Positions 1 to 64,000 of a stretch of DNA of 64,000 bases are shown here, in pieces; within the stretch, counting starts at the first letter, position 1; every line of letters starts with the position of its first letter. Where the stretch lies: NCBI RefSeq assembly GCF_038443385.1, contig NZ_CP151726.1, positions 1,426,001 through 1,490,000 of the forward strand, written 5' to 3'. Under the pieces are notes generated by a model. The model was not told where the DNA came from and searched no databases. It saw only the letters and a list, made by a program, of their open reading frames with translations. Origin of the DNA: Stieleria varia. GTDB lineage: Bacteria; Planctomycetota; Planctomycetia; Pirellulales; Pirellulaceae. The position numbers and the translations under genes were made by a program.

Positions 1-504
1 GGTGCGGTCCAGCAGGCCCTCAGTTGCGATCTCCAAGTTCGCGACGTCGCGGCAAAGTACAAGGACGCGACCAACGTCCTGTATCTCGGTCGACAGTTCA
101 ATTTCCCCACGGCGCTGGAAGGCGCACTGAAGCTCAAGGAAATCAGCTACATCCATGCCGAAGGCTACCCGGCGGCGGAAATGAAACACGGCCCGATCGC
201 GTTGGTGGACAAAGCCACACCCAGTGTGTTCATCATCCCCCACGGAACGACTTATGACAAAGTCATGGCGAACATGGAAGAAGTCCGTGCGCGGGGAGGC
301 CCGATCATCGCCATCGCCAGCCATGACGATCCCCAAGTCGACTCGGTCGCCGACGATGTGATCCGAATTCCCCGTGTTCCCGAATTCTTGCAGCCGATTG
401 TGTCCGTGATCCCTCTGCAGTTGCTGTCATACCACGTCGCCCTGCTTCGGGGTTGTGACGTGGACAAACCGAGAAACTTGGCCAAAAGTGTGACTGTCGA
501 ATGA
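1..504 (+). CDS. glmS: Glucosamine-fructose-6-phosphate aminotransferase, C-terminal part (5' truncated)
   Basis: The frame is open from the first base and ends with TGA at 502-504, giving the last 167 residues of GlmS. The enzyme makes glucosamine-6-phosphate from fructose-6-phosphate and glutamine, the first step towards UDP-GlcNAc, in the cytoplasm. What is visible is the second SIS (sugar isomerase) domain: LGRQFNFPTALEGALKLKE, then the family hallmark AEGYPAAEMKHGPIALV near residues 55-72, and the C-terminal tail ending KSVTVE, which matches the usual GlmS ending PRNLAKSVTVE. The amidotransferase domain and the first SIS domain lie upstream of the window. No frameshift is seen in the visible part. 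Confidence 0.96.
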   Translation, partial: GAVQQALSCDLQVRDVAAKYKDATNVLYLGRQFNFPTALEGALKLKEISYIHAEGYPAAEMKHGPIALVDKATPSVFIIPHGTTYDKVMANMEEVRARGGPIIAIASHDDPQVDSVADDVIRIPRVPEFLQPIVSVIPLQLLSYHVALLRGCDVDKPRNLAKSVTVE

Positions 505-615
505 CCCTCACTCTTGCCGATCATGTTCAGTGGACTATCTATTGAGTTCACCCCCACGGAATCGCCCCGCTGCGTCGGGCTTTGCCAGCATGCTTTTTGA
601 CTCCGGAGAGATCCA

Positions 616-819
616 ATGAAAACCACCGGACTGACCTATAACTCACGAAAAGCCCTGATGAACAACATCGGGGAAGCCGCCGGAACGGAGATCGCCAACT
701 TGATTTCCCAGATGGCCGCCGAGATCGAAGAATTGCGACGCACCAAGGTCAGCGTCACTCGAATCGTCCCGGGCAACGAAGATCGGTACCGCGAAGAGTA
801 CGTGGAAGAGCCCGTTTGA
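616..819 (+). CDS. Small conserved-type hypothetical protein (67 aa)
   Basis: A 67-residue protein starting MKTTGLTYNSRKAL. A purine-rich GGAGAG ribosome binding site (605-610) precedes the ATG by 5 bases, which supports translation. The middle (IANLISQMAAEIEELRRTK) is a likely amphipathic helix or short coiled coil, and the tail is acidic and rich in Arg and Tyr. No signal peptide or membrane segment is visible. It lies alone between glmS and leuC in the same direction, with about 110 bases on the glmS side and 175 on the leuC side. I do not recognise a family. The good ribosome site and codon use argue that it is real. Confidence 0.6.
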   Translation: MKTTGLTYNSRKALMNNIGEAAGTEIANLISQMAAEIEELRRTKVSVTRIVPGNEDRYREEYVEEPV

Positions 820-993
820 TTTCCGCTAAAACACGTCGAATCGACATGAACTGGCGGTGAACCTGGCATGGATCGAGGGTGTCTGAGCTACTTTCAGGCC
901 CTCTGTTTCTGACGTCGCGCCGTTGACATTTTCGTCTCCACAGTTGACAGTGGCGGCGGAAATTTCTCCCCAGCGACCCTCATTCAAACACTC

Positions 994-2424
994 ATGTCCG
1001 ACGCCAATTCGTCCGCCCCGCGGACTTTGCTTGATAAAATCTGGGACCAGCACGTCGTCCACGCCCCCGAATCAGGGCCAGCGATCCTGTACATCGATCT
1101 GCACTTGGTCCACGAAGTCACCAGTCCCCAAGCCTTTGAGGGCCTGCGTCTGGCCGGTCGGCCCGTCCGTCGACCCGAGCGAACGCTCGCCACCCCCGAC
1201 CACAACGTCCCCACGACCGACCGCAGTCTGCCGATCGCGGACCCGATCAGCAAAAAACAGATCGAAACCCTGCGGGCCAACTGCCAGGAATTCGGCGTCC
1301 AGCTCTATGACATCGGCGACGTCCGCCAAGGAATCGTGCACGTCATCGGCCCGGAAAATGGTTTCACCCAACCGGGCATGACGATCGTTTGCGGCGACTC
1401 CCACACCGCGACCCACGGCGCTTTCGGTGCGTTGGCCTTCGGCATCGGGACCAGCGAAGTCGAACACGTGCTGGCGACGCAAACGTTGCTGCAGTTCAAA
1501 CCCAAGACCTTTGAACTTCGTGTCGACGGCGAATTGCCACGCGGCGTGACGGCCAAGGACATGATCCTGTACTTGATCGGCCAAATCGGAACCGCCGGCG
1601 GAACGGGTTACGTGCTGGAGTACACCGGAGAGTGCGTTCGCGCACTGTCCATGGAAGAACGCATGACGGTGTGCAACATGTCGATCGAAGCGGGCGCGCG
1701 AGCCGGTATGATCGCCCCCGATCAAACCACCTTTGACTACTTGCGTGGCCTGCCCGAGTCGCCCAGCGATTTCGATGCGGCGGTCGAGCGTTGGCGGTTG
1801 CTCAACACCGATGCCGGCGCGACCTACGATCGCTCGTTGGTTTTCCAAGGCAGCGATATCGAACCCCAAGTGACCTGGGGCACCAACCCCGGCCAAGTCA
1901 TCGGCGTCACGGCGGCAACGCCCGATCCGAGCGACTTCGACGACGCGACCGATCAAAAGACCACCAGTGATGCGTTGGCCTACATGGGTCTGAATGCAAA
2001 GACGAAGATGCAGGACGTCTCAATCGACCGCGTCTTCATCGGCTCCTGCACCAATGCACGCATCGAGGACTTGCGGGCCGCCGCGGCAACCGTCAAAGGA
2101 CACCGAGTCAGTGATCACGTCAACGCGATGGTGGTCCCCGGCAGCGGACGTGTGAAAACTCAAGCCGAATCCGAAGGCCTGGATAAGATCTTTACCGAAG
2201 CAGGCTTTGAATGGCGAGAAGCCGGTTGCAGCATGTGCTTGGCGATGAACCCGGACAAGTTGGCACCGGGCGAACGGTGCGCCAGCACCAGCAACCGAAA
2301 TTTCGAAGGCCGGCAGGGCAAGGGCGGACGCACGCACTTGGTCAGCCCCGCGATGGCCGCCGCTGCCGCCGTCGCCGGACACTTCGTCGACATCCGTCAG
2401 TGGGACTACAAGTCCGGCAACTGA
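994..2424 (+). CDS. leuC: 3-isopropylmalate dehydratase large subunit
   Basis: A 476-residue LeuC of normal family length. With LeuD it isomerises 2-isopropylmalate to 3-isopropylmalate in leucine synthesis, using a [4Fe-4S] cluster. The aconitase-fold signatures are clear: the N-terminal [13 protein letters not shown], the block [36 protein letters not shown] (given here only by its key residues CGDSHT and [10 protein letters not shown]), and the cluster cysteines in [17 protein letters not shown] and the pair in [12 protein letters not shown]. The ATG at 994 gives the expected N-terminus, although no strong ribosome site precedes it. leuD follows after 54 bases, so the two subunits are very likely co-transcribed. 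Confidence 0.98.
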
Positions 2425-2478
2425 TCGCAACACGCCGCCCTTCGCCATCACGCAATCACTCAACCCCATTCCATCACC

Positions 2479-3069
2479 ATGCAAAAGTTCATCGCGCACA
2501 CCGGTCTCGTCGTGACCATGAATCGCGCCAACGTCGACACCGACCAAATCATCCCCAAGCAGTTCCTCAAACGGATCGAGCGAACCGGTTTTGGCCAGTA
2601 CTTGTTTTACGATTGGCGTTTCCAAGACGACGGCACGACACCGCGTACGGAGTTTGAGTTGAATCGACCCGAAGTCGAAGGCGCCACGATCCTCGTCGCC
2701 CGCAAGAACTTTGGCAGCGGCAGCAGTCGCGAACACGCTGTCTGGGCGTTGGACGACTACGGATTCCGTAGCGTCATCGCGCCTTCCTTTGCCGACATCT
2801 TTTACAACAACTGTTTCAAGAACGGCGTGTTGCCCATCGTGTTGCCCGAAGCCGACATTGACACGATCTTTCAAAAGGCCGAGCAGCCCGGCTATCAACT
2901 GACGGTTGACCTGGACAATCAAGTCGTCCGAGACGAAAGCGGCTGGGAGTGCAAATTCGACATCGACCCCAGCCGTCGCGAAAACATGATCAACGGCCTG
3001 GATGACATCGCCCAAACGCTGATGCACGAAGAAAAAATCAGCGCCTACGAAGCCGCCAGAACCTGGTAG
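2479..3069 (+). CDS. leuD: 3-isopropylmalate dehydratase small subunit
   Basis: A 196-residue LeuD, the usual bacterial length for the form paired with a separate large subunit. It supplies the swivelling domain of isopropylmalate isomerase. Family landmarks are the N-terminal [14 protein letters not shown], the substrate-loop motif [18 protein letters not shown] near residues 75-92, and [17 protein letters not shown] near residues 106-122. The start is the ATG at 2479, which yields [12 protein letters not shown] as in other LeuD proteins. It sits 54 bases behind leuC on the same strand. An inverted repeat at 3141-3198 lies between its end and the convergent reductase gene and may terminate both transcripts. 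Confidence 0.98.
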
Positions 3070-3140
3070 TGCACCTCGCGTTGATGTGCTGACTTCAAGC
3101 AGCGCTGTGAAGCATTCTCTTTGCTGAAACGCGGGACATA

Positions 3141-3198
3141 CCAGCATGAAGCGCAAGCGAGTGAGTCGCCATATTCACTCGCTTGCGCTTCGTGCTGG
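3141..3198. repeat. Dispersed palindromic repeat at a convergent gene junction
   Basis: Two 24-base arms (3141-3164 and 3175-3198) are inverted copies with a single mismatch and a 10-base loop. The core is AAGCGCAAGCGAGTGA. From memory, this type of palindrome is common in Rhodopirellula intergenic DNA. It sits between the ends of leuD (+) and the RmlD-like gene (-), where it could act as a two-way terminator, but there is no T-run, so simple factor-independent termination is doubtful. Confidence 0.85.
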
Positions 3199-3237
3199 TA
3201 TTCTTGACCGTCAGACGGCCAATCCGGCGCAGCTTCG

Positions 3238-4290
3238 TCAAGTCTGTTGGCGACGAGATTTCGGGACCGGCTCAGGACGTCGAGGATTTTGGTACAGCAG
3301 TTGGGCGACCGATTGCTCGCCGACTTGAAAATCCTCAGGCAAGTCATCCGGCGCGTGATGCCAGTCACGATGTGTCGGGACCAATCGATCGTCGATCGGC
3401 CAAGGATCAAACGGCTGACGTCCCAAGTATTCAACGAGCTTGTCACAGTTCAAGCTGACGTCCCCTGCGCGCGGCGGCATCGGGCCGGCTTGTCGGCGCA
3501 TGCATCCATGCAGCAGGGACGGATCGTGACCTCCGACGACGTTCACCACCTGAGCGATTTGGTACAAGCTGATGCGGCGTGGACCGCCAGCGTGATAGAT
3601 GCCAGCGAGAGGACGATTCAGCAAATCAGCCAACAAGCGACACAAACAATCGGTGAACGTCGGCGTGCGGACTTCGTCGAAATATAACGTCGCCGGTTTT
3701 CCCTGTTTGAATCGTGACGCGATCCAGTCGATCGCACCGGCATGTCCGTTGAAGCTGATGCCCATCGGCAACGAAATCCGCAAAACACAGGCATCCGGGC
3801 ATTGATCCAGTACGACTTGCTCGGCTCGAACCATCATGGCTCCGTAAACCGTCACGGGGTCAGCCCGATCGGTCTCGACGTAACCCGAGTGGGACTCGTC
3901 CGGCTCACGACCCGCGAAGACCAGATCGATCGAGGTGTGAAGCACTCTCGCGTCGTACCGGGCGGCATGCCGCAAGACGTTCTCGGTTCCGAGAACATTG
4001 ACTCGGTACGCCATGTCGGGATCGGTCTCACAGGATTTCAATCGGCAACTGCCCAAGCTGCTGATCACGCTGCCAAACCGGTGTTCTTGCCACAACTGCT
4101 GGACCGCCAACGAATCGGTCAACTCGCATGGAATGATCCCGGGTCCCGACAGAGGCCACATGCTGGGTTGTCGTACGCCGATCACTTTGTCGCCATAGCG
4201 GCGGCGAAAGTAATGGAACGCATTGAAACCGGCGACGCCCGCGATGCCCGTGATCAACATCGGCAGCGGAGGATGATTCGGTGAAGTCAT
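3238..4290 (-). CDS. RmlD-like NAD(P)-dependent sugar nucleotide reductase/epimerase with altered catalytic site
   Basis: About 350 residues of the extended short-chain dehydrogenase superfamily, closest in layout to dTDP-4-dehydrorhamnose reductase (RmlD). The Rossmann motif TGIAGVAG (G15, G18, G21) and the block VLHTSIDLVFAG (about residues 117-127) are typical. The catalytic tyrosine appears in TVYGAMMVRAE, but the position of the lysine in YxxxK is Met153. The ATG at 4290-4288 overlaps the TGA of the upstream sulfatase as TGATG, so translation is probably coupled; a GTG one codon upstream is a weaker alternative. Coupling to a sulfatase suggests a role in sulfated or unusual sugars, but that is inference. 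The activity is uncertain because of the missing lysine. Confidence 0.8.
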   Translation of the reverse strand: MTSPNHPPLPMLITGIAGVAGFNAFHYFRRRYGDKVIGVRQPSMWPLSGPGIIPCELTDSLAVQQLWQEHRFGSVISSLGSCRLKSCETDPDMAYRVNVLGTENVLRHAARYDARVLHTSIDLVFAGREPDESHSGYVETDRADPVTVYGAMMVRAEQVVLDQCPDACVLRISLPMGISFNGHAGAIDWIASRFKQGKPATLYFDEVRTPTFTDCLCRLLADLLNRPLAGIYHAGGPRRISLYQIAQVVNVVGGHDPSLLHGCMRRQAGPMPPRAGDVSLNCDKLVEYLGRQPFDPWPIDDRLVPTHRDWHHAPDDLPEDFQVGEQSVAQLLYQNPRRPEPVPKSRRQQT

Positions 4291-5801
4291 CACAGTCTCG
4301 CGGGATTGACGGGAGTCGTCGGAATGTCACCAGACGCACGCGCGCGAAGCAGTGGTTGCAAACGGCGGATGACGTTCACCGAAGCGGCATCCGGCTCGAT
4401 CGCCAGATTGTGAAACTCCATCGGATCGCTGGCGTGGTCGTACAACTCGACACCGTGTTTGCCATTGCCCCATTCGGTGTAGCGAAATCGCTCGTCGCGA
4501 ACGCTGCACCCCATCACGGGTTCGGCCAGTCGGTCGTCGGCAGGTCGCAGGACTTGGGTGACGGCGACGTTATCCCATTCCATTAGCGGATCACTCAGCA
4601 AGGGAGACAGATCATTTCCGGCGAGATCGTCGGGTGATTCGACTTGGGCAAGCGAGGCGAGTGTGGGATACAAGTCGACGAATTCAACCACACGCGAACA
4701 AGGCGTTCCATTGCCCGCGGCACGGGGTTGACGAATGATCAACGGCGCTCGGGCAGACTGTTCGAACAAAGTCCGTTTTTGCCACACGCCATTGTGTTCA
4801 CCAAGGTGATATCCGTGATCGCTCCAAAGCACCACGATGGTATTGTCGCTGAGCTTCAGTTCTGACAAGGCGGCCAGCATCCGACCGACTTGAGCATCGA
4901 TAAACGAAACGCTCGCGTAGTACGCCTGGATGGCTTGCCGTAACACCGGTTCGCTGAGCCCGTAATGTGGAACCGGGCAGTTGTGAGCGAATGCGGCGGT
5001 GGGGATATCGTCTCGATCGTCGGCAGGAGCAAAGGGCAACCTCATCTCGTCTGCCGGGTACAGGTCAAAGTATTTTTTCGGCGCGACATAGGGCGTGTGA
5101 GGTCGAAAGAAACCGACGGCCAAGAAGAAAGGCTCGCTTCGTTTTTGCCGCATCAACTTAATGGCCTCCGTCGCGATCATCCCATCGGTTTGTTCGGTAT
5201 CCTCGCCGTCGGCGGCCAACCAACTGAGCGCCGCACTGATCTTGCGATGCGGTTCGGCATTGAAAATCTTGTCTTCGTCAGCCTTGTCACGCCCGATCGG
5301 ATTGACCTTGTGCTGCCATGATGGCGGATCATCAAAGCCGTCGGTGCCGATGGATGCCGGCACGTTGTAGTGATAGATCTTGCCGATCCGCGCGGCAAAG
5401 TAACCAGCGTTCTGAAAGGCTTGCGGCAACGTCACTACCTCGGGGACTTCATCGCGAAAGTGCCGATCCAGATCATAGACCTTGATCGTGTCCGGACGCA
5501 GACCAGTCATCAAGGACGCGCGAGTGGGATTGCACAGCGGCAACTGGTTATACGCTCTTTGAAAGCAGACCCCGCTGGCTGCCAGCGAATCGATATGCGG
5601 TGTTCTGGCCACCACGTCGCCATAGCATCCCAACGTGCAGGCGAGGTCATCCACGGCGATCATCAGGACATTGGGCTGCTGTCGATTGGGTACCGGCTGG
5701 GCAGCACTGTTATGAGCAGCACTGTTTTGAGCAGCAACACGCTGGAAACTGAGACAGATCGGCAGCACAGCCAGCAATGCTGTCAAAGTGAATCGGAACA
5801 C
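4290..5801 (-). CDS. Secreted arylsulfatase-family sulfatase, iduronate-2-sulfatase-like
   Basis: A 503-residue sulfatase with a signal peptide ([19 protein letters not shown], then AAQ). The metal-binding start is [18 protein letters not shown]. The formylglycine motif is CNPTRAS in [19 protein letters not shown] (cysteine near residue 91), a permitted variant of Cx[22 protein letters not shown] further on is the conserved SDHG region with metal and active-site residues. The order and length fit the iduronate-2-sulfatase-like group that is abundant in marine planctomycetes, which use many sulfatases on algal polysaccharides; the substrate cannot be told from sequence. The start codon is GTG. 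It is translationally coupled to the downstream RmlD-like gene through a TGATG overlap. Maturation needs a formylglycine-generating enzyme encoded elsewhere. Confidence 0.93.
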
Positions 5802-6029
5802 GGCACAGGCTCAGGAAAGGAGTATTTCGGCGGAGAACAGAATTTGCCCACAGGATAGCTCAAAGCCTCTGACGGCGTGAATCGCCTTGAATTGCGAGAG
5901 AAACAGCTTCGTCGGCACAAACACGATTCGTCTTGAGTCCGATTCGAAATTTTTCTACCCTCCGAAGCCGACCGACGATTTCATGCGTCGAGCGTTCGAT
6001 GCTACCAACGGTTCAAAGGAGTGACCGAG

Positions 6030-7802
6030 ATGCCCTTTCCACGATTCTTGACCCCCATTCGATTCGGCTATTGCCTAGCACTTGTCAGCGTTATCGCCCT
6101 CGCCAGCACGGTCCGCAGCGTCGCCGCAGCGGACAGCTCGGACGGCATCGTTGCGGTCGTCAACGCCGAACCGATCACTCAAAAGATGCTGGCCGATGCC
6201 TCCGTCACGCGATACGGCAAGGACGTATTGGACAACGTCATCAACCGCCAATTGATCATGCAGGCCTGCAACGAGAAAGGGCTGCAGGTCAGCGAACAAG
6301 AAGTCGCAGAAGAGATCAATCGGATTGCGGCAAAGTTCAAGCTCACGACTCCAGACTACTTGAAACTGCTGGACGAAGAGCGAGACATCACACCGGGTCG
6401 CTATGCCCGCGAGATCATCTGGCCGATGTTGGCGCTCCGCAAATTGGTCGCCGGCCAAGTCGAACCGACCCAACAAGAATTCAATGAAGCCTATCTGGCG
6501 CAGTTCGGTGAGGCGGTCAAGTGCCGCATGATCATGGTCGCCGACAAAACCAAGGCGGATTCACTGCACCGTGAAGCCGTCGCCAACCCGGCCGGTTTCG
6601 GTAATCTCGCCAAAATGAACAGCGAAGACGAAACCAGCGCCAGCGTCGGCGGATTGATCCCACCCATCCGTCGCTACACCGGCGACTCACGTTTGGAGGA
6701 AGCCGCATTTGCGTTGAAGGACAACGAAGTCTCGCCGCTGATTCAAATCGCCGACCAGTGGATGTTCCTGCAAGCCGTGCGACGCATCCCCGCAGCGACA
6801 CCACCAACCAACGAAATGCCCGCTATCCGCGAACAAATCGTGGATCGCATTCGTGATCAAAAAATCCGTGGCGCCGCCGGTGAGTTGTTTGCCAAGTTGC
6901 AACGCGATGCCAATGTGTCCAAAGTATTCGGCAACGCAGACCTGCAAGCCAAGTTTCCAGGCGTCGCTGCAATCGTCAACGAACAACGCATCACGATCTC
7001 CGCTCTCGCATCGGAGTGTGTCAAACGTCACGGCGGCGATGTCCTGGAAGGCGAGATCAATCGAAAACTGTTGACGCAGGGACTCAAAAAAGCCGGCAAA
7101 CAGGTCTCGCAGCCCGACATCGATCAGGAAATCGCCAAAGCGGCGATCACCTACGGATTCATCGGTGAGGACGGTAAACCCAACATCGCTGCCTGGATGG
7201 AATCGGTCACCAGTGACGGACAAACCACGCCTGCGATCTACATCCAAGATTCCGTCTGGCCAAGCGTCGCACTTCGCAAACTGGTCGAAGACGAAATCAA
7301 GATCACGGAGCAAGACGTCAAGCAGGGATTTGAGTCGTCCTACGGCGAACGAGCCGAGATCCTGGCGATCGTGCTGTCCGATCAACGCACCGCACAAAAG
7401 GTTTGGAAGATGGCTCGTGACAATCCGTCGGAAGAGTTCTTCGGACGTTTGGCCGAACAGTACAGTGTCGAACCCGTTTCAGCCAGCAACCGAGGTAAGG
7501 TACCGCCGATCCGCCAACACAGCGGTCAGCCATTGATCGAGCGAGAAGCCTTTGCACTCAAACCGGGAGAACTCAGTGGGATCATCGCCACGGCGGACAA
7601 ATACATCGTGCTCAAGAGCCAAGGGCGCACGACACCGTACGTGACGGACCTGGAGGCTGTGCGATCAGAGTTGGTCAACGAACTGACCGAACGAAAGACG
7701 GCCGCCGCGATGGCATCGACCTTCGATCGATTGAAGACGTCTGCTGAAATCGACAACTACTTCATCGCCGCCAAAGAAATCGCCGCCACAGCACAACGCT
7801 GA
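6030..7802 (+). CDS. Exported SurA/PrsA-like peptidyl-prolyl isomerase with two tandem copies
   Basis: A secreted protein of about 590 residues. The ATG at 6030 is preferred over the GTG at 6021 because GGAG (6018-6021) stands 8 bases before it. A signal peptide is visible (FGYCLALVSVIALASTVRSVAAA). The rest holds two similar units: each begins with 'VAVVNAEPIT' or 'AAIVNEQRIT', continues with a helical SurA-type chaperone region (DVLDNVINRQLIMQ and DVLEGEINRKLLTQ), and ends with a parvulin-like rotamase region (SVGGLIPPIRRYTGDSRLEEAAFALK and the matching NRGKVPPIRQHSGQPLIEREAFALK, key residues given). It probably assists folding of exported or outer-membrane proteins. Whether the rotamase units are active is uncertain. 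It stands alone, followed by a hairpin repeat. Confidence 0.88.
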   Translation: MPFPRFLTPIRFGYCLALVSVIALASTVRSVAAADSSDGIVAVVNAEPITQKMLADASVTRYGKDVLDNVINRQLIMQACNEKGLQVSEQEVAEEINRIAAKFKLTTPDYLKLLDEERDITPGRYAREIIWPMLALRKLVAGQVEPTQQEFNEAYLAQFGEAVKCRMIMVADKTKADSLHREAVANPAGFGNLAKMNSEDETSASVGGLIPPIRRYTGDSRLEEAAFALKDNEVSPLIQIADQWMFLQAVRRIPAATPPTNEMPAIREQIVDRIRDQKIRGAAGELFAKLQRDANVSKVFGNADLQAKFPGVAAIVNEQRITISALASECVKRHGGDVLEGEINRKLLTQGLKKAGKQVSQPDIDQEIAKAAITYGFIGEDGKPNIAAWMESVTSDGQTTPAIYIQDSVWPSVALRKLVEDEIKITEQDVKQGFESSYGERAEILAIVLSDQRTAQKVWKMARDNPSEEFFGRLAEQYSVEPVSASNRGKVPPIRQHSGQPLIEREAFALKPGELSGIIATADKYIVLKSQGRTTPYVTDLEAVRSELVNELTERKTAAAMASTFDRLKTSAEIDNYFIAAKEIAATAQR

Positions 7803-7807
7803 CCAAA

Positions 7808-7906
7808 TGTACGTCAGGCTTTCTAGCCTGACACGCAACATGTACGTCAGGCTTTCTAGCCTGACATACAGCACTGAATTGTCAGGCTAGAAAGCCTGAC
7901 GTACGT
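7808..7906. repeat. Three copies of a 20-nt self-complementary hairpin repeat
   Basis: Three copies of GTCAGGCTTTCTAGCCTGAC occur at 7813-7832, 7846-7865 (both forward) and 7881-7900 (reverse). Each is itself a hairpin: an 8-bp stem closed by a TTCT or AGAA loop. Each copy is flanked by GTAC on the outer side. The cluster lies exactly between the ends of two convergent genes. A related cluster with the same unit occurs at 39739-39816. Confidence 0.95.
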
Positions 7907-7914
7907 CTCGAAAT

Positions 7915-10281
7915 CTAGTTTCTCGTCACCGTCTCGTACAGATTCAAAACGGCACGGGCAACGGATGTCCAAGCGGCCAGTTCTGTCGCCGGGACCGACA
8001 CATGAGTATTTTTGGCCATCCGGTCGGCATCGGCCGGATGATCGGCGAAGTGTTTTCTCTCGCTGAGCAGCAACCGGTTCAACGTATCCAGCTCACCCTG
8101 GGTTGCTTTCCGTCCCGTTGCCCTGCCGAACATGGAATGCAGCCGTTGCATGTCATCGAGTCCGTTTTCGTCCAGACAGACTTCGGCCAATCCGGTCGCC
8201 ACACGGAACATCGTGGGATCATTCAGCAAGACCAGGGCTTCCAATGGCGTGTTGGATCTTGGTCTCTCCGCTGTGCATTCTTCTCTGCTGGGTGCATCCA
8301 TCGCCTTGAGCATCGGATGCAAGAACTGACGCTGCCAGTGAACGTAGACGCCGCGACGCCACTGTTTTTCTCCCGTGTCTGATTGATATCGCCGCTGAGG
8401 GAAATTCAGATGGCGATAATAGCCGACCGGCTGATACGGTTTGATGCTCGCACCGCCGACCCGGTGCACCAGTTGATCACTGATCGCCAGCACATGATCC
8501 CGCACCATCTCCGCCGGCAACCGATACCGAGACTGACGCGCAAAAAGCTCGTTGTACGGATCACGCGACAGCATCGATTCGCTCACGACGGACGACTGCC
8601 GATACGATCGCGAGAGCACCAGTCGCCGCAGAAAATGTTTGATGTCCCAGCCGCTCTGAACGAAGTCCAACGCCAACTGATCGAGCAATTCAGGATGCGT
8701 CGGTGGGGAACCTTGTCCGCCAAAATCCGCCAGTGAGTTCGACAGACCGCGACCGAACATCAAGTACCAAAACCGATTCACAAAAACCCGTGCGGTCAAA
8801 CCGCCCACGCCATTCTGCGGATCGACCAGCCATTGAGCCAAGTCCAACCGGGTCGGACGCCGATCAACGACATCGATGGCGGGCAAAAACTCAGGGACAC
8901 GCGGCTGCATGATGGGGCCGCTGTCGTCGAGCCAGTTGCCGCGAGGCAGCAGACGCACCTCGCGAGGCTGCGTCGCCCTTGTGATCATGGTGCGTCGCTT
9001 GGATTTCTCTAATCGATCACGCAACTCGATCAGTTGAGCGAGTCGCGACCCCGGTTCGGGTTCACTTGTTTGAGGACTCGTTTTTTCGATCTCAGACTCG
9101 ATCTGCTGCAACCACTGGCGTTGCCATGGACTGAGCACTGCGATTTCAGGATCGCGACGCGTGGGCAAGCTGTTGGTGCCGTTCTTGAAATGTGCTGCTT
9201 CATCAATGTCCGCAAAGAACGCTGACATCGCATAGAAATCGTCGATGCGGTACGGATCATATTTGTGATCGTGACATTGTGCACAGCCAACCGTCGCACC
9301 CATCCAAACCGCGGAAACATTGCGTATCCGATCGGCTGCATAGATCGCCAAGTACTCCTTGGGTTGCACGCCACCTTCGTGAGACGTTTGCAGCAATCGG
9401 TTGTAGCCCGTTGCGATGATCTGGTCGGTCGTCGGATCGGGCAACAGATCGCCCGCCAACTGTTCGATCGTGAATCGATCCAGCGGCACGTTCGCGTTGA
9501 GCGAATCGATGACGTAGTCGCGATAGGGCGAGATGTTGTGGTCTTGATCTCCGTGATACCCGACGGTATCTGCATATCGAACCAAGTCCAGCCAGTAGAC
9601 GGCCATCCGTTCACCGTAGGCGGGTGACGCAAACAAGTGGTCGACATGTCGTCGATAGTTTTCTTCGGTCGGATCGGCGACGAACGCCGCGACCTGCTCG
9701 GCCGTGGGCGGCAATCCTGTCAAATCAAAGCTCACACGTCGAATCAACGTCGCAGGGTCAGCGTCAGGGGCGGGCCGTAGGCTCTGTTTCTCCAGCGGTG
9801 CCAAGATGAATCGGTCCAGCGGATCGTTTGCCCAATCCGTGTCAACGATGTCGGGCGGCGCGTGTTGCCGCGGTGGCACGTAAGCCCAATAAGGATCGTA
9901 CGGCGCACCCTCTCGGATCCATTGCCCGATCATTTCCATTTGTTCGGGCGTGAGTTTCTTTCCGCTATCGGGAGGCGGCATCAACTCATCGGGATCCTCC
10001 GACGCGATCCGCCGCCAAGCTTCGCTCTGCGTCAAGTCACCACCGATGAACGCGTCCTCGTGTGCTTGCTCGGCCACGTCCAATCGCAAGTCGGCTTCGC
10101 GATGCGCCGAGTCGGGGCCGTGGCAATAAAAGCACGCGTCCGAAAGGATCGGGCGGATGTCGCGATTGAAGGACCAGTGAGTTTGCTGGCCAGGATCCCC
10201 AGGTTCACCGGCGACGCCCAGACTGACGAATAGAAAACAACACGCGAGCGTGACGATTGAATGGCCGATGTGACGAGACAT
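7915..10281 (-). CDS. Planctomycete cytochrome C-type protein with PSCyt1, DUF1549 and DUF1553 domains
   Basis: A 788-residue exported protein with signal peptide MSRHIGHSIVTLACCFLF. Near residues 45-60 lies the single c-type haem site CFYCHG in ILSDACFYCHGPDSAHREA, the mark of the PSCyt1 domain; VAEQAHEDAFIGGD and LMPPPDSGKKLT follow as usual. The DUF1549 region begins near FILAPLEKQSLRPAPDADPATLIRRV (given by its key block) and includes CAQCHDHKYDPY, and the C-terminal half is DUF1553 (ARVFVNRFWYLMFGRGL and related blocks). Such proteins are hugely expanded in planctomycetes, usually beside DUF1501 proteins, and their function is unproven; a role in periplasmic electron transfer or polymer breakdown has been suggested. 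No DUF1501 partner is next to it here. It is at the short end of the family because no extra domain sits between the haem domain and DUF1549. Confidence 0.95.
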   Translation of the reverse strand: MSRHIGHSIVTLACCFLFVSLGVAGEPGDPGQQTHWSFNRDIRPILSDACFYCHGPDSAHREADLRLDVAEQAHEDAFIGGDLTQSEAWRRIASEDPDELMPPPDSGKKLTPEQMEMIGQWIREGAPYDPYWAYVPPRQHAPPDIVDTDWANDPLDRFILAPLEKQSLRPAPDADPATLIRRVSFDLTGLPPTAEQVAAFVADPTEENYRRHVDHLFASPAYGERMAVYWLDLVRYADTVGYHGDQDHNISPYRDYVIDSLNANVPLDRFTIEQLAGDLLPDPTTDQIIATGYNRLLQTSHEGGVQPKEYLAIYAADRIRNVSAVWMGATVGCAQCHDHKYDPYRIDDFYAMSAFFADIDEAAHFKNGTNSLPTRRDPEIAVLSPWQRQWLQQIESEIEKTSPQTSEPEPGSRLAQLIELRDRLEKSKRRTMITRATQPREVRLLPRGNWLDDSGPIMQPRVPEFLPAIDVVDRRPTRLDLAQWLVDPQNGVGGLTARVFVNRFWYLMFGRGLSNSLADFGGQGSPPTHPELLDQLALDFVQSGWDIKHFLRRLVLSRSYRQSSVVSESMLSRDPYNELFARQSRYRLPAEMVRDHVLAISDQLVHRVGGASIKPYQPVGYYRHLNFPQRRYQSDTGEKQWRRGVYVHWQRQFLHPMLKAMDAPSREECTAERPRSNTPLEALVLLNDPTMFRVATGLAEVCLDENGLDDMQRLHSMFGRATGRKATQGELDTLNRLLLSERKHFADHPADADRMAKNTHVSVPATELAAWTSVARAVLNLYETVTRN

Positions 10282-10516
10282 GGATCGAGATCGGATCAGA
10301 CGGAGGAAAAAACGGGCAACGCGGTTCCCGATGCGTTGAACTTCATCCTTCCATCATACTCCACAAGCCAACGCCCCCGTGCAGACACCCGCCCCCGCTT
10401 TGGGGAGTCACGCGTGGTGCGGTCGCTGAAAAGCAACTACACTGTTCGGATGATCTCTGGGCAATTTGCCGCCCGATCGTGCTTGGGCGTTTTCTAATCT
10501 TCAAAGGAATGCGAAC

Positions 10517-10744
10517 GTGGAGTTCATCGAACTGACTGGAAAGACATTGTTGGACGTCGTCAACGAAGGCGAGATTGATTTCAAGCAGTTGCACGACGCC
10601 GGCGTCACGGGCGACTCGATCGTCCGCATCAACAAGTTTGGCGAAATCGAGCTTCGCGCCCCAACTCAGTGGACGCTCGTGGGAGGCTTGATCGGCAATT
10701 TCGAAGACCGCTTGCGAAAGATGACGGGCTTGGATTGGGTCTAG
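10517..10744 (+). CDS. Small hypothetical protein (75 aa)
   Basis: A 75-residue protein read from GTG at 10517, with AAGGA (10504-10508) 8 bases upstream. A longer reading from 10466 would add residues that do not look like protein-coding sequence and would ignore this ribosome site; the nearby ATG at 10509 is in another frame. The sequence (start EFIELTGKTLLDVVNEGEID, later VRINKFGEIELRAP) is soluble and slightly acidic, with no signal or membrane segment, and ends LRKMTGLDWV. The mixture of short beta-like and helical segments suggests a compact domain. I do not recognise the family. It is transcribed divergently from the DUF1549/DUF1553 gene. Confidence 0.65.
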   Translation: MEFIELTGKTLLDVVNEGEIDFKQLHDAGVTGDSIVRINKFGEIELRAPTQWTLVGGLIGNFEDRLRKMTGLDWV

Positions 10745-10753
10745 TTCTGGTAG

Positions 10754-10808
10754 GTCATGCTGTGCATGACGAGATACGGTACGCCCGCCCACAAGCCCGG
10801 TGGCTTGT
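10754..10808. repeat. Two short hairpins in the gap before the YceI gene
   Basis: GTCATGC-TGT-GCATGAC (10754-10770) and ACAAGCC-CGGT-GGCTTGT (10791-10808) are perfect 7-bp stems. They stand just after the stop of the 75-aa gene and may form part of a terminator or a dispersed repeat. No T-run follows either hairpin. Confidence 0.5.
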
Positions 10809-10903
10809 CTTCGGGAAAAACTCTCGGTGATGACACTTGGCCGATCGTCTGCTGATACGATCACCATCAGTTTTGCTCGACTCTATTTCGCAAGGACAAT
10901 TGC

Positions 10904-11485
10904 ATGAAACGCGTTTATAGAATCTTGGCTTCAGCGGTGGTGATCGGTGCCCTTCTTGGTGGTTGCACGATCGCCTCCGCAGCCGACGTTTACGACTACG
11001 ATGGAGTCCATTCTTCCGTCAGCTTCAAGGCCCGGCATCTGGACATCAGTTGGATTCATGGCCGGTTCAATGATGTCTCTGGTGCGTTTTCACTTGACCG
11101 TGAGGAACCTTCCAAATCAACGTTCTCCCTGGTCATTCAAGCTGACAGCGTAGACACCGCTAATGAAGCACGCGACAAGCACTTGCGTCAACCGGATTAC
11201 TTCGACACTAAGCAATACCCAACGATCGAGTTCAAAAGCACCAGTACGAAAGCCATCGATGGTGGATACGAAGTGACGGGTGACTTTACGATGCACGGCA
11301 CGACAAAGGAGATCACTTTGGTGCTGAAGGGTGGAGAGGAACATGTCTTCAAAGACATCAAACGGGTCGCGTTTTCCACTGAGCTGTCTCTGAAGCGAAG
11401 TGATTACGGGTTCGATCCAAAAGCGATCGGTCCCATCGGAGACAAGGTGCTGATCATGATTGATTGCGAAGGCGTACAGAAGTAA
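10904..11485 (+). CDS. YceI-family periplasmic lipid-binding protein
   Basis: A 193-residue exported protein of the YceI family. The N-terminus is a signal peptide; LLGGC can also be read as a lipobox, so it may be either a free periplasmic protein or a lipoprotein. The mature part starts VYDYDGVHSSVSFKARHL, the standard YceI opening, followed by the beta-barrel blocks GRFNDVSGAFSLD, DSVDTANEARDKHLRQPDYF and TGDFTMHGTTKEITL. Members bind long isoprenoid or fatty chains in a lipocalin-like barrel; the ligand here is unknown. AAGGA stands 7 bases before the ATG. The next gene starts 3 bases after the stop, so the two are probably one operon. Confidence 0.93.
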   Translation: MKRVYRILASAVVIGALLGGCTIASAADVYDYDGVHSSVSFKARHLDISWIHGRFNDVSGAFSLDREEPSKSTFSLVIQADSVDTANEARDKHLRQPDYFDTKQYPTIEFKSTSTKAIDGGYEVTGDFTMHGTTKEITLVLKGGEEHVFKDIKRVAFSTELSLKRSDYGFDPKAIGPIGDKVLIMIDCEGVQK

Positions 11486-11488
11486 CGA

Positions 11489-12451
11489 ATGCCAGAGCCC
11501 CTGCTCTACGCGAAAGCAATGGGAGTTGCGGCAATCACCAGCTCCGTTTTCGTTTTTGTGATCATTGCGTTGCGAAAATCAGTCAGCACGGCAGGGCTTA
11601 ATGCTGTGTGTGTCTTCGGGCTACGGCTGGGTCTGGTGACGGGCTACGCTTGGTTAGGTATTAGCCGATCGTGGCCCCCAACCAGTGGCCTCGATCGGCT
11701 GTTGATGATTGTGGTACCGATGACGTTGTGTGTCGAGCTGATTGCGGGGGCACGCTTGCTGCCAACCGCCGTCTCTTGGCTGTTGCGTTTTGGAGTTGCA
11801 ATCACAGTGCCACCTATCCTGCTCCAAAATTCCGTCTATTTGAGCAGCACGGACGACTGGACATCGTGGCAGGCAATCACGGTGTTGGTCATTGCGTTGG
11901 CAATGGTGTGGGGCACATTGTCGTACATCACACATCGTAGCGGTGGAATCTCCATTGCATTTGCGATTTGCTTAGCGATTCAGTGCGCCGGTGCGACGGT
12001 AATGATGGCGGGATACATCAATGGTGGCGCCGCGGCGATCCCGCTAGCTGCGACCCTGTTCGGTGTATCCGTCGCGCCGTGCTTGTCTCCAAGATATATG
12101 CGAAGAGATCACGAGGTTCGCTTACCGAACGGCTTCCTAGCGTCTGCCATCATCGGCATAGGCGTGGTTGGTTTGTTTGGCCTGCTGTTCGTCGGCCGGT
12201 TCTTCGGTGAGATCTCGACCATGCCGGCGCTCACCATCTTGATCGCGCCACTGCTGTGCTGCGTAAGCGAGGCTCCGAAGATTCGCGATCGAAAGCCTTG
12301 GATCGTCGCCTCGTTGAGTCTCATTCTCGTCGCAATCCCATTGATGGTTGTGCTGATTGCCGCCAATCGGGAATTTGACCGCGAAATGCTGCCACTACTG
12401 GGACACGAATTCGTCAAACCGGAAGGCAATCAGAGCAACGAGAGATCTTGA
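11489..12451 (+). CDS. Polytopic membrane protein of unknown function
   Basis: A 320-residue integral membrane protein with roughly nine or ten hydrophobic segments, starting near MGVAAITSSVFVFVIIALRK and ending near WIVASLSLILVAIPLMVVLI. Only short polar loops separate the helices. No motif that I recognise as transport or enzymatic is visible. Its ATG lies 3 bases after the stop of the YceI gene, so it is almost certainly co-transcribed and perhaps translationally coupled. The C-terminal tail (REFDREMLPLLGHEFVKPEGN) is soluble. Function cannot be assigned. Confidence 0.8.
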   Translation: MPEPLLYAKAMGVAAITSSVFVFVIIALRKSVSTAGLNAVCVFGLRLGLVTGYAWLGISRSWPPTSGLDRLLMIVVPMTLCVELIAGARLLPTAVSWLLRFGVAITVPPILLQNSVYLSSTDDWTSWQAITVLVIALAMVWGTLSYITHRSGGISIAFAICLAIQCAGATVMMAGYINGGAAAIPLAATLFGVSVAPCLSPRYMRRDHEVRLPNGFLASAIIGIGVVGLFGLLFVGRFFGEISTMPALTILIAPLLCCVSEAPKIRDRKPWIVASLSLILVAIPLMVVLIAANREFDREMLPLLGHEFVKPEGNQSNERS

Positions 12452-12674
12452 CGCCGGGAACACACGCATTGCTCCCGGGAGCATGGAAAAAGCCCCCGCT
12501 TATTGCTCGCCGTAGTGACCTTCATCGTGAAACAGTGCACGTCGACCGTCACCCCGAGTGATCAGGTGATAGATAGCCCAGGGGAACTGGACGCGGTGAG
12601 GACGAGGCACAGCCAACCTTGGAGCGGACGCCGATCAAACGGCAATTGAATCTAGAGCCGCCGAAAACTCAATG

Positions 12675-13037
12675 CAAGGCCTGACCCCAGCGAAGCTTTC
12701 TCCCAGTGAAGCTTTCTCCATCAAAGAGGCCTGACCCCTTGGACTCTTCCTTTGACCCTTCGCAGATGGGTACTTCTGGGGTACTTTTGCCAGTGCCTGC
12801 CCGGCGATCTTTGCGACGGTTTCGCACCTTTTCAGGTTCCAGTCGACGGAAAAAATGCGTAGGGACTCAATCGTGAGTGGACTCGAAAATGACCCGTTCC
12901 ACCTGTACGCTTCACATTTTCGAGTCGTCAATTGGTGGACGCAGTGTGCGATTCGCAAGTCGATGGCTAGGTTTGGCCGCCTCGTTTAGCTCATCAAAGA
13001 GGCCTGACCCCTTTGACCCTAAAGAGGCCTGTGATTC
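12675..13037. repeat. Repeated GGCCTGACCCC motifs in a gene-free stretch
   Basis: The stretch 12452-13190 holds no convincing gene. Inside it, variants of AAAGAGGCCTGACCCCTTTGA recur near 12675, 12723, 12996 and 13020, and AAGCTTTCTCC is repeated near 12694-12720. In my knowledge of planctomycete genomes the GGGGTCAGGCCTCTTT motif is common in intergenic DNA, often near REP-associated transposase genes, so this could be debris of such an element. A short reading frame at 12873-12950 looks slightly protein-like but has no homologue that I recognise. Confidence 0.5.
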
Positions 13038-13190
13038 AATCAGGGATTCAGTTCAACAAGGAAGACCATGGCAATGGAAACTCCAGCGGAAGTCTACTGC
13101 TGCAGACGGTTAAAACGCTTCGTGCTCTCTTTCAAAGCCGAGCACGCTCGTGTTCCAAACATTGGTGACAAGCTTAGCAGCTTCTGCTGA

Positions 13191-14138
13191 TCAATCGTCA
13201 TCCTTGTCCAATCTGTGTTTGGAGTTCGCCGCGGGAGATTGATAGTAAACTCGCACAGCGGACACGACGGTGATTTCCGACCGCATGGGCAGTTCTTTGG
13301 CTTGGACATCGCCGTCCGCGTTCAGCCCTTGGTAGTAGGTGTTCTTGGGACGAAATGTGCGGATCATTGGTGTGTCCCGCCAATTTGCATTCGAGCTGTA
13401 TTGCTCCCCGTAGTCATTCTCGAATTCAACGTACATCGATTGCGGATAGTAGGCATTGGTTGACTCTTGAATGTTGATGACGGGAGGTTTTTGATCGCCA
13501 AACACTGCCAGCATTACCTTTGCTTTTTCCTGTGCCGCCTGGATGGCATGAGACCTCGCCCTGGATTTCGCATCGTCGATTTCCTTGCTCCAATAATCGA
13601 ATGCGATAATGTCTGTCACACCGTTTGCAAACGCGATCTTGATCGCCCGCATGGCTTCGGCATCATCTTTGACCGAAACATGCAGGTTGGATTGCATGAG
13701 ATAGCCAGACTTCCTTTCCACAGCGACATTCTTGCCGCGAACCTCTTCCAGTTCGAATTCATAGCGTGGCAGCACGGAAATGAAATCATCGACAATCTCA
13801 TCCATCTGCACGCCCATTTCTTGCCAACCCTTCTTAAGCGCCGCGACGGACGATTCGATTTCTGTCATGCATTCAACAGAGGTTTTTCCTTCTGCGGTGA
13901 CGGCTAACACGATACGAATTTCCGTCGGCTTGATTCGTAGTTCCGCTTTGCCTTCGATCGTAATGAATCCTTCGGCGACCTCCGGGCTGAGAGGCGTAAA
14001 TTGGCCACCGGCGGCGCCGTGACCGCCGACATGCGAGACGCCCCCACGGGCACCGCTAAACTGGGCCGCCAGTTGAGAATGCGGTGCGATGATGAGCATC
14101 ACAACCAGGGAGGTGCAAACGAGTTTTGGGACATGCAT
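13191..14138 (-). CDS. Exported SIMPL-domain (DUF541) protein
   Basis: A 315-residue protein with a signal peptide (MHVPKLVCTSLVVMLIIAP, cleavage near QLAAQ) and a SIMPL domain. The domain starts FITIEGKAELRIKPTEIRI and runs through SSVAALKKGWQEMG, the usual opening of this family, and continues to MRSEITVVSAVRVYY near the C-terminus. GGAG 8 bases before the ATG supports the start. SIMPL proteins are periplasmic or surface proteins of poorly defined role; related proteins have been linked to oxidative stress tolerance and to signalling complexes in animals. Compared with short family members this one has a Tyr- and Asn-rich insert (NAYYPQSMYVEFENDYGEQY region). It is monocistronic by position. 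Confidence 0.85.
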   Translation of the reverse strand: MHVPKLVCTSLVVMLIIAPHSQLAAQFSGARGGVSHVGGHGAAGGQFTPLSPEVAEGFITIEGKAELRIKPTEIRIVLAVTAEGKTSVECMTEIESSVAALKKGWQEMGVQMDEIVDDFISVLPRYEFELEEVRGKNVAVERKSGYLMQSNLHVSVKDDAEAMRAIKIAFANGVTDIIAFDYWSKEIDDAKSRARSHAIQAAQEKAKVMLAVFGDQKPPVINIQESTNAYYPQSMYVEFENDYGEQYSSNANWRDTPMIRTFRPKNTYYQGLNADGDVQAKELPMRSEITVVSAVRVYYQSPAANSKHRLDKDDD

Positions 14139-14347
14139 GATTGATTTCTCCGTAGGATTAGCGAGGGAACGGGCATCGCCGATTAGCGACGGCGAACGTC
14201 ATTCTATCTCACAAGTTGCGGAGAACAGGGTGCCCATAATCTGGACGCTCTCTCAAGATCGATACACCAGTTGCGGCTACAATTCACCGCGTTGCATGCG
14301 TATGACAGTTAGCACCAAGCAGACCACGACGTCACACCGGACCGTAT

Positions 14348-15721
14348 CTATTGGCGAAACTGTTGCACCAACGCGGTCGCTTCGGCGCGCACGGCGGCGT
14401 CGCTCGAAATGGTCGCGACGCGTGCGAGAGCTGGCTCGGCCATGCGTCCGAATTGGCGGATCTGTTGCGGAATGTCGTAGGGCTGCATCTTTGGTTGATC
14501 CTTTTGAGTCATGGCATGCTGCTTGCGCTGACGGATGCTCTCGGCAACCGCCCCAATCATTTTCTGCTCTGATTCCGGTGACATCACTTCCATCCTGCCG
14601 ACCAAGACGCGCAGTGTTTTTTCCGGTCGGGGCGAGATTTGCAGCGGCAACAACTCGTCGGTCGTTTGTTGAGGGACCAGATAAAGTACCCGCGTGCCTT
14701 GTTCGGTAAACCATGATTGTTGCCAAGTTTTAACCATCGATGCGGCCTCTTTTTCATAAAGCCCCTCTGCGACCAAGCAAGCTTTGACCATGTCTGCCAA
14801 TTCCGCTTCGCTGATCGTCACGGGTGCATGAAACACGACGGATTGTCTTGCATCGATTTGGTCGAGTTTGGCTGCGGTGATTGAAGAATCATTGACGTCG
14901 ATGTAAACCGCCGATCGAACTGGCAAGGCACCATCGTTCTGCACAACGATCTGGCCCGCTTCGAATCGTGTGGTGATCGGCAACTGAAATTTTCCGACTC
15001 CGCGATAGAACAAGAATTTTTCGAAGAATCCGGCTTCGCTGCCAAACGCACCGACTTTGCCACGAACGTGCACGAGTGCCGAGTCGGTATCCCGCGCTTC
15101 CGCGTAGTGTTGCTCATTGACGCCATGGGGCAAGAGGGCGGTCACCAAGTCAGACGTGATTTGCGATTGGCGATCAGAGTCCGTTGCATTGGGAACCAAC
15201 TGCGAAATCGGGATCAGATCAACGGTTCCCCAATCCAGTTGAGAGTTTCCGATCTGTTCCCCTTTCCCGAAAATGTTTGTCTGGTCGATCGGCGGCAGCA
15301 TTTCCTTCACCGGCGGATAGAACTCGGTCAGCAGACCCGCGGGGAATCCGACTTTCACATCGACGCTGCGAATTCGGTCGGTGTAGAAGTAGGTCACCGG
15401 CGTTTCCATGCGAACCTTTCCGAACAGCCGTGATTTTGTTAAAAGCGCCGCGGATGAGTACGCACCGCGGTCGAGCACGTAATTTGGCAGGTCGCTATGT
15501 TCGGTGGCCAACGGGCGAAAATCCATGTACACGCCATCACTGCCGGAGAACGTGGTGAAAGTTCCCCATTCATGCACGACGAAGTGGTCGGACCCCGCGC
15601 CGTGACGATCGTCATTGGCATTCTGCCGATCCAAGGGATCGCGCTCGGCAGACGACCAGGGAACTTGCGAGAAAAATATCACAGCAGAAAGTAAAACGCA
15701 GGCGACGACGAACTTACGCAT
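14348..15721 (-). CDS. Secreted protein of unknown function, 'VHEWGTF' type
   Basis: About 457 residues. The start is taken at the ATG at 15721 (MRKFVVACVLLSAVIFFSQ), which gives a clear signal peptide and has GGAG 9 bases upstream; an upstream ATG would add 19 residues before it. The mature protein opens with FVVHEWGTFTTFSGSDG, a motif I associate with a family of uncharacterised exported proteins common in planctomycetes. A helical C-terminal part (EQKMIGAVAESIRQRKQHAM) ends the protein. No catalytic motif is visible. It is divergent from the ECF sigma factor gene at 15906, with about 185 bases between them that must contain both promoters, so co-regulation is possible but not shown. Confidence 0.72.
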   Translation of the reverse strand: MRKFVVACVLLSAVIFFSQVPWSSAERDPLDRQNANDDRHGAGSDHFVVHEWGTFTTFSGSDGVYMDFRPLATEHSDLPNYVLDRGAYSSAALLTKSRLFGKVRMETPVTYFYTDRIRSVDVKVGFPAGLLTEFYPPVKEMLPPIDQTNIFGKGEQIGNSQLDWGTVDLIPISQLVPNATDSDRQSQITSDLVTALLPHGVNEQHYAEARDTDSALVHVRGKVGAFGSEAGFFEKFLFYRGVGKFQLPITTRFEAGQIVVQNDGALPVRSAVYIDVNDSSITAAKLDQIDARQSVVFHAPVTISEAELADMVKACLVAEGLYEKEAASMVKTWQQSWFTEQGTRVLYLVPQQTTDELLPLQISPRPEKTLRVLVGRMEVMSPESEQKMIGAVAESIRQRKQHAMTQKDQPKMQPYDIPQQIRQFGRMAEPALARVATISSDAAVRAEATALVQQFRQ

Positions 15722-15905
15722 CTCTGGTCTCCGGGGCGAAGGTAAATGCTGGTAGGTGAGCAAACGCGGGGCTAACATGGTCTCAGTCGCGTGAAATCAG
15801 TCTCCGGACCCGCTGAAAGTGGCGGCATGCCTGGAAATACAAAAGAAAAAAGTATTTGCCAATCTTCGGGACTTTTTGCCGGTCCAACGATAGGTCTCCG
15901 TCGTC

Positions 15906-16490
15906 TTGGATTTGCACAACAGACCTTCAGCTGCAACAGTCGCCTTGAATGAGAATGCGTCCCTGGGTCATCAGGTGTCTGAAACCATCGATGACGAACG
16001 TCCCAACCAGTTGGATATCCAAGTTTGGTATCGGAAGGTGTTTGCGCTGTGCCAGACGAAATTGATTTCAGCCAGTGACAGCGAAGACGCTACTCAGGAA
16101 ACGTTCCTGCGCGCGATATCAAAATGGCACGAACTGAGATCCGGTGCGGCGTTGTCTGGATGGTTGCGACAGATTGCCCGGAATGTTTGTGTCGACATGA
16201 TCCGCAGACAGCAGGTGCGCAGAACGGATGGCACCGATGTCGAAACCATTTCGGAAGTCAATGATGTTGACGGCGTCGTCCGGAGCGAAACCGGGGACCA
16301 ATTGATGACTTTTATCAACGAATTGCCCGAAGCACATCGTGAAATCGTCTTGTTGCATTATTACGAGAACATGACCTACGACGACATCGCCGAATGGCTG
16401 GGCGTGGCCAGATCGACGGTCAACGAGCGTCTAAGCAAGGCTCGCAACACGCTCCGAAATCGGCTGGCGGCGACGGAGATCAAGTCATGA
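15906..16490 (+). CDS. ECF-type RNA polymerase sigma factor
   Basis: A 194-residue extracytoplasmic-function sigma-70 factor. Region 2 is visible as SASDSEDATQETFLRAISKW and SGWLRQIARNVCVDMIRRQQ (about residues 55-105), and region 4 as the helix-turn-helix YYENMTYDDIAEWLGVARST and VNERLSKARNTLR near residues 150-185. The start is uncertain: no ATG fits, and TTG at 15906 is the annotated choice, with a GTG a little further in as an alternative. The stop overlaps the start of the next gene as ATGA, so sigma factor and anti-sigma factor are translationally coupled. The partner carries the zinc-binding motif typical of ECF regulators. Confidence 0.93.
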   Translation: MDLHNRPSAATVALNENASLGHQVSETIDDERPNQLDIQVWYRKVFALCQTKLISASDSEDATQETFLRAISKWHELRSGAALSGWLRQIARNVCVDMIRRQQVRRTDGTDVETISEVNDVDGVVRSETGDQLMTFINELPEAHREIVLLHYYENMTYDDIAEWLGVARSTVNERLSKARNTLRNRLAATEIKS

Positions 16491-17827
16491 CGGCCTGCGA
16501 TGAGATTCGGTCATTGCTGAGCGCCATGATCGACAACGAATTGACCGCGGAACAGATGACACGGGCCAGCGATCATCTGCGTCAATGTTCTGCATGCCAA
16601 AGGGAATGGCAGTCCTTGAAATCGCTCGACGCACAGCTCCGCGAAAGATTGGTGCTGACTGGCGTTAACGGCAAATCGATTGTCGAAAAATTCGACAACC
16701 TACGCTCTGGTGATTCATCTGCGGATGACGATTTGAGGTCGCGGAGTCCGCTGGGTGCCAAGCGACCATCAACCGCAACGCCGGTATCGACCGCCACACC
16801 GCCTTTCGCAGAGAAACGCAATATTCGTAAAACATTGTTGGTGGTCGTCGCGATGGCTGCTTCACTGGTCGGTCTTCTTGCACTGCGTGATCAATTCGCG
16901 TGGATCTCGCCTGTGATGCCGCAGCAGAACGCCGAAGTCGACTCACTCGAGACCCCATCGTCGCGCGTCGTCGCGAGGTTGGTCCGCGCTACCGGTGTGG
17001 TTGAAATGCAGTTGCAAGGTAGTTCCCGATGGGATTCGGTGATGACCACGCCAGAAACGCCGCTCGTTCAGGGATGCCGACTGCGGACCGGCGACTCCGT
17101 CCTTTGCGAGATTGAGACGGCCGATCGTGCGAAGATTCGATTGAACGAAACTGGAGAAGTCGTGTTTCGAGATGCCGGAGAAATCGAATTGATCAAGGGG
17201 CAATTGTGGTGCTTGGCCTCGGAGCGTTCCGGAATCGAAATTGATCTGTCCGTTGAAAGCAAGCCGGTTCCTCAGATAGCGTCGTTTACCTGTCCGAGCG
17301 AATCGGAGTTTCAATGCCACACTAGTGATCAGGGAGCCTCGTGTGACTCAGTCTCGCTGGACAATTCGCTGGCCGAGATGTCCTATGGCGCTGAAACATG
17401 TCTGATTGAACCGGGGGAAACCGTCTCGATTAACGAGCAACGCCGAATCGCGAGGACTCCAAACGGAAGTGTGGACGCAAAGATTTGGCAGCTTCCTTTG
17501 TTGGCGGTCGGCGAATCGATTGACGGAGAACTGAGGTCCGCCCTGAATCGGCTTTTGGCGCCGATCGGGATGACCAAGGTGCGACATATGAACGAAGAAC
17601 AGATTCGTCGACTGGGGCCGGCGGGGGCGATTCCGTTACTCGCATACGCCGTAACCGAAACCGGTGCCGATAATTTGCGTTTGAGGCAGACTGCGGTTTC
17701 ATTGGCACACGACTTTGCCGATCAACGCTCGATCGAGTTACTCAAAAGATTGGCCGCCGATCCAGACAGCGTGATTTCCAGTCAGGCCGAACGAACATTG
17801 CAGCGGATTTCCCAATCATTGCAGTAG
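16487..17827 (+). CDS. Membrane anti-sigma factor with zinc finger, FecR-like and HEAT-like parts
   Basis: A 446-residue protein starting at the ATG that overlaps the sigma factor stop (ATGA at 16487-16490). The N-terminus is a ZAS-type zinc finger, with HLRQCSACQREW giving the HxxxCxxC motif near residues 29-35. A single membrane segment follows (TLLVVVAMAASLVGLLALRD, about residues 113-132). The outer part begins VVEMQLQGSSRWDSV and contains a FecR-like region (GCRLRTGDSVLCEIETADRA, then EIELIKGQLW). The C-terminus (GPAGAIPLLAYAV and the following helices with SIELLKRLAADPDSV) resembles HEAT repeats. The protein probably holds the sigma factor inactive until an outer signal is sensed. The joining of a FecR-like sensor and HEAT-like repeats on an anti-sigma factor is unusual. 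Confidence 0.85.
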   Translation: MTACDEIRSLLSAMIDNELTAEQMTRASDHLRQCSACQREWQSLKSLDAQLRERLVLTGVNGKSIVEKFDNLRSGDSSADDDLRSRSPLGAKRPSTATPVSTATPPFAEKRNIRKTLLVVVAMAASLVGLLALRDQFAWISPVMPQQNAEVDSLETPSSRVVARLVRATGVVEMQLQGSSRWDSVMTTPETPLVQGCRLRTGDSVLCEIETADRAKIRLNETGEVVFRDAGEIELIKGQLWCLASERSGIEIDLSVESKPVPQIASFTCPSESEFQCHTSDQGASCDSVSLDNSLAEMSYGAETCLIEPGETVSINEQRRIARTPNGSVDAKIWQLPLLAVGESIDGELRSALNRLLAPIGMTKVRHMNEEQIRRLGPAGAIPLLAYAVTETGADNLRLRQTAVSLAHDFADQRSIELLKRLAADPDSVISSQAERTLQRISQSLQ

Positions 17828-17970
17828 GTGGAACCTGTTGCGGACAGACCACTATGCCACTTTCACTTAGACATCGTGAGGACCAACGCACGATTCTTGC
17901 TCCGATGGTGTCGTGCTCTTGATGAGACCAGAAACCACCCTGTCACTTGGTATCACACGGTCTTCCGTGG

Positions 17971-18729
17971 TCACTTCATCCGCTGCGGAGCGAATGTAGA
18001 GTCATGCGTTTCCATCAGATAGCGAATTGCTTGTTTAAAGTTGGGTTTCATGTCGAACGAAAGAAACGGATACCACGATGGCTTCCGCTCTCCACGGAAC
18101 CATGCGGTGTGCGCGATCGCATAAGCAAACATTGGCAGCGTCATGTATTCTGGTCGCTTCAGCGTTGTTCCGGGCCACAGGCTGTATTGACTGTCCCAGT
18201 TTCGCGGTAAGTTGCCGAGGAAGATTCCGAATCCGTGGAATACCGCTGTCAAATCGGTAAGCAACTCATTGTCGTACTCATTGCCGGACACTCGTTCTTC
18301 GCCCATCAACCGCAGGTGCGAGATTTCGTGAGCCATTGTTCCAACAAGTCCGATCAGATTGGACATTTCAGAAGTCTCAATGTGAATCACTGTTTTGTCG
18401 TGACGTTTGTCGTACAGGCCGGCCGCACCGATGGGCAAATACTTTCCGTCGTCATTCACGAGCCACAAATTGTTCTTGTTCTTGAACAGTTCTAATTCAA
18501 CCCGATCTGGATCGACATCCATATATCGGCAAACTTGATCTAGCAGGTTTCGCACGCTCGCAAACGATCCGTCGATTGGGTCGGGAAAGAAGTCGCGTGT
18601 CGGCAGAATAAGAGCGCGGCGAGTGAAAGTCTCTTGGCCGAACTGCCCCGATAGCCAACGCAGTCGGCATTCGATCCATCGTTTTGCTTCAGCGTCAACC
18701 GGACACAGCGGTTTGAACCAACCGAACAT
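17971..18729 (-). CDS. Hypothetical protein with an HExxH metallopeptidase-like motif
   Basis: About 252 residues, cytoplasmic by appearance. The ATG at 18729 is preferred, with AAGGAG 10 bases upstream; a GTG two codons earlier is possible. The key feature is MAHEISHLRLMGE near residue 135, an HExxH zinc-binding motif preceded by the hydrophobic stretch LIGLVGT, followed about 20 residues on by NELLTDLTAVFHGFG, where Glu or Asp could be the third ligand. This arrangement fits a gluzincin-like zinc metalloprotein. The rest (NDDGKYLPIGAAGLYDKR, then YMTLPMFAYAIAHTAWFRGE) is not a family I can name. There is no signal peptide. Proteolytic activity is an inference. Confidence 0.7.
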   Translation of the reverse strand: MFGWFKPLCPVDAEAKRWIECRLRWLSGQFGQETFTRRALILPTRDFFPDPIDGSFASVRNLLDQVCRYMDVDPDRVELELFKNKNNLWLVNDDGKYLPIGAAGLYDKRHDKTVIHIETSEMSNLIGLVGTMAHEISHLRLMGEERVSGNEYDNELLTDLTAVFHGFGIFLGNLPRNWDSQYSLWPGTTLKRPEYMTLPMFAYAIAHTAWFRGERKPSWYPFLSFDMKPNFKQAIRYLMETHDSTFAPQRMK

Positions 18730-18735
18730 GAACAC

Positions 18736-19197
18736 TCAACTCCTTGGCGGACAGAGAGAAGTGCACCCGTCGTGGATCAAGTCGCCGACGTGCATCTCAA
18801 TGGCTTAAGTGTAATTGTATTCTCGGGAACACGAATTGGGACTCATCAAACACGAACCAGTAGAAGTGCAAGCAAGCTAAACGGGGAGCGGTTCGTGATG
18901 GGGGACGGTTAAGCCTGACCATCGCGGATGTCTGTCTCCGTTGAGTGTTCGATGGGTGAAGATCAGTGGTTTTCCTTCTCCTGAAGAACAATCTGTTCCA
19001 GTGTACCCGATGGATCGTTCAGACGCGTGAATCGCAGTGTGGCATGCCCCCTCACCCCCTGCCCCTCACCCCCAAGATTTTCGCGACGTCGTCATTGGAG
19101 ATGGTTGGCTCCTCGCGCGAAGATGTTGGGGGAGAGGGGAGCCAGATTTGAAGGTGCGAGGGGAGCTCGTTTTTTATGTGGCTCCATTGAGGCCATG
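18736..19197. other. Gene-free stretch between the HExxH gene and the tRNA terminator
   Basis: No convincing gene. A low-complexity stretch near 19040-19075 reads as C-rich direct repeats of CCCCTCAC type, and 19126-19165 is G-rich with GGGGGAGAGGGGAG. The two could pair imperfectly and may be an eroded dispersed repeat. Confidence 0.5.
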
Positions 19198-19235
19198 AAA
19201 AAACGCCTTGCGGAACATGGGTTCTGCAAGGCGTT
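19198..19235 (-). terminator. Factor-independent terminator of the tRNA-Ser gene
   Basis: On the minus strand a 10-bp perfect stem AACGCCTTGC / GCAAGGCGTT with a 14-base loop is followed by a run of six T (19203-19198). It lies 14 bases downstream of the tRNA 3' end and is a standard intrinsic terminator. Confidence 0.9.
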
Positions 19236-19248
19236 CTTTCGTTTTCAG

Positions 19249-19331
19249 CGGAGGACACGGGACTCGAACCCGCAGCCCCTTACGGGGTACCTCAGTTCCA
19301 GTGAGGCCGCTCACCAATTCGCTTATCCTCC
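19249..19331 (-). tRNA. tRNA-Ser (anticodon GGA)
   Basis: On the minus strand the gene folds as a class II tRNA. The acceptor stem is GGAGGAT at 19331-19325 with GTCCTCC at 19256-19250 (one G-T pair) and discriminator G at 19249. The anticodon arm is CCTCA-CTGGAAC-TGAGG, giving anticodon GGA for the serine codons UCC and UCU. A long variable arm (CCCC-GTAA-GGGG) follows, then the T arm GCGGG-TTCGAGT-CCCGT. CCA is not encoded. A terminator follows directly. Confidence 0.96.
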
Positions 19332-19438
19332 GGAGCACCAGTAGTTTAGCCGGTTCAAACCGGGTTCGACTAGTGCGGTGAATCAGACAATCTGAACGGC
19401 CGTCAGGTTCTGCTTGTCGGCCGGTTGAGTGTCTGTTT

Positions 19439-20767
19439 TTACAGGGACGTCTTGGCGCCGCTGATCAGTTTGATGAACTCTTCGTTGCTGTCGAAACGCG
19501 CCAGTTGTTTGGTCAGTTGCTCCATCGCATCACAGGGGTGCATGCTGGAGAGCGTTCGACGCAGCATCGTGACGGCTTCGTAGGTTTCTTCGTCGTGCAG
19601 CAGTTCTTCGCGACGCGTTCCGCTTTGGGAAATGTCGATCGATGGCCACACGCGGCGGTCTGCCAAGCGTCGATCCAGGACGACTTCCATGTTACCGGTG
19701 CCCTTGAACTCCTGGAAAATCGCTTCGTCCATCCGGCTGTTGGTGTCGACCAAGCAGGTTCCCACGATCGTCAGCGAGCCGCCTTCTTGGAAAGCGCGCG
19801 CGGTGGCGAAAAGTTTCTTGGGGATGTCCATCGCTTTGATGTCCAAGCCGCCCGACATGGTAGCACCGCCGCGACCGCCACGGCCGACCCACTTGTTGAA
19901 GGCACGTGCCAGGCGGGTGATGGAGTCGAGCATCAGGAAGACATCTTGCCCGAGTTCGGCCAAGCGACGTGCCCGGTCGATCACGAGCTGGCTCAACCGA
20001 ACATGGCTTTCCACGTCCATGTCGAGGCTGCTGGCGATGACTTCGCCGCCCAGCACGTTGCGTTTCATGTCCGTGACTTCTTCGGGCCGCTCGTCGATCA
20101 GCAGCACCATCAGTTTCAGATCGGGGTGGTTGTGAGAGATCCCAGCGGCGATGTCCTGCAGCATGACCGTCTTTCCGCTTCGCGGTGGAGCGACGATCAG
20201 GGCCCGCTGGCCTTTGCCCAAGGGTGCCAGCAGGTCGATCACGCGGTTGGTGATCGGGCGTTTTGCGGTTTCCAGATTCAGCCAGCATTCGGGGTTGATC
20301 GGCGTCAACGCGTCGAACGATTTGACCTCTGGGTAATCCTCCGGTTTGAGGCCATCGACGTCCAGGATCTCACGGACCCGAGGTCCTTGCTGGCGTCGTG
20401 CCTGCTGCATCAGAGCTTTGATGTAAACACCCTGGCGCAGTCCGAATCGCTCGATCATCGTGCCTGGGACGAAGGCATCGGTGCGTTCGCGGGAGTAGTT
20501 GTTGTCTCGGCTGCGGAGGAAACCATAGCCATTGGGGTGCATTTCCAGGATGCCTTCGCATTCCTCCAGCGGTGCATCACTGGGGATATCTGCTGGTTCG
20601 CCACCACCATTGTTGTTTGGTCCGCTGGGTCCACCGGGGCTTCCGCCGCGACGTCGTCTGCGGGTGCGTGGTTTGCTGCCGCCGCCTCCGCTACCGCCGC
20701 CCGAATTACCGCCGGGTTGACCGTTGGAACCTGATCCGCGACGAGGGGTCCGTTTCTTTTTCGCCAT
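19439..20767 (-). CDS. rho: Transcription termination factor Rho with a Gly/Arg-rich N-terminal extension
   Basis: A 442-residue Rho, the hexameric RNA-dependent ATPase that ends transcription. The first 60 or so residues are an extension rich in Gly, Arg, Asn and Pro (GGGSGGGGSKPRTRRRRRGG inside it), likely disordered and RNA-binding. The cold-shock RNA-binding domain follows (GILEMHPNGYGFLRS), then the RecA-like core: LIVAPPRSGKTVMLQDIAAG (Walker A), VLLIDERPEEVTDM (catalytic Glu region), VFLMLDSITRLARAFN (Walker B), GGLDIKAMDIPKKLF and GTGNMEVVLDRRLADRRVWP (Q- and R-loop regions). The extension differs from E. coli Rho. The gene follows the tRNA-Ser gene on the same strand but is not obviously part of the same transcript. 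Confidence 0.97.
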   Translation of the reverse strand: MAKKKRTPRRGSGSNGQPGGNSGGGSGGGGSKPRTRRRRRGGSPGGPSGPNNNGGGEPADIPSDAPLEECEGILEMHPNGYGFLRSRDNNYSRERTDAFVPGTMIERFGLRQGVYIKALMQQARRQQGPRVREILDVDGLKPEDYPEVKSFDALTPINPECWLNLETAKRPITNRVIDLLAPLGKGQRALIVAPPRSGKTVMLQDIAAGISHNHPDLKLMVLLIDERPEEVTDMKRNVLGGEVIASSLDMDVESHVRLSQLVIDRARRLAELGQDVFLMLDSITRLARAFNKWVGRGGRGGATMSGGLDIKAMDIPKKLFATARAFQEGGSLTIVGTCLVDTNSRMDEAIFQEFKGTGNMEVVLDRRLADRRVWPSIDISQSGTRREELLHDEETYEAVTMLRRTLSSMHPCDAMEQLTKQLARFDSNEEFIKLISGAKTSL

Positions 20768-21846
20768 GTGTCGTCCAGAGTCGCTGATGATTTCGAGTCT
20801 CGCCAGGGGCGAAGAGCAATTGGGAGGTCAGAGAACCGGTGAGTTCTGTGTGGCCCGGGACGAAATCAGCAGCGTGTCCATTGAAGAAAACCGCATTTCA
20901 GTTAAATGAAATCCCGTCGAAAGATCTGCGGTTATTGATCGATCGAGGGTGTTCGAAACAAAGAGAGTTCGTGAACAGGTTGCGAGGACGAGTGTTCGCC
21001 GACGCGGTTGCAGTGCTTCACTGCGGCGTTTCACTGCGGGGTTTCACTGCGAGTAAGTCATTTGTGGCCATGAGGATGTCTCATGGAGAATCTCATCGGT
21101 GCCACGAAGTGCCGTTTCCAAGCCGCTTGATGGCCCGATTTGGATCAAGTCGCACAGACGGAACCAATTGTTTCGTCGTGCCCTATCCCCGAGTCACTTC
21201 GTTGCGTTCACTCCAACCAATCCGTTGTGGATTCTGTGCCCTGATAGGGGCTCAAATCTGGCCAACGCTACCGCTGTGCCCCAACCTGGAGAGCGACAGC
21301 ATGTTGAATGAATGTTTCCCAAATCAATCGACCCGATCCAGTTGCTTCTTCGGTGAAGCGTGATCGTAGAAAGTCCGGGGTTCGATGCCGAAATGGCAAT
21401 GGTGTTCCTTGTTGCATCATCGCTGACATCCGCTTTTTCCCTCTGTCGTCGCGATTGAGGAATCGCGGAGGAAACAGGCCGTCTCTTGTAATTCTATACG
21501 CTGACGGAACGGGGCGTCCAGAGAAGACGCAATCAAGTGAACTCGGGCAAGCTGGATTGAGCTGGTGGGCTCGCTTGACCGACAACGGCAGAAATATACC
21601 CGACCGAGAAGTCTTGTCAAGGCATTATTCATAAAGTGCCCCCCGTTGGTGGTGTTTTTGGCTCAAGGCCGCCTTGTACGCCGGGAAGGCAGAATCCTGG
21701 ATGTCAAACATTCGGGTGGCGTCAAAGTCCGCCCATTTTGTACTTTCGTTTCAAGCGTCAGACACTTCGCAACCGAATCTGACGAGGAGAAGGCAAAGGA
21801 TGCCGTCTGTTTTTGGCTTATTCACGGATTGAACAGGACCGACTCA
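20768..21846. other. Long gap of about 1.1 kb with no supported gene
   Basis: Both strands were read. The open frames here have amino-acid content unlike real proteins and lack ribosome sites. Near 21014-21053 a 12-13-base unit (TTCACTGCGGCG type) is repeated three times in tandem. The stretch must hold the promoters of rho (-) and of the thioredoxin-like gene (+), but I could not place them with confidence. It may contain a long leader or a non-coding RNA. Confidence 0.5.
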
Positions 21847-23082
21847 ATGCGAATTGCAGTCCTCGCTGTAGTAGCGATCGCCGCCGTTGGAATGAATGCA
21901 AGCAAGGCTTGCGCGGAAATCGCCTGGGAAGGCAACTTGCGAGCAGCCCACGCCAAGGCTCAGCAGGAGGGCAAGCTGATGCTCCTGCACTTCTATCGAG
22001 ACAACTGCGTGTGGTGCGATCGCTTGGAGGCCGGTTCGTTTCAGAACCCACAAGTTTCCGCGGCGATCAACCAGCAGTTCGTGCCGGTCAAGATTCACGG
22101 AACCAAGAATCCCAAGCTCGCCGAAATGTTCAAGATCACGCGGTATCCCACCGACGTGATCGTGACCACGGACGGCAAGGCCCTGTCGCACAACACCAGC
22201 CCACAAGAGCCGGAGAAATACATCGCGATGTTGTCGGGAGGCCTGCAAGCCTCCAAAGCGGCCGGCACGATGATCGCTGCTCAGGCTCCGGCTGCTCAGG
22301 CTCCGGCAGTTCAGGCACCTGCGGCACAACCATCCGCTGGTCAAAGTGTGGCGACGTCCCAACAGCCCGCCGTGTCGCAGCCGCCGTCCTATGCCCAGGC
22401 CGCCGCGATCGCAGCAGCACCGCCGTCGGCTCCACAACCGTCCGCGCCGGCAGTTGCCGCGTCCAACATGCCCACTCAAGTTCCCGCATCGACCGGGACT
22501 CAGCCACAATCCAATCAATTCGTGTTGCCGCACGCGGTTCCCGGTGCCACGACGGGGCAGTTGACTGGTGCTCGGATGGATGCACCGCGGGCTGATTCGA
22601 TGTCGTTGACGTTGCCTGTTCAACCGACCGCCCAAGCAGCGAGCTCTGCTCAACAGCAAGTCGTTTCTCAAACACCACCTTTGCCAAAGAATGAATCAAC
22701 ACCGGAATTGGCGTTGCAAGGTTTCTGTGCCGTCTCGCTGCTGAACAACGATGGCTGGGTCGAGGGCAAGACAGAATTTGGCGTGATCCATCTCGGCAAG
22801 CTCTACTTGTTCGCAAGCAAGGAAGCGATGGATCTGTTCGTCCAGGACCCCATCCCCTACACGCCGATGCTCAATGAAATCGACGTCGTTCGATTCTTCG
22901 AAGAACGCCGCATCGTTGCCGGCAAACGCGAGTGGGGCGTCAAGGATCCGATCCATGGACGCATGTTCTTCTTTGCCGACAAAGCCGCCCGGGATCACTT
23001 TGAAATGTCGTTCGAGCGATACCTCGACGCGTCTATCAAGGTGATGGAGCAGGCCATTCAGGATGCGAATCCCGGTACCTAG
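21847..23082 (+). CDS. Exported thioredoxin-like protein with a YHS-like C-terminal domain
   Basis: About 411 residues. The start is the ATG at 21847 (MRIAVLAVVAIAAVGM), which places a signal peptide at the N-terminus; the open frame upstream lacks that logic. Residues about 25-130 form a thioredoxin-like domain with HFYRDNCVWCDRLEAGSF, where Cys54 and Cys57 make a CxxC pair, and FVPVKIHGTKNPKLAEMFKI. A long linker follows, rich in Ala, Gln and Pro (AQAPAAQAPAVQAPAAQPSA). The C-terminal domain starts LALQGFCAVSLLNNDGWV and contains LYLFASKEAMDLFVQDP, the pattern of YHS domains. It may handle thiol redox or metal delivery in the periplasm. The exact role is unknown. Confidence 0.78.
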   Translation: MRIAVLAVVAIAAVGMNASKACAEIAWEGNLRAAHAKAQQEGKLMLLHFYRDNCVWCDRLEAGSFQNPQVSAAINQQFVPVKIHGTKNPKLAEMFKITRYPTDVIVTTDGKALSHNTSPQEPEKYIAMLSGGLQASKAAGTMIAAQAPAAQAPAVQAPAAQPSAGQSVATSQQPAVSQPPSYAQAAAIAAAPPSAPQPSAPAVAASNMPTQVPASTGTQPQSNQFVLPHAVPGATTGQLTGARMDAPRADSMSLTLPVQPTAQAASSAQQQVVSQTPPLPKNESTPELALQGFCAVSLLNNDGWVEGKTEFGVIHLGKLYLFASKEAMDLFVQDPIPYTPMLNEIDVVRFFEERRIVAGKREWGVKDPIHGRMFFFADKAARDHFEMSFERYLDASIKVMEQAIQDANPGT

Positions 23083-23091
23083 CCCGGATGA

Positions 23092-23156
23092 TTCATAACC
23101 CGACGCGTAAGCGAGGGATACTCGGTAAATCCCTCGCTTACGCGTCGGGTTATGAA
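23092..23156. repeat. Perfect 27-bp inverted repeat downstream of the thioredoxin-like gene
   Basis: The arms 23092-23118 and 23130-23156 are perfect inverted copies with an 11-base loop. The core is CGACGCGTAAGCGAGGGA. It stands 9 bases after the stop of the thioredoxin-like gene and resembles intergenic palindromes frequent in Rhodopirellula. There is only a short A-run after the second arm on the plus strand. Confidence 0.92.
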
Positions 23157-23474
23157 AAACAATCTGCATTTCCCAGCGATGTCACAACTCATTGTCAAGA
23201 ATCTGTTTGCGCTAAAATCAATCATCCGCGTGACTCATTCAAGCTAGCGCTCAATGGCTGACGCCAAAAATTGAATCGTGACAAATCACTGATCCTCATC
23301 CAAAGCCTCAAGCAGGGTTTCGCCGTAATCGAGATCTTGCCAAAGGTCCCAACGGGCAAGGAATTCTGGCGAATCCCAACACGCGATGGGTGGTGGTCCC
23401 CGTGATTCTGTGACGAAGGCGTCTATCATGGAGATTGGTTCTGCTCCCATTCTCCAAGCAATCGAAACACTCTC

Positions 23475-24755
23475 ATGGCACTTCCCCCCTGGGCCGTTGA
23501 CGCGATCCGTCGCGGGATCGTTGACGTGGCCCGCAAGGCCGGCGATCAAGAAACGCTTTCCAAACTCAAGCAACAAGCGACCGAGATCTTTCGCGATTTG
23601 CCCGATACCGCTGCGCGTAGTGTCGAAGCGATCGTGCGAACAGCAAAGACGGGGACTCAAACGTTGCAGCGTTGGGCAGACCGTCAGCCTGAAATCGCTG
23701 TCCCCTTGATCAATGCATCAGGACGTCTGCTGGACAACAAGCTGGGGTCGGGCTGCCCGATCCCGGATGCTGTCTTGCAAGTCGGTTGTGATTTGCTGCG
23801 TGGGGACTGCAAACGCGGTGGCCTACGAGAGCGGATTGACCACCGCTTGGATCAACTGGTATCTGGGCATGGTATCGCCGTTGCCGGCAACCTGGATCTG
23901 GCAATCGAAATGGTATCGCAACTCTCGCCCGAGTGGGGCTTGGCGATCCATCGCAGCCAAGCGATTCGATTGCCCAGCGGAACTCCATTGCCGGATGCGT
24001 TCGGCGCGTCCGCGATTCGCGAAGTCGGCGGCGTTCAGCGTATCGAACCCGATGACTTCAACGGACTCAGCCAAACGATTGTTGTATTGGCTGACGCGGG
24101 CGAAGTGGAGTTCACTTTGCCGACATCGATGAGCGACACGGTTCGCTTTGCGGTGGTGTTGCCGGTCGGGACGTTGACGGACGAACAAGACGGAGTACCC
24201 AGTGCAGCGGGACTGTTGGCCGGCGGTGTCGACTTGGTGATCCTGTCGGGCGATGGACTTGCTGGAGGACCGTCGTGCGGTTTACTGGTTGGCAGAACTG
24301 ACTGGATCGAACGATTGACGTCGCATCCCCAGTGGCGAGGTCACGCGGCCAGCGATGCAGTTGCCGCGATGATGCTCAGTGCGTTGGAGCATCGAGCGGT
24401 CGATGTGACACCCGAATCGGATGTCTCCACGGTCCGGCAACTGATCGCAGTCAACGAAGACAATCTGCGGAGTCGCGCCGAACGAATGTCAACGCGACTC
24501 TCCGGGGCGGATTCGATCCACAGTTGTCAAATCACCGATCATCCTGCATGGCTGATTGAATCGGGACGTTGGCAGTTTCCATCGCGTCAACTGCGAGTTC
24601 GCCACACGTCTCGGTCGGCCACGCAGTGGGCAAGTGATTTGGCCCAAGGCGATCCCGCCATCAGCGTCGGAGTCGACGGTGACGAGATCGTGGTGGATTT
24701 GCGTTGGGTTCCGGCGTCGGCCGACGGTTCGCTTGCCGAACGTCTGGAGTCGTAG
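23475..24755 (+). CDS. SelA-like (L-seryl-tRNA(Sec) selenium transferase) homologue lacking the PLP lysine
   Basis: A 426-residue protein that follows the layout of SelA, a PLP enzyme of the fold-type I aminotransferase group. The N-terminal part has IRRGIVDVARKAGD, then PLINASGRLLDNKLGSGCPI, which matches the SelA block INATGVVLHTNLGR. The cofactor region is LVILSGDGLAGGPSCGLLVG (about residues 254-272), matching SelA's FSGDKLLGGPQAGIIVG, but the Schiff-base lysine is Gly261. Other parts are also eroded (ADAGEVEFTLP in the middle). No selB, selD or tRNA-Sec is in the window. The protein is full length with intact reading frame and good codon use, so it is probably expressed in a new role that does not use classical PLP chemistry. 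Confidence 0.8.
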   Translation: MALPPWAVDAIRRGIVDVARKAGDQETLSKLKQQATEIFRDLPDTAARSVEAIVRTAKTGTQTLQRWADRQPEIAVPLINASGRLLDNKLGSGCPIPDAVLQVGCDLLRGDCKRGGLRERIDHRLDQLVSGHGIAVAGNLDLAIEMVSQLSPEWGLAIHRSQAIRLPSGTPLPDAFGASAIREVGGVQRIEPDDFNGLSQTIVVLADAGEVEFTLPTSMSDTVRFAVVLPVGTLTDEQDGVPSAAGLLAGGVDLVILSGDGLAGGPSCGLLVGRTDWIERLTSHPQWRGHAASDAVAAMMLSALEHRAVDVTPESDVSTVRQLIAVNEDNLRSRAERMSTRLSGADSIHSCQITDHPAWLIESGRWQFPSRQLRVRHTSRSATQWASDLAQGDPAISVGVDGDEIVVDLRWVPASADGSLAERLES

Positions 24756-24877
24756 CCGGGAATGAAGCCAGCATCTCGGGTGGACGGCATCGTCGGACAG
24801 AGGGCGTCTCGCTAACATCGGCTCACGCCGCTATACCTGGGGGCTGCCAAGGGCGGACGTTGAACTCGTGAGGAGCC

Positions 24878-25057
24878 ATGAATATGGACAAGAAGCAAAA
24901 GAAACGTTTGGATGTGATCAACAAGAAACTCCAGCACATGCGAAAGCAACTCTCCGGTTCACGAGAGCAAGCCGACGATGCGGACGAGCTCAAGGAACTG
25001 GAGACGACCATCGCTCAATTGGAAGCCGAAGCGGCCGAAATCAAAGGCTCCAAGTGA
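24878..25057 (+). CDS. Small coiled-coil protein (59 aa)
   Basis: A short gene read from ATG at 24878 with AGGAG (24871-24875) just upstream; the second ATG at 24884 is equally possible. The product MNMDKKQKKRLDVINKKLQ... is almost entirely charged, with heptad-like hydrophobics across HMRKQLSGSREQADDADELK and LEAEAAEIKGSK at the end, so it should form a helix or coiled coil. It follows the SelA-like gene after 122 bases on the same strand and ends 1 base before the end of the convergent VirD4 gene. The strong ribosome site and the typical coding pattern make it likely to be real. I cannot name a family. Confidence 0.75.
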   Translation: MNMDKKQKKRLDVINKKLQHMRKQLSGSREQADDADELKELETTIAQLEAEAAEIKGSK

Positions 25058-25058
25058 G

Positions 25059-26465
25059 TCACCTTGGAGCTCGGTTCCGGCCGGGATCAGGCGACTTCTG
25101 TCGGCTCCTGGCCGTCTTGGGCTCCTTCTTGGACGCCGGTTCGTAGAAACGATTGGCGTCGAACTGGCCTTGGAAAATTGGGTCCGTCAAGTAGTTCAAG
25201 CGACGGCATCGCAATTCGCCTTGACCGTGGATCGAAACGATCTGTTCGTTGTCCGAAAGGCTTCTCAGTACATTTGGCCCCGAGTCGAGGTAGTCGCCCC
25301 ACTGAGTTGCCATGTCCCGATTGTAGATGCCAAACGTCTGCACCACGGCGCAGTTGTTCAAAATGGTTCGCCACGTTGTGGGGTAGTTGCCCCGCAGTTG
25401 GCTCAAGTCCTGCCAAATGGTGTGGACCCACACACCGTAGCCGGCCGCGAGCGTCATCAGCGTTTCCAGGAGCGGGAAATTTCCCAACTGCGCGGCTTCG
25501 TCGATCATCAGCAGCGTGTTGAGCTTGGGGCGGTGGCGTCGGCTCAAGATGGCTTTCATCAAAGTGCCGATCCAGAGTTTCATCAGCGGACGGTGGCTGA
25601 CCAGGCGATCCGGTGGAATGATCAGGTAGATCGACAGCGGTTTGCCATCGACCACGTCCTGGAGCGAGAAACTGGTTTCCGATAACGTTCCGGCGACCGC
25701 CGGGCTCATCAAAGATTTGACATACGACTGAGCCGTGGCCAGGACGCCCCCACGTGTGACATCCGGCATGGCGATGGTGGCGGCAATCTCTCGGTACGCC
25801 ATTTGATTCATCTGTTTCCCCATCACGTCGAGCAGAACGGCCATGCGGTACGATGGGTCGTCTCCGTGCAACGAGTCGACGATGGAATTCAAATTCGCTC
25901 GGCCTTCCGTGTCGGAGCTGGCGTTGGCGATCAGTCCCGAGTGAATCGCTTTGGCTTGAATGTCCCAGAAAGGTTCTTTGGTGGATTGGTTGACGGTTGC
26001 CATCAACTCGGCCAGCAACTGTGAATCGCTTTCCAAATCGGCGCCCGTCAGTCTCAGCACATCAAAGGGATTGAGGCAGTCCGAAGGTTCGTCGACCACG
26101 CCGAATGGATCCAAGCGGACGACTTGATGCCCCAGTTCACGGCGACGTCGCGCCGTGACGTGATACGCCTCGGCCTTTGGGTCGATCACGACGACGGGTC
26201 CCTGATAGGACAGCAGGTTTGGGATCACCGTGCCCACGCCTTTGCCCGCGCGAGTGGGCGCTATCGTGATCAAGTGGCCGTCGCCGCTGTACCGCACCAG
26301 ATCACCACGTTTTCGAGGCGGTGGATGTTTTTGAGTGTGGAACCCAAGTTCCGACTGGTACTGGGACTGGTGACCCAAAACAATGCATTGCTCACCGGGC
26401 TCCGAACTCTTCTTGGAGGCTGGGGGCCGGCTGGTCGTTTTCGGTTTTGGTTTCTTGGTGCTCAT
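25059..26465 (-). CDS. Orphan VirD4/TraG-family (type IV coupling protein) ATPase
   Basis: About 468 residues of the TraG/VirD4 family, the ATPases that bring DNA or protein to type IV secretion systems. Walker A is IAPTRAGKGVGTVIPNLL (near residue 70) and Walker B is TLLMIDEAAQLGNFPLLETL. Blocks VVIDPKAEAYHVTARRRREL and TIWQDLSQLRGNYPTTWRTI are typical. The start is probably the ATG at 26465; another at 26477 would place AAAGGA directly against it. The N-terminal membrane anchor of conjugative VirD4 is missing, so the protein looks soluble. No relaxase, VirB or Mpf gene is nearby, so a role in conjugation is not supported. The stop is 1 base from that of the convergent 59-aa gene. Confidence 0.9.
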   Translation of the reverse strand: MSTKKPKPKTTSRPPASKKSSEPGEQCIVLGHQSQYQSELGFHTQKHPPPRKRGDLVRYSGDGHLITIAPTRAGKGVGTVIPNLLSYQGPVVVIDPKAEAYHVTARRRRELGHQVVRLDPFGVVDEPSDCLNPFDVLRLTGADLESDSQLLAELMATVNQSTKEPFWDIQAKAIHSGLIANASSDTEGRANLNSIVDSLHGDDPSYRMAVLLDVMGKQMNQMAYREIAATIAMPDVTRGGVLATAQSYVKSLMSPAVAGTLSETSFSLQDVVDGKPLSIYLIIPPDRLVSHRPLMKLWIGTLMKAILSRRHRPKLNTLLMIDEAAQLGNFPLLETLMTLAAGYGVWVHTIWQDLSQLRGNYPTTWRTILNNCAVVQTFGIYNRDMATQWGDYLDSGPNVLRSLSDNEQIVSIHGQGELRCRRLNYLTDPIFQGQFDANRFYEPASKKEPKTARSRQKSPDPGRNRAPR

Positions 26466-26786
26466 GACAACTATCATTCCTTTCCAGAGTGTGCAGATGA
26501 CTGTTATCTATGGCCCAGAATCGAAAACATCAGGGCGGTGGTGCTCAAAGAATTTGATACACACAAGGGACACTTGGTTCGCTCCGGCAGAGCGAAAGGA
26601 CGTCTGATTGTCCCGAATCGGTTTGCCAGCTTTCGTCCTCTCCGTCCTGAGTAAACGACGGGCTCAGAATGCCTCCAGGAAAATTTCCGGAATTCATTGA
26701 GGCTCCGACGCGAGAAAAACGCAGTGAGATTTCAGGCGACAAGTGATTCGCCTGATTTCTCATGACTCTCCCACGGAACCGATCCG

Positions 26787-28010
26787 ATGCTTCATAAAAA
26801 TCGTTTGCTCGAACGCCTCGCCCTGCTCGTTCTGCCTGTCCTGCTGTGTGGGGCCAATTTGTCCGGGGCACAGGGTGAACTTGCCCCTCTTTCAGTCGAA
26901 AGTAACATTGTCGAAAGTGACGCCATCGCGACTCCTGTCCAACAGCGGACACTGCACCAGCGACTGTGCGAGCTGAATCCCAACTGGTCGGACAAAACGC
27001 CAAACCAGGACGCTGTTGCCAAGATCAACGCCGTGGACGATGACGTCGCTTTGATCCAAGCTCATTTTTCATTGGTGATTGAGCGACTAGAAACTGCGGA
27101 CGTTGGACATCTGACATCCTCGCAATTGGCTCAGCGAATCGCAAACATTCAAAGCCTGCGAGAGTACATGATCGCGGGAGAGTTTCCTCAAAACATCTTT
27201 GTCCCTGGACGTCGTCCTGTGTTCATCGACCCGTGGGGCACTCACTGTGCCGTGGGGTATCTGATTGCCACATCGGGGCATTCTGAACTGGCGAATCGGA
27301 TCAACCAAGAACATCAATTGGATGTGCTGTGCGACATCAAAACACGGGGGCTGCCGCAGTGGCAAACTGCATCCGGGCTGAGCGTAGCCGAACTGGCTTT
27401 GATTCAGCCGCACTACGCGTTTCGGAATTTCAGTCAGTCGATTGAGTATCCCGCAGAGATCGAATCGTTGATTCTGGGAGACTCGACGGCAGTGATCGAG
27501 GCCTTGGAGAGTGGCAAGCTGAACGTGGAAAGTCGCTGCGGGGGTAAGACGCTATTGCACTTCGCCGCCGCCGCAGGCGACTTGGAGTTGGCCAAACGCT
27601 TGGTGAAGCAGGGCGCCGACCTGAACGCCCTTTCCACGATGGGCTGTGACGAAGCGGAGATCGCCAAGGCGGGAAACCATCGCCGTTTTGAGGTTCGCTG
27701 GGACGCAGCGACTTTGGTCACTCAGGTCAGGTACTCATCGGCGATGGGACGAGTTTACAACTCCACCTCAGGTTCTTATGTCGCCGACGTCCTGCAAGAT
27801 TTTTTCGGTGGGATGGATGGCAAGAATGCATTGCACTATGCGACGGCGGCGCCACGTGCATCGGGGAATCGTCCCGTTGCGTACATGATTCATGGATACG
27901 GATTTCAGAAACCGTTTGGCAAACCCTCGACCGAGATCAGCCCTATGCAGCAACTGAAGAACCGTCGCGCGGAAGTCGCTCAGTGGCTCCGCGAGCAAGG
28001 TTTGGAGTAG
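26787..28010 (+). CDS. Exported protein with ankyrin repeats
   Basis: A 407-residue protein with a signal peptide (LLERLALLVLPVLLCGANLSG, cleavage near AQG). The middle part (residues about 100-200) includes SLREYMIAGEFPQNIFVPGR and RRPVFIDPWGTHCAVGYLIA, a block that looks conserved but that I cannot name. Near residue 250 ankyrin-type repeats are visible: GGKTLLHFAAAAGDLELAKR followed by LVKQGADLNALS, and later GKNALHYATAAP. The C-terminus ends EVAQWLREQGLE. Ankyrin repeats mediate protein binding; an extracytoplasmic location is inferred from the signal peptide. The gene is alone on its strand here and a 28-bp palindrome follows. Confidence 0.8.
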   Translation: MLHKNRLLERLALLVLPVLLCGANLSGAQGELAPLSVESNIVESDAIATPVQQRTLHQRLCELNPNWSDKTPNQDAVAKINAVDDDVALIQAHFSLVIERLETADVGHLTSSQLAQRIANIQSLREYMIAGEFPQNIFVPGRRPVFIDPWGTHCAVGYLIATSGHSELANRINQEHQLDVLCDIKTRGLPQWQTASGLSVAELALIQPHYAFRNFSQSIEYPAEIESLILGDSTAVIEALESGKLNVESRCGGKTLLHFAAAAGDLELAKRLVKQGADLNALSTMGCDEAEIAKAGNHRRFEVRWDAATLVTQVRYSSAMGRVYNSTSGSYVADVLQDFFGGMDGKNALHYATAAPRASGNRPVAYMIHGYGFQKPFGKPSTEISPMQQLKNRRAEVAQWLREQGLE

Positions 28011-28102
28011 GGGGGCTAGCGTGGGCTGTTCAAAATTTGGGGTTGTGTCTTTTTGGGTTTGCGCAAGTTTATGTCCCTACTGCCGGCGCAGCTGGTGGCC
28101 CC

Positions 28103-28177
28103 AGTGAGCCTCAGGCGCTAGCCGTGGGCCTGAGGCGGATTGTGGTGCCGGCCCACGGCTAGCGCCTGAGGCTCACT
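28103..28177. repeat. Perfect 28-bp inverted repeat
   Basis: Arms 28103-28130 and 28150-28177 are perfect inverted copies around a 19-base loop. The core includes GAGCCTCAGGCGCTAGCC. It stands between the ankyrin gene (+) and a broken gene (-), a convergent junction. I associate this sequence type with dispersed Rhodopirellula repeats. Confidence 0.92.
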
Positions 28178-28267
28178 TTGATTGCGACACGTGGAACAAA
28201 AACATTGACAAAAAAAACAATGTCAACACCAAACTTTGATCCGTCCCGGCTTAGCCCAAGTACGGCT

Positions 28268-28635
28268 TCAGTTTTGCAGCCATTTATCACTAGCGAACTG
28301 CCACTCCGCTTTCAGATCGTTTTTCAGGTCGCTGTCATGGATTTGCAATCCGGTACGCTCTAACGCAGCCAAGCCAATTCCAACTTCTGCTTCGTTCGGC
28401 GAAAGGTCACCGATGGCAGCGACGTGATGTATTCGTGGAACCGATCAAAGAGGCTTTCAAGCGTTGGGAGCGGGTTCCTTGTCTTGCTTCTTAAGTTTGC
28501 AGTGATATCGATCTCTCGGATGGCGTCGCCGTAGTTCATGCCCGCCAATTCAACTGTCAGCAGGCTTGCTATCGGCGAATAAAGCGCACTTCCACCGAAG
28601 GTATTGTAGGAGTTCTTCCAGCAATTGAATTCCAT
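28268..28635 (-). pseudogene. Frameshifted small gene of unknown function
   Basis: The minus strand reads MEFNCWKNSYNTFGGSALYS from 28635 through NPLPTLESLFDRFHEYITSL to a TAG near 28360. In another frame the coding-like reading resumes (HHVAAIGDLSPNEAEVGIG, then AALERTGLQIHDSDLKNDLK) and ends EWQFASDKWLQN at a TGA at 28268-28270. Both parts look like real protein, and the frames overlap between about 28360 and 28425, so one frameshift would join them into a protein of about 120 residues. This can be a mutation or a sequencing error. A programmed frameshift is also possible, but no slippery site is evident. It lies just upstream of the DUF2199 gene's stop on the same strand. Confidence 0.6.
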
Positions 28636-28657
28636 TACGATTTCGTCCGCCTTTCAT

Positions 28658-29176
28658 TCAGAGGTGCAGCAACGCGCCTGCGATCTCTCGCACTCGACCC
28701 ATTGTAATGCCGCTGCGTTGTTCGATGGCCAGTGGATGCTCGGTAGGCTCAAGTTCGATGAAAGGTCGCTCGCCCACACGCCGGGTATGGACTTGAGTCT
28801 TTAGGTTCAATGTGTCGGGATACAGAGGAAGCGAAGTGGAGAGCCAGCCAAAAAACGGCGGCTGAGCTTCTCGACCGGCCTGCTGCCAAATCTCGTGGCA
28901 ACGCATGAAGCTTTCTTTACTGAGTGAAGCCCATACGCCCCAAATGAAGGGATCGTCATGGTCGACCACTGGCAATTCAAGGCAGCCGCGAATGAAAAAG
29001 AACTCTTCATCGATCACACAGAGGTCGTCCGTCAATTCGCAGCGATCCTGTCGCTCGGCTTCCGGGACGTTGGCGAGCATTGCCGGAGCGTTCGCACCGA
29101 ACTCCATCGGCAATTCGTCGTGGTACTTGCCGCACGTCGCACACAGGAAACCGGATTGTGAACTGGCTTTGGTCAT
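28658..29176 (-). CDS. DUF2199 domain protein
   Basis: A 172-residue protein of the DUF2199 family. The ATG at 29176 is chosen: AGGAG is 9 bases upstream and the ATG overlaps the stop of the preceding gene as ATGA. A zinc-ribbon-like FLCATCGKYHDELPM opens the domain, with two cysteines and a histidine. The family block CELTDDLCVIDEEFFFIRGC comes next, then FIWGVWASLSKESFMRCHEI, PPFFGWLSTSLPLYPDTLNL and a tail with FIELEPTEHPLAIEQRSGIT. The function of the family is unknown. It is the last gene of a three-gene operon with two alpha/beta hydrolases joined by overlaps, so the three products may act in one process. Confidence 0.93.
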   Translation of the reverse strand: MTKASSQSGFLCATCGKYHDELPMEFGANAPAMLANVPEAERQDRCELTDDLCVIDEEFFFIRGCLELPVVDHDDPFIWGVWASLSKESFMRCHEIWQQAGREAQPPFFGWLSTSLPLYPDTLNLKTQVHTRRVGERPFIELEPTEHPLAIEQRSGITMGRVREIAGALLHL

Positions 29177-29928
29177 TGACGGATGCTCCTCACGAAACTG
29201 GCGACGGCAGCCATGTATTCTGTTCGATTCACGTGGAAGATTGAGTTGTGATTTCCGTGAGGAAATCGGACAAGTCGTTTTTCCCGCGAGCCAGCCCACT
29301 TGTGATTGCGTTCGGCGTGCGAGATGTCGATCAAGCCATCGTTTTCGGTGTGAAGTTGCAGCAACGGCTTTGTGTAGCCAGACAACTTTCGCTTGTGATT
29401 GAAGTGCCGCTTTACTTCTGCCTTGACATCTACCTCGTCGAAGCCAGCCGACTGCAGATCCGCGTATGTCAGAAACCGCTCCGACGGATCGGCGATGCCG
29501 CTTTCAATGATCAGCCCAGCAACCGTCGGCTGACGATGCGCCAGTTCAATGGCGTAGAGCGAACCGATTGACCGCCCAAAAACGATCGCCTTCTCAGGAG
29601 GAATTTCCGCGGCGTTCAGTGCTGATTCGCCATCATCCAGCATCGCGACAAGTTGTGCCTCGCCAGACGAACCACCGTATTCCCGGTACTCCACGAACAA
29701 GGAATTCAGTCCCATTTCAGCGAAGACATCGGTCAAGAAGGGCACGTAATCGGCAACGGCCTCTCCGTTGCCGTGGAAGTGAACCATGGTGAACTGAGTT
29801 GGATCGATCACTTTTCTATAGCAGGCCAATACAGCACCGCTTGTCTCCACAAAGAATGGATCATCGACAAACCGATCTTGAGGAAAGAGGTATCGGCCGC
29901 TGACTGCAGGATGGTCAAGAATGCTCAT
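29173..29928 (-). CDS. Alpha/beta hydrolase
   Basis: A 251-residue alpha/beta hydrolase with start at the ATG at 29928, which overlaps the stop of the upstream gene as ATGA; a longer reading would add five residues. The oxyanion block is TMVHFHGNGEAVADYVPFLT. The nucleophile elbow is FGRSIGS (Ser near residue 120), and the likely acid and base are the Asp in LHTENDGLIDISHAE and the His in RFPHGNHNSIFHVN. It has no signal peptide and resembles the BEM46-like or serine aminopeptidase group. The substrate is unknown. It is the middle gene of the operon running from 30386 to 28658. Confidence 0.87.
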   Translation of the reverse strand: MSILDHPAVSGRYLFPQDRFVDDPFFVETSGAVLACYRKVIDPTQFTMVHFHGNGEAVADYVPFLTDVFAEMGLNSLFVEYREYGGSSGEAQLVAMLDDGESALNAAEIPPEKAIVFGRSIGSLYAIELAHRQPTVAGLIIESGIADPSERFLTYADLQSAGFDEVDVKAEVKRHFNHKRKLSGYTKPLLQLHTENDGLIDISHAERNHKWAGSREKRLVRFPHGNHNSIFHVNRTEYMAAVASFVRSIRQ

Positions 29929-30386
29929 GTCAGATCCTCGCACGCCTTGAGCATCGCCTGCAGAGGTGCAGGGTCAGCCAAACGGTGATCATTGCCAACC
30001 GCAATCAACGACTCTGGCACCAGGTTGCTGTTGGCGACGAGCTCTTCCGAATTGGCAAACGGAATCACATCGTCTTTGCGTGAATGCAGAATGATGGTGT
30101 TGGGTTTTACCGTGTTTGCGGTGCCCCAATTCTGCCATGCTGGACACAGCAGGACCATTGGCGTGTCTGCACTTTGCATGTTCACGGCAACCGCCCCGCC
30201 ACGAGACGAGCCGACGATCACATCGGGACTGTGTCGATTGTATTCGGCTTGCGCGGTGCGGACGGCAGCCTCAAAGTCGTCATCGTCAAGAGACGGGTTG
30301 ATGACAATGTGCCCGGCGTCTTTTAGGTACGTCGGCTTGACGCCTCCGACAACGCTGTGCCACCCGTGCAAGAAAAGGATCTTCAT
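29925..30386 (-). CDS. Small alpha/beta hydrolase
   Basis: A 153-residue single-domain hydrolase, read from the ATG at 30386 with AGGTGA about 6 bases upstream; a GTG three codons earlier would sit on top of that site. It opens MKILFLHGWHSVVGGVKPTY. The nucleophile elbow is VGSSRGGAVAV (Ser near residue 67), the acid is in LHSRKDDVIPF and the base in VGNDHRLADP, so the catalytic triad is complete. The small size and HGW start resemble the YqiA/RBBP9-like esterases. It is first in an operon with a larger hydrolase and a DUF2199 protein, with ATGA overlaps between consecutive genes. Confidence 0.83.
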   Translation of the reverse strand: MKILFLHGWHSVVGGVKPTYLKDAGHIVINPSLDDDDFEAAVRTAQAEYNRHSPDVIVGSSRGGAVAVNMQSADTPMVLLCPAWQNWGTANTVKPNTIILHSRKDDVIPFANSEELVANSNLVPESLIAVGNDHRLADPAPLQAMLKACEDLT

Positions 30387-30629
30387 TTTGCTCACCTAAT
30401 GCCAAGTTCGAGAGTTGAGCTCTCTATTCGCAGCCCTATTTTCGCTCGCATGCTAGTGCGTGAGAAGTGTGCGTTCCGTTTCAGTCGAACGATTTGCCTC
30501 TTCCGAACCCAGGGTTGTAGGGAAATCCTCTATGATCAGAACAAACATGGGCGGGGTTTCAGCCAACAGGATGGTGAGGTTCATCGACTGGCTGGTATTG
30601 GGTGGAGCAAAAAAACGTGAGGTGTGTGG

Positions 30630-32066
30630 ATGCCATTCTGGCCATTCAGAAAAAGCGAACCGGAGCAACTGACTGCAACGGAGTTGCGTGACAAGCTGAT
30701 TGAGGCCGCAGCCTCGGGGTCTGGACGAAAGCTTCGTTCTCTCTGCAAGCAATACAAGACGCAGGTGGCAGAGCACATGGATGTGATCTGCAAGATTCCC
30801 GATGGAATGCTGACTGATGACCGCTCGATCGACCAGTACTTCCCAAAACTTGCGGCGGTCGCGCAATGCCTTGCCCATGAATGTGGCGAGCCCGAACTGT
30901 GGAACAAACTCTGCGGTGACCCTGCCGACAACCCTCTGATGCAGATGGATCACTGGTATGGTGAGATGCCTCAGCGGATGGAACGATTGGAATACGAGGA
31001 GTTGATTGCTGAGGCGAAGGGTTTTATTGGGAAGGTAAAATCACTTCGCGGTGGCCCCGCACGTCTCAATGAGTGTTATCTCAACGCCCGCCTGGGTCAG
31101 TTGCTGTTCCATTGCGGCAGAGTCAACGAAGCCATTGAACCATTCTCGGCCGCTCTGGCGATCTGCATCGAGAACGATGATGTCGAGGGCCAAGTCGCCT
31201 ATCTGAGCAGCTTGCTTGAGGTCCACCGCTATCTGGATGATGGCCATGTCGTCGAAACGGCCGAGCAATTATTGGCAGCACGACGCAGGGGAGGCTTGCC
31301 GACCGAGGATATCGAGAAACAACTTGAGTTACTGCACAAGGGAGAACCACTCTGCCGAATCGTCTGCCTTCATGATGGTCGAGAATTGGAATTGGACGAA
31401 GTGAACAGCCTTGGTGAGGGAAGGTACCAGTTCTTGTTTCGTCGCAATCGCATCTCACTCCAGAAAGCGACTACGCTCACCAGCCAAGGGAACGAGCTAG
31501 CGTCTTCGGGGCAATACGCGGCCGCTTTGGAGAAATATCACGAAGCCAGTGATATCGATCCGTATGACCCCGATCCGGTCTACCAAAGCGGCATGTGCCT
31601 GATTGAACTCGGTGCGTACGCCAAAGCACGAGAAGCGTTTGAAGAAGTGGAACGGCTGGCACCCGGTTGGTTTCGTTGCCGGGCGGACCGTTGGATGGCA
31701 GATGGTTTGGATCAGGGGACGATCTCGAACGAAGAGTACTTGCTTGTCCGAACTCTGGACGACGGTGGTTTGAGCGATCAGGAGGCGAGGTCGCTCGTCA
31801 TTCAGGGCGTGGAGCGATGCCCAGACTTTGCGCCCCTGTACTTGTTCCTCGGGAATCTATGTGAGAATGAAGCCGACTGTATTGCGACCTACCGCAAGGG
31901 ACTGGAGCTTGTGGAAGAACCCGACTTGGAAAGTCGTCTGCTGTGTGCGTTGGCCGGGCGGTTGCCACCTGAGTCGCCTGAACGAAAAACCCTCGTGGAG
32001 CGAGCGGTCGCATTGAAAGGGAGTCTTGTCGCGCTGGCCTCTGCGAAGCTGATGCGGTTGCAATGA
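30630..32066 (+). CDS. TPR-repeat protein
   Basis: A 478-residue soluble protein. The ATG at 30630 is preferred over GTG at 30624 because GAGGT (30619-30623) then has a proper spacing of 6. The N-terminal half is helical (MPFWPFRKSEPEQLTATELR, then EELIAEAKGFIGKVKSL). TPR-like units are visible at YLNARLGQLLFHCGRVNEAI, at ATTLTSQGNELASSGQYAAA with LEKYHEASDIDPYDPDPVYQ, and at SGMCLIELGAYAKAREAFEE. TPRs bind partner proteins. No enzyme motif or signal is visible. It is monocistronic; a MITE-like repeat follows. Its exact partner is unknown. Confidence 0.83.
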   Translation: MPFWPFRKSEPEQLTATELRDKLIEAAASGSGRKLRSLCKQYKTQVAEHMDVICKIPDGMLTDDRSIDQYFPKLAAVAQCLAHECGEPELWNKLCGDPADNPLMQMDHWYGEMPQRMERLEYEELIAEAKGFIGKVKSLRGGPARLNECYLNARLGQLLFHCGRVNEAIEPFSAALAICIENDDVEGQVAYLSSLLEVHRYLDDGHVVETAEQLLAARRRGGLPTEDIEKQLELLHKGEPLCRIVCLHDGRELELDEVNSLGEGRYQFLFRRNRISLQKATTLTSQGNELASSGQYAAALEKYHEASDIDPYDPDPVYQSGMCLIELGAYAKAREAFEEVERLAPGWFRCRADRWMADGLDQGTISNEEYLLVRTLDDGGLSDQEARSLVIQGVERCPDFAPLYLFLGNLCENEADCIATYRKGLELVEEPDLESRLLCALAGRLPPESPERKTLVERAVALKGSLVALASAKLMRLQ

Positions 32067-32168
32067 AGCTTCGTGCTTGCAGCTCCGTCATTCGTGGCCA
32101 GCCTAATCCTGGACTGCTCAGAGTTTGCTATTCACATATCTTTTTGATGCCACCGTTTTAATGCCCGC

Positions 32169-32341
32169 GTCACCTCCACCAAGGAACTTGGGGGAGGTCG
32201 CGCTTAGCCGTTCAGGCGAATGCGAGGGAGGGGGTATGGGTGAAGGAATAGGTTCACCAACGCGGTTTGCGGCGCGTAGGCCCCCTCCCGGATCTTGCTT
32301 CGCTCGATCCGACCTCCCCCGGCTGCGCCGGTGGAGGTGAC
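32169..32341. repeat. MITE-like element with 32-bp imperfect terminal inverted repeats
   Basis: The outer arms are 32169-32200 and 32310-32341. Each has the outer block GTCACCTCCACC / GGTGGAGGTGAC and an inner block GGGGGAGGTCG / CGACCTCCCCC, with an unpaired middle of nine bases. The interior (32201-32309) carries a second G-rich / C-rich pair (GGGAGGGGG near 32228, CCCCCTCCC near 32281). No gene lies inside. Length, ends and lack of coding fit a miniature non-autonomous element, and it lies between convergent genes. Confidence 0.8.
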
Positions 32342-32416
32342 AGAAAACTTGCGCAAACCCGTAATGACACAACACCAAACGTTGAGCAGCCCAGTCTAAT
32401 CCTCAGCAGTTAGCGA

Positions 32417-33394
32417 CTAGACTCCCGTTTGGACGACGGGTTGAGTATGTCGGTCGCTACACAAGACGACCAGTAAATTGGAGACCAGCGACGCACGTTG
32501 CTGCGCATCGAGTTCGACGATCTGGTCCCGCTTGAGATGCTCAAGCGCCATCTCGACCATTCCGACCGCACCGTCGACGATCTTGGTTCTGGCTGCGACG
32601 ACGGCACTGGCTTGTTGCCGCTGCAGCATGGCAGCCGCGATCTCTTGAGCGTAGGCAAGGTGACTGATACGAGCTTCCAGCACGCTCACACCTGCTTTGC
32701 CCAGGCGGTCTTGAATGTCTTCACGCAATCGATCGCAGATTTCATCGGTGCTGCCTCGCAAAGAAATCTCGTTGTCGGTGCTGTCGTAGGGATACCGAGT
32801 GGCCAGATTTCTCAACGCAGCTTCGCTTTGCACTTCGACGTAGTTTTCATAGTCATCGACTTCGAACAAGGCTTCTGCGGTATCGACGACCTTCCAAACC
32901 ACCACCGCAGAAATCTCGATCGGATTGCCATCACTGTCGTTCACTTTGGAAGGACGTCCTGCCGAGCGAGTCTTGTGCTGAGTAACGATTCCCTGCTGAT
33001 TCTTTTGCTCAGGAGTGGTTGACGACCCCGTCTCGAAGTTCCGAATCCGCAGACTCACCTTTCGCTTTGAGTAAAACGGGTTGACCCAATAGAACCCTGA
33101 CGATTTGATTGTTCCGCGATACTCACCAAAGAGCAACAGGACGCGTGAATCGTTTGGTTGGACGGCAACCAACCCGAACAAAGAGATGAAACAAGCCAGC
33201 AGAAGCAAGATCCAAAGTGGGATCAGGATGGCCGTCGTTCCCATCGCAGCAGACACGATGATCAATCCCACGGACGCCAACATTCCGATCAATCCGCCAA
33301 AGAGAGGTCCCCAGCCGGGCATTGGGGTGGAGAGGACTTGTTCAACGATTTCGACATGATTTGCGGTGTGACTGGACACGGGTTGGCTGGACAC
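32417..33394 (-). CDS. SPFH/band-7 (stomatin-like) membrane protein
   Basis: A 325-residue protein read from a GTG at 33394 with GGAG 6 bases upstream. Two adjacent hydrophobic segments ([20 protein letters not shown] and [20 protein letters not shown], about residues 32-76) form a hairpin anchor. The SPFH domain follows: [20 protein letters not shown] and [19 protein letters not shown], then [20 protein letters not shown], and a coiled coil after [20 protein letters not shown] ending [16 protein letters not shown]. Such proteins organise membrane microdomains and often control proteases. The stop is near a convergent MITE-like repeat. No NfeD partner is next to it. Confidence 0.92.
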
Positions 33395-33554
33395 GGGGTT
33401 CTCCAGGATGAGATGAATGTTGCATTGCTTTCGATGGTGTTATCCAGGCACAAATTGAGCCGCCTCGGGGCGCGGGATGCGGAGCAAGTAAGCAACTTGT
33501 ATCGTTAGCGAACGACAATTGTCGCTCGACTTTCCAAGTCGATCGCGTGCCCCG

Positions 33555-35198
33555 TCAAGCTTTTTGCCATTGCAACCAAGTTGTGTAGCCGCCGCTGAGA
33601 TTGGCGGCATCGAATCCGGCTTGACGCAATACGCGAGTGGCCAAGTAACCGCGTTGGCCGACTTTGCAATAAGCGGTGATGGGCTTGTCACGGGGCAACT
33701 CGTTGAGCCTGTCACGCAATGATTCGATGGAGATATTCGTCGCGTTGGGAATGTGGCCCGCTGCGAATTCAGGTTCACTGCGTACATCGAGCAAGAACAC
33801 TGAACCGTCATGACCGTTACCGAGGGATTCGACATGAACCACCGGTTGGTCACCGCGCAAAACGCCCGATGCGACGAAGCCGGCCATGTTGATGGGATCT
33901 TTCGCGTGTCCGTACTGAGGTGCGTAGCATAACTCGACTTCTTCCAGGTCATAAACCGTCAGGCCGGCCTGGATCGCCATCGAGAGTACATCGATACGTT
34001 TATCGACTCCGTTGGTTCCTGCACCTTGAGCACCAAGAATAGCGCCGGTCGCTGGATCAAAAAGGACCTTGAGTGTCATTCCCGTTGCACCGGGATAGTA
34101 ACCCGCGTGATCCGAGGGATGGATGTAGATCTTTTCGTAGGCGGTCTCCGAACGCAGCAATTGTTTTTCGCTGTGTCCGGTCATGGCAACCGTCTTTCCA
34201 AACACACCGACGATCGCCGTGCCTTGGGTCCCGCGATAGGTCGACGGGCGACCAAAGATATGGTCCGCGGCGGTCCTTCCTTGGCGGTTGGCTGGACCTG
34301 CCAGTGGAACTTGCACGGGGCGTTTGGAGATGAAATCTGAAACTTGCGCTACATCACCCACTGCATAGATATCCGGGTCACTGGTTTGCATGTGATCATT
34401 TGTGATGATCCCGCCGGCGGAGGTGCATTGCAGTCCTGCTTGGACGGCAAGTCCGCTTTCGGGGCGAACGCCCACGCACAGAACCACGAAATCGGCTTTC
34501 AATTCCGATCCGGATTTCAAGCGAACGGTCAGTTCGTTGTCTTGGTCAACAAATTCGTCGGCTGTCTCCCCCAACCGCAGTTCGACGCCTTTTTCGATCA
34601 AGTGCTGTTGCACGCCGGCGACCATCTCAGGATCCCAGGGAGGCAGGATTTGATCGGCAAGTTCGACGACCGTGACATGGATGCCTCGGTGGACCAGGTT
34701 TTCGGCGACTTCCATTCCGATGAACCCGGCTCCGACGATGACGGATCGCCGATTCCCGGACGTCACGACATCGTGCATCCGATCGGCGTCTTGCAGATCG
34801 CGTAATTGCATGATGCGAGGACTATCGATCCCCGGGATCGGCGGGCGAAACGGTGCAGCACCCGTTGAGATGACAAGTTTGTCGTAGCTTTCAGTGTACT
34901 CCCGGCCGGATTGCAAGTCCCGAACGTGGACCTCTCGTGCGTCACGATCAATCTGGATGACTTCCGATCGTACGCGAACGTCCAAGCGGTGGCGTTGCCG
35001 GAGCATTTCGATCGGCGCGACGAGCAGCTTGCTGCGAGTTTCGATCAGTCCGCCGACGTAGTAAGGGAGTCCACAATTGGCGAACGAGGGCTGTTCTCCT
35101 CTTTCCAAAACGACGATCTCGCTCTCGTCACTCAAGCGTCTTGCTCGAGCCGCCGCGGAAGCTCCTCCCGCAACACCGCCAATGATCACAATCTTCAT
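33555..35198 (-). CDS. CoA-disulfide reductase / FAD-dependent NAD(P)H oxidoreductase with C-terminal rhodanese domain
   Basis: About 547 residues. The start is at ATG 35198 (MKIVIIGGVAGGASAAARAR), which opens with the FAD-binding motif; upstream residues add nothing. The single active cysteine of the CoADR group is Cys42 in PSFANCGLPYYVGG. The NAD-binding motif is RRSVIVGAGFIGMEVAENLV and the second FAD site is ETSDPDIYAVGDVAQ type (TSDPDIYAVGDVAQVSDFIS). The C-terminal rhodanese domain starts FLLDVRSEPEFAAGHIPNAT and ends with the active loop AYCKVGQRGY (Cys about 511). CoADR-rhodanese fusions reduce CoA disulfide, CoA persulfide or polysulfide and may serve in sulfur or redox homeostasis. 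The gene is preceded by hemW on the same strand with a gap of about 110 bases. Confidence 0.94.
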   Translation of the reverse strand: MKIVIIGGVAGGASAAARARRLSDESEIVVLERGEQPSFANCGLPYYVGGLIETRSKLLVAPIEMLRQRHRLDVRVRSEVIQIDRDAREVHVRDLQSGREYTESYDKLVISTGAAPFRPPIPGIDSPRIMQLRDLQDADRMHDVVTSGNRRSVIVGAGFIGMEVAENLVHRGIHVTVVELADQILPPWDPEMVAGVQQHLIEKGVELRLGETADEFVDQDNELTVRLKSGSELKADFVVLCVGVRPESGLAVQAGLQCTSAGGIITNDHMQTSDPDIYAVGDVAQVSDFISKRPVQVPLAGPANRQGRTAADHIFGRPSTYRGTQGTAIVGVFGKTVAMTGHSEKQLLRSETAYEKIYIHPSDHAGYYPGATGMTLKVLFDPATGAILGAQGAGTNGVDKRIDVLSMAIQAGLTVYDLEEVELCYAPQYGHAKDPINMAGFVASGVLRGDQPVVHVESLGNGHDGSVFLLDVRSEPEFAAGHIPNATNISIESLRDRLNELPRDKPITAYCKVGQRGYLATRVLRQAGFDAANLSGGYTTWLQWQKA

Positions 35199-35311
35199 GC
35201 TTGAATCGTCTCTTATCAAAATCTCATCCGACACACTTCATAGGTTTTCCGCATTCCTGTGGGTCGTTCGTGCGGCCATCTTGGCGGAAACCTGCCGGAG
35301 TTCGCAAGCGG

Positions 35312-36466
35312 CTATGCCAGAAAACGAGACGCGACTGTGTCAGCGAAGAGGATCCCACGCTCGGTCAAGCGAATGTGATCGCCGTTTCGCACGATCAGAT
35401 CTTCTCGTTCGCATTGCTCGATCGCGTCCGCCAGCAGCGTCAACATGTTAACCCCTGTTTGCTGGGCCAGATCGGCCAAGTCGATTCCGTCGATTCTGCG
35501 AATTCCGAAAGCCGCTCGTTCTCGCGCGGCTTGCTGTGGGGTGACCAACTCCGATTCCGCAGTTGGGCTTTGTCCCGTTTCCATGCGTCGCAAGTAAGCG
35601 GTTGTGCTGCGATGGTTGACTTCGCGACGCCCGTTGACAAAGCGAGCGGCGCCTGGGCCGGCGGCATACCAACCGCTGCCTTCCCAATAGGCGATGTTGT
35701 GACGACAGCGATGCGTGGGCGTTGCAAAGCTGCTGATCTCGTAGTGCGTCATGCCTGCGGCAGGTGCGACCGAGCGAACAAGTTCGTACATCTCCAGTTC
35801 CAGGGACTCGCCGGCTGGTTGCAAATCACCTCGCTGTAATTGGTTCCAGAACAAGGTCCCTTTTTCAAACGTCAATGCGTAGGTCGACAAGTGTTGAATC
35901 GGTAGAGCCAATGCCGTTGCGACGTCACGCTGCCAAGTTTCGAGCGATTCACCGGGAGCGGCAAAGATGAGGTCGATGGAAACGTTGGCGATGACCTCTG
36001 TGACTTGCTCAATGATTCGCTGAGCCGAATCGCCGGAGTGGCCTCGTTGTAGAGTTGACAGTTTTTGATCATCAAAACTCTGTACGCCCAAGCTGATCCG
36101 GTTGACGCCGGCATCGGCAAGCACGCATAGTTTTTCCTCCGTGATGTCTTCCGGATTGGCTTCGCTGCTGAACTCGATGTCCTCGCTGAATCGAAAACGA
36201 CGATGCAGAATCCGCATCAGTTCCTGCAAGGCATCGATGGGCAGATGCGTCGGAGTTCCGCCGCCGAGAAAGAGAGTGTCGATCGAGGGGCGATCCAGGA
36301 TGCTCAGTTCGTTGTCGATGGCATCGAGAAACCGTGTGATCAAATCATCGCGATCTGCGACCACGCTGAAATTGCAGTAACCGCACCGGTGCCGACAAAA
36401 CGGCACATGGATGTATGCCGACCGGGGAATCGGCCAGGGTTGCGGTTGGCCGGAAGTCACAGCCAC
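35312..36466 (-). CDS. hemW: Radical SAM haem chaperone HemW (coproporphyrinogen III oxidase-like)
   Basis: A 384-residue radical SAM protein of the HemW group. The [4Fe-4S] and SAM-binding motif is YIHVPFCRHRCGYCNF, with Cys24, Cys28 and Cys31 in the CxxxCxxC spacing. SLGVQSFDDQKLSTLQRGHS and FLGGGTPTHLPIDALQELM are conserved blocks, and the C-terminal part has HNIAYWEGSGWYAAGPGA. HemW proteins insert haem into respiratory enzymes rather than oxidise coproporphyrinogen, and the extra cysteine of true HemN is absent. The start codon is GTG at 36466, inside the end of the upstream hydrolase gene (10-base overlap), so translational coupling is likely. No strong ribosome site is visible. Confidence 0.93.
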   Translation of the reverse strand: MAVTSGQPQPWPIPRSAYIHVPFCRHRCGYCNFSVVADRDDLITRFLDAIDNELSILDRPSIDTLFLGGGTPTHLPIDALQELMRILHRRFRFSEDIEFSSEANPEDITEEKLCVLADAGVNRISLGVQSFDDQKLSTLQRGHSGDSAQRIIEQVTEVIANVSIDLIFAAPGESLETWQRDVATALALPIQHLSTYALTFEKGTLFWNQLQRGDLQPAGESLELEMYELVRSVAPAAGMTHYEISSFATPTHRCRHNIAYWEGSGWYAAGPGAARFVNGRREVNHRSTTAYLRRMETGQSPTAESELVTPQQAARERAAFGIRRIDGIDLADLAQQTGVNMLTLLADAIEQCEREDLIVRNGDHIRLTERGILFADTVASRFLA

Positions 36467-37296
36467 AGCTTCATGCGGCCGCCGAGCATCCCTGGCAGAC
36501 CACGCTCGGCAAGTGACTTGACTTGGTTGTCGTGGTATCGAGTGCTCAGGTGGCCGGCGATGACCAATTCGTTTTCAAATTTGTCGGCGCGAATTCGGTA
36601 GTCGTTCACATGCATGTGGCCATGCTTGTGGATCAACTCTTTGCGATGTTCGGGTGCGACAAAGGTCAGTTCGCTGATCAAGATCTTTGACTCAAAGAAG
36701 ACCGGGTTGTTGTCCAAGCCGGGCGGCGAGGTGTCGCCGGTGTAGGCCACGATCGGGACCCGTTGTTCTTCCGTGATCTCGGTGCCGGCGAGTTTCAGGT
36801 CGCGAATTTGCGGACCGTCCAAATCCCGGTACTCGGGTTTCAGTTTATGGCGTCGGTGGTGGACGACAAACCCGAGCGAATCGATCGTGTGCCTCGTCGG
36901 CAGCGCCGTGACCAAGTATTCACGGCCGTGCTCGATCTCGTCACCGGGCAACAGTCCGACCAGTTCACAGGGCATTGCGCCCCGGTCGAGTTTGCGAAAA
37001 CATTGCAGCATGTCCCAGGCAATATCGACGGCGGAGTCGGGCATGTAGATGATCGGTGGATCCATCTTCATCATGCGCCGTCGCGAAACATATTGCGGGA
37101 GCGCCGCGATGTGATCCAAGTGCGCGTGCGAGATGAACATGGTCGGCGTGCCCATGAAATCCCAGGGCTGTGCACCGGCATCAAAGAGCAATTTCAGCTC
37201 ATTGATTCGCCAGCAAGTCTGGACGGCGGCGCGCGAGTAGCCCTCGACGGTCAGGCCGTCGTGATGATGTGACAGAAGGGGGATGTTCTCAACCAT
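36457..37296 (-). CDS. Metallo-beta-lactamase fold hydrolase, ribonuclease Z-like
   Basis: About 279 residues, read from ATG 37296 (MVENIPLLSHHHDGLTVEGY); a longer frame from 37353 is possible. The zinc motif MFISHAHLDHIAALPQYVSR is clear (HxHxDH). Further ligands are the His in LPTRHTIDSLGFVV, the Asp in AYTGDTSPPG and the His in IAGHLSTRYH at the C-terminus. The order and spacing fit the RNase Z/ElaC-like branch of the superfamily, which matures tRNA 3' ends, but substrate cannot be proven. It overlaps hemW by 10 bases at its stop, so the two genes are one transcription unit. A short segment ATGKLWL-like tail ends it. Confidence 0.83.
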   Translation of the reverse strand: MVENIPLLSHHHDGLTVEGYSRAAVQTCWRINELKLLFDAGAQPWDFMGTPTMFISHAHLDHIAALPQYVSRRRMMKMDPPIIYMPDSAVDIAWDMLQCFRKLDRGAMPCELVGLLPGDEIEHGREYLVTALPTRHTIDSLGFVVHHRRHKLKPEYRDLDGPQIRDLKLAGTEITEEQRVPIVAYTGDTSPPGLDNNPVFFESKILISELTFVAPEHRKELIHKHGHMHVNDYRIRADKFENELVIAGHLSTRYHDNQVKSLAERGLPGMLGGRMKLWL

Positions 37297-37463
37297 GAGG
37301 CAAACGATATCGCTGATGGATCGATCGTTGAAGGGTGCAGACGACCTCTCCACCGCCGGACTAGTCGTGATATTGCGTCAGCCGGAGTGCGCTAGCCCCC
37401 GGTTCTCGCATTTTGCCGGATAAACTGGACGCTATCGCGTGCCGGCTGATGAATGATGTCGGG

Positions 37464-38573
37464 CTAGGGTTTCGCGGTGACGATCAATTCAGTGACAGTC
37501 CATTGGGCCTGCACGTTCGCCTGCTGGGCGACCATCTCGACCAATTCGACCAAGGTCTTCTCTTCAGCCTCCAGGTTCACCAGTGTCTCGCAGTTTGTGG
37601 CGGCACTCGCTGTGATCGTGCATGGCCGTCCCGCCGCACCCGCCAACTGCGTCAAAACGGCGCTGGCTGGTTTGTTGATTAGTTTCAGCGAAAACTTGCG
37701 ATCGTCATCCATCACCGGTACGACTTGGGCATCGGCACCCGGGGGCCTGCCAAGAGCTCGGCCGAGGATTGCCGAGGTGATGGCGCGGTGGGCAAGCACG
37801 TTGCAGCGAACGATCATCCATCCATCGCGGACTCTGACCATGCTCTTGGGATCGGCTTGCTTGGCCGCCTCACGTACCGCGTCCGCCCAGGGGCCGGATT
37901 CGTAGCGACGCGTCCATTGAGCAGTTGCATCCACCTGCGTCGGGATCTCGAATTGGCCACGGATCAAAGCCACTGCGATACCGCGGTCAATCCCCACCCA
38001 TCGGTTGGCCGGCCACAAATCATGAGGCAGAGGATCTGACGCTGTTGCGGTTACCTCAATGAGAGCTTGTGTCGGTGTGGTCAAATCATCCCATTGAACG
38101 TCCACCGTCGGCGCGGCTGTCCGTTGTTGCAGCAATCGTGCCGTCATCGTGTCCACCCATGAGGCGTGTCCCACCAACACGACATCTTGTATAGCCATGA
38201 CGACGCAATCGCGTTGAGCGGCGATCGTTTCCAAGGCAGCCCAGACGGTGGGGGTCAACTGTCCGGGGTAAACCGGGGCGGTTGGGTCGACTTTGCGTTG
38301 CACCCAAAGGTTCACGCCGTTGGCTGCCGCGATCGACGTCAGAGCGCCACGAAAGGATTGACCGTCCACCAGGGAAGTTATCGGCTGGGAAAGCGATTGG
38401 CCCAGGCCTGTACGTATTGTCAAGTCATCGGCGCGACAAGAAAATGGATCAAGCGTGATCAAAAAAGCAAGCGTGATAGCAAAAAATTGTGCGGCAAATG
38501 GGCTGGCAAGGCGCCCGCAGAGCCTTTGAATGGAAGAAGTCCCATGTTGGACACGTGGACGTTGGTTGCCCAT
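37464..38573 (-). CDS. Exported protein of unknown function with a secretin-N (STN)-like C-terminus
   Basis: About 369 residues if started at ATG 38573; starts at 38597 and 38603 would only lengthen the N-terminus, and none has a good ribosome site. The signal is AAQFFAITLAFLITLDPFSC near residues 26-45. The mature part begins LTIRTGLGQSLSQPITSLVD. The C-terminal part (KFSLKLINKPASAVLTQLA, then LVELVEMVAQQANVQAQW) has the beta-alpha-beta look of secretin/TonB short N-terminal domains, and a related unit appears earlier (SFRGALTSIAAANGVNLWVQ). This is pattern matching only. It is alone on its strand between the hydrolase and a divergent HEAT/TPR gene. Confidence 0.6.
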   Translation of the reverse strand: MGNQRPRVQHGTSSIQRLCGRLASPFAAQFFAITLAFLITLDPFSCRADDLTIRTGLGQSLSQPITSLVDGQSFRGALTSIAAANGVNLWVQRKVDPTAPVYPGQLTPTVWAALETIAAQRDCVVMAIQDVVLVGHASWVDTMTARLLQQRTAAPTVDVQWDDLTTPTQALIEVTATASDPLPHDLWPANRWVGIDRGIAVALIRGQFEIPTQVDATAQWTRRYESGPWADAVREAAKQADPKSMVRVRDGWMIVRCNVLAHRAITSAILGRALGRPPGADAQVVPVMDDDRKFSLKLINKPASAVLTQLAGAAGRPCTITASAATNCETLVNLEAEEKTLVELVEMVAQQANVQAQWTVTELIVTAKP

Positions 38574-38779
38574 GCAATCGGTCGTAATTAGACTCATTCG
38601 CATCACGTCATTGGAATGGGAAACGCAAAGTAATCCTGTGAGACTTTCGTCCCAGCAAACGCAATGTCGGCTTTGGGAAAAGTTTGCAAGATTCGGGTTT
38701 CTTGGCAAGCACACGGTTGCCGCTCCGAAGCCTGTGCCTAGTATACACGCGATTGATTAAGTCGTTCTTCCGACACTCG

Positions 38780-39460
38780 ATGGAAACAACTGTGACTTCA
38801 CCACTGGTTCGAACGACTCGTCTGGCCGCCGCCTATCGACGGTATCTTGCCTCTGCCGATGCACCTCAGTTTGCGGCGGAAGTGGACGAGCATTACGCCG
38901 CGAGCACTTTAGCGACTTTGCTCAATCGCGGTGAAGTCGAACTTCGTCGAGCGGCCGCTCTCTCCCTGGGGATGCTGGGCAACGTCAATTCGATCGAACC
39001 GTTGGGGCGTGCCTTGTGCGATGACGATCGCGGTGTCCGCTTGGCCGCCGATGATTCATTTCGCGCCTTGTTGGTTCGCGCTGCCGCACCGCTGCACCAG
39101 CAGCAGTTGTTACAAGTCATGCATCTCAACGACGGCGGTGAATACGCGGCGGCGTTGGCACCGACGATGATCCTGGTGGACAACGCGCCGCGTTACAGCG
39201 AAGCGTATCATCAATTGGCAATTTGCTGGCACGGTTTGGAAAACTACGAGAACGCAGCAGCAGCCTACACCGCGTGCTTGTTCCGTTGCCGCTTTCACTA
39301 CCTCGCTTGGCAGGGTCTGGCGCGATGTCAGATCGCGATGCGTGAATTGCCAGCCGCGGCGCGATCACTGGAACGTTGCATCGACTTGTCGCCAGACGTC
39401 GAAAGCGCACGGATGCAACTGAGAGCACTGCGTCGTCGCATGCGTCGCAGCGACGTTTAG
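38780..39460 (+). CDS. HEAT/TPR-repeat protein
   Basis: A 226-residue soluble helical protein read from ATG 38780 (METTVTSPLVRTTRLAAAYR). The first half resembles HEAT repeats: EVELRRAAALSLGMLGNVNS and IEPLGRALCDDDRGVRLAAD. The second half resembles TPRs: APTMILVDNAPRYSEAYHQL, ICWHGLENYENAAAAYTACL and LARCQIAMRELPAAARSLER. The C-terminus is Arg-rich. No signal or catalytic motif is visible. Seventeen bases after its stop starts the small membrane protein gene, so the two are likely an operon. The combination suggests an adaptor, but partners are unknown. Confidence 0.8.
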   Translation: METTVTSPLVRTTRLAAAYRRYLASADAPQFAAEVDEHYAASTLATLLNRGEVELRRAAALSLGMLGNVNSIEPLGRALCDDDRGVRLAADDSFRALLVRAAAPLHQQQLLQVMHLNDGGEYAAALAPTMILVDNAPRYSEAYHQLAICWHGLENYENAAAAYTACLFRCRFHYLAWQGLARCQIAMRELPAAARSLERCIDLSPDVESARMQLRALRRRMRRSDV

Positions 39461-39477
39461 GTTGGAGAGAGGCGTTT

Positions 39478-39732
39478 GTGAGTTATCAAGATTTATTTGT
39501 CGGCACGCTGGCCATTGTCATTGGAATCGGCGCACTCTTGGCCGGCGTGGGACCTTGGGCGGCCCCCTACCAACTGCGAACGATGGCCGCCGTGACGCGT
39601 CGCTATGGGAAACCTGCCGCAAGAAGCCTGTGGATCGTTGTCGCGTTTGCTTCCTTGATCGCCGGTGCAGCGATCAGCGCCGGAGTGCGACCATCCTACG
39701 CGTCGCCGACCCAGCAACCCACCGCACGGTGA
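39478..39732 (+). CDS. Small membrane protein (84 aa)
   Basis: Read from GTG at 39478, with GGAGAGAGG (39464-39472) just upstream. The product (SYQDLFVGTLAIVIGIGALL) has two hydrophobic segments, about residues 6-25 and 48-66 (SLWIVVAFASLIAGAAISAG), joined by a basic loop (RTMAAVTRRYGKPAARS). The upstream frame that overlaps the HEAT/TPR gene is not needed. The gene starts 17 bases after the HEAT/TPR gene and is probably co-transcribed. Family not recognised. A hairpin repeat follows. Confidence 0.72.
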   Translation: MSYQDLFVGTLAIVIGIGALLAGVGPWAAPYQLRTMAAVTRRYGKPAARSLWIVVAFASLIAGAAISAGVRPSYASPTQQPTAR

Positions 39733-39738
39733 AGCCAA

Positions 39739-39816
39739 GTACGTCAGGCTTTCTAGTACGTCAGGCTTTCTAGCCTGACATGGCGCGGATGTCAGCCTAG
39801 AAAGGCTGACGTACGT
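39739..39816. repeat. Cluster of hairpin repeats with a compensatory variant
   Basis: A partial copy (39739-39755) and a full copy (hairpin 39760-39779) of the GTCAGGCTTTCTAGCCTGAC unit are followed by a reverse copy at 39791-39810. The reverse copy differs from the expected sequence at two bases, positions 6 and 15 of the 20-nt unit, which pair with each other: G-C has become C-G. The cluster lies between convergent genes, as at 7808-7906. Confidence 0.93.
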
Positions 39817-39845
39817 GTTGCTGACCTACGTAGCTTTGACGTACA

Positions 39846-40748
39846 TCAGTGCGCCCGTGGGTGGGCCTTTTCGTAGACCTGACGCAGGTTTGCGGCGCTG
39901 ACGTGTGTGTAGATCTGAGTGGTCGCCAAACTCTTGTGCCCCAGCAACTCTTGGACGCTGCGTATGTCTGCGCCGCGGTCCAGTAGGTGCGTCGCAAAGC
40001 TGTGACGTAGCGTGTGAGGACTGGTGCGTGAGTCCAGTTCAGCCGTGGCGATGTACTTTTCCAGCATCCGCCCGATGCTCCGTGTCGTCAGGATGCGACC
40101 GAATCGATTCACGAAGACAGGAGCCTTTCGACCCAATGCATCGGACTGTGGATGCCGCTTGCGTTTTCGTGCGTAGGCGTCGATGGCTTTCAGGGCAAAG
40201 GAACCCAAGGGACTGATGCGTTCTTTGCGTCCCTTTCCTCGGACACGAACGATCTGTTCGTCGGGGTCGATGTCACCGTCTTGCAGGCCGACCAGTTCGC
40301 TCACCCGCAATCCGGCCGAGTACATCGTTTCCAGGATCGCGCGGTCCCGCAGTCCCGAGACGGTGTCACCCGGAGGCGTCAACAGCAACCGGCCGACTTC
40401 CTCGTCCGTCAACACCATTGGCAACTTGCGTTGCCGACGCGGGTTCCGTAATGGCTTGGCGGGATTCGTTGAGGCGATGCCTTCGCGCATCGCGAACTTG
40501 TAGAAGCTTCTCAGTGCGGCGAGCTTGCGAGAGATCGTGGTGCGAGCGTAGTCAGCTTGTTGGAGAGCGGATTGATAAGCGCGCAGGTCGTGCGGCGAGA
40601 GCGAGTCAGCGGTTGGGATCGCGCCACGTGTCGCTTCCAACCACTCGACCAAGCCGGCCAAGTCTTCGCGGTAGGATTTGATCGTCAGCTCAGAGGCGTT
40701 GCGTTCGGTCGCCAAGTACTTGAGAAACGATTCGATCGGGCGCAGCAT
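39846..40748 (-). CDS. xerC: Tyrosine recombinase XerC
   Basis: A 300-residue XerC-type recombinase, usual size, started at ATG 40748 (MLRPIESFLKYLATERNASE). The SAM-like N-terminal domain includes YARTTISRKLAALRSFYKFA. All catalytic residues are present: Arg in YSAGLRVSELVGL, Lys in VRGKGRKERI, HxxR in SPHTLRHSFATHLL, His in LLGHKSLATTQIYTH, and the nucleophile Tyr in the same block. With XerD it resolves chromosome dimers at dif. Its 5-base distance to the upstream 81-aa gene indicates an operon. The context does not support an integrase role: no attachment site or mobile gene set lies around it. Confidence 0.93.
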   Translation of the reverse strand: MLRPIESFLKYLATERNASELTIKSYREDLAGLVEWLEATRGAIPTADSLSPHDLRAYQSALQQADYARTTISRKLAALRSFYKFAMREGIASTNPAKPLRNPRRQRKLPMVLTDEEVGRLLLTPPGDTVSGLRDRAILETMYSAGLRVSELVGLQDGDIDPDEQIVRVRGKGRKERISPLGSFALKAIDAYARKRKRHPQSDALGRKAPVFVNRFGRILTTRSIGRMLEKYIATAELDSRTSPHTLRHSFATHLLDRGADIRSVQELLGHKSLATTQIYTHVSAANLRQVYEKAHPRAH

Positions 40749-40753
40749 GGGCG

Positions 40754-40999
40754 TTACCGAAAATCTTCCGTGGACAAGCTGTCCAGTTCGCCATCCATCT
40801 GCCAATCGTCGGCGCGGGGGACGGCGTCGCGAATCTTGCGACTGAGCATGGCGGCATCGTACCAACTGAAATCAAGTTCAGGGTCGGCGGCGAAACGAGC
40901 CAGTTGACGGAGTGTTTCGTCGCGATTGGCATCGTCGAACAAGAACATGAATTTCTCTCCGCCTTTTACCAAGGCCAACACGTTGATTTCTTTGTCCAT
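40754..40999 (-). CDS. Small hypothetical protein upstream of xerC (81 aa)
   Basis: An 81-residue protein starting MDKEINVLALVKGGEKFMFL. The sequence is compact and acidic (LFDDANRDETLRQLARFAAD, then LDFSWYDAAMLSRKIRD), with no signal or membrane segment. It ends 5 bases before the xerC start, so it is very likely co-transcribed with it. I know of no family name. Its composition and regular codon use make it a real gene rather than an incidental frame. Confidence 0.78.
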   Translation of the reverse strand: MDKEINVLALVKGGEKFMFLFDDANRDETLRQLARFAADPELDFSWYDAAMLSRKIRDAVPRADDWQMDGELDSLSTEDFR

Positions 41000-41016
41000 C
41001 TGGCGCGACTGTTTCG

Positions 41017-41265
41017 TTAATTGAGCGGCTTGTCACGGGAGTCGCAGAAATCGAGTTGAGCGTACAAGTCGCTCAGTCGGCCTCCCTCGTCGCTTGAGAT
41101 ATCGGCGCAACCGAGCGGGCGAATGAGCAGCGTTTCGGCTTGCCCGCCCCGGAAAACGTCGATTGCGGGTTGTAACAACGCACAAAGAGAACGAGCGTCG
41201 GCACCGGCACGGAGGCCACGGATTCCGCACGTGAGAAAAGCGTCATAACCGTGAGGGTTTAACAG
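41017..41265 (-). other. 82-codon open, coding-like stretch in frame after the glycosyltransferase stop
   Basis: Directly after the TAG (41268-41266) of the upstream gene the same frame stays open for 82 codons to a TAA at 41019-41017. The reading (NPHGYDAFLTCGIRGLRAGA, DARSLCALLQPAIDVFRGG, QAETLLIRPLGCADISSDEG) looks like normal protein and has the third-base pattern of local genes, while the ATG-started frame on this stretch (41230-41033) does not. No ATG, GTG or early TTG is available, so it is either a C-terminal extension cut by a stop (mutation, error or read-through), or a small gene with a rare start, or a remnant. The 81-aa gene follows. Confidence 0.5.
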
Positions 41266-42738
41266 CTACGCAACAGCCTTCTGTCTTGCCGTGTCCAATC
41301 CGATTTGCCGCAGCGTATTGACAGCATCGTGCATCTGCGAGATTTCTTTTGCATGCTCAACGCAACGTGAACGAATTTCGTTCAGACGCAGCAGGAGTTC
41401 GGACAGACGAGCGGGTATCTCGCCACGATCTTGATAGATCAATCCAATGTCACCGTGCGATTGTCGTACTTTGTCCGCAAGCCAGCAGCCGTCCGGAACG
41501 ATCACCGGGATGCCGCGTGTCATCATCTCGAGCAACACGCCGCTACAACGAGCGACGTATCGGTCAGGTTCGTACAGAAACAGTCCGACATCAGCACTGT
41601 CCAGCCATTGGTGATAATCAGCGGTTGTCAGGTTCTCCGTCATGACTTCCAGTGTGGATGGCGTCTCAGTTGTGCTGGGGTACGCATCGCCATTGGTTCC
41701 TTGCTGCTTTGTTTGTTGCATTGCTCGCTCAAAATCAGCGTGCAGCGAAGTGGGGACCATGGGTTGCCATCGCTCGGCCGGCATTTGCATCGAAACGCGA
41801 AATTGATTCGTCTTGAGCAAAGGTTCATGGATCTGAAGCAGAAGATCATGAATCGCTTGGCGTCCCTTCTCCGCCCGTGGCAATCCCGCCATCACAATCC
41901 TGAGCGGGGCGAGTCTGGAACCCGTTGCTAGTGGACGTTGCCGCGTCGGATAGGGGATCGGATTGATCGGTTCGGTGATCCCACTTTGTCTCAATTGTCC
42001 GGCCAACGCCTCGGTGGTTGCGTGCAAGCGGACATCGTGGTGTGACAACTGTTGCATGCATTGATTGACTTGGCCGGCAAACGCTGATGCTCTCGCCCAC
42101 TGCCGAGGTGGCAACGTCTGTGAATCATGGATTGCAAAGTGGAACACGACGTCGACACGCTGGCGATGAGGGATGGACGCCAGGTGCAGACCCCGGGTGA
42201 TCGCCAGCATCGCAAAGTCATCCCCGGTGTTGATCAGAAGGGAATCACAGGGGCGGGGCGGTCGGGATTTTAGCAGTCCGGCAAAGTCTTCGGACCAGCG
42301 TCGGATCATCGTGCTTGGACTTTTTGCCGGTGCGATCATCCAGTCAGTGGCTCGTGACCTGAGATTCTGCAGGAGGGTGCCGCCGACGGGGCGACCATCG
42401 ATGTCACGCTGCTGAGCGGATTTACCGTCGACACCCAGCGACCATCGAATCATCCGCCGGGTGCGAAAGGTGGGAACACATTGGATCGCGGGATCGATGG
42501 CGTCCAGGTCTGCAAAAGCCTGATGAGTGGCCAGAATGGGTTCGTACCCCAGTTGGCAGGCTCCCTGCGACAACAAAGTCGCCAGCTCAAAGAAATGCCC
42601 CCCCACATCGCGAATGTTGTCGTCGAACAAAAAAAGTCGACGCGGGGATCCATCATTCCCGGATTGAGAGCTGCCTGACATTTCACGGCGAGTGTTTTCG
42701 CGGCCAGAACTGGGGTCGGTATGTGGGAAACGGGGCAT
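41266..42738 (-). CDS. Glycosyltransferase-like protein (GT4-type C-terminal half)
   Basis: About 490 residues, started at ATG 42738 (MPRFPHTDPSSGRENTRREM) with AAGGA 8 bases upstream; the long open frame further upstream has non-protein-like composition. The first half contains LFLFDDNIRDVGGHFFELAT, where a glycosyltransferase would bind its acceptor. The second half has the GT-B donor side: LRIVMAGLPRAEKGRQAIHD, then YHQWLDSADVGLFLYEPDRY and ARCSGVLLEMMTRGIPVIVP, which corresponds to the ExxxxG region of GT4 enzymes. Donor and acceptor are unknown. It is transcribed divergently from yidC. An in-frame open stretch continues past its TAG (see 41017-41265). Confidence 0.7.
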   Translation of the reverse strand: MPRFPHTDPSSGRENTRREMSGSSQSGNDGSPRRLFLFDDNIRDVGGHFFELATLLSQGACQLGYEPILATHQAFADLDAIDPAIQCVPTFRTRRMIRWSLGVDGKSAQQRDIDGRPVGGTLLQNLRSRATDWMIAPAKSPSTMIRRWSEDFAGLLKSRPPRPCDSLLINTGDDFAMLAITRGLHLASIPHRQRVDVVFHFAIHDSQTLPPRQWARASAFAGQVNQCMQQLSHHDVRLHATTEALAGQLRQSGITEPINPIPYPTRQRPLATGSRLAPLRIVMAGLPRAEKGRQAIHDLLLQIHEPLLKTNQFRVSMQMPAERWQPMVPTSLHADFERAMQQTKQQGTNGDAYPSTTETPSTLEVMTENLTTADYHQWLDSADVGLFLYEPDRYVARCSGVLLEMMTRGIPVIVPDGCWLADKVRQSHGDIGLIYQDRGEIPARLSELLLRLNEIRSRCVEHAKEISQMHDAVNTLRQIGLDTARQKAVA

Positions 42739-43093
42739 TGTGGCATCCTTGCCGATGAAAATGACGCGTGTTTTGGCTCGGATTCTACAGGGGACCGGCC
42801 TTGCTTGCCCACATCGCTTGGCCGGAAATCGAGGACACATCGGCCGATATTTGCCTCTCTCTGGGTGCAGACGCGACGGTTCGCCTTCCCAAGAATTCCG
42901 CCGATGGCCAGAATACCGAACCTGAGACCCCCTGCGCCGCGGTTGCAAAATGCTCCGCTGGCTACAGAACACTTGCAAATACGCAGTCCTGTTCGCTGAT
43001 TCTGCCTTTGGAATCCGTTGCAGGCATCCTGTTTCTGACGACCGTTTTTCGTCCGAAACTCCCATTCCCCCACTCGCCTACATCGGACTGATT

Positions 43094-45709
43094 GTGGATC
43101 GCCGACTGTTTACGTTCGTTCTGGCTTCGTTTGTGTTTTTTGCCGGATACACGTTTCTACGACTGAAATTCCTGCCTCCGCCCAACGCCAAACCCGCTGG
43201 ACAGCAAGCCGCGTTGGACGCTCCTGCGGCGGACGCAGATGATTTAACCCAAGCCGAATCGGCCGATGGTGGTGCTTCCGACGCCAAGACGACCGAAGAC
43301 GCTGGCGACAGTCCAGGAGCGACCGAAACCACGACTCCGGCCGTAGGTGACCCCGACAGCGATCAACCCGACAGCGATCAACCCGACAGCGATCAACCCG
43401 ACAGCGATCAACCCGATGCGATCACCGGGCCCGCTCAGCGTCCCCAATGGACAACTCTGGGCTCGATGGACCCGGCGTCCAAGCATTGGATGTTGGTCAC
43501 GATCAGTGGCCAAGGCGGCGCGATCGAACGTCTGGAACTGACCGAGAGGGACGAAGACAACAAGCTGAAATACCGCCGCGTCGATGTCCGCTACGGCTAT
43601 CTCGGTTATCTCGCTCCCCAACAGGCGATCGATGTGGATGGCGTCCTGGTCAACGTCGTCGGCAAAGGAACACCTGCGGCGTTGGCCAAAGCAGAAACAG
43701 GTGAGGTGGGTCTGCAGGCCGGTGACATCATCGTCTCCGTGGGCGGCAAATCGGTCTCGCGATACGAGGACATCGAATCCGTACTGCAAAAGACGGAACC
43801 CGGCCAGTCGCTCAAGATCGAGGTGCTGCGTCAAGCCAGCGGCAACGAAGAAGCTAATGAAGCGGGTGACGACGCGGGTGACGACGCGGACAACGCCAGC
43901 GCGAACCCCACCACGCTGAACTTCACGGCGGAATTGACCAATCACCCGCTCGATTTGATCCGTTTGGCCAAATACGGTGGTGATGACCAAATCAAAGGAA
44001 ACGACTCGCGTCTGTCATCGCTGATGACGTTGGCTCAAGTGAATCGCAAGAGCATTCTGGGAAGCGAGCATTGGATCGCCGGCTTGGGGGATCCTGAACG
44101 CTGGATTTGGTCCATTGAAAACAAAACACTACCAACTGGCGACGCCGCGACTGCTGAGTCCATCGAACTGTCGATCACACTCAGCGACCAACGAATGGAA
44201 CGTTCCGGCGGCAAGTCCGTCAAGCTCAGCCGTACGTTCTCATTGGCACCGGAGAGCTACGTCGTTGATCTTTCCGTCGCCGTCACCAATCTGGACGATG
44301 CCGCGCAGAAAATTGCACTGAGACTGGAGGGTGTCAACGGGATCACGTTGGAAGGCTGGTGGTACAGCAACAAGATCAGCCCCAACTGGGGCGGCTCCGC
44401 GGCTCGCGATGTGGTCTATAAAACCGATGCGGACGGATACGAGCTGATCAGCGGAATGACCTTGCTGAAACATGCCCGCAAGGAAGCCAAGGATCCCGAT
44501 CAAGGAATCTTTGCCGACGAAGGAAGTGACTCCAATACGACGCTTCGATTCATCGGTATCGACGCACAGTATTTCACCGTCGCCTACCTACCGCCCGAGG
44601 GTAGCGATGCCATGACCGAGTTCTCAAGAGCCAGTGCGGGAATCGTCGCCAACGAAAAGCAGATCGCACGACACAAAGAGCGCGCTGTCAACCTTTCGTT
44701 CTATCTCGACACCAAAGTCACCGAACTGGCCAAGGGCGAAACCTATCGCCAAGACCTGCGGCTGTTTGCCGGCCCGAAGGTGCCCGAAGTCGCTGCAGCT
44801 CACGGTCTGGAGGACACGGTTTATTACGGATGGTTCTGGTTCGTCGCCAAACCGCTTGCTTCGTTGCTGCACCTGCTCTACGCGATCGTGGGCAACTATG
44901 GTGTTGCGATCATCCTGCTGACCGTGTTGGTCCGCGGTGCCATGTTCCCGCTCAGCCGCAAAGCCGCCATCAATGCGCAGCGGATGCAAGAGTTGGCGCC
45001 GGAGATGAAGAAGATCGCAGAGAAATACAAAGACGACATGGAAGGTCGACTGAAGGCACAGCGGGAGTTGCAACAGCGGGTCGGTTTCAATCCGATGGCC
45101 GGGTGCCTACCGATGTTCCTGCAGTTGCCGATTTTTGTCGGTCTCTATCGTGCATTATCGGTCGATATCGACTTGAGGCAAAAACCCCTGTTCAGCTTCA
45201 CCCAATGGGCGTCCAACCTCGCCGGTCCCGATCAGATGGCCTACTGGGGCGATTGGTTGATGGATTACTTTTCGGGTCGCGGCAATGGATGGCTCGGGCC
45301 GTACTTCAACTTCCTGCCCGTCATCGTGGTTGCGTTGTTCCTGACGCAACAAAAGATGTTCATGCCGCCGGCAACGGATGAGCAAACAGCGATGACGCAG
45401 AAAGTGATGACCATCATGACGACCATGATGGGACTGTTCTTCTTCCGCGTCCCCGCCGGTCTCTGCCTCTACTTCATCGCCAGCAGTTGCTGGGGGATCT
45501 GTGAACGTATCATCGTCAAGAAGACGCTGCCCGAGGGCAAACATTTTGACCCAGGCGTACTGGAGGGCACCGTGACGAGCAAGACGACTCAGAACGAATC
45601 AAAGTCGTCTTTTGCTGATCGGATGCGGCAACGCCTGGGGCATATCGAAGAAGCCCCCGCCGAGCGTCCCAACAAACGCAAACGCCCGCCGGTGAAAAAG
45701 AAACGCTAG
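43094..45709 (+). CDS. yidC: Membrane protein insertase YidC with a PDZ insertion
   Basis: About 871 residues, much longer than the 550 of E. coli YidC. The start is set at GTG 43094 so the protein opens DRRLFTFVLASFVFFAGYTF, the expected first membrane segment. A long linker follows, with four DSDQP repeats near residues 88-107. The periplasmic region contains a PDZ-like block: GEVGLQAGDIIVSVGGKSVS and YEDIESVLQKTEPGQSLKI (about residues 200-245). The beta-fold periplasmic domain follows, and the C-terminal 60-kDa IMP core starts AIVGNYGVAIILLTVLVRGA (with the conserved Arg of the groove) and includes GCLPMFLQLPIFVGLYRALS. It inserts and folds inner-membrane proteins. The tail is Lys-rich, as usual. 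Confidence 0.95.
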   Translation: MDRRLFTFVLASFVFFAGYTFLRLKFLPPPNAKPAGQQAALDAPAADADDLTQAESADGGASDAKTTEDAGDSPGATETTTPAVGDPDSDQPDSDQPDSDQPDSDQPDAITGPAQRPQWTTLGSMDPASKHWMLVTISGQGGAIERLELTERDEDNKLKYRRVDVRYGYLGYLAPQQAIDVDGVLVNVVGKGTPAALAKAETGEVGLQAGDIIVSVGGKSVSRYEDIESVLQKTEPGQSLKIEVLRQASGNEEANEAGDDAGDDADNASANPTTLNFTAELTNHPLDLIRLAKYGGDDQIKGNDSRLSSLMTLAQVNRKSILGSEHWIAGLGDPERWIWSIENKTLPTGDAATAESIELSITLSDQRMERSGGKSVKLSRTFSLAPESYVVDLSVAVTNLDDAAQKIALRLEGVNGITLEGWWYSNKISPNWGGSAARDVVYKTDADGYELISGMTLLKHARKEAKDPDQGIFADEGSDSNTTLRFIGIDAQYFTVAYLPPEGSDAMTEFSRASAGIVANEKQIARHKERAVNLSFYLDTKVTELAKGETYRQDLRLFAGPKVPEVAAAHGLEDTVYYGWFWFVAKPLASLLHLLYAIVGNYGVAIILLTVLVRGAMFPLSRKAAINAQRMQELAPEMKKIAEKYKDDMEGRLKAQRELQQRVGFNPMAGCLPMFLQLPIFVGLYRALSVDIDLRQKPLFSFTQWASNLAGPDQMAYWGDWLMDYFSGRGNGWLGPYFNFLPVIVVALFLTQQKMFMPPATDEQTAMTQKVMTIMTTMMGLFFFRVPAGLCLYFIASSCWGICERIIVKKTLPEGKHFDPGVLEGTVTSKTTQNESKSSFADRMRQRLGHIEEAPAERPNKRKRPPVKKKR
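43355..43414 (+). repeat. Four 15-bp tandem repeats inside yidC (DSDQP)
   Basis: GACAGCGATCAACCC occurs four times in a row without change, at 43355, 43370, 43385 and 43400. Being a multiple of three it adds DSDQP units to the acidic linker of YidC. Identical copies suggest recent slippage and probable length variation among strains. Confidence 0.97.
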
Positions 45710-45726
45710 TGGTCCGTTGATCGCCG

Positions 45727-45828
45727 CACAGCCCACATCAGTACACAGCCCACATCAGTACACAGCTCACATCAGTACACAGCTCACATCAGTACACAGC
45801 CGACGTCAGTACACAGCCGACATCAGTC
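45727..45828. repeat. Six-copy 17-bp minisatellite
   Basis: The unit CACAGCCCACATCAGTA recurs six times in tandem with a few substitutions (CC to CT or CG before ACATC). It spans the gap between the convergent yidC and FHA-EAL genes and runs 6 bases into the FHA-EAL stop region. There are no spacers, so it is not a CRISPR array. Confidence 0.93.
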
Positions 45829-46950
45829 CAGCAGCTCGGCTTTGCCGTAGTAGTAGCCCTGAGCCAGTCGGAATCCCAATTGCTGACAGACTTCGTGTTC
45901 TGCCTCGGTCTCGATGCCTTCTGCAAGTGCGATCGATCCGTTGTCCGTCGCAATTCTGACGAGTGAACGGACCAGCTCCTGGCGGCTCGCGGGTGCTTCG
46001 TCGATGTCGCGGATCAATTGCATGTCGAATTTCAACACGTCAGGCGGCACCTCGGTCAACTCCAGCAAGCGACCTTGGCCGGCACCAAAGTCGTCGTAGG
46101 AGAGCGACATGTTGAGTGATTTCAGCGTGTTCTGAAACTGCTTCATCGCCACCGTGTTGGCAATCACCGATTCGTGGATCTCGATGGTGATGTTCAAATC
46201 GGGGAACGAGTCCCGCATCGAAATCAGCGACTGACTCAGCCGCAGCGTGCCGAACTCTTGTGGGTGGATGTTGAAGAAGAATCGAGACTGACGACGAGAA
46301 CTATCTGATGCAACCCGACAGCCCTCCTCTCGCATCAACTCGCTCAACGCGACGTGTTGTTGCAAACGCTCTGCGGTGGCGAACATCTCGCCCGCCATTC
46401 GTAAGTTCTCGATGTTGCTGCGAGCCAGTAGCTCATAAGCGGTGATTCTTTGGTCTTTCATCGCGACGATCCGCTGAAAATGCGGAACGACCGCGCGATC
46501 GTTCATCAACTGCTCGAAACTCAGCAGCGTGTTGACCCATGTGCCCGATACGTTCTGAATCGTTCCTGCCATGTCGGGCGGAGTCTGTCCATTGACACGA
46601 AACACGATGTTTGCGAACTGAACCAAGTCGCCGTCGAACAGTTCACAACGATCGATGATCACGCCGTTGACCGTGGTACCGTTCGTGCTGCCCAAATCTT
46701 CGACGAACAGTTGTTCTCGGTCGCTGAACAGTCTTGCATGACTCTTGGAGACCGAAGCATCGGCGATTCTGAGGCCCGCCGTCGACGTTCGCCCCACCAA
46801 GCAGGTGGGCGAAGGCACGTGGAACGTACGCAGTTGATCCGATGATTTTCCGATCTCGGTCAACGTCCATTCGCTTGTGTTGGTGCTGGTGTAGGGGTTG
46901 GATGTTCCCGTGGCTGCTTCAGACATCTTCATTACGGACGAACCGTTCAT
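45823..46950 (-). CDS. FHA-EAL protein: phosphopeptide-binding domain joined to c-di-GMP phosphodiesterase domain
   Basis: About 375 residues. The start is not certain: ATG 46950 is the longest reasonable, with others at 46932 and 46926; none has a clear ribosome site. The FHA domain is CLVGRTSTAGLRIADASVSK with HARL, then VEDLGSTNGTTVNGV, so it should bind phospho-threonine. The EAL domain begins VAMKDQRITAYELLARSNIE; the signature is ELL rather than EAL. Catalytic positions are otherwise present: Asn in FFFNIHPQEF, Glu in ITIEIHESV, DD in LSYDDFGAGQG, Lys in VLKFDMQLIRD, Glu in ALAEGIETEAE, and Gln in LAQGYYYG. It likely hydrolyses c-di-GMP under control of a Ser/Thr kinase. The stop lies in a minisatellite. 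Confidence 0.92.
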   Translation of the reverse strand: MNGSSVMKMSEAATGTSNPYTSTNTSEWTLTEIGKSSDQLRTFHVPSPTCLVGRTSTAGLRIADASVSKSHARLFSDREQLFVEDLGSTNGTTVNGVIIDRCELFDGDLVQFANIVFRVNGQTPPDMAGTIQNVSGTWVNTLLSFEQLMNDRAVVPHFQRIVAMKDQRITAYELLARSNIENLRMAGEMFATAERLQQHVALSELMREEGCRVASDSSRRQSRFFFNIHPQEFGTLRLSQSLISMRDSFPDLNITIEIHESVIANTVAMKQFQNTLKSLNMSLSYDDFGAGQGRLLELTEVPPDVLKFDMQLIRDIDEAPASRQELVRSLVRIATDNGSIALAEGIETEAEHEVCQQLGFRLAQGYYYGKAELLD

Positions 46951-47438
46951 TGGGTGATTCGAGAATCGTTGGATCTGTGACAACTATGGGTTGCGGTTGA
47001 GCATTCACGAGAATACTGACACCGGTTACCAAGGTCATGCAAGGAACGACATCGGATTCTGACGATTGACGCGGTTGCATTCATTCTGATGCGTACGTTT
47101 TTACAACTTCGCTTGTAAACCTTGCTCTGACTGCAGTCTTCGATGCTGATGTCGCGAGCCCGCAAATCGTTAAATCAAAAAGCTGTAATCGCCCGTGAAA
47201 CTTAGATCACGCGGTTATTTCCGCTGGTTCGACGTGGTGCCCCCGCGATGTTTCGCGGCGCCATGCCCGGGGTTTCCACTTCTCTGGCACACCGCTTGCC
47301 TTCACCCAAGTCCGTTGACCGATTGCTTCTCTCCCCTGACGAGACTCGCGATGTTGGTCAACCAACTGTGCACCGAGTGTCAAGGCGAAGACCACTGAAA
47401 CACTCGATCCCATTTCTCTACCACGAGGGAACTCTGAT
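46951..47438. other. Gap of about 490 bases before the acidic RTX-like gene
   Basis: No supported gene on either strand. The only open frames have the amino-acid content of shadow frames. The stretch just upstream of 47439 ends GAGGGAACTCTGAT, with GAGGGAA about 8 bases before the ATG, so the ribosome site of the next gene is here; promoters of both flanking divergent genes must also be here. Confidence 0.5.
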
Positions 47439-49040
47439 ATGTCGCGCAAACAACGAAGCAAACAAAATTTGGAACGAAGCCGCAGTCGACACAGCCACAG
47501 TCGACGAACCCGCTTGAGCGTACAAGCGTTGGAGTCGCGTCGACTGCTGGCGGGCGATATCGCGTTGGTAGACAGCACGATCTCGATCGTCGGTACCGAT
47601 GCCGACGACGTCGCCGAAGTCTACATGCATGAAGACAGCGTGCAGGTCAAACTGACCACTCGCGACGACAGCGGCGCGATCACAAGTGAAATGGAACAAT
47701 CGTTCGACGCCGCAGCCGTCGATGGTGTGATCTTCCAAGCCCTGGAAGGCGATGACTTGTTCATCAACGACACCGCCATCAATTCCATCACTCGAGCCGG
47801 CGGCGGCAATGACACGGTGATGGGTGGCAGCGGCAACGATATCCTGGCGGCAGGAAGCGGCGACGATGTTGTCCTCGGCGGTGGCGGAAACGACGTGATC
47901 TTGGGCGGCCCTGGAGACAACGTGGTGATCGGACTGCCCGCCACCGACAATGGTGAACCATCCGCGGACGATTCACCTGAGGACAGCTCAGCAAACGATG
48001 AGTCGAGCGACGAAATGACCGATAGTGTGGACAGCCCTGTCGATGAGGTCGTCGATGAGGTCGTCGATGAAGTCGTCGATGACGGCACGATGACGGAAGA
48101 TGCTGTCGAGGACGAAACCGTCCTTGAAGAGACTGATACCGAAGAGACCGGTGCCGACGAAACTCTCAGCGACGGATCGGTCGCTGACGACTCGACAGAA
48201 AGTGATCCTCACGAAGTCACCAACTGCTCAATGACTACTCCGGAGGCGGACGACTCTGGAATGACAGACGACAGCACTGGCGATCCGGAGATGACAGGTC
48301 AGGAGTTGGCTAATGACACCATGCCTGCAGAAGACATCATGCCTCCGGTCGAGGAACCTGTGACGGATGAACCTGTCAACGAAGTCGTGGATGACGAGGT
48401 TGTGAATGACGAGGTCGCAAGCGATGCGGAACCCGTGAATGAAGCACCTGCGGATGAGACTCTCGTCGATGAGACGGTGCCGGAGGACCTGACGTTGGTG
48501 GTCGATGTGGTCGAAGAAACCACGCCCGCAGAAGACACGATCGCAGAGGACACAAACTCAGAAGACGAACTCGTCGACGCCGTCGCCTTGGACGAAACCG
48601 TTGTCGACGACGTTCCCGCTGTGGACCCGATCGCTGATCCGATCGCTGACGCAGTCACAGATCCCGTCGCAGAAGACGTGGTAGTGGACGTCACAGAAGA
48701 AGTCACGGTAGAGACCGGCGATGCCCCGGTTGAGATCGACACCGAAGTCGCTGTCGATGGCGCAGCAGAAACAACGGTCGTCGCTGATACACCGATTGTC
48801 GTCGAAGACACCTCCACTGATGACACGGACCAAAATGCCGAACCTGAAGTGGTCAGCGAAACGCCGGTCGAAAGTGTCGAGGTTGCTGTCGCCGAAACCG
48901 ACAACGACGTCATCTTTGGCGGCAGCGGTGATGATTGGTTGTTCGGTGAAGACGGCAATGACATCGTCTTCGGCGGCGATTCCGCCGTGTCAGAGTCCCT
49001 GTTGTTGCAATTGATCGGCAGCCGAATGAACCTCGGCTAA
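47439..49040 (+). CDS. Secreted acidic RTX-like calcium-binding protein with a planctomycete LExRxLL signal
   Basis: A 533-residue protein. It starts with a basic leader (MSRKQRSKQNLERSRSRHSH) and LSVQALESRRLLAGD, the planctomycete-type LExRxLL export or anchoring motif near residues 26-40. Calcium-binding RTX nonapeptides occur near residues 118-165 (GGGNDTVMGGSGNDILAAG, GGGNDVILGG) and again at the C-terminus (IFGGSGDDWLFGEDGNDIVF). Between them lie more than 300 residues almost wholly of Asp, Glu, Val, Thr and Ala (for example DEVVDEVVDEVVDD and EETDTEETGADETLSDG). It is very acidic and probably a surface or matrix protein. The repeats inside the acidic stretch suggest slippage-driven growth. 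Confidence 0.85.
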   Translation: MSRKQRSKQNLERSRSRHSHSRRTRLSVQALESRRLLAGDIALVDSTISIVGTDADDVAEVYMHEDSVQVKLTTRDDSGAITSEMEQSFDAAAVDGVIFQALEGDDLFINDTAINSITRAGGGNDTVMGGSGNDILAAGSGDDVVLGGGGNDVILGGPGDNVVIGLPATDNGEPSADDSPEDSSANDESSDEMTDSVDSPVDEVVDEVVDEVVDDGTMTEDAVEDETVLEETDTEETGADETLSDGSVADDSTESDPHEVTNCSMTTPEADDSGMTDDSTGDPEMTGQELANDTMPAEDIMPPVEEPVTDEPVNEVVDDEVVNDEVASDAEPVNEAPADETLVDETVPEDLTLVVDVVEETTPAEDTIAEDTNSEDELVDAVALDETVVDDVPAVDPIADPIADAVTDPVAEDVVVDVTEEVTVETGDAPVEIDTEVAVDGAAETTVVADTPIVVEDTSTDDTDQNAEPEVVSETPVESVEVAVAETDNDVIFGGSGDDWLFGEDGNDIVFGGDSAVSESLLLQLIGSRMNLG

Positions 49041-49181
49041 GCGAAATTTCTCTCTCGTGCACGTGACGTCGAAATCTGGGCAGGGACTGGCCCATTTTTC
49101 CTTCTTTCTCACGCAATCCACAACGCACCCGGTAATGGGATTCGCCAGACTTCCCAACTCACGGGATTTCGTAGCGGATTC

Positions 49182-50321
49182 CTAACGAGTCATCGCATCG
49201 GACAACGAAACGTCGAACCCCAACAACAATTGCTGCGGCATCATGATGGCAGGCAACGATTCAAGCACGCGATGTCCGATCACGAGATCACGATCCGCAC
49301 CATGCCAATGCCACTGTCGCAAGTCACTGTACTCACTCGGCGGAATGAGGATTTCGACGCGATGGCCACGATGTTGTATCTGAGTTGCCAGTCGTCTAGC
49401 GCCCCCGATTCCAGCTTCATCATTGTCTGCAATCAAAGTGATCTTCTCTGGCGTGTGACGGCGAACATAATCCAGCACGAAACGGCTGGATGAACTGCAA
49501 CTGGCTCGACCGATCGCCCACAAGCCCATTGAAAGAGCTGCCGCCGTGTCGCTGGCTCCTTCGACAATGAACAATCGTCCTCTGGGAACATCGTTGGGCC
49601 GCACACGATGAAAGAACAGTCCGCTGTGGCTGCCGATAAGCGACCACTTCTGGCCAGTGCGACGCCAATCTCGCATTCGGACTCCGATCACATTGCCATC
49701 CGCATCACGCATCGGCCATGTGCTCGCGCCGGTTGACTGGTCCAGTCCCACACGCAAATGATCCAGAGATTGAGTGGTCACGCCCAAAGAAGCGGCGAGC
49801 TGATCTCGCATCGATCCAGGCATGTCGCGGTAGGCCGTTTTGGCAACCGCAGTCCATCGACCGACTTCATCATTGCTGATACTTGGCCGGGGCGCAGCAA
49901 TGGTGGGACTCGCCGACGCCAACGAAGAGTGTTTTGTTGACAGTGTTGTGTCGATGCCGAGCTGATCGGCAATCCAACGCAGTGCGTCGACGAAACCGCA
50001 ACCAAGCATCCAACGAACCGTAGAGATGCCGTCACCCGGCCGTGGGTCGGTTCCACGGGTAAAACAGCGTCGGCAATGTACACCGCCGCGGATAGGCAAT
50101 TGATCAAAGGCTGCAAAGCGGTCGTGTCCACCGCAGCGTGGGCACGGGTGACCGCGGCCATCGAGATGTTCGATCGGAATCCCCGCTCGGGACAGCAAGA
50201 ACGCCCAGTGTCCGGTCGCGGCGACGCGCACGTCATCGGCACTGAGCAAACTCATGACAGACGACCAACTCACGGGGAATGCATTCACTGGAACAACACA
50301 GTGTTGAATGAGTTTCGTCAT
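49182..50321 (-). CDS. Zinc-finger and TOPRIM primase-like protein
   Basis: A 379-residue protein with the layout of phage/plasmid primases of the P4-alpha and DnaG type. The zinc finger is GHPCPRCGGHDRFAAFDQLP with CRRC (about residues 58-86). The TOPRIM domain has GRLFIVEGASDTAAALSMGL (Glu) and KITLIADNDEAGIGGARRL (DxD), near residues 245-315. There is no helicase domain. Start at 50321 or 50255 cannot be decided; the first has a weak AGAGAAG site. It is alone, with no integrase or replication gene beside it. It may be a captured mobile-element primase or a DNA-repair-type primase of this lineage. Confidence 0.83.
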   Translation of the reverse strand: MTKLIQHCVVPVNAFPVSWSSVMSLLSADDVRVAATGHWAFLLSRAGIPIEHLDGRGHPCPRCGGHDRFAAFDQLPIRGGVHCRRCFTRGTDPRPGDGISTVRWMLGCGFVDALRWIADQLGIDTTLSTKHSSLASASPTIAAPRPSISNDEVGRWTAVAKTAYRDMPGSMRDQLAASLGVTTQSLDHLRVGLDQSTGASTWPMRDADGNVIGVRMRDWRRTGQKWSLIGSHSGLFFHRVRPNDVPRGRLFIVEGASDTAAALSMGLWAIGRASCSSSSRFVLDYVRRHTPEKITLIADNDEAGIGGARRLATQIQHRGHRVEILIPPSEYSDLRQWHWHGADRDLVIGHRVLESLPAIMMPQQLLLGFDVSLSDAMTR

Positions 50322-50527
50322 TCAACTTCTCTGGATTGAACTTCCTTGCACAGCGTCCCCTTGTTCCGGTCGTAGGGAATGGTTGTATGTGGAACGTCGT
50401 CGGGCGAGAAGTGTTTTGCGAGACGAATTTCGCAGAGAACGTGTTTGACAATGGGTCTCGAAACGGTTCCGCCCGCCATCGACGTGGAACGTCGAGCGAC
50501 ATTACTACAAGACACGCTCAAGTTCGC

Positions 50528-51454
50528 CTAGTTCACGATTCCTTTGGTGACGGTCATGAAGACGTCTTCGAGTGTCGGGTCTCGGTCGTTGAAGGACCTC
50601 ATGCGTACGCCTTCGCGGATCAATTGTTCCATCAGGTCCGCAAGTCCTTCGTCGCCCGTTTCCAATTCGACGATCACTCCGCCGGGTTTCATCTCCAGAG
50701 ATCTAAGGTGCGGGCTACTCCGCAGGATCGACAACCCGGCTTCCTCATTTTTCAGAAACTGGATGTCGACCAAGCGATTGCGTCGAATCTGTCGATAGAC
50801 ACTTTCGATCGGACCACTCATTAGCAATTGGCCTCGTTCGATGATGCCGATCGATGTGCAACAGTCGGCCAGTTCCGTCAGGATATGGCTACTGATCAAG
50901 ATCGTCTTGCCCATCTTGCGTAGCTCTTTGAGCAACGCCTTGACCTCCACGCGTGCTCGTGGGTCCAGACCGCTGGCGGGTTCGTCCAAAATCAGTACCG
51001 GCGGGTCGTGGACCAGTGTTTTGGCGAGACACAACCGTTGTTTCATCCCGCGGGAAAGGCCGTTGACGAAGTCGTCCCGTTTGTGGGTCAGGTCCAACAA
51101 CTCCAGCACGTTGCTGATGATCTGTTTGCGATCCTTGCGACCGATGCGATAGGCAACGGCAAAGAAATCCAGGAACTCCCAGACCCTCATGCCGTCGTAG
51201 ACGCCGAAGTTGTCCGGCATGTACCCGACCGACTGGCGCACGCCCACGGGGTCCGCCATCACATCGCAACCTGCGACCTCGCCTTGTCCGCGTGATGCCC
51301 TCAGCAGCGTCGCCAAAAAGCGGATCGTGGTGCTCTTGCCGGCGCCGTTGGGGCCGATGAAACCGAATGTTTCTCCGGCCGCGATGTGCAAGTCCAAGTT
51401 CTCGACCGCGGTGAAGTCCCCGTAGTCTTTTCCAAATCCCGTCAGTGTGATCAT
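50528..51454 (-). CDS. ABC transporter ATP-binding protein
   Basis: A 308-residue ABC ATPase. Walker A is FGFIGPNGAGKSTTIRFLAT (Gly34-Thr42), the signature is DDFVNGLSRGMKQRLCLAKT, and Walker B is VLILDEPASGLDPRARVEVK, followed by the switch His in LISSHILTELADCC. It fits the ABC-2 exporter subfamily (CcmA/NatA type) with a short C-terminal extension. Its gene begins 81 bases after the stop of the large lipoprotein gene on the same strand. No permease is next to it, unless the C-terminal membrane segments of that protein serve. The substrate is unknown. The pair resembles gliding-motility-type ABC (GldA/GldG) loci in arrangement, which is inference. Confidence 0.93.
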   Translation of the reverse strand: MITLTGFGKDYGDFTAVENLDLHIAAGETFGFIGPNGAGKSTTIRFLATLLRASRGQGEVAGCDVMADPVGVRQSVGYMPDNFGVYDGMRVWEFLDFFAVAYRIGRKDRKQIISNVLELLDLTHKRDDFVNGLSRGMKQRLCLAKTLVHDPPVLILDEPASGLDPRARVEVKALLKELRKMGKTILISSHILTELADCCTSIGIIERGQLLMSGPIESVYRQIRRNRLVDIQFLKNEEAGLSILRSSPHLRSLEMKPGGVIVELETGDEGLADLMEQLIREGVRMRSFNDRDPTLEDVFMTVTKGIVN

Positions 51455-51535
51455 GCGATGTTGATTCAGTTGTGGGGCAAAGCGTGCAGTGGAGAGTGGG
51501 AACCAGTTGCGAAATGAATGTTTTTCGGTTTTGAA

Positions 51536-53911
51536 TCAGTCGACCGAACGTCGGACGCGAACGAACTCCGTCGCCAGGTTTGCGTCGCGAGCCGGCTCGG
51601 GCAAATCAGCGTGCTGCAAATGGACCAGCACCAGGGTCTGAACAGCATGTTGACTGGCCGAAGGCGCAATTTCCATTCCTGGCAAATCGCCGTCGATTCT
51701 GCCCACGAGGCGAGTGGAACCACTTGGGATGGCCTCGGATGATGCGAATTGCCGAATCAACTGGGACATGTTCATCGGTAATGCCGAAGGGATTTCTGGC
51801 GTCGCCATCGAGCGGAGATTCACGTTGACTTGTTCGCCCGGCTCAATTTGGCCCACCAAAGCGGCAAGCAACTCGCCGGATTCGTTTTTGCTGACCACCA
51901 CTGCATCGAGCAATTCGTGATCCGTGTCGTTGGTGATCTTTCCGCCGGACCAAGTGAACTCACCGCCCAAGTCCAAGATTTGCTCGGCGTGCAAGAATCG
52001 CAGGCGGTTACTGGGAACCGCAAAGTTCGACAAGCTCGGACCTTCGTCATACGACGTCTGGAACGCGGTCGGCAGAAAACCATCCGAGTTGGGCTCGCCT
52101 TCCAAGGTGGCGGCGGCACCGTCGACGGTCTTGAACTGAACGTTGTATCGGCTTGAGAGGGAGTTATAGACGGCGATGAGTCGGGACACGTGACCACGGT
52201 TGTAACCTTGGTGGGTTTCCAGCAGAGCCAATTCCGTGTTGCTACGCGCAAATCCGATGTCCAACTGCGCTTGTCTGGCCGCCCAGATGGCACCACCAAC
52301 CGCGATCACGGGAACGGCCAGCCAGGCGTACTCCAATCGCCCGATGATCCGAAAGAACAGGTAGTTCAGAGGAACCAGGATCGCCAGATAGATCGCCAAG
52401 GAGCGAATCACCATCTTTGAGCCCGGAATCTCTATGCCGGCTTCTTTGGATAGGGTGTCGCGAAACAGTTGAATCGTGTCGCTGTTGTCTTTCCATCCGG
52501 AAATGCCGGTCAGCGGATCCACTCGTGTGAATCGATCATACGGGCTGGTCATCTTGCCGCCGTAGGTGGCGTCTGCACCGCGAAGTGCCGCGTCACGAGA
52601 GGTCAAGCGAAACTGCGAGTTCGCAGCGGCGTCTGACTCAAGATCCGTGCCCTCAAACGTCTGTACCAAGCCGGTAAATGGTGTCTCGTCTTCGTCGGTG
52701 GTTTGCGAAAAATCTTGAAACGTTCCTTCAATCCCCGTGTCTTTGGAGGCCGCATAGGTCCGCGCCGGACGCCTCAGGATCAATCCATTGATAAAACTTT
52801 GATACGAATCCCAGGTGTCGATCCATGCCTCCGTCAAGTCGATTCGCGGCTGTACCACATGGCCTCGTCCGACGCGACGTTGCAGGATCAAACTGCCCGT
52901 ATCGGGTAGGGCTTGGGCATCACGCTGCATTTGTCCATCGATTGCGATGCGGCTGCTTTCACTACGCATCAGTTCGACTTGCTTGTCGATCGATCGATCC
53001 GACTTGACCGCCCAACCTCTCAGCATTTCCTCCGCACCGTCATGATCCATTTCGACGTTTCCGCTCGGTTTGAGCGCTAACAAAGACTGCAGCTTTGTTT
53101 TCGCGACTGCTTCACTTGCCGAGGGGCCATTGACGATCAGCCGGCCACCAAAATGAACCCAATCGATCAACGCAGTTTGTTGCAGCGGAGTCAACGCATC
53201 CTCGGAGAGATCATCCCACACGACGACGGCCGTACTGGTCAAATCCAACATGGTTTCCGGCAGCGGCAACACACCATCGGTTGCGGGAAAGACGATGCGA
53301 TAGTTGGGCTGGCTCTTGTCCGCGAACTCGTTGCGGACGGGACGCACCCAGTCCGCCGTCTGCCACTTCGCGAATCGCTCGGGACGCGTGGTCAACACGA
53401 CGAAGAAGAACTCGGTGCTCCTCATCAAGTTGATCGGTTGCTGGCCGGTGTCGAACAAGCCGCCGTTGCGGGGCACAAGCTGGCTGCTCAAGTTCATCTT
53501 CGACTGGGAGACCGACATCGGTGTCGGGACACGCAAACGGAAATCGAAGTCCCGCATCTGCCCTTTGACCAGTGTGGCCGGACGCGACGAGATATCGGAT
53601 TTCAACTCAGCGATCTGCTTGAAACCTTCGTCGGTGATCCGCATGGACGCGATCGACCGTAATTCGCCTCGCACGTCATCCTTGTTGCTGCGGATGGCTT
53701 GCGAGGCAGTGATCCAGTGGCCGGGTTTGGCGGCACTGAAGGCCGTGTTTCTGTCGGCGGGGAAAGCCAACGTGGGGCCGGGTGTGTAAGCGGCTCGGGG
53801 CGCATTTTCATCCTCCGGCTTTTCTTTGTCGGCTTGCTGACGGCATCCGTCGCAACCAACGATCAGCGGAACGAGTACGAACGCCAAGACGAATAGGACG
53901 CTGCGCTGCAT
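51536..53911 (-). CDS. Large lipoprotein/membrane protein, probable partner of the ABC ATPase
   Basis: About 791 residues, started at ATG 53911 (MQRSVLFVLAFVLVPLIVGC), where IVGC is a plausible lipobox. The upstream open frame reads as non-protein. The middle contains a Rossmann-like block (TSTAVVVWDDLSEDALTPLQ, then QQTALIDWVHFGGRLIVNGP) reminiscent of class I glutamine-amidotransferase-like folds used as binding domains. Two close hydrophobic segments lie near residues 525-570 (AIYLAILVPLNYLFFRIIG and YAWLAVPVIAVGGAIWAA). A beta-rich C-terminal part (GELLAALVGQIEPGEQVNVN) follows. The gene precedes the ABC ATPase gene. Function is otherwise unknown. Confidence 0.73.
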   Translation of the reverse strand: MQRSVLFVLAFVLVPLIVGCDGCRQQADKEKPEDENAPRAAYTPGPTLAFPADRNTAFSAAKPGHWITASQAIRSNKDDVRGELRSIASMRITDEGFKQIAELKSDISSRPATLVKGQMRDFDFRLRVPTPMSVSQSKMNLSSQLVPRNGGLFDTGQQPINLMRSTEFFFVVLTTRPERFAKWQTADWVRPVRNEFADKSQPNYRIVFPATDGVLPLPETMLDLTSTAVVVWDDLSEDALTPLQQTALIDWVHFGGRLIVNGPSASEAVAKTKLQSLLALKPSGNVEMDHDGAEEMLRGWAVKSDRSIDKQVELMRSESSRIAIDGQMQRDAQALPDTGSLILQRRVGRGHVVQPRIDLTEAWIDTWDSYQSFINGLILRRPARTYAASKDTGIEGTFQDFSQTTDEDETPFTGLVQTFEGTDLESDAAANSQFRLTSRDAALRGADATYGGKMTSPYDRFTRVDPLTGISGWKDNSDTIQLFRDTLSKEAGIEIPGSKMVIRSLAIYLAILVPLNYLFFRIIGRLEYAWLAVPVIAVGGAIWAARQAQLDIGFARSNTELALLETHQGYNRGHVSRLIAVYNSLSSRYNVQFKTVDGAAATLEGEPNSDGFLPTAFQTSYDEGPSLSNFAVPSNRLRFLHAEQILDLGGEFTWSGGKITNDTDHELLDAVVVSKNESGELLAALVGQIEPGEQVNVNLRSMATPEIPSALPMNMSQLIRQFASSEAIPSGSTRLVGRIDGDLPGMEIAPSASQHAVQTLVLVHLQHADLPEPARDANLATEFVRVRRSVD

Positions 53912-54112
53912 GGAGAGTAGGATCGTTCGGGGGGACGACGTGTGACCATGCAGATTGTAAGCGATCACGCTCCGGTCATGGCAGCGGTCGACAAATCTCG
54001 GACGATTTGTTGAGCAAACGCTGAGGCAGGGGCTTTCCGTGCTTGGCTGTACCGCACCGAGATTAGCAGCCAAGCACAAAATGAGGCAGACACGCGATAT
54101 TTGCCCGATTAC

Positions 54113-54586
54113 CTAAACAGGCCGATCACCGCTTGCGAAGATCGCGCTGAGGTACAGTCCGCTGCCGGTGGCGACCGGCTCGGTCTGTTTCAGATAGCAC
54201 CTCACCTCGCGCATCAAGTCACGGCGAGAAATCTGCCCCAACAGACGGCGATTCTCACCTAGCACCGGCAGCCGACGACAGGATGCATCCAGAAAGGTTT
54301 GGGCGATCGTCAGGAAGCTTGTGTTGACATCGATCGTCGGTGGGTCGGTGTCGACAAAGGACATCAGGTTGGACGAAGGCATTTGTTCGTAAGCGGTGTC
54401 GACGACGAATCGCACACAGGACTTTTCCGAAAATGTGCCCAGAAAGCGATCGTCTGCGTCCACCACCGGCGCACCAGATATTCTGTGTTTGAGCAAAACA
54501 TCCAACGCGGCCAACACGTCCATCTCAGGAGACAGGGTCAGCAGATTGGAAACCATCATTTCCCCGGCAGTGATGTTTGGCATCAT
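54113..54586 (-). CDS. Protein with two CBS domains
   Basis: About 157 residues, started at ATG 54586 or 54583 because AGGT lies 8 to 11 bases upstream of them (an ATG at 54592 would be too close). The first CBS domain is TAGEMMVSNLLTLSPEMDVL to SGAPVVDADDRFLGTFSEKS, and the second is TDPPTIDVNTSFLTIAQTFL to RRLPVLGENRRLLGQISRRD. Tandem CBS domains bind adenosine nucleotides such as AMP, ATP or SAM and act as regulatory modules. No catalytic domain is attached, so it is a stand-alone regulator. It is alone on its strand here. Its partner is unknown. Confidence 0.87.
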   Translation of the reverse strand: MMPNITAGEMMVSNLLTLSPEMDVLAALDVLLKHRISGAPVVDADDRFLGTFSEKSCVRFVVDTAYEQMPSSNLMSFVDTDPPTIDVNTSFLTIAQTFLDASCRRLPVLGENRRLLGQISRRDLMREVRCYLKQTEPVATGSGLYLSAIFASGDRPV

Positions 54587-54878
54587 GAGCATGTACCTGA
54601 TAAGTGGAAAGAAGCAGAACACCAAGCAGGTCACCCACCTGCATTGAGAAATCAATCCTCCCGCACCTTGAAATCCAATGTCAAGCAAATTCCAATCGAC
54701 TTTGTCCTTGCCCGGCGAGACAGAGCCCACCATCGGGCATCGCCGGCTGAACACTGGTCTCGCCAGAATCACGCCCAAGCGTTACGTTTTAGGCACTTCA
54801 GTGACGCATGACAGGTGACGTTTTGGTGACGATGACTTGCATTGTGATTGTTTTCACAAACACAGAGAGAGTGGAGCG

Positions 54879-55358
54879 ATGAACGGTACTTGGGTCGAAA
54901 TCGAATTTGATTGCTTGCCACTGCGTAGCGTGTCACGGTTGGATGTGCCGCTCGATGCGTCACCCGTGTACGAGCAGTTTGTCTTGCGGGTCAAGCGAGC
55001 GATGGACAAGCACGGCACGCACAATGCCTATTATCTGCATCGTGGCACTTGCGTGTTTCATCTCACGAACGATCCCGATCATGGTGAGATATCGTTTCGA
55101 TTTGAGGGGACCGTCCTGACCGGCAGCAAGGATCGCCAGACCAAGTCGGTCGATATCACGACGGAGCTCAGGCGTGAAACCTGCGGTTGGCTCAATGAGC
55201 CGATCGTGCAATTCTTTGCCGAAACGGTTCAGCACGCCATCTTGGTGGAATTCAATCGCTATATCCAGGCCGGAGATTTGACCAAAACGGAAGAACGGAT
55301 CTCCAAGTTGGCCGAGCAGAACGAACTGACCGACGGATTCGTCGGCATGTACCTGTGA
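54879..55358 (+). CDS. Hypothetical protein (159 aa)
   Basis: A soluble 159-residue protein read from ATG 54879 (MNGTWVEIEFDCLPLRSVSR), with GTGGAG just upstream. It has a mix of strands and helices (YYLHRGTCVFHLTNDPDHGE, then EISFRFEGTVLTGS) and a helical end (LTKTEERISKLAEQNELTDG). There is no signal peptide, membrane segment or known motif. It precedes the transporter gene on the same strand by 90 bases; whether they are co-transcribed is unclear. Family not recognised, but the codon use is like that of the neighbours. Confidence 0.72.
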   Translation: MNGTWVEIEFDCLPLRSVSRLDVPLDASPVYEQFVLRVKRAMDKHGTHNAYYLHRGTCVFHLTNDPDHGEISFRFEGTVLTGSKDRQTKSVDITTELRRETCGWLNEPIVQFFAETVQHAILVEFNRYIQAGDLTKTEERISKLAEQNELTDGFVGMYL

Positions 55359-55448
55359 GTGATGTGTTTTCAACGGCCAGGCATCACGACGATGACTGTT
55401 TTAGCACCGTGATCTGCGATTCCTGCAACATTTGACCCGGAACATTTC

Positions 55449-57659
55449 ATGTCCAGCGGCAACCGACCGAGCGATGGAGTTCGCAACGTCGGAAATCAAT
55501 TCGGCACCTTCGGCGGCGTCTTCACCCCCTGCGTGCTGACGATCCTCGGCGTCATCATGTTCCTGAGGTTCGGATTCGTCGTCGGGCAATCCGGGCTGTT
55601 GCTCGCGTTGGTGATCGTCACCGCCAGCAAGATTATCACGCTGTTGACCACGTTGTCGTTGTCCGCCATCGCGACCAACACGCGTGTCGAGGGCGGCGGC
55701 GCCTACTTTCTGATCAGCCGTAGCCTCGGCCCCGAGTTCGGCGGCGCGATCGGATTGCTGTTCTTTGCCGCCCAAGCACTCTCGGTCGCGATGTACGTGA
55801 TCGGATTCACGGAAGCCCTGATGTTCTTTCTGCCCGAAGGAACCTCGGCGATGCTGGTCGCGACCATTGCCAACGTCATCGTGTGCGGCTGTGTTTGGAT
55901 CGGTGCCGGATGGACGTTACGGATCCAATACGGAATTCTCGCTGCCGTCGTCCTGTCATTGATTTCGTTTTACGTCGGTGCGTTTCAATCGTTTGATATG
56001 GAAACACTCCGCTCGAACATGGGGCCGTCGTTCACCGGCAATGAATCCTTTTGGAGCGTGTTCGCGTTGTTCTTTCCCGCCGTGACGGGAATCATGGCCG
56101 GTGCCAATATGTCCGGCGACTTGCGTGAACCCGGCCGAAGTATTCCCAGGGGAACGATCGCGGCGGTCGGTGTTACGTTCCTGATCTACGCGTCGCAAGC
56201 CGTTTTCTTAGCCGGTGCGGGTGACCGACAAGCTTTGATCGATGACAACTTGATCATCTCCAAGATCGCGATGATTCCTTTGCTGATCAGCGCGGGCGTC
56301 TTCTCAGCAACGTTGTCTTCGGCGCTGGGCAGCATGATGGGTGCGCCGCGGATCTTGCAATCGCTGGCCAAGGACAGGCTGTTTCGTTCACTCAATCCGA
56401 TGGCAGCCGGTTCTCGCAAGGACGGCGAGCCACGGCGGGCCGTGATCGTCACCGGAGTGATCGCTCAGTCGGGCATCATGCTGGCCAATCTCGATACGAT
56501 CGCGCCGTTGATCACGATGGCGTTTTTGCTGACGTATGGCTTGCTGAATCTCGCGACGTTTTATGAAGCGATCACGAACAATCCGAGTTATCGACCCCAG
56601 TTTCGCTACTGCCACTGGACGACTTCTCTGGCCGGCGCGGTCGGCTGTGGCGCGGTGATGCTACTGATCGATTGGCGATGGGCAACCGTGGCAACCGGAT
56701 TGGTCGCCGTGATGCATTGGTACCTCACACGCGTCGGTATCACGACCGACTGGGGCAACCTCAGCAGCGGGCTGTTGTTCGAACGGACACGGCAAAACTT
56801 GCTGAAACTGGAGGACGACCTGTACCACCCCAAGAACTGGAGGCCGTTCGTTCTGGCGCTCAGCGGTAGCGGTTTCTCACGACCGCACTTGGTCGTTTTC
56901 GGCCACTGGCTGACCAGCGAAACCGGTATCCTGACGCTCGGTCAAGTCATCCCGGGGGAGCTGGGCGACCATCAACAACGGTTGACTTCTCAAGAACGTA
57001 TTCTGCACACTATGATCGGCGATCTTGGACTCAGTGCGTTTCCTGCGGTCGTGGTCGCCGCTAACTACACACGTGGCGTGGAAGCACTCGTGCAATGCCA
57101 AGGTCTTGGTCAACTTCGCCCCAACGTGGTCCTGCTCGGCTGTCCCCTGCAAGCAGAGCGCATGCAGGCGTTTGGTCGGTTGTTGCGTAACATCGAAGGC
57201 CTGCAGCGCAGCGTGATTGTCTTGCGGCAAACCGATGACCCGGACGAAGACATGTCAGCGCCGACGGGCACGATCGACGTCTGGTGGCGTGGTCGAGCCA
57301 ACGGTGAACTGATGGTGTTGATCGCACACTTGATCTTGTTGAACTCCAGTTGGCGAGGACGCCAGTTGCGATTGCTACGCGTAGTGGAGAGTGATGCGGG
57401 GATCGAGGAAGTCGACTTGCACTTGGCAGGGCTGCTCAAGGAAGCCCGGATCCCGGGGGTCACCAAAGTCGTTGTCTCGTCAGACTCGACCGCTGCTATT
57501 CAAACCACCAGTCGCAACGCCGCTCTGGTCATCTTGGGATTTCAGACACCAGCGGACAGCGACGACGAGCAGTGGCTGGAACGCATCGACGCGTTGGCTG
57601 GCGATCTGCCACGCGTCGCCTTTGTGCGAAGCGCTGGCGGCATGCTGCTGAAATCCTGA
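55449..57659 (+). CDS. SLC12-type cation-chloride cotransporter / APC-superfamily permease
   Basis: A 736-residue polytopic membrane protein. The first helix region (QFGTFGGVFTPCVLTILGV) is typical of cation-chloride cotransporters, and helix 1 continues IMFLRFGFVVGQSGLLLALV, then RVEGGGAYFLISRSLGPEFG, a conserved loop of the family. The block FPAVTGIMAGANMSGDLREP is the hallmark of helix 6 in SLC12. About 12 membrane helices occupy residues 20-450. The C-terminal part (residues 450-736) is a soluble domain containing HLVVFGHWLTSETGILTLGQ and VVVAANYTRGVEALVQCQGL. It may move K+, Na+ and Cl- together. The stop abuts that of the convergent gene. Confidence 0.93.
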   Translation: MSSGNRPSDGVRNVGNQFGTFGGVFTPCVLTILGVIMFLRFGFVVGQSGLLLALVIVTASKIITLLTTLSLSAIATNTRVEGGGAYFLISRSLGPEFGGAIGLLFFAAQALSVAMYVIGFTEALMFFLPEGTSAMLVATIANVIVCGCVWIGAGWTLRIQYGILAAVVLSLISFYVGAFQSFDMETLRSNMGPSFTGNESFWSVFALFFPAVTGIMAGANMSGDLREPGRSIPRGTIAAVGVTFLIYASQAVFLAGAGDRQALIDDNLIISKIAMIPLLISAGVFSATLSSALGSMMGAPRILQSLAKDRLFRSLNPMAAGSRKDGEPRRAVIVTGVIAQSGIMLANLDTIAPLITMAFLLTYGLLNLATFYEAITNNPSYRPQFRYCHWTTSLAGAVGCGAVMLLIDWRWATVATGLVAVMHWYLTRVGITTDWGNLSSGLLFERTRQNLLKLEDDLYHPKNWRPFVLALSGSGFSRPHLVVFGHWLTSETGILTLGQVIPGELGDHQQRLTSQERILHTMIGDLGLSAFPAVVVAANYTRGVEALVQCQGLGQLRPNVVLLGCPLQAERMQAFGRLLRNIEGLQRSVIVLRQTDDPDEDMSAPTGTIDVWWRGRANGELMVLIAHLILLNSSWRGRQLRLLRVVESDAGIEEVDLHLAGLLKEARIPGVTKVVVSSDSTAAIQTTSRNAALVILGFQTPADSDDEQWLERIDALAGDLPRVAFVRSAGGMLLKS

Positions 57660-58184
57660 TCACTCTTTGACAATGCGTCCGAACAAGTGGCCGCCGTGCT
57701 CGTCGTGTTGCCAACTGCCGGCATAACGTCCACGGCGAATCATCACCCGTGCATCAAACGTTCCCATGCCAGGGATCCACATCGAGTCCAGTGTGATCAC
57801 CGGCGTTTCACCCGCCCACAAGATCTTGATCTCCAAGGGGACTTCCTGATCCACATCGCCGTACTTGATCCGTGCCGTCATGCGATACATGTCCGCTGCG
57901 GGCAACTTTTCACATTTGCTGATCGTGTACTCCTCCGTCTTGGGCAACGTGTCCTCTTTGCCGTCGACCGTGAACTTGCCCACGAACTTGCAGTTGCTCA
58001 AGTACTCGGCGAGTTCTTGTTCACGCTTGACGCCCGGTGAAGCATCGGAAGCCGCCTGGGCTGGTTCGGACGCAGGTTTCTGGGCAGGAGTTTGAGGCGA
58101 ATCTTGAGCTGAGCAGGCAGCACCGACGAGGACACAGCAAGACAGAGCGATCAACAAGCGGTTGGGGACATTCAGGCAGGACAT
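57660..58184 (-). CDS. Exported hypothetical protein (174 aa)
   Basis: A secreted protein with signal peptide (VPNRLLIALSCCVLVGAACS) ending near CSAQDS; the cysteine could instead be a weak lipobox. A Pro/Ala-rich linker follows (QTPAQKPASEPAQAASDASP). The compact part starts KREQELAEYLSNCKFVGKFT and ends with LDSMWIPGMGTFDARVMIR and YAGSWQHDEHGGHLFGRIVK, a beta-rich domain. No catalytic motif is visible. I believe similar secreted proteins occur in planctomycetes but cannot name the family. Its stop is directly beside the stop of the SLC12-type gene, with no gap for a terminator between these convergent genes. Confidence 0.75.
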   Translation of the reverse strand: MSCLNVPNRLLIALSCCVLVGAACSAQDSPQTPAQKPASEPAQAASDASPGVKREQELAEYLSNCKFVGKFTVDGKEDTLPKTEEYTISKCEKLPAADMYRMTARIKYGDVDQEVPLEIKILWAGETPVITLDSMWIPGMGTFDARVMIRRGRYAGSWQHDEHGGHLFGRIVKE

Positions 58185-58555
58185 GGAAGATCTCGTATTC
58201 GCTTGAGAGGGATTGGAAACACACGGAGCGATTGCCGCTGGAGTTCGCGGTCTGCACCGACTGTTGCGGACAGTTCACCGTCATTGTAGTGCCCTCGCCA
58301 CGAGCCCGAAGCCGCCAGACCAAAATGTCCACTGCGGCCACGTTGGATTACGTATGAGCCGCCACGCGATAGCGTTCGGTTCTCACGCACCTACTCAGGA
58401 AGCGGACGCAAATGCGTGGGGTCTGATGCGAGCATTCTGTCTCGATCGGCGGATTCATCCTTGACTCAGCGGCACGGTGGTCCGATGATTCTTGTTGCCG
58501 ATCGCTTCTTCCTCAGGGAAAGTGACGATCGAAACACCTTGGAGTTCCCTCTATC
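58185..58555. other. Gap upstream of the tmRNA gene
   Basis: About 370 bases without a supported gene on either strand. It must hold the promoters of the secreted-protein gene (-) and of ssrA (+). I could not assign promoter boxes with confidence. Confidence 0.5.
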
Positions 58556-58925
<370 letters not shown>

Positions 58926-58934
58926 TTTTGAAAG

Positions 58935-58965
58935 GCACTTGTGATTCGTCACAAGTGCTTTTTTT
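58935..58965 (+). terminator. Factor-independent terminator of ssrA
   Basis: A perfect 10-bp stem GCACTTGTGA / TCACAAGTGC with a TTCG loop is followed by seven T (58959-58965). It begins 10 bases after the tmRNA 3' end. Confidence 0.96.
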
Positions 58966-59089
58966 GTGCTCTGTGGCTGGGGACGAGCGAAAAATAACGG
59001 ATTTAGCTTGGGCACTCGCTGTGAGCGCTGCGTTGAGCTTGGCATTTGACACTCCTCAGTCGACGAAGTGATCTGCCAAATCCGACAGA

Positions 59090-59153
59090 TGGGACCTATG
59101 GGACTGATAGGACCGATGGGTCTTATCGGTCGCATTTGTCCTATTGGTCCCAT
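59090..59153. repeat. Degenerate 9-bp period short tandem repeats
   Basis: The plus strand repeats GGGACCTAT / GGGACTGATA / GGACCGATG with a period near 9 bases; read on the minus strand this encodes Gly-Pro-Ile units. Only a low-complexity repeat is supported here. From memory such runs often accompany GxxExxY-family genes in planctomycetes, and a fragment of one follows at 59403. Confidence 0.6.
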
Positions 59154-59402
59154 TCGATTTCGTCAAACGGTAATCTCGCCGACGAATACCGATGTGGAAC
59201 GCCATACGCCGCAGTTCTCCTCGGTTGCATCGCTCCCTATCTAGAAGCTCAATGTAGACGTCGCATCGGTGTGAAAGCCGAAGTGAGAAACGTGTGTGAT
59301 CCTCAGCGATGTCGTCGCAAACACACATGCCAGTTAGCCCGTTGTCGCAAAGAGCAAGCTTGAGCAGACCGACGCGATTGAGTCGGTATCGAAGGAACGC
59401 CG

Positions 59403-59489
59403 CTGTTGATCGACGCTGAATTGATTGAAGAGATGATCGGAGCGGCAATTGAGGTGCCTAACATCTTGGGGCCGCATCTTGTGGCCTGA
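59403..59489 (+). pseudogene. Relic of a GxxExxY-family protein gene
   Basis: The 29-codon reading LLIDAELIEEMIGAAIEVPN followed by ILGPHLVA ends at TGA 59487-59489. It matches the usual N-terminal block of GxxExxY proteins, in which 'IIGAAIEVHKELGPGLLES.Y' is typical. The rest of the gene, including the GxxExxY motif, is not found downstream, so this is a truncated copy. No start codon or ribosome site is evident. Confidence 0.6.
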
Positions 59490-59759
59490 ACTCTTGGAGT
59501 CAATAGCGTAGAGCATGGGGTGTTACCCCCATGCGTTTGAAAACACCCGTGGCCCAAAGTGGATGATGGCAGTCCATGGCAAACATCAATCGTGGCTTGA
59601 GACTAGCAACTATTGACGCGGCAAAGCGAAAGGGTTTTCCGCCAAACCGGAGGTTGCTGTGGCGTTCGTGTTTCTCAGCAGGTTCAAGGAGAGATTGTCT
59701 GCAAAAAGGATGATTTCATTAGCGGATTCGGCAGTGAGATCTCAAAAGACATTCTAGCG

Positions 59760-59876
59760 TTGAAGACTGTGGCACTTGTTGCTGTCGGCTGTTACGTGCA
59801 CGCGCCGAGTGTTCACGCTAAGCCAGTTTTCAACTCTTGTGATTCCAGATGTTGTGCGTTTCAACTCCAAAACTGA
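59760..59876 (+). CDS. Possible tiny exported peptide (38 aa), weakly supported
   Basis: A TTG-started frame reads LKTVALVAVGCYVHAPSVHA followed by KPVFNSCDSRCCAFQLQN. It looks like a short signal peptide and a Cys-rich mature end. It overlaps the start of the next gene by 28 bases. There is no clear ribosome site, and the frame stays open upstream, so the start is a guess. Confidence 0.3.
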   Translation: MKTVALVAVGCYVHAPSVHAKPVFNSCDSRCCAFQLQN

Positions 59877-60484
59877 TCTTGCTGGCTTGTCTAATGAGTT
59901 CAGGTCTGGCTGGGCTTGTAAAACTCGCGGACTATTCCAGTAGCCCAGGGCCGTCATCCAACGTTCTGGAAACAATTTGCAATGCCGGCATTCCAGGTGT
60001 TGTTCAGCGATCATCGGATACGACTCCTAAGATTGTCTTGTGTTACCACCCGAAATGTCCTTGCACGTTCGCCACGATTCGTTGTTTGGAGCGATTGAGC
60101 ACCCGGTTCGACTGCCAACCGGACGTGCATGCGTTCGCCTATCGCCCGCAGTCCGAAACGGACTCATGGATTGAGTCACGCTCAACAACGGCGCTCAGGG
60201 GACTGGCTGACACTCAAATTCATATCGATGTTGACGGGAAGAGCTGTCGTCGACTTGGTGTCTTGGTTTCGGGACACGTTCTTGTATACGACGGCGATGG
60301 GAATCTGAGTTTCAGTGGCGCGATCACGCCGTACCGTGGTCACGAAGGCGACTGCCAAGCTTCATCGGAATTCGTTCGTTGCGTCAATGGCGAAAGCACT
60401 GAGGTGTCCCATTGGCCCGTTTTTGGGTGCCCGATCATCGCGTCAGTGAAGGCGTTCGGCAATGAGAGCAACGATGGCCAATAG
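59849..60484 (+). CDS. Thioredoxin-fold-like protein upstream of the histidine kinase
   Basis: A 211-residue protein with an N-terminal membrane segment (TPKLILLACLMSSGLAGLVK) that acts as an uncleaved anchor or signal. The soluble part has IVLCYHPKCPCTFATIRCLE (about residues 62-80), a Cys-rich block in the position of a thioredoxin active site (CPC rather than CxxC), then ERLSTRFDCQPDVHAFAYRP and a Gly/Asp-rich strand VLVYDGDGNLSFSGAITPYR typical of thioredoxin-like folds. It likely faces the periplasm. Its stop overlaps the start of the PAS histidine kinase gene by 11 to 23 bases, so the two are translationally coupled and the protein may be a sensory partner. Confidence 0.72.
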   Translation: MLCVSTPKLILLACLMSSGLAGLVKLADYSSSPGPSSNVLETICNAGIPGVVQRSSDTTPKIVLCYHPKCPCTFATIRCLERLSTRFDCQPDVHAFAYRPQSETDSWIESRSTTALRGLADTQIHIDVDGKSCRRLGVLVSGHVLVYDGDGNLSFSGAITPYRGHEGDCQASSEFVRCVNGESTEVSHWPVFGCPIIASVKAFGNESNDGQ

Positions 60485-62855
60485 ATTCAACCTGACAAAC
60501 GCGGACGTACAATTCAAGCTGAGATACGAGAAGGAGTGCCTCTGGGTCCATGGTTTCATGACCTGGATCATGGTGGGGCAATTCATGCTAGGTTTAGTGT
60601 TAGCCCTATTTCTCTCTCCTCACACCTGGATCGGTCAGCACTATGCGATCCATACGCACGTCTGGGCGGCTGCGATTGTTGGTGGTTCGCTTTCTGCATT
60701 CGCAATCTGCTGGATAAGGTTTTTCCCACAGGAAGCACACAGCCGGCATGTCGTCGCCGTCACTCAAGTATTATGGTCGGCGCTGCTGATCCATTTGTCT
60801 GGGGGGAGGATTGAAACACACTTCCACGTGTTTGCATCATTGGCGATTCTCAGCATCTATCGCGATTGGAAGATCCTCATTAGCGCGACGCTGGTGGTGG
60901 CGTTTGATCACGCCGTGCGCGGCGTGTGGTATCCAGCTTCAGCATTCGGAATTTTTACGGCAAGCCCTTACCGCTGGATCGAGCACGCCGCATGGGTGTT
61001 GTTTGAAGTCGCATTTCTGGCGCCGGGCTGCTATCGACTGAGGAACGAAGTTCGCGAGCTGTGTGTTCGCCAAACGGAGATCGAAATAGCCAAAAAAGAT
61101 GTCGATCGGCAGGTCAAGGAACGGACGAGGGAACTCAATAACGCCTACGAGTTGTTGGAGCAACAGACGGCGGAAGCCAATAAACTATCGATGGTTGCCA
61201 AATACACCGACAACGCGGTTGTTATTACCGACGCCAAGTCGACCATCGAATGGGTCAATGCCGGCTACACTCGAATGACGGGCTACTCGCTCAAGGAGGT
61301 GCAGGGAAGGCGTCCTGCCGAATTTCTCCACGGACCGCAAACGGATCAGGCAACGATCGACATGGTGCGAGATGCGGTGAAAAACAGACAGGGAATCAAT
61401 ACGGAAATCATTAACTACCGGAAGAATGGCGAGCCGTTCTGGCTGGCGATGGAAGTTCGTCCGATTTCAAACGCGGAAGGCGACATCGACCGTTTCATCG
61501 CCATCCAGAGCGACATTACCCAGCGCAAGCGAATGGAACTGTCTTTGGCCGACGCCGAAGCCCAGCTAAGATCTACGATCAACAGCGTTCCCGGAGCGAT
61601 TTATCGCCGCGAGTTTGATCCCGTGACGGGCAAAAAGATCACTTTTGCCAGCGAATACATTGAACAACTGACTGGCTATGGTCCGGAGAAGTTCGTGGGC
61701 GAAGAAGGAATGAGTTTGCTGGACTTGGTGCATCCAGACGATCTTAAAAGGGTAACAGCGACGCTTGAGCAAGCAATCCGTTCACGATGCGAATTCGAGC
61801 ACGAATATCGAATCGTTGACAGGCAAAACAACGTCCGCTGGATCGCTGAGAAAGGTCAGTGCAATGCAGCGGTCGACGGTTCGAGCATAATCCTGATCAG
61901 TGGAGCGTTGTTTGATGTGACGAAACGCATTGTTGCGGAGCAGGAGAATCAGCAACTGCACGCCGAATTGGTGGATGCGTCCCGCCAAGCTGGTATGGCA
62001 GAGATCGCCACCGGAGTGCTGCACAACGTGGGCAACATTCTCAACAGCGTGAACGTTTCGGCGTCGGTCATACGCAGGCAGTTCTCAAAAAGTGCGCTTG
62101 CCAATCTCGAGAAGGTTTCCCAACTGATTGCCGAGCACGAGTCGACGTTCGACGATTTCGTGCGAGACGACGAACGTGGTCGCAAAGTCCCGGCCTACGT
62201 TCGGAAAGTGACCGACGCGCTTTGCAGCGAGCGGGAGACGTTGAATCGGGAATTTGATGAACTCGTCAATAACGTTGAACACATCAAAGAAATCGTCAGC
62301 ATGCAGCAGTCGATGGCCAAGTCGTCTGGCCTGATCCAGGAGCTCGACGCGAGGGATTTGATCCGCGAGGCGTTGTCTGCCAACAAAGACTCGCTGGCGA
62401 ACCATCACATTCCCATTGAAGAATTCGTCGATGACGGCGTGCCGCTGTTCTGGTCCGACAAGCATCGGATATTACAGATTCTCGTCAACTTGATCAAGAA
62501 TGCCAAAGACGCCATCAAAGAGCACAAAGGCGACCATCCTTGCATCAAGGTCAGTGCGACGACGGACAATCAGTTCGTCGTCTTTCGGGTCTCTGACAAT
62601 GGCATCGGGATTTCGGCGAACAAGCGGGACAAGATATTCCAACACGGATTCACGACCAAAAAAAACGGTCATGGTTTTGGGCTGCACAGCAGCGCCAACG
62701 CGGCCACAGAAATGGGTGGCAAACTGACTGTTCATAGCGACGGCGATGGAACTGGAGCCACGTTTGAACTGAGGGTGCCTTCCAAGCCGGTCGTTGCAAA
62801 GCCGGTCGCTGCCAACACGAATGACGCGCTTCAACGGGTGGGGACTGTAGGCTGA
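60474..62855 (+). CDS. Membrane-anchored PAS sensor histidine kinase
   Basis: About 793 residues. The ATG at 60474 has GAGAG 5 bases upstream; another ATG at 60462 is possible. Five or six membrane helices fill residues 30-190, with GGRIETHFHVFASLAILSIY, a His-rich block seen in several sensor proteins. A coiled coil (VDRQVKERTRELNNAYELLE) leads to two PAS domains: VVITDAKSTIEWVNAGYTRM with GRRPAEFLHGP (no LOV cysteine) and RREFDPVTGKKITFASEYIE. The kinase part has EIATGVLHNVGNILNSVNVS (phospho-acceptor His in an HNVGN context), NLIKNAKDAIKEH (N box), RVSDNGIGISANK and KKNGHGFGLHSSANA (G boxes). No response regulator is within the window. Confidence 0.94.
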   Translation: MANRFNLTNADVQFKLRYEKECLWVHGFMTWIMVGQFMLGLVLALFLSPHTWIGQHYAIHTHVWAAAIVGGSLSAFAICWIRFFPQEAHSRHVVAVTQVLWSALLIHLSGGRIETHFHVFASLAILSIYRDWKILISATLVVAFDHAVRGVWYPASAFGIFTASPYRWIEHAAWVLFEVAFLAPGCYRLRNEVRELCVRQTEIEIAKKDVDRQVKERTRELNNAYELLEQQTAEANKLSMVAKYTDNAVVITDAKSTIEWVNAGYTRMTGYSLKEVQGRRPAEFLHGPQTDQATIDMVRDAVKNRQGINTEIINYRKNGEPFWLAMEVRPISNAEGDIDRFIAIQSDITQRKRMELSLADAEAQLRSTINSVPGAIYRREFDPVTGKKITFASEYIEQLTGYGPEKFVGEEGMSLLDLVHPDDLKRVTATLEQAIRSRCEFEHEYRIVDRQNNVRWIAEKGQCNAAVDGSSIILISGALFDVTKRIVAEQENQQLHAELVDASRQAGMAEIATGVLHNVGNILNSVNVSASVIRRQFSKSALANLEKVSQLIAEHESTFDDFVRDDERGRKVPAYVRKVTDALCSERETLNREFDELVNNVEHIKEIVSMQQSMAKSSGLIQELDARDLIREALSANKDSLANHHIPIEEFVDDGVPLFWSDKHRILQILVNLIKNAKDAIKEHKGDHPCIKVSATTDNQFVVFRVSDNGIGISANKRDKIFQHGFTTKKNGHGFGLHSSANAATEMGGKLTVHSDGDGTGATFELRVPSKPVVAKPVAANTNDALQRVGTVG

Positions 62856-63150
62856 CCCGCACCTGTCGAGAACAGTGAGGGCAAGGCGAATACGCTCCCA
62901 AAATTCAACTCGCACATTGGGTGTAATGAATGCATTTGTGCGACGGTGGTTTCTCTGCAGGTTGTCGAACTCACAATCGTCGCAAGCGAGGGCCTCTTTG
63001 ATAAACAACAGAAAGTTTCGGCAAACTGGAGCTTAACGGTCAAATCACTAGTTACTCCCGGTCCACTGAAACGTGAAACCTAAGTTTGTGTTTCAGGAGT
63101 AAGGTCAATTCATCTAAAGTCAACTCGTGATGCGATAAGGTTGCCAAAAT

Positions 63151-64000
63151 ATGCTGCTTAGAATCTTAACGATTCCCGTGATCTCGACTGCAACTCTCTC
63201 GCTGGTATGTGTCGTGGTGTTGGCAGGTCGTCATCAAGCCGATAGCGGGTGCGTAACGACTCTAGATGCCCAAGATGCACTCGACGTCGTTGGCAAACGT
63301 TCCAGTGAGCAACCGATGCTTCGCCGTGAACCGATCACTCCGCTCGTCGGTAAACATGATCTGCCGAGATCAAAAGTGATGTTAGGTAAGTTGCTTTTTA
63401 ACGATGTGAGGCTATCAGGTAATAACACTCTGTCCTGTGCTTCGTGCCACAATGTAAGTGAAGGTGGTGATGACGGCCGGCCAGGTTCGTTGGGGATCGA
63501 TGGACAGATCGGTGGGCTCAATGCGCCAACAGTCCTGAACAGCAGCTTGTCAATCGCTCAGTTTTGGGATGGCCGCGCGAAGGATCTCTATGAGCAAGCA
63601 CCAGGCCCGATTCACAATCCAATCGAGATGGGTAGCAATTGGGACGAGGTGATTTCCAAGCTCAACCGCGATCATGATTTTGTCCAAGAATTTAGAAGCG
63701 TGTACCCAGGCGGTATCACTGCCGATTCAATCGTTGACGCGATTGTCGCCTACGAATTCGCGCTTGTCACCGTTGACTCGCCATTTGATTTGTATCTGAA
63801 AGGCGACGATGACGCTTTGTCAAGCGATGCACTGGACGGCTATCGGCTATTCAAGTCCGCCGGCTGCATCTCGTGTCATCAAGGGCAGTTGGTTGGTGGG
63901 AATATGTTTCAGACGTTTGGTGTGATGAAAGATTTTGATGACCGGTTCGACGCGTCCAGCGAGCTGTCAAACGGAAGACTCAATGTCACGCAACGAGAAT
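63151..64000 (+). CDS. Di-haem cytochrome c peroxidase / MauG family, 3' truncated by the window
   Basis: The frame opens at ATG 63151 and runs through the last base (about 283 residues). The N-terminus is hydrophobic (MLLRILTIPVISTATLSLVC) and serves as signal or anchor. Haem site one is TLSCASCHNVSEGGDDGRP (CASCH); the block LNAPTVLNSSLSIAQFWDGR and LYEQAPGPIHNPIEMGSNWD is typical of bacterial cytochrome c peroxidases. Haem site two is FKSAGCISCHQGQLVGGNMF (CISCH). The enzyme reduces hydrogen peroxide in the periplasm using cytochrome c. No ribosome site is obvious; an AAGG lies 10 bases upstream. It follows the sensor kinase by about 295 bases, with no supported gene between. Confidence 0.94.
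   Translation, partial: MLLRILTIPVISTATLSLVCVVVLAGRHQADSGCVTTLDAQDALDVVGKRSSEQPMLRREPITPLVGKHDLPRSKVMLGKLLFNDVRLSGNNTLSCASCHNVSEGGDDGRPGSLGIDGQIGGLNAPTVLNSSLSIAQFWDGRAKDLYEQAPGPIHNPIEMGSNWDEVISKLNRDHDFVQEFRSVYPGGITADSIVDAIVAYEFALVTVDSPFDLYLKGDDDALSSDALDGYRLFKSAGCISCHQGQLVGGNMFQTFGVMKDFDDRFDASSELSNGRLNVTQRE

Follow-up and report, generated by a model that had tools for sequence, protein, structure and literature searches.

The gene at 23475..24755 (+) of the 64-kb stretch of the Stieleria varia genome analysed here (the window, meaning that stretch at its full length) encodes a SelA-derived protein of 426 aa without the PLP lysine, and most probably (roughly 0.77) a pseudoenzyme exapted from selenocysteine synthase. 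The catalytic residues have been lost, the fold is preserved in a predicted model, and close congeners show purifying selection. This selection, counted among seven congeners, operates without Sec machinery, which is missing from the window's own genome as from the congeners. A pseudoenzyme independent of both PLP and selenium is the best-supported reading of what the protein is now; a new, non-catalytic job for it is very likely, and PLP chemistry anywhere in its family very unlikely.

Identity of the protein and loss of the cofactor site

In a Pfam search, the only family matched by the window protein was SelA (PF03841; 52.5 bits against a cut-off of 22.8, residues 242–411). The TIGR00474 selA model also matched, at 70.8 bits, short of its equivalog cut-off of 267.9. 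Alignment of the family to SelA with hhalign covered 410 columns (probability 99.9%, E 5e-38), and a Foldseek comparison considered below agrees, so that homology to SelA is found in both sequence and fold. The original prediction was of a SelA homologue with glycine in place of the Schiff-base lysine, in an intact frame of normal codon use, and this description holds: the 426-codon frame is unbroken, GC3 is 0.63 against 0.62–0.72 in five neighbouring genes, and the alignments put Gly261 (codon 24255..24257, +) at the position of Lys285 of A. aeolicus SelA, in a cofactor block that reads SGDGLAGGPSCG. A single Lys-to-Gly replacement nevertheless understates the loss. The equivalents of Arg86, Arg119, Asp255, and Arg315 are gone too, with Gly93 (codon 23751..23753, +) at the Arg86 position, while those of Ser282, Asp284, and Arg312 are retained. 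Asp255 we take to be the PLP ring partner in SelA. The selenophosphate arginines 86, 312, and 315 correspond to Gly, Arg, and Ala, just one of the three being retained. Roles in SelA for Arg86 (selenophosphate), Arg312, Arg315, Arg119, Asp284, Ser282, and Lys285 are described in passages of PMC4607533.

Sec machinery in the genome and its relatives

The gene is the sole SelA match in its 9.72-Mb single-contig genome. That no selB, selD, or tRNA-Sec gene lies in the window had been noticed from the start, and is now extended to the whole genome, where none was found over cut-off. The best model match for SelB was 156.2 bits (cut-off 242.25) and for SelD 44.7 bits (cut-off 125); the tRNA-Sec matches that passed the gathering score include none from this genome (best E 7.8e-6), and Rfam at gathering thresholds found only a tmRNA gene in the 64 kb of the window (58556–58928, +; 166.4 bits), with no tRNA-Sec.

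Among 60 genomes searched, 22 have a tRNA-Sec match of 62–73 bits, every other match being at or below 53.5. Three genomes with SelB (G018, G027, G039) have no such tRNA-Sec match, and one (G015) has tRNA-Sec and SelD with no SelB over cut-off; these mismatches are such as draft gaps would give. The SelD genes are varied in themselves. Of the 23 genomes where SelD is over cut-off, 10 (G014, G021, G025, G027, G032, G034, G039, G040, G045, and G058) have it in an unusually long frame (735–842 aa), which suggests a fused domain, and several other SelD genes have one in-frame TGA, possibly making them selenoprotein forms of SelD.

Distribution of the lysine-less family

Full-length relatives of the window protein, at 35–51% identity, were found in 12 of the 13 other members of the genus and in two further genera (G024, G026). 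The sole congener without a SelA-like match, G008, is an 85% complete genome in which rpoB is missing too. Scanning of named genomes yielded 28 loci, in Rhodopirellula, Stieleria, Roseiconus, Rubripirellula, Neorhodopirellula, Aporhodopirellula, and other planctomycetes. In a set of 170 Pirellulaceae genomes of at least 90% completeness, at least 57 match the window's family from its first position (among the matches listed, with E up to about 9e-28); three more, G019, G164, and G165, where the match begins at position 6, are outside this count. G006, with two identical inverted copies, is counted as one genome. The two copies are about 1 kb apart at L037 (G006:C58), possibly as an assembly palindrome. 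Overall the family is spread through a large Pirellulaceae clade including Stieleria, Rhodopirellula, Rubripirellula, and their relatives, and its unity is supported (98) in a quick 57-row SelA tree, used solely for this purpose as it contains three very long branches.

Had close relatives kept the lysine, the prediction would have fared badly, but it is absent throughout. In 35 distinct family proteins (43 rows minus 8 duplicates) the lysine column holds G in 16, P in 10, V in 7, T in one, H in one, and K in none. In 55 of the 57 listed genomes the column holds glycine in 30, valine in 12, proline in 11, threonine in one, arginine in one, and again no lysine. The Arg86 column of the same 55 is G in 52, P in two, and A in one, and never Arg. 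None of these 55 has a stop inside the match; the two left out, G155 (C7:175136–176692) and G156 (C6:144319–145686), have an internal stop (TAG, TAA), the only ones among the 57, which could be either true breakage or sequencing error. By comparison, Lys285, Arg86, Arg119, Asp255, Ser282, and Asp284 are intact in 24 of 24 SelA sequences from Sec-using relatives, and Arg312/315 in 23, the remaining one being a gapped fragment. The loss of the lysine is ancient, and most of the cofactor site has gone with it.

It is unlikely that the protein is still an enzyme of some other kind, with PLP Schiff-base chemistry replaced by another cofactor or a remodelled pocket. Such an enzyme would account for the conservation of a glycine-rich turn at the old lysine (G259, G264, G269, G273) together with Arg160 and Asp253. 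However, no conserved acid, base, or nucleophile is seen at the former catalytic columns of the 35 proteins (G, P, V, T, or H at Lys285, V or I at Asp255, mostly A at Arg315), and the residues that are retained are common to SelA and can be structural.

Selection on the family

Among the 21 pairs formed by seven close congeners, a Nei-Gojobori-type count gave dN/dS values of 0.149–0.263, those for the six pairs with G004 being rough (dS >1.2). The window's own gene, having diverged too far for such a count, is not among the seven. Four flanking genes gave values of 0.03–0.46. The congener values are far below 1, the level near which a pseudogene would be expected; with the absence of the lysine in relatives, they support the earlier view that the frame is kept by selection for a non-Sec role and is not decaying. 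A comparison of 41 distinct family proteins with 21 working SelA sequences (N-terminal columns loosely aligned, G021a left out) found 19 columns conserved unchanged, 9 conserved but altered, 25 newly conserved, and 126 relaxed.

Retention without Sec and coexistence with intact SelA

A match to the SelA model (E ≤1e-3) is present in every one of the 170 Pirellulaceae genomes, and SelB over cut-off in 76. Another 90 of the 170 lack both a full SelA and SelB over cut-off, yet have a degenerate SelA match, in agreement with the family alignment. The remaining four SelB-less genomes comprise two with full SelA (G096, G173) and two (G015, G190) with only a match of another kind, not recovered by the family alignment. 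The lysine column was read in 60 of the 90 (42 from the window's family and 18 others), and is K in G030 only; orphan SelA proteins that keep the lysine are found in G030, G037, and G041. Not all members of the order have retained SelA. Among the 60 genomes, 12 from outside the Pirellulaceae are SelB-less; four of these keep a SelA-like protein (G037, G041, G042, G059), and in the other eight the match is absent or weak and partial, the largest being 51.6 bits in G054.

A second SelA, over cut-off, is found in 13 of the 57 listed genomes (G123, G124, and G170–G180), 12 of which also have SelB over cut-off. The family copy is lysine-less in all 13 (Gly in 12, Arg in G124), and the five intact copies read (G123, G170, G174, G180, G124) keep both Lys and Arg86. 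As G123 is a closed single contig, binning does not account for the two-copy state. An intact SelA is combined with degenerate copies of other kinds in G065 and G021 as well (W and Q, respectively, at the lysine position); in G065, the intact selA has at its 3′ end a tRNA-Sec (tca; L192, 950–1044, −). The intact SelA proteins of G021, G065, G123, G170, G174, and G180 group in a clade of their own, separate from the SelA common in Pirellulales (100/100), and that of G124 groups with SelA of two other families in a quick tree. The simplest reading, from these groupings, is that Sec would have been regained later with foreign genes. This would fit the full, apparently mixed-origin Sec gene set that passages of PMC4807772 report for two planctomycetes, one of them a Rhodopirellula.

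The presence of both copies in 13 of the listed genomes could also be taken to mean that the lysine-less protein takes part in Sec synthesis as a regulatory or hetero-oligomeric subunit, partnering intact SelA. Dead paralogues activate partner enzymes in other systems. Here such a role is hardly credible: 44 of the 57 listed genomes, including the window's own, have no SelA over cut-off, so it cannot be general, and in six of the seven two-copy genomes sampled (all except G124) the intact SelA belongs to a separate clade, as if acquired later.

The same coexistence bears on whether the gene is a slowly decaying relic, a selA made useless by Sec loss whose frame is still open for want of time. 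A relic would be expected to vary at the lysine position, as is seen (G, P, V, T, R, and H in the family; L, S, N, Q, A, F, and W in related degenerate copies), and the internal stops in 2 of the 57 genomes and the absent or weak SelA matches in 8 of the 12 Sec-less genomes of other families point the same way. This is nonetheless decidedly improbable for the window's family, considering the dN/dS of 0.15–0.26 in congeners, the newly conserved columns, the SelA match retained in 90 of 90 Pirellulaceae genomes without SelB and full SelA, and the keeping of a lysine-less copy beside an intact SelA; 13 of 57 genomes also carry a SelA over cut-off, which makes it unlikely that the lysine-less copy is no more than a relic.

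A more speculative proposal, put forward only tentatively, is that Pirellulaceae SelA had a catalysis-independent second function before Sec was lost, so that in every lineage losing Sec selA would outlast the rest of the system with an eroding active site, and the eroded SelA would be neither restored nor lost when Sec was regained from a foreign source.

Probable descent from selA

In four of nine Sec-using loci compared (G020, G034, G038, G046), guaB lies close downstream of the common selA. The order is selB, selA, a secreted-looking protein of about 300 aa, and guaB in G020 and G034; G038 has selA and both downstream genes, and G046 has selB, selA, and guaB. No guaB was seen in the fetched stretch of the G018, G040, G045, G056, and G058 selA loci. 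The ~300-aa protein (L058 of G020, approximately 6667–7580, and relatives) adjoins selA, mostly with guaB following, and is conserved in both Sec-using and Sec-less Pirellulales.

At least one neighbour from the selA locus is kept at 8 of 16 orphan or degenerate loci (G016, G021, G030, G031, G033, G059, G062, G124). In G124, a member of the window's family immediately precedes guaB on the same strand, which points to descent of the lysine-less gene from that selA. Within the family this context is seen in G124 only; it is absent at the window locus and in G161, G164, and G187, for which descent from the guaB locus would follow from their homology with the G124 gene.

In an rpoB tree of 50 sequences (six congeners, G008, G039, G044, and G046 left out), the genomes of the window's family and G019, G023, and G036 form one clade (100/99). 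Elsewhere, G042 and G059 are beside the Sec-using G047 (100/99), and G031 and G033 are together (100/100). Lysine-keeping orphans are also found beside Sec-using relatives, G030 with G025 (97/98) and G037 with G056 (98/80). The lysine-less orphans are thus split into several lineages, and these groupings suggest that Sec was lost repeatedly, with erosion afterwards.

The SelA tree has a different arrangement: a single branch (95/87) sets off six lysine-less orphans, none of them from the window's family. Of five species-tree groupings put to AU tests, four are rejected, those of G042 and G059 with G047 (p 9e-5), G016 with G014 (p 2e-4), G021b with G020 and G029 (p 0.02), and G031 and G033 with G017 and G028 (p 0.03); that of G030 with G025 is not rejected (p 0.49). 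When the columns conserved in working SelA were removed, the three groupings retested were no longer rejected (p 0.08–0.23), and the six orphans still grouped, more weakly (79/81). The fading of the rejections means that the signal may reflect a shared loss of constraint. Fragments G035 and G039 were left out of the trees, and G021a also out of the SelA tree and the column-removed retest.

Both the branch uniting the six orphans and the four rejections (p 9e-5 to 0.03) would be expected if the lysine-less proteins go back to an ancient duplication of SelA, and not to conversion of a single ancestral selA after Sec loss, the present function being the same in either case. A duplication is rather doubtful, however, as 8 of the 16 orphan or degenerate loci, including G124 with its guaB, keep neighbours of the selA locus, and the rejections are lost (p 0.08–0.23) without the SelA-constrained columns.

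Gene neighborhood

The original prediction offered as a possible partner the 59-aa lysine-rich, coiled-coil-like protein whose gene (24878–25057, +) adjoins the SelA-like gene. The protein itself proved to be conserved, in single copy in 54 of the 60 Pirellulales genomes searched (the window's own included), but its placement did not: it adjoins the SelA-like gene in the window's own genome only, and elsewhere is always on another contig or, where the genome is a single contig, hundreds of kb or more away, so the partnership was rejected. It appears as an uncharacterised order-wide small protein, encoded at unrelated places.

No conserved operon partner common to the clade was found in a comparison of flanking frames across 36 contexts, or among the genes listed for fetched contexts of up to 20 kb. 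Some sharing is seen at closer range. Stieleria-type congeners have two upstream genes in common, for a peroxiredoxin-like and for a glycine-rich, EF-hand-like protein (names assigned by eye), and Rubripirellula-type relatives share two downstream proteins of about 500 aa. On the upstream side of the window gene is a gene for a thioredoxin-like protein with a C-terminal YHS-type region (21565–23082, +; Pfam/NCBI models), which matches NCBI (seleno)protein family models below their cut-offs, in a genome without Sec machinery. This is followed by an inverted repeat (23089–23157) with two exact arms, CCCTCGCTTACGCGTCGGG, at 23099–23117 and 23131–23149; 0.02 such matches are expected by chance, and it looks like a terminator-like or REP-like element. 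Downstream, at 25059–26477 (−), is a chromosomal gene for a TraG/VirD4-type conjugation coupling ATPase (PF02534, 230 bits).

Predicted structure and a possible role

Modelling, among the checks proposed originally, again leads to SelA. An AlphaFold2 model built with 29 aligned relatives (pLDDT 84.6, pTM 0.77) is predicted to have the SelA fold, and its best PDB matches in Foldseek are A. aeolicus SelA, the top one at a TM of about 0.70, and the SelA of 8uzw (TM by query length 0.65–0.71, probability 1.00, 18–19% identity). The degenerate SelA (fold-type I) domain, delimited by hhalign and Foldseek, takes up residues 76–426 (23700..24752, +). Preceding it is an N-terminal helical segment, residues 1–75 (23475..23699, +; from conservation and the model), which begins M-x-x-P-P-W. 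Residues 1–50 are the best-conserved part of the family (mean majority 0.70, with 16 of 50 columns at or above 90% in the 35 proteins). The model has helices here at 5–21, 25–40, and 44–69, at low confidence (pLDDT 46–67). Similarity of residues 1–75 to the N-terminal domain of SelA was undetectable by hhalign (probability 0.2%), and a search of the window's own genome gave no second copy of the segment (next best E 0.76). It may be a diverged remnant of the SelA N-terminal domain; the N-terminus of G019 has an intermediate look, as judged by eye, which makes gradual divergence of the old domain possible.

An ancestral Sec system would have been lost, and SelA kept for a role independent of catalysis. 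In the mechanism considered most likely, the protein would act as an adaptor or oligomeric scaffold, assembled through its fold-type I core. The N-terminal helical segment, where constraint is now strongest, would bind a putative protein or RNA partner, with selenium, PLP, and tRNA-Sec playing no part. The scaffold and its binding end are suggested by the pattern of conservation and by the known ring of SelA, which is described as a homo-oligomer in passages of PMC10941002. Some observations count against the pseudoenzyme reading as a whole: the lysine has been replaced by many different residues, as happens at relaxed sites; no neighbour is clade-wide; two genomes have internal stops; and the link to guaB is found in one genome.

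Relation to known systems

Compared with bacterial SelA (TIGR00474/PF03841; A. aeolicus 3w1h, 8uzw), the window protein is homologous over about 410 columns and has the same predicted fold, but is without the PLP lysine and the equivalents of Arg86, Arg119, Arg315, and Asp255, has an N-terminus not recognisable as the tRNA-Sec domain, and comes from a genome without SelB, SelD, or tRNA-Sec over cut-off. DgaE (7lc0), Cap15 (8t7j), and MJ0158 (2aeu) have the same fold and are weaker structural matches. Unlike the window protein, all three are described as PLP-dependent (PDB titles, NCBIfam names), and the DgaE and MJ0158 models match only short blocks near the old lysine (residues 249–283 and 251–306).

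That SelA homologues occur in organisms lacking Sec was noted as early as 2006, with a new function proposed for them (Zhang et al., 2006, PMC1794560). The study of Cravedi et al. (2015, PMC4607533) describes H. pylori SelA (HP1513), which retains the lysine and has lost the tRNA domain, along with parallels elsewhere, and suggests another, enzymatic function for SelA homologues without Sec; parts of PMC5029168 restate the idea of a recruited orphan SelA. As far as those accounts go, the window's family resembles the H. pylori orphan in being under purifying selection after Sec loss, apparently recruited elsewhere. In contrast to H. pylori SelA, where the lysine and PLP site are kept and the N-terminal domain lost, it is without the lysine and the PLP site, and its N-terminal segment is highly conserved. 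A catalytically dead copy kept by selection is also known from trypanosomatid deoxyhypusine synthase (PMC3663545); in that case the dead copy is paired with an active one, whereas in the window's family a SelA over cut-off is missing from 44 of 57 genomes. No description of a lysine-less SelA family was found in open PubMed Central papers (supplements aside), and the best reading is of a variant on the known orphan-SelA theme.

The relatives of the window gene make up a natural series, from intact SelA with Sec, through orphans that keep the lysine and degenerate genes at the old locus, to genomes with two copies. As Rhodopirellula and Stieleria, which carry members of the family, can be cultured, any further function of SelA can be put to the test.
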